From contig JAGQGA010000300.1 in assembly GCA_020432595.1 (NCBI GenBank), forward strand, positions 1 to 6,762: DNA of 6,762 nucleotides, in the 5' to 3' direction. Of this stretch, positions 1 through 6,762 are shown piece by piece; position 1 is the first letter of the stretch; each line of letters starts with the position of its first letter. This DNA is from Anaerolineales bacterium. Lineage in GTDB: Bacteria; Chloroflexota; Anaerolineae; Promineifilales; Promineifilaceae. A program made the position numbers and the translations under genes. The notes beneath the pieces are model-generated. The model saw only the letters and a program-made list of their open reading frames with translations. It made no database searches and was not told the origin of the DNA.

Positions 1-425
1 ACCGCCAGCCCATAAGGAATCACCCCCGCAATCTGGATAAATTCCGACGACAGGTAGGCGTACAGATAACCGGCAATCCCCATAAAAGCGATATAGCCGA
101 GGTCAAGCAGCCCGGCGTACCCTACCACCACATTTAGCCCAATGGCAAGCATGGCAAAGGTGAGAAACCGCACCCCGGTACGCAAAATAAAGGCGTTGTC
201 GCTAATGCCCAGGGCGTTCAGCACCAACTGACTACCGGTAATGGGCGGAATGAGCAAAAACAGCAGGATGACGAGGCCGTACCGCCACCCCAGCGGCAAC
301 CCCTCCCAGCGGTCAGCCAGCTTGCCCCACAAACCAGTGCGGCCGCGCACGCGCCCTCCCACCTGCGCCACCCATTCATCGGTGCCAATGCGCGATTCTG
401 TTGCTTTAGGTTCTTGTTCGCTCAT
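1..425 (-). CDS. livM: Branched-chain amino acid ABC transporter permease LivM, 3'-truncated by window edge
   Basis: Inner-membrane permease subunit of a HAAT-family importer; it pairs with LivH to form the channel. About 141 N-terminal residues are visible and the rest lies left of the window. Residues 1-48 are hydrophilic (start MSEQEPKATE), a first membrane segment covers about 49-62 (YGLVILLFLLIPPI), and the LivM hallmark lies at about 90-120 (FAMLAIGLNVVVGYAGLLDLG followed by an IAFMGIAGY-like stretch). The ATG at 425-423 lies two bases after the livH TAG, and an AGGTG at 431-435 inside the livH end serves as ribosome binding site, so translation is probably coupled to livH. The long hydrophilic N-terminus is longer than in short LivM proteins, but extended forms are common. 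Substrate cannot be told from sequence: amino acids, urea or amides are all possible. Confidence 0.9.
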   Translation of the reverse strand, partial: MSEQEPKATESRIGTDEWVAQVGGRVRGRTGLWGKLADRWEGLPLGWRYGLVILLFLLIPPITGSQLVLNALGISDNAFILRTGVRFLTFAMLAIGLNVVVGYAGLLDLGYIAFMGIAGYLYAYLSSEFIQIAGVIPYGLA

Positions 426-427
426 GG

Positions 428-1357
428 CTACACCTTTTGAATGAGGGGCTGCCCCATTAGCCCGCTGGGGCGAATGAGCAGCACGGCCACCAGCAGCAAA
501 AAGGCAATGGCATCCTTAAAGGTGATGGAGATATAGACGCTGGCAAATGATTCCGCCAGCCCCAGCAGCAGCCCCCCCAACGCTGCGCCGGGAATGGAGC
601 CTATGCCGCCAATGACGGCCGCTGTAAACCCCTTTAGCCCAGCCAAAAAGCCCATCGTGTGGCGAATGCTAAAAAAGACGATGCCGACCAGCACACCGCC
701 GACCCCCGCCAGCACTGCCCCCAGAAAAAAAGTGGCTAGAATGACCTGGTTGACATCTACCCCCATCATTTGCGCCGCGTCAATGTCCATGGAAACGGCC
801 CGCATGGCGCGGCCGAGGCGGGTGGAGCGGACAAAGTAGGCCAAACCCAGCATCATCACCAGCGTCACGCCGATGACCAGAAAGCGGGAGGCGTGGATTC
901 GCAAATCACCAATGTTAAAGGCGCTTTCGGTGGGAATGAGGGTGCCGCTGCCGTAGCTGAGGGGACGAGCGCCGACGGTGATTTGCACCATGTTTTGCAA
1001 GATGAAGGAAACACCGAGGGCGCTGATGAGGGGGGCAATGCGGGGGGCATAGCGCAACGGCCGATAGGCAAACCGCTCTACCGCCACGCTGACGATGCCT
1101 GCCCCGACCATCGCCACAACCAGCATAATGAGAATGATGAGTGCGGTGGGAATGATGGCTCCTTCGTCGGTGTAAAACAAAATAAACACGCCGTAGCCCA
1201 GATAGGCACCAATCATGTAAATGTCGCCGTGGGCAAAGTTGAGCAGCTTGAGAATGCCATAGACCATGGAATAGCCGAGGGCGATGAGGGCGTAGACGCT
1301 GCCCAGGGTCAGGCCGTTGACCAGGGTTTGGGGGAGGAGGTCGAGGAAGTGGGACAT
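428..1357 (-). CDS. livH: Branched-chain amino acid ABC transporter permease LivH
   Basis: Membrane permease of the HAAT importer, 309 residues from the chosen start, matching the usual LivH length of about 300. Visible hallmarks are the N-terminal NGLTLGSVYALIALGYSMVYG (residues 14-34), NFAHGDIYMIGAYLG (40-54), the cytoplasmic loop RAMRAVSMDIDAAQMMGVD (183-201) that contacts the ATPase in this family, and GLKGFTAAVIGGIGSIPGAAL (240-260). I chose the ATG at 1357, giving MSHFLDLLPQTL. The frame stays open to 1435, but those 26 extra codons (MEIRDWRLAL...) come from an intergenic inverted repeat and are not LivH-like. No good Shine-Dalgarno precedes 1357, so expression may depend on coupling or readthrough from the binding-protein gene 91 bases upstream. 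It ends in TAG, two bases before livM. Confidence 0.93.
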   Translation of the reverse strand: MSHFLDLLPQTLVNGLTLGSVYALIALGYSMVYGILKLLNFAHGDIYMIGAYLGYGVFILFYTDEGAIIPTALIILIMLVVAMVGAGIVSVAVERFAYRPLRYAPRIAPLISALGVSFILQNMVQITVGARPLSYGSGTLIPTESAFNIGDLRIHASRFLVIGVTLVMMLGLAYFVRSTRLGRAMRAVSMDIDAAQMMGVDVNQVILATFFLGAVLAGVGGVLVGIVFFSIRHTMGFLAGLKGFTAAVIGGIGSIPGAALGGLLLGLAESFASVYISITFKDAIAFLLLVAVLLIRPSGLMGQPLIQKV

Positions 1358-1366
1358 TGGCAAGAA

Positions 1367-1440
1367 AGAGATTGGAGATTGGAAATTAGAGATTGGTCGC
1401 TTTGTTAGTGCCAATCTCCAATCCCTAATCTCCAATCTCC
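1367..1440 (-). repeat. Long imperfect inverted repeat (hairpin) between binding-protein gene and livH
   Basis: The two 30-base arms at 1367-1396 and 1411-1440 match at 25 of 30 positions around a 14-base loop. They are built from repeats of the word GGAGATTGG. In the minus-strand (sense) transcript four of the five mismatches become G-U pairs, leaving one true mismatch, so the RNA hairpin is strong. It starts 8 bases after the livJ stop and ends 9 bases before the livH ATG. It has no U-tract, so it is not a classic terminator. A role in mRNA stability or partial attenuation, giving more binding protein than permease, is an inference from REP hairpins in other operons. Confidence 0.8.
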
Positions 1441-1448
1441 CACGTCAA

Positions 1449-3818
1449 TTAATTTTCCGACAGCAGCGTAAACGCCCCATCCTGGATTTGGAAGAGGGAG
1501 AACGCGCCAAATTCGTTTTGGTTGTGTTCATCAAAGCGAACGGGCAGACCAAGCGGTGTGGTTGCCAAGTCCATGTTGCCAAGGGCATCTACGATGCAGG
1601 CGCGGGAAACGTCGCCGGCCGCGACACAGGTTTCAATGGCATCGAGGGCGATGTAGGCGGTGAAGGCGGCGGCACCACCAAAGGCTCCAAACGATTCGCT
1701 GTATTCAGCAGCGTACCGTTCGTTGTAGGGAGCCATGGTTGGGACAAGGTTGGGATCGGGGGAGAAGAAGGTGACGTAAGCACCTTCTGCTGCGGCACCA
1801 GCCGTATCTACCCAACCAATGGCAAACCCACCATCAGGCAGATAATAGACACCTTCATACCCCTGCTCCCGCAGTTGCACGGCCAGGGTGGCAATTTGGG
1901 CTTCGATTTGCGAGGGGAAGAAGACGACATCAGAGTTAGCGGCAATAACGGCCGTTGCAATGGAAGAGAAATCCGTCTCCTCCTGCGTCACCGATGCCCG
2001 CTGAATATCTGCCACACCACCATCAACCAAGAGTGCTTCCAGTTCGTCAGCCAAACCAGTAGCATATGATGTTTGATCATCTACCATGTATATGGAGGTG
2101 ATGCCCAGTGTATTGATCATATGCTCAGCAATGGTCGCGCTTTGGGCAGCGTCGGTGGGAATGGGGCGAAAGAAGGTGGCCGTACCGGGATCGGTGAGAT
2201 CAGTACGGGTGCAAGATTGGGTAAGGTGAGCCAAGCCAGCTTCGGCAAACACGGGCTGAGTGGATTCACACACTTGGCTGCCGGCCGGGCCTACCACCAC
2301 AAATATTTCGTCATCAGCCGCCTGACGTTCAGCCACAATGCGACCGGTATCGGGATTAATTTCGGTATCGCCTGGTTCAACAACCACGTTCAGCCCGGTG
2401 CGTTCGTTAAAGAGATCAACGGCTACTTGCACAAAGCCGAGCTGTTCCTCGCCTACAAAAGCAGCACCACCTGTCAACGGGCCAAGGAAACCTAGCTTAA
2501 TGACACCGTCATAGCTTAACTGGGGCACTTCAACTTCAACCGCCATGCCAGCCTGATCGCCATCCAACAGGACAAAACCGCCGTCTTGCACCTGAAAGAG
2601 GGAGAAGCTACCTTCGGCCTGGTTGCCTTCACCAAATTTGACAGGAACACCGAGAATGGTGGCAGCGATGTCGGTATTGCCCATTTCAGTTACCACGCAG
2701 TCGCGGGTAACGGTGCCAGCTTCTGCACAGCGGCCGGCCGCTTCCAGCATCACCTGGGTTGCCATGGCGGTTGCCCCGCCAAACGCGCCAAAGGAGTCGC
2801 TGTATTGGGCGGTGTAGGCAGCGTTATAGTCGGCCATAGAGGGAACAAGGTTGGGATCAGGGGCAAAGAAGGAGACGTAGGTTCCTTCGGCCGCCGCCCC
2901 AGCGGTGGCTACCCAGTCAGGGGAGAAGCCACCATCGGCCAGGAAGTAAATACCATCGAATGCTTGTTCACGCAGTTGAACAGCAAGAGTGGCGATTTGG
3001 GCGGTGATCTGGCTGGGGAAGAAGACAAGGTCGGAGTTGGCGGCAAGAACGGCCGTTACCACGCTCGAAAAGTCCGTCTCCTCCTGCGTCACCGACACCC
3101 GCTGAATATCGCTCACGCCCATTTCATTCAGTACCGCTTCAATCTCATCATTCAACCCAACCGAATAGGAAGATTGGTCATCCACCAGGAAAGCTGAAGT
3201 AATGCCCAGCACGTCCACCATGTAGGCAGCATCGGTCGCGCTTTGGGCAGCATCGGTGGGGACAGGGCGGAAGAAAACAGGGGAACCAGGCTGGGTCAGG
3301 TCGGTGCGGGTGCAGGAAGGGGTAATGTAGGCCAAGCCTGCTCCCTCGAACACGCTCATGACGGATTCACACACCTGGCTGCCGGCTGGGCCAACCACAC
3401 CAATCACCGAATCATCTGCCACCAAACGCTCGGCCACAATGCGGCCCGTGTCGGGGTTGATTTCGGTGTCGCCTTCAATAATGTTAACTTCGATACCGGT
3501 TTCAGCCGTAAAAATATCGGCCGTTACTTTGGCAAAGCCCAGCATTTCCTGCCCAATAAAGGCGGCTCCACCCGTTAACGGCCCCATAAAGGCGATGGTG
3601 ATGGGGCCATGATCCATCGCTTCTTCCTCCACGGCTGGCTCTTCGGCCGGGGCTTCTTCAGCCGGAGCCTCAGCCTCTTCGGCGGCTGGCTCTTCGGCCG
3701 CTGGTTCTTCAGCCGCAGGTGCCTCAGCAGGCGTTTCGGCTGTCGGTGCTTGGCGGCACGCAGCCAAAACAAGGGTAAACAAAAGCAAAATCGTTACAAA
3801 CCGGGTAAGTTTTTTCAT
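1449..3818 (-). CDS. Tandem double-domain LivJ-type ABC substrate-binding lipoprotein
   Basis: Extracellular solute-binding component of the HAAT importer encoded just downstream. 789 residues, about twice the usual 370-400. Residues 1-20 are a signal peptide with lipobox LVLAAC (Cys21 lipidated). Residues 22-67 are a low-complexity Ala/Glu/Pro linker. Two full Peripla_BP_6 domains follow, about 72-418 and 439-788. They align almost without gaps at an offset of 367 residues: GPLTGGAAF at 79 and 446, NPDTGRIVAER at 121 and 488, SVTQEETDFSS at 242 and 609, FFPSQ at 266 and 633. By eye they share roughly two thirds of residues. Each has the same four cysteines (C150, C169, C364, C374; C517, C536, C731, C741), possible disulfides. 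The start is supported by GGAG five bases before the ATG. It ends in TAA. Ligand unknown; whether both lobes bind the same ligand cannot be told. Confidence 0.92.
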   Translation of the reverse strand: MKKLTRFVTILLLFTLVLAACRQAPTAETPAEAPAAEEPAAEEPAAEEAEAPAEEAPAEEPAVEEEAMDHGPITIAFMGPLTGGAAFIGQEMLGFAKVTADIFTAETGIEVNIIEGDTEINPDTGRIVAERLVADDSVIGVVGPAGSQVCESVMSVFEGAGLAYITPSCTRTDLTQPGSPVFFRPVPTDAAQSATDAAYMVDVLGITSAFLVDDQSSYSVGLNDEIEAVLNEMGVSDIQRVSVTQEETDFSSVVTAVLAANSDLVFFPSQITAQIATLAVQLREQAFDGIYFLADGGFSPDWVATAGAAAEGTYVSFFAPDPNLVPSMADYNAAYTAQYSDSFGAFGGATAMATQVMLEAAGRCAEAGTVTRDCVVTEMGNTDIAATILGVPVKFGEGNQAEGSFSLFQVQDGGFVLLDGDQAGMAVEVEVPQLSYDGVIKLGFLGPLTGGAAFVGEEQLGFVQVAVDLFNERTGLNVVVEPGDTEINPDTGRIVAERQAADDEIFVVVGPAGSQVCESTQPVFAEAGLAHLTQSCTRTDLTDPGTATFFRPIPTDAAQSATIAEHMINTLGITSIYMVDDQTSYATGLADELEALLVDGGVADIQRASVTQEETDFSSIATAVIAANSDVVFFPSQIEAQIATLAVQLREQGYEGVYYLPDGGFAIGWVDTAGAAAEGAYVTFFSPDPNLVPTMAPYNERYAAEYSESFGAFGGAAAFTAYIALDAIETCVAAGDVSRACIVDALGNMDLATTPLGLPVRFDEHNQNEFGAFSLFQIQDGAFTLLSEN
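1455..2504 (-). repeat. Second copy of the internal LivJ-domain duplication
   Basis: Codes residues 439-788 of the binding protein. It is colinear with the copy at 2565-3605 at an offset of 1101 bases. The longest exact match noticed is 23 bases, 1972-1994 against 3073-3095. One residue is inserted near the end (around 765-772), which shifts the offset to 368 residues for the final FSLFQ segment. The third positions and many residues differ, so this is an old duplication and not an assembly artefact. Confidence 0.9.
2565..3605 (-). repeat. First copy of the internal LivJ-domain duplication
   Basis: Codes residues 72-418 of the binding protein, the membrane-proximal lobe following the Ala/Glu/Pro linker. 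It pairs with the copy at 1455-2504. The palindrome AACGGCCGTT is kept at the equivalent place in both copies (3048 and 1947), so it probably predates the duplication or is maintained. Confidence 0.9.
3618..3755 (-). repeat. Ala/Glu/Pro low-complexity linker-coding repeat
   Basis: Short degenerate tandem units coding AAEEPAAEEP-like residues 22-67 between the lipidated Cys21 and the first binding domain. Such flexible acidic linkers are usual in Gram-positive-like and Chloroflexota solute-binding lipoproteins and hold the domain away from the membrane. Confidence 0.75.
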
Positions 3819-3827
3819 CTCTTCTCC
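3819..3827 (-). promoter_or_regulatory. Ribosome binding site of the binding-protein gene
   Basis: The minus strand reads GGAGAAGAG directly before ATG, placing GGAG five bases upstream. This fixes the start at 3818. It is the strongest RBS in the transporter unit; livH has none comparable, fitting higher synthesis of the binding protein. Confidence 0.75.
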
Positions 3828-3867
3828 AAAAAAGATAATTCTTCAGGGTTTTGCAGGGTAATTGGCG

Positions 3868-3898
3868 GTAGAAGAGGGCGTATGCAATACGCCCCTAC
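3868..3898. repeat. Small palindromic repeat in the leader of the binding-protein gene
   Basis: An 8-bp perfect stem GGGCGTAT / ATACGCCC (3876-3883 and 3887-3894) closes on a 3-base loop. An outer GTAG/CTAC pair (3868-3871 and 3895-3898) is separated by a bulge AAGA on one side. It lies in the 167-bp gap between the ahpD-like gene and the binding-protein gene. There is no T-tract, so it is not a canonical terminator. It resembles the small dispersed palindromes with GTAGGGGCG ends found in cyanobacteria and Chloroflexota. The rest of the gap holds a tandem heptamer AACTGAT x2 (3946-3959) and a weak TTGACG at 3905-3910 without a convincing -10. Confidence 0.6.
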
Positions 3899-3945
3899 AG
3901 TTGCCGTCAACCCGCTAAATTTCTAATGACCCACACTAAACAGCT

Positions 3946-3959
3946 AACTGATAACTGAT
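3946..3959. repeat. Tandem heptamer AACTGAT x2
   Basis: Two perfect copies lie back to back 27 bases past the stop of the ahpD-like gene. A similar doubled heptamer (CGCTAAT) lies at 4624-4637 at the end of the peroxiredoxin gene. These look like debris of short intergenic repeat words; no function is suggested. Confidence 0.5.
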
Positions 3960-3985
3960 TACCGCCCCACATCACCTCCCTAACA

Positions 3986-4546
3986 TCAAATATTGCTCAA
4001 TCCTTGCTCCCAAAAATCCTCCAACTCCACGCCCAGGCCGTCTACGGTACGGTTGCACCAGGCGAAGAAGCCGGTAATTTGGTTGATTTCCAGAATGGCC
4101 TTGTCGCCAAAGCCCACGTCACGCAAACGGTCAATGTCAGCAGAAACGGCCGTTGCTGGAGCCAGCGTCACCTTTGCCACATAATCCAGCATCGCCCTGT
4201 CCGCCTCCTCCAACGCCGCCTGCCGATAATCCACCTTCATCTGTGCCACCCACTCTGCATCACCCGCTTCCCTGAGGAGACCCTCCCCATGATGGCGAAT
4301 TCAGTAGTGGCATTCATTGAGTACGGAAACGGTAACGGCTATCATCTCCCGCTGCTTCAGCGTCAAATCACAGTCCCCGTGCATCAATCCATTGTAAAAG
4401 GTCATCAACGCCCGCAGTGCCGCCTTGTTCAGGCTGTGGGCTTTGATGATGTTGTCCACACCACCCCAGGAACGGGCAGTTCCTTTATATATCTTGGCAA
4501 CCACCCCGGTTGCTTCATCCTCAGAAACCGTCTTGATCCAGGCCAT
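3986..4546 (-). CDS. AhpD-like (carboxymuconolactone decarboxylase family) selenoprotein with CxxU active site
   Basis: 186 residues with an in-frame TGA at codon 82 (4303-4301) read as selenocysteine. The halves 1-81 and 83-186 are in one frame and both match the peroxidase-related AhpD-like family: DNIIKAHSLN (31-40), LTLKQREMIAVTVSVLNECHY (61-81), then IRHHGEGLLREAGDAEWV, and VDGLGVELEDF near the end. The residues E67, C79, Sec82 and H86 reproduce exactly the spacing of E118, C130, C133 and H137 of M. tuberculosis AhpD, with Sec at the second cysteine. In that system AhpD is a thiol-disulfide adaptor that reduces the peroxiredoxin AhpC. Here a peroxiredoxin gene lies 86 bases upstream, so the same role is inferred. 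A SECIS-like hairpin follows the TGA. The true stop is also TGA. No clear Shine-Dalgarno precedes the ATG. Alternatives: a nonsense mutation, unlikely given the position and the partner gene. Confidence 0.88.
4273..4289 (-). promoter_or_regulatory. Bacterial SECIS-like hairpin after the ahpD-like TGA
   Basis: Starting 11 bases after the UGA, the RNA forms a seven-pair stem (U-A, G-C, G-U, G-C, G-C, A-U, G-C) around GGU. The word GGUCU starts exactly 18 bases after the UGA, with GGU as the seventh codon. In E. coli fdhF the GGU of GGUCU is also the seventh codon after UGA, and there this loop binds SelB. An outer stem CAUCA/UGAUG (4290-4294 and 4258-4262) may close the structure. It also codes protein (GEGLLR), as bacterial SECIS elements do. 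SelB recognition is inferred from the similarity. Confidence 0.75.
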
Positions 4547-4566
4547 AAGAATTGGGAAGGGAAAAC

Positions 4567-4620
4567 TGAGAATAGAGGCTGGAAAATGACGTGTTTATCA
4601 TTCTCCAGTCTCTATTCTCA
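4567..4620. repeat. Inverted repeat between peroxiredoxin and ahpD-like genes
   Basis: Arms of 23 bases (4567-4589 and 4598-4620) match at 21 positions around an 8-base loop. The placement copies the livJ-livH gap: 12 bases after the upstream stop and 20 bases before the downstream ATG. No U-tract follows. It could tune the ratio of the two proteins, or simply be a dispersed intergenic repeat of this genome. Confidence 0.75.
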
Positions 4621-4632
4621 ATTCGCTAATCG

Positions 4633-5109
4633 CTAATCGCCGGTGGCAATCTCCTGCACCTTAGCTAACACTGCCTCGATATCGGGCAACCCTTTTTTAA
4701 AAACTTCAGCATGGCGCACCATGCCTTGCGTATCCAAAATGATAATGGCGCGGCGGCTTGTCCCCCAATCTTCGGACCAAAGACCATAATCTATCGTCAT
4801 TTTGCCCTTGGGGTGGAAATCAGCCAGCAGCGGAAAGGTGACTTCAAGCTGCTCGGCAAAAGCAATGTGGGCAGGAATGCTGTCTACGCTGATGCCCAGA
4901 ACCTGGGCATTTAGCTCCTCAAATCGGGAAAGATTATCCTGAAATGAACGGAGCTCGCTGCGTCAACCGCCGGTAAAGTCAAGAATGTAAAAGGCCAAAA
5001 CGACAATCTTGCCTTGCAGCTGATCCCGTGTCGTTGGCGTGGGGCCAACCGTGGCGGGTAAGCTAAAGTCAGGGGCAAGCTGCCCAATTTCTGGTAATTG
5101 TCCAGCCAT
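4633..5109 (-). CDS. Selenocysteine-containing peroxiredoxin (1-Sec type, AhpE/AhpC-TSA family)
   Basis: 158 residues with an in-frame TGA at codon 49 (4965-4963) read as selenocysteine at the peroxidatic position. Thioredoxin-fold peroxidase that should reduce H2O2 or organic peroxides in the cytoplasm. Visible: IGQLAPDFSLP (8-18), GKIVVLAFYILDFTGG (33-48), Sec49, RSELRSFQDNLSRF (50-63), VLGISVDSIPAH (70-81), TFPLLADFHPKG (91-102), SRRAIIILDTQG (118-129). This is the standard Prx order and length. The motif is TxxU with E52 following as in CxxE; the usual Pro three before the Thr is Ile42. R119 or R120 is the likely catalytic Arg. There is no cysteine anywhere, so no resolving thiol: recycling needs an external partner, probably the next gene. 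The start has GAGGAGG ten bases upstream, and an in-frame TAA at 5118-5116 excludes earlier starts. Confidence 0.9.
4913..4955 (-). promoter_or_regulatory. Candidate SECIS element after the peroxiredoxin TGA
   Basis: Seven bases after the UGA a foldable segment begins. AGCUCC (4950-4955) pairs with GGAGCU (4913-4918), then UCA/UGA, UC/GA and GGA/UCC continue inward with small symmetric mismatches to a 7-base loop UAAUCUU (4930-4936). The loop starts 26 bases after the UGA, within the range of bacterial SECIS. It lacks the loop GG of the E. coli element, so the assignment is less sure than for the ahpD-like gene. Confidence 0.4.
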
Positions 5110-5119
5110 ATGTGATTAT

Positions 5120-5126
5120 CCTCCTC
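5120..5126 (-). promoter_or_regulatory. Ribosome binding site of the peroxiredoxin gene
   Basis: The minus strand reads GAGGAGG ten bases before the ATG at 5109. It decides this start over the out-of-frame ATG at 5147, which has a weaker AAGGA four bases upstream. Confidence 0.7.
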
Positions 5127-5165
5127 GGGTGCATATTGGGCTTTCATGTTTCCTTGATAAAGGTG

Positions 5166-5193
5166 ATCATACCCCACTCACTTTAAATGGCAA
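5166..5193 (-). promoter_or_regulatory. Sigma70-like promoter of the selenoprotein pair
   Basis: TTGCCA (5188-5193, 5 of 6 to consensus) and TATGAT (5166-5171, 5 of 6) are separated by 16 bases. Transcription would begin near 5159, leaving a leader of about 50 bases with the GAGGAGG site. It separates the prx-ahpD unit from the upstream SBBP gene. No operator was recognised. Confidence 0.55.
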
Positions 5194-5233
5194 GTTTGCC
5201 TTGGAACAGCCCAGGGGATGAACAGGTGCTTGT

Positions 5234-5247
5234 AAAACGGCCGTTTT
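5234..5247. repeat. Perfect palindrome in the SBBP-peroxiredoxin gap (decamer family member)
   Basis: AAAACGGCCGTTTT lies two bases past the SBBP stop. It is the one non-coding member of the AACGGCCGTT family; the others start at 1947, 3048, 4145, 5553, 5733, 6189 and 6638. With no real loop it is a poor terminator. The rest of the 140-bp gap holds the promoter and RBS of the peroxiredoxin gene. Confidence 0.7.
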
Positions 5248-5249
5248 TT

Positions 5250-6762
5250 CTACCGCACCACCGGCAAAAAAAGGTAATACACCCGTTCACCGGCAGGCAG
5301 CGGCAGCTTGGTCAGGTAAATATCATAATCACCGCTGGGCGTTTGGCTAAAACTGCCGGCCGTCAGGGGAAAATCAGCCGAGCGGGTGTCACCAGCCAGG
5401 AAAGCGTGGTTGTGGGCAATAGCAACTGCCCCACCCCGATCTTCGGCACTACCACCCAAGTAGCTGGCATAGGTAATGGGCTGCGGGTTATCGGGGCTGA
5501 TTTGCAACAGAAAGCCATCGGCACTGCCATTGGCGGTGCGGTCATAACCAGCAACGGCCGTTTCCTCCACCCACCCCGCCGACCACGTTTCACCCGTCAG
5601 CCAAAAACGGTCGTTTTCCGCCGCCACCCCATTCGCCCAATCATCCCCCTCTCCCCCCGCCAGCATCGCAAACGGCAAGGTCGTGCCATCCGGCGCAAGC
5701 TGCACCAAAAAGATGTCGCTGCCGCCCTGATAAACGGCCGTTGTCGTCACCGGGAAATCAGCCGAGCGAGTGTAGCCAACGACCGTCGCGGTACCATCAG
5801 CCGCTACTTCCAGTCCCGTTGGGCGGTCTTCGCTGCTGCCGCCCACGTAGGTGCCATAGCCCAGCGACAAATCGGGCATAAGCTGAAGCACAAAGGCATC
5901 AAAATTACCGCCATACTCAGGGTTATAGCTGTTAGACTTGGTGGGAAAATCAGCCGAATTTGTCCAGCCGGTTACGTACAGTCGCCCGGCTTCGTCCAGT
6001 ACCAGTCCTCGGCTCTCCTCCTGGCCACTGCCACCCACCAAGGTCGCCTGCTCCAACTGCGTCCCACTACTGTCAAAAGTCGCTACAAACAGGTCGCGCA
6101 GCCCGTGGTGTTGGCTCCCGTCGCTCACGGGAAAATCGGTTGACCAAGTACCGCCAGTGACGTAGATTTGGCCGCTGGGGGATAGAGAAACGGCCGTTGC
6201 CAAATCCCAATCCGTCCCGCCCAAAAAAGTGCAAAATTCCAGCCCGCTGCCGTCCGGCCTTACCTTTAGCAAAAAGGCATCGCCGTTGTCATTGTAGCTG
6301 GTGTCATACCCCGGCGCCGTGCCAAAAATGGTGCAAAAATCGGCCGAACGGGTGTGGCCGACCACATAGGCCGCCCCTTCGGCATCAACGGCCATGTCAA
6401 ACGCCTCGTCAATGTCGCTGGCGTTGGTGGCATAAAACCAAAACAAGTAATCCAGCGCGGAACCATCGGCACTGAGGCGAGCCACGTAGACATCAATGCC
6501 GTGCGAAATTCCATGAGAAGCTGCACACCATTGCCCCAATCCGCGTTCGTTCGCGTTCGTCCGCGTCCCATTTTGGCACCAACTGGTGGCTTGCCCCGCT
6601 GGGAACATGGTAGATTGGGTGCGGCCGGTGATGTAAAAACGGCCGTTTTCATCCACCGCCGCCGCCACCGCCTCATCTGCCAATTCCCCACCCAGCAGCG
6701 TGCTATACGCTAGTCCTTCATCAAACGCTTTAACAACTACCGAAAGCAGCAAAAACAAAAAA
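5250..6762 (-). CDS. Secreted SBBP beta-propeller repeat protein, N-terminus beyond window
   Basis: The frame is open to the window edge, so the true start lies outside; a TTG at 6758 is not a supported start. The visible 503 codons hold seven SBBP-type repeats (Pfam SBBP family) starting near visible residues 16, 102, 173, 235, 298, 361 and 428. Each follows the pattern YxTxLGGsxeD...vDexGxxYvtGxTxSaDFP...DxFlxxl.pdG. Seven units would suit a closed propeller. The first visible residues (FLLLSVVVKA) are hydrophobic and could end a signal peptide or be a variant repeat end. The protein finishes GERVYYLFLPVVR, a tail type seen on many secreted Chloroflexota proteins. Repeat 1 carries an unusual insertion (about 54-87) partly made by a 10-bp tandem repeat. 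Function unknown; an extracellular structural or adhesive role is inference. It ends in TAG at 5250-5252. Confidence 0.88.
   Translation of the reverse strand, partial: FLFLLLSVVVKAFDEGLAYSTLLGGELADEAVAAAVDENGRFYITGRTQSTMFPAGQATSWCQNGTRTNANERGLGQWCAASHGISHGIDVYVARLSADGSALDYLFWFYATNASDIDEAFDMAVDAEGAAYVVGHTRSADFCTIFGTAPGYDTSYNDNGDAFLLKVRPDGSGLEFCTFLGGTDWDLATAVSLSPSGQIYVTGGTWSTDFPVSDGSQHHGLRDLFVATFDSSGTQLEQATLVGGSGQEESRGLVLDEAGRLYVTGWTNSADFPTKSNSYNPEYGGNFDAFVLQLMPDLSLGYGTYVGGSSEDRPTGLEVAADGTATVVGYTRSADFPVTTTAVYQGGSDIFLVQLAPDGTTLPFAMLAGGEGDDWANGVAAENDRFWLTGETWSAGWVEETAVAGYDRTANGSADGFLLQISPDNPQPITYASYLGGSAEDRGGAVAIAHNHAFLAGDTRSADFPLTAGSFSQTPSGDYDIYLTKLPLPAGERVYYLFLPVVR
6541..6567. repeat. 10-bp tandem repeat inside the SBBP gene
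   Basis: Units CCGCGTTCGT, TCGCGTTCGT and a partial CCGCGTC stand in tandem. They code TRTNANERG on the minus strand, which does not fit the SBBP pattern. Words of this CCGCGTTCGT type are common intergenic repeats in some environmental genomes, so this looks like repeat DNA captured in frame. Confidence 0.65.

What the first reader, a model, noticed from the sequence alone, without database searches (positions are those of the whole stretch)
3986..5109. Two adjacent selenoproteins forming a possible peroxidase-reductase couple
The peroxiredoxin contains no cysteine, so its oxidised Sec cannot be resolved internally. The next gene encodes an AhpD-like CxxU protein, and AhpD is the known reductant of AhpC in M. 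tuberculosis. Both genes share a promoter and both use Sec at the redox centre. A fully selenium-based AhpC/AhpD-type peroxide defence unit is the most interesting system in this window; I know of no described example, but cannot search.
Basis: inference. Interest (0 to 1): 0.9.

Follow-up and report, generated by a model that had tools for sequence, protein, structure and literature searches.

The report
Two neighbouring selenoprotein genes, link unproven
Two antioxidant-type genes that both seem to build selenium into their active site sit side by side in an uncultured bacterium, but both gene families are already known and we saw them side by side in none of the other genomes searched, so a dedicated partnership remains a guess.

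Summary
The genes are real: on the minus strand, an AhpE-type peroxiredoxin (4633-5109, UGA at the peroxidatic site, no Cys) and, 86 nt on, a TIGR01926 AhpD-like gene (3986-4546, C-x-x-UGA). UGA-containing relatives are common, so both UGAs very likely encode Sec; a SECIS-like hairpin was found only in the AhpD-like gene.

Corrections: the peroxiredoxin is AhpE-like, not AhpC-like. A shared promoter is not shown: a strong, terminator-like hairpin lies between the genes, and the second gene has no visible Shine-Dalgarno.

Of 400 Chloroflexota genomes 44 hold both families, in none as neighbours; among 165 loci held only the window shows both. Sec/Cys covariation is not significant (p 0.14), though co-occurrence is mildly raised (p 0.0018).

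Best reading: two described selenoprotein families adjacent in one lineage, probably working separately. A lineage-specific all-selenium couple is not excluded (about 0.2). A 2008 survey already reports one read with another Prx-like/AhpD-like selenoprotein pair.

The parts
4633..5109 (-). AhpE-type 1-Sec peroxiredoxin gene (158 aa)
   Evidence: Open frame with one TGA; AhpC-TSA 3.2e-33; closest solved chains AhpE
4963..4965 (-). In-frame TGA, Sec49, peroxidatic position
   Evidence: U in 35 and C in 26 of 61 aligned Prx sequences, window included
3986..4546 (-). TIGR01926 AhpD-like gene (186 aa, stop TGA)
   Evidence: 145 bits against cut-off 81.8; model best matches 6k40
4301..4303 (-). In-frame TGA, Sec82 of the C79-x-x-U82 motif
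   Evidence: U in 44, C in 27, S in 3 of 74 aligned, window included
4273..4289 (-). SECIS-like hairpin of the AhpD-like gene: 7-bp stem, loop GGT starting 18 nt after the UGA
   Evidence: window p 0.056; 34 of 44 sequences p<0.1 against synonymous recoding
4564..4623 (-). Inverted repeat (26-nt arms) in the gap between the two genes; strong hairpin, partly listed as terminator-like
   Evidence: (-38.7 kcal/mol, z -8.5)
5120..5125 (-). Shine-Dalgarno-like AGGAGG of Prx
   Evidence: read from the upstream sequence
5166..5193 (-). Promoter-like match upstream of Prx (consensus match only)
   Evidence: 10 of 12; chance mean 1.5 for the region

Best explanation
Two individually known selenoprotein families are neighbours in this lineage and most likely work side by side rather than as a dedicated couple. 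The first is an AhpE-type 1-Sec peroxiredoxin: the Sec49 selenolate would attack peroxide (sequence-supported by T46, U49, R120), and the oxidised Sec, with no Cys in the protein, would be regenerated by an outside reductant such as a low-molecular-weight thiol or a redoxin (inferred from AhpE). The second is a TIGR01926 AhpD-like protein with the complete relay set E67-C79-Y81-U82-H86: it would run a C79-U82 selenenylsulfide cycle, either reducing peroxides itself or passing electrons from a dithiol donor such as a lipoyl protein to several peroxidases (inferred from the family). That the UGA is Sec is well supported for the AhpD-like gene and supported by homology alone for the Prx; the separate working is inferred from missing linkage.
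For: UGA at the exact redox codon in many relatives: 18 of 21 AhpD-like loci in the GTDB r220 contig scan; 43 of 73 AhpD-like and 32 of 69 Prx loci in all. E67, C79, Y81, H86 in 74 of 74 aligned AhpD-like sequences, R120 in 61 of 61 Prx. SECIS-like hairpin in the AhpD-like gene. Not linked elsewhere: no Prx in 21 of 21 AhpD-like loci (flanks up to 8 kb); both families in 44 of 400 Chloroflexota genomes, on one contig in 2 of them and there about 5 Mb apart; of 166 sequences (165 loci and the window) only the window holds both. Different neighbours: a cupin gene after Prx in G336 and G418; PhyH, ketopantoate hydroxymethyltransferase, transporter and others before AhpD-like genes (10 of the neighbours examined in each, of 168 found). 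Different distributions: in the 52-genome family with the closest LivK, AhpD-like genes in 32 (24 with a TGA match) but Prx in 2, weak and without TGA. Fourteen of the 44 genomes pair a Prx without stop with a TGA AhpD-like gene.
Against: The two genes are adjacent, co-oriented and 86 nt apart here, and both use Sec; a chance meeting of two selenoprotein genes is not very likely. Co-occurrence in 400 genomes is above expectation (44 against 31; odds ratio 2.1, p 0.0018), and U/U is the largest class (25 of 44). The window's genome is not held and the best Prx relative is 61% identical, so lineage-specific coupling cannot be tested. A 1-Sec Prx does need an outside reductant.
Confidence: 0.6

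Rival explanations
1. Dedicated couple: the AhpD-like Sec protein is the reductant of the 1-Sec Prx. Peroxide oxidises Sec49; C79 or U82 of the AhpD-like protein attacks it, the C79-U82 bridge closes and is reopened by a lipoyl or similar donor. The two are made from one transcript.
For: Adjacency and orientation; no Cys in the Prx and the full relay set in the AhpD-like protein. M. tuberculosis AhpC and AhpD share an operon and AhpD serves AhpC (PMC3141380, passages). [quoted passage not shown] Mild co-occurrence, p 0.0018.
Against: No conserved neighbourhood in what was searched; each family common without the other; Sec/Cys covariation p 0.14. M. tuberculosis AhpE is reduced by mycothiol and/or mycoredoxin, and AhpD-to-AhpE transfer is called not firmly established. 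Strong, terminator-like hairpin between the genes and no Shine-Dalgarno for the second.
Confidence: 0.2
2. The AhpD-like protein acts on something other than peroxides or peroxidases (proteins of this fold include a debrominase and the sestrins), so its neighbour tells little.
For: Structure matches beyond AhpD-like proteins include debrominase Bmp8 (E 2e-5) and, weakly, sestrin 2 (E 2e-3). A PhyH dioxygenase gene lies directly upstream of the Sec form in three Latescibacterota loci examined, L002, L003 and L005.
Against: All five residues of the AhpD-type relay are kept. The best structure match is D. radiodurans 6k40, and the D. radiodurans mutant lacking its AhpD-like protein is H2O2-sensitive (PMC8945050).
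Confidence: 0.15
3. One or both UGAs are real stops (decayed genes or sequencing error), most plausibly in the Prx, whose UGA has no recognisable SECIS.
For: Prx hairpin score p 0.93 in the window and only 7 of 33 Prx sequences at p<0.1; the plain folding-energy test is null for both window genes; Sec machinery cannot be checked in this organism.
Against: TGA at the same column in 34 other Prx sequences and conserved sequence downstream of it, e.g. P0003 79% identical over 53% of the protein. Of 32 related or compared genomes, SelB passes its cut-off in 27 and tRNA-Sec in 28.
Confidence: 0.05

Closest known systems
AhpD-like selenoprotein family (COG2128 / TIGR01926, CxxU), 'AhpD-like 1' of the marine surveys
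   Same: Same NCBIfam family, over cut-off, same CxxU motif. 299 Sec sequences in the GOS survey (PMC2398784, table passage), 27 in the Sargasso Sea survey (PMC1088965, passages); the 2026 review equates AhpD-like with TIGR01926 (PMC13188914, table passage)
   Different: Nothing essential: a new member. Here it lies beside a Sec-Prx
Prx selenoprotein family (pfam00578, TxxU)
   Same: Same Pfam and TxxU motif; 253 Sec sequences in GOS
   Different: This one is AhpE-like; only 61.7 bits to NCBIfam PrxU, cut-off 270
[quoted passage not shown]
   Same: A Sec peroxidase-type gene next to a Sec AhpD-type gene
   Different: UxxC Prx-like 1 and AhpD-like 2 (pfam02627) there; TxxU Prx and TIGR01926 AhpD-like here. 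The read itself was not compared
M. tuberculosis AhpE (Rv2238c), 1-Cys peroxiredoxin
   Same: Closest solved chains by sequence (E 7e-23); 33-34% identity and TM about 0.9 in Foldseek; no resolving Cys in the window protein
   Different: Sec instead of Cys; reductant unknown
D. radiodurans AhpD-like protein (6k40) in a cell that also has AhpE
   Same: 35% identity, TM 0.90; an AhpE (DR_2242) and an AhpD-like (DR_1765) in one cell (PMC8945050)
   Different: Cys forms; by their locus numbers (DR_1765, DR_2242) not neighbours
M. tuberculosis AhpC/AhpD
   Same: Peroxidase and CxxC adaptor in one operon (PMC3141380, passages)
   Different: AhpC is a Prx1-type enzyme; neither window protein is of the same subfamily

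Membership tests
TIGR01926 peroxidase-related (AhpD-like) family | Score over the curated cut-off | tested here: met
   145 bits against 81.8
TIGR01926 peroxidase-related (AhpD-like) family | Relay Glu, Cys, Tyr, Cys/Sec, His in AhpD-like spacing | tested here: met
   E67, C79, Y81, U82, H86 as Glu36, Cys48, Tyr50, Cys51, His55 of PA0269 (PMC3141380, passages)
AhpD proper (M. tuberculosis type) | Match to a model of AhpD proper | tested here: not met
   Of 6 NCBIfam families listed only the short core domain TIGR00778 bears the AhpD family's name; no full AhpD-proper model
AhpE-type 1-Cys peroxiredoxin | Closest solved relatives are AhpE; one peroxidatic residue, no resolving Cys | tested here: met
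   by structure AhpE chains rank next to Sulfolobus Bcp4
AhpC (Prx1, 2-Cys) | Score over the AhpC cut-off and a resolving Cys | tested here: not met
   57.4 bits against 272; no Cys
Bacterial selenoprotein (Prx) | UGA at a redox site where homologues have UGA or Cys | tested here: met
   U in 35 and C in 26 of 61 aligned, window included
Bacterial selenoprotein (Prx) | SECIS hairpin with G in the apical loop downstream of UGA | tested here: not met
   best score 5, p 0.93; a simple contiguous-stem test, so a degenerate element is not excluded
Bacterial selenoprotein (AhpD-like) | UGA at a redox site where homologues have UGA or Cys | tested here: met
   U 44, C 27, S 3 of 74 aligned, window included
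Bacterial selenoprotein (AhpD-like) | SECIS hairpin with G in the apical loop downstream of UGA | tested here: met
   7-bp stem, GGT loop; window p 0.056, 34 of 44 sequences p<0.1; total folding energy not unusual
Bacterial selenoprotein | SelA/SelB/SelD and tRNA-Sec in the same genome | not testable with these tools
   No genome held for the window; relatives only
AhpC/AhpD-type peroxidase-reductase couple | Conserved gene neighbourhood | tested here: not met
   neighbours in 0 of 44 co-carrying genomes, 0 of 21 loci, window only among 166 sequences; no close relatives available
AhpC/AhpD-type peroxidase-reductase couple | Sec/Cys covariation between partners | tested here: inconclusive
   25 U/U, 1 U/C, 14 C/U, 4 C/C (C = no stop in the listing), Fisher p 0.14
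AhpC/AhpD-type peroxidase-reductase couple | The AhpD-like protein reduces the Prx | not testable with these tools
   needs enzymology

The most novel reading that the evidence does not exclude
A lineage-specific, all-selenium AhpE/AhpD unit: a 1-Sec AhpE-type peroxiredoxin whose oxidised Sec is reduced directly by the C-x-x-U AhpD-like protein encoded next to it, a selenium-to-selenium relay fed by lipoyl or similar dithiols.
Probability: 0.2. Interest if true: 0.65.

Novelty: new member of a known kind. Interest (0 to 1): 0.32.

Why it matters
Which reductant serves AhpE-type peroxiredoxins in bacteria without mycothiol is open; a review raises the question for Deinococcus (PMC8945050, section 4.1). 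A lineage with a Sec-AhpE next to a Sec-AhpD-like gene is a natural test case. As it stands, the useful results are that TGA-containing Prx and AhpD-like genes are both common in Chloroflexota (69 and 56 of 400 genomes), that the window's Sec AhpD-like clade spans several phyla, and that gene linkage does not support a general couple.

Tried and rejected
Viral contigs with both alignments: no relatives. Plasmids with the AhpD-like protein: 372 records, all under 60% identity. Rfam scan of the window: 10 matches at E<=5, none at its gathering score. Plain folding energy against synonymous recoding: not unusual for either window gene, so a position-specific hairpin test was used. Synteny upstream of LivK in G758 could not be read, because the contig ends there. 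AhpC-type and AhpD-proper assignments rejected on model scores. Two AlphaFold2 models confirmed the folds only; no complex was modelled.

The 400-genome sample is drawn evenly from a larger phylum (that of G012, the genome of a record titled Chloroflexi bacterium), with E<=1e-20 for both families; it was searched twice and the handles agree. '1 TGA' or 'none' was taken from the listing; the codon was checked only where a locus was fetched. Three Prx genomes and one AhpD-like genome whose only match had another stop are in the totals of 122 and 102 but in neither the TGA nor the no-stop class; none of them is among the 44. Fetched Prx and AhpD-like loci from the genome search reach at most 1.5 kb to each side. 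Of the 165 loci, some cover one place twice (L148-L157 re-fetch earlier places), some were fetched for LivK, and some hold only distant Prx. The trees are quick ones with SH-aLRT support only.

Full report
OBSERVATION. On the minus strand of the window, reading TGA as a residue opens two frames: a 158-aa peroxiredoxin (4633-5109, TGA at 4963-4965) and a 186-aa AhpD-like protein (3986-4546, TGA at 4301-4303). Pfam gives AhpC-TSA (3.2e-33) and CMD (1.9e-12). NCBIfam puts the second over the cut-off of TIGR01926 (145 against 81.8 bits) and the first over no cut-off of the 12 families listed. The Prx has no Cys; the AhpD-like protein has C59, C79 and C164. Its stop codon is TGA as well, so the gene would use UGA both as Sec and as stop. 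Flanking genes are an SBBP beta-propeller protein upstream and a liv-type branched-chain amino acid transporter downstream. No genome is held for the window.

ARE THE UGAs SELENOCYSTEINE? In the protein database (the best 120 of each listed), 33 of 120 AhpD-like hits begin just after the UGA site and 3 end just before it; of the longer ones whose site could be read, 40 have W there (as gene callers using code 4 would give; a true Trp is not excluded), 34 have C and 7 another residue. Of 120 Prx hits, 50 are pieces of at most 111 aa without the active-site motif. In DNA loci that I could read, TGA stands at the aligned codon in 43 of 73 AhpD-like and 32 of 69 Prx loci. In the aligned sets, window included, the site is U in 44, C in 27 and S in 3 of 74 AhpD-like sequences, and U in 35 and C in 26 of 61 Prx sequences, distant Prx left out. 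In 32 genomes that I picked, SelB passes its cut-off in 27 and tRNA-Sec in 28. This discriminates poorly: four picked genomes with no-stop forms of both families (G054, G168, G259, G271) also have SelB over the cut-off, and TGA carriers G418, G905 and G403 do not. A SECIS-like hairpin with GG in the apical loop follows the AhpD-like UGA (TGGGGAG-GGT-CTCCTCA in the window); related loci make it in other registers, some with different stem letters. Against synonymous recoding with each locus's codon usage, the window has p 0.056 and 34 of 44 sequences (window included, not independent) have p<0.1. The same test finds nothing for the window Prx (p 0.93; 7 of 33 sequences at p<0.1), and a plain folding-energy test is null for both window genes. 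So Sec is well supported for the AhpD-like gene and by homology only for the Prx.

WHAT THE PROTEINS ARE. The Prx is closest by sequence to solved M. tuberculosis AhpE chains; its model (pLDDT 92.2) matches Sulfolobus Bcp4 first and AhpE chains next. It carries T46, U49 and R120, the last in 61 of 61. AhpE-type enzymes have Tyr or Phe where Prx6 types have an active-site His (PMC12697902, passages); the window has Tyr41 at what I take, from recall, to be that place. The AhpD-like model (pLDDT 94.3) matches D. radiodurans 6k40 (TM 0.90, 35% identity), 3c1l, 2pfx, 2oyo and 2prr. E67, C79, Y81 and H86 are invariant in 74 of 74 and match the relay Glu36-Cys48-Tyr50-Cys51-His55 of PA0269, with U82 in place of Cys51 (PMC3141380, passages).

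NEIGHBOURHOOD TEST. The GTDB r220 contig scan gave 21 AhpD-like loci, 18 with TGA and 3 distant ones with Ser; the TGA records are titled Latescibacterota, Gemmatimonadetes, Acidimicrobiales, Actinomycetota, Nocardioidaceae, KSB1, Planctomycetota, Chloroflexi and one uncultured bacterium. None of the 21 has the Prx in the flanks held (up to 8 kb). Of the 18 TGA genomes, 16 have a Prx match at E<=1e-10, none over 41% identity. In 400 Chloroflexota genomes, Prx (E<=1e-20) is in 122 (69 with TGA, 50 with no-stop matches only, 3 other) and TIGR01926 in 102 (56, 45, 1). Both are in 44 against 31 expected (odds ratio 2.1, p 0.0018); they share a contig in 2 of the 44, about 5 Mb apart. The 44 split 25 U/U, 1 U/C, 14 C/U and 4 C/C (Prx/AhpD-like, C meaning no stop in the listing; p 0.14). 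An HMM search of 165 loci and the window found both families only in the window. Of the 32 TGA-Prx loci 28, and of the 43 TGA-AhpD loci 41, have at least 700 bp on both sides, so an immediate neighbour would usually have shown. The closest Prx genomes are G336 and G418 (61% in the listings); there the next gene is a cupin. G336 has a 40% identical TGA AhpD-like gene on another contig. The closest LivK found is in G758 (70-73%, 346 genomes of the class). Its 52-genome family has AhpD-like matches in 32, 24 of them with TGA, and Prx in 2, weak and without TGA. Its order (56 genomes) has no Prx at 1e-30. A class sample of 386 gave Prx in 11, the best again G336.

EVOLUTION. This points to horizontal spread. 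In the Prx tree (61 rows) the window is nearest to Sec rows L071 and L041, but no strongly supported set holds it; Sec and Cys forms need 4 changes. The two families seem to have different histories.

OPERON? The 86-nt gap holds an inverted repeat with 26-nt arms that folds at -38.7 kcal/mol (z -8.5). The scan lists its inner 12 pairs as terminator-like; in the fold that T-rich tail is part of the longer stem, so termination or attenuation is possible, not shown. A Shine-Dalgarno sequence is seen only before Prx. Co-transcription is possible, not shown.

MECHANISM. The Prx Sec would be oxidised by peroxide and must be reduced from outside. In M. tuberculosis AhpE is reduced by mycothiol and/or mycoredoxin; [quoted passage not shown] AhpD takes electrons from lipoyl proteins (same section), and in C. 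glutamicum an AhpD-like oxidoreductase with another active-site motif serves several peroxidases (PMC10460364, passages with parts of the abstract). I favour two separate selenoenzymes with overlapping roles (0.6); the dedicated couple gets 0.2.

LITERATURE. Both families were described as selenoproteins by 2005 and 2008 (PMC1088965 and PMC2398784, passages). [quoted passage not shown] the 2026 review repeats part of this (PMC13188914, passages and section 9). A 2022 review was seen in passages (PMC9312934). In the held library, the listings show no title or abstract start that describes a TxxU Prx beside a TIGR01926 AhpD-like selenoprotein. Of the 7 papers I looked into 4; Haft and Tolstoy 2025, which treats selenoprotein neighbourhoods, is not held and may describe such a pair.

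Noticed in passing
window 1947, 3048, 4145, 5236, 5553, 5733, 6189, 6638: The palindrome AACGGCCGTT occurs 8 times in 6.8 kb against a mean of 0.00 in 200 dinucleotide shuffles: a highly iterated palindrome, in coding and non-coding sequence.
   Followed up: partly
window 1449-3818(-): The LivK-like binding protein is a tandem duplication of Peripla_BP_6 in one reading frame; G758 has a similar 831-aa frame matching 70-73%.
   Followed up: partly
window 1368-1439, 4564-4650, 3930-3970: Intergenic inverted repeats and heptad-like repeats (CCAATCT/CTAATCT, TAATCGC, TAACTGA), one between LivK and LivH, one between Prx and the AhpD-like gene; they recall the short heptad repeats of cyanobacteria (from memory).
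   Followed up: no
L002 7133-7978, L003 6010-6912, L005 7132-7977: In three Latescibacterota loci a PhyH dioxygenase gene lies 20-46 bp upstream of the Sec AhpD-like gene on the same strand; in two Acidimicrobiales loci (L008, L011) it is ketopantoate hydroxymethyltransferase.
   Followed up: partly
L149 6864-7406, L150 1573-2343: In the two genomes with the closest Sec-Prx (G336, G418) a cupin gene follows Prx by 3 and 16 bp; possibly another partner.
   Followed up: no
window 3986-3988(-): The AhpD-like gene ends in TGA although it seems to read an internal TGA as Sec.
   Followed up: no
protein database hits P0001-P0240: Many database entries of both families start just after the UGA, end just before it, or show Trp there, so both selenoprotein families are often mis-annotated.
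   Followed up: partly
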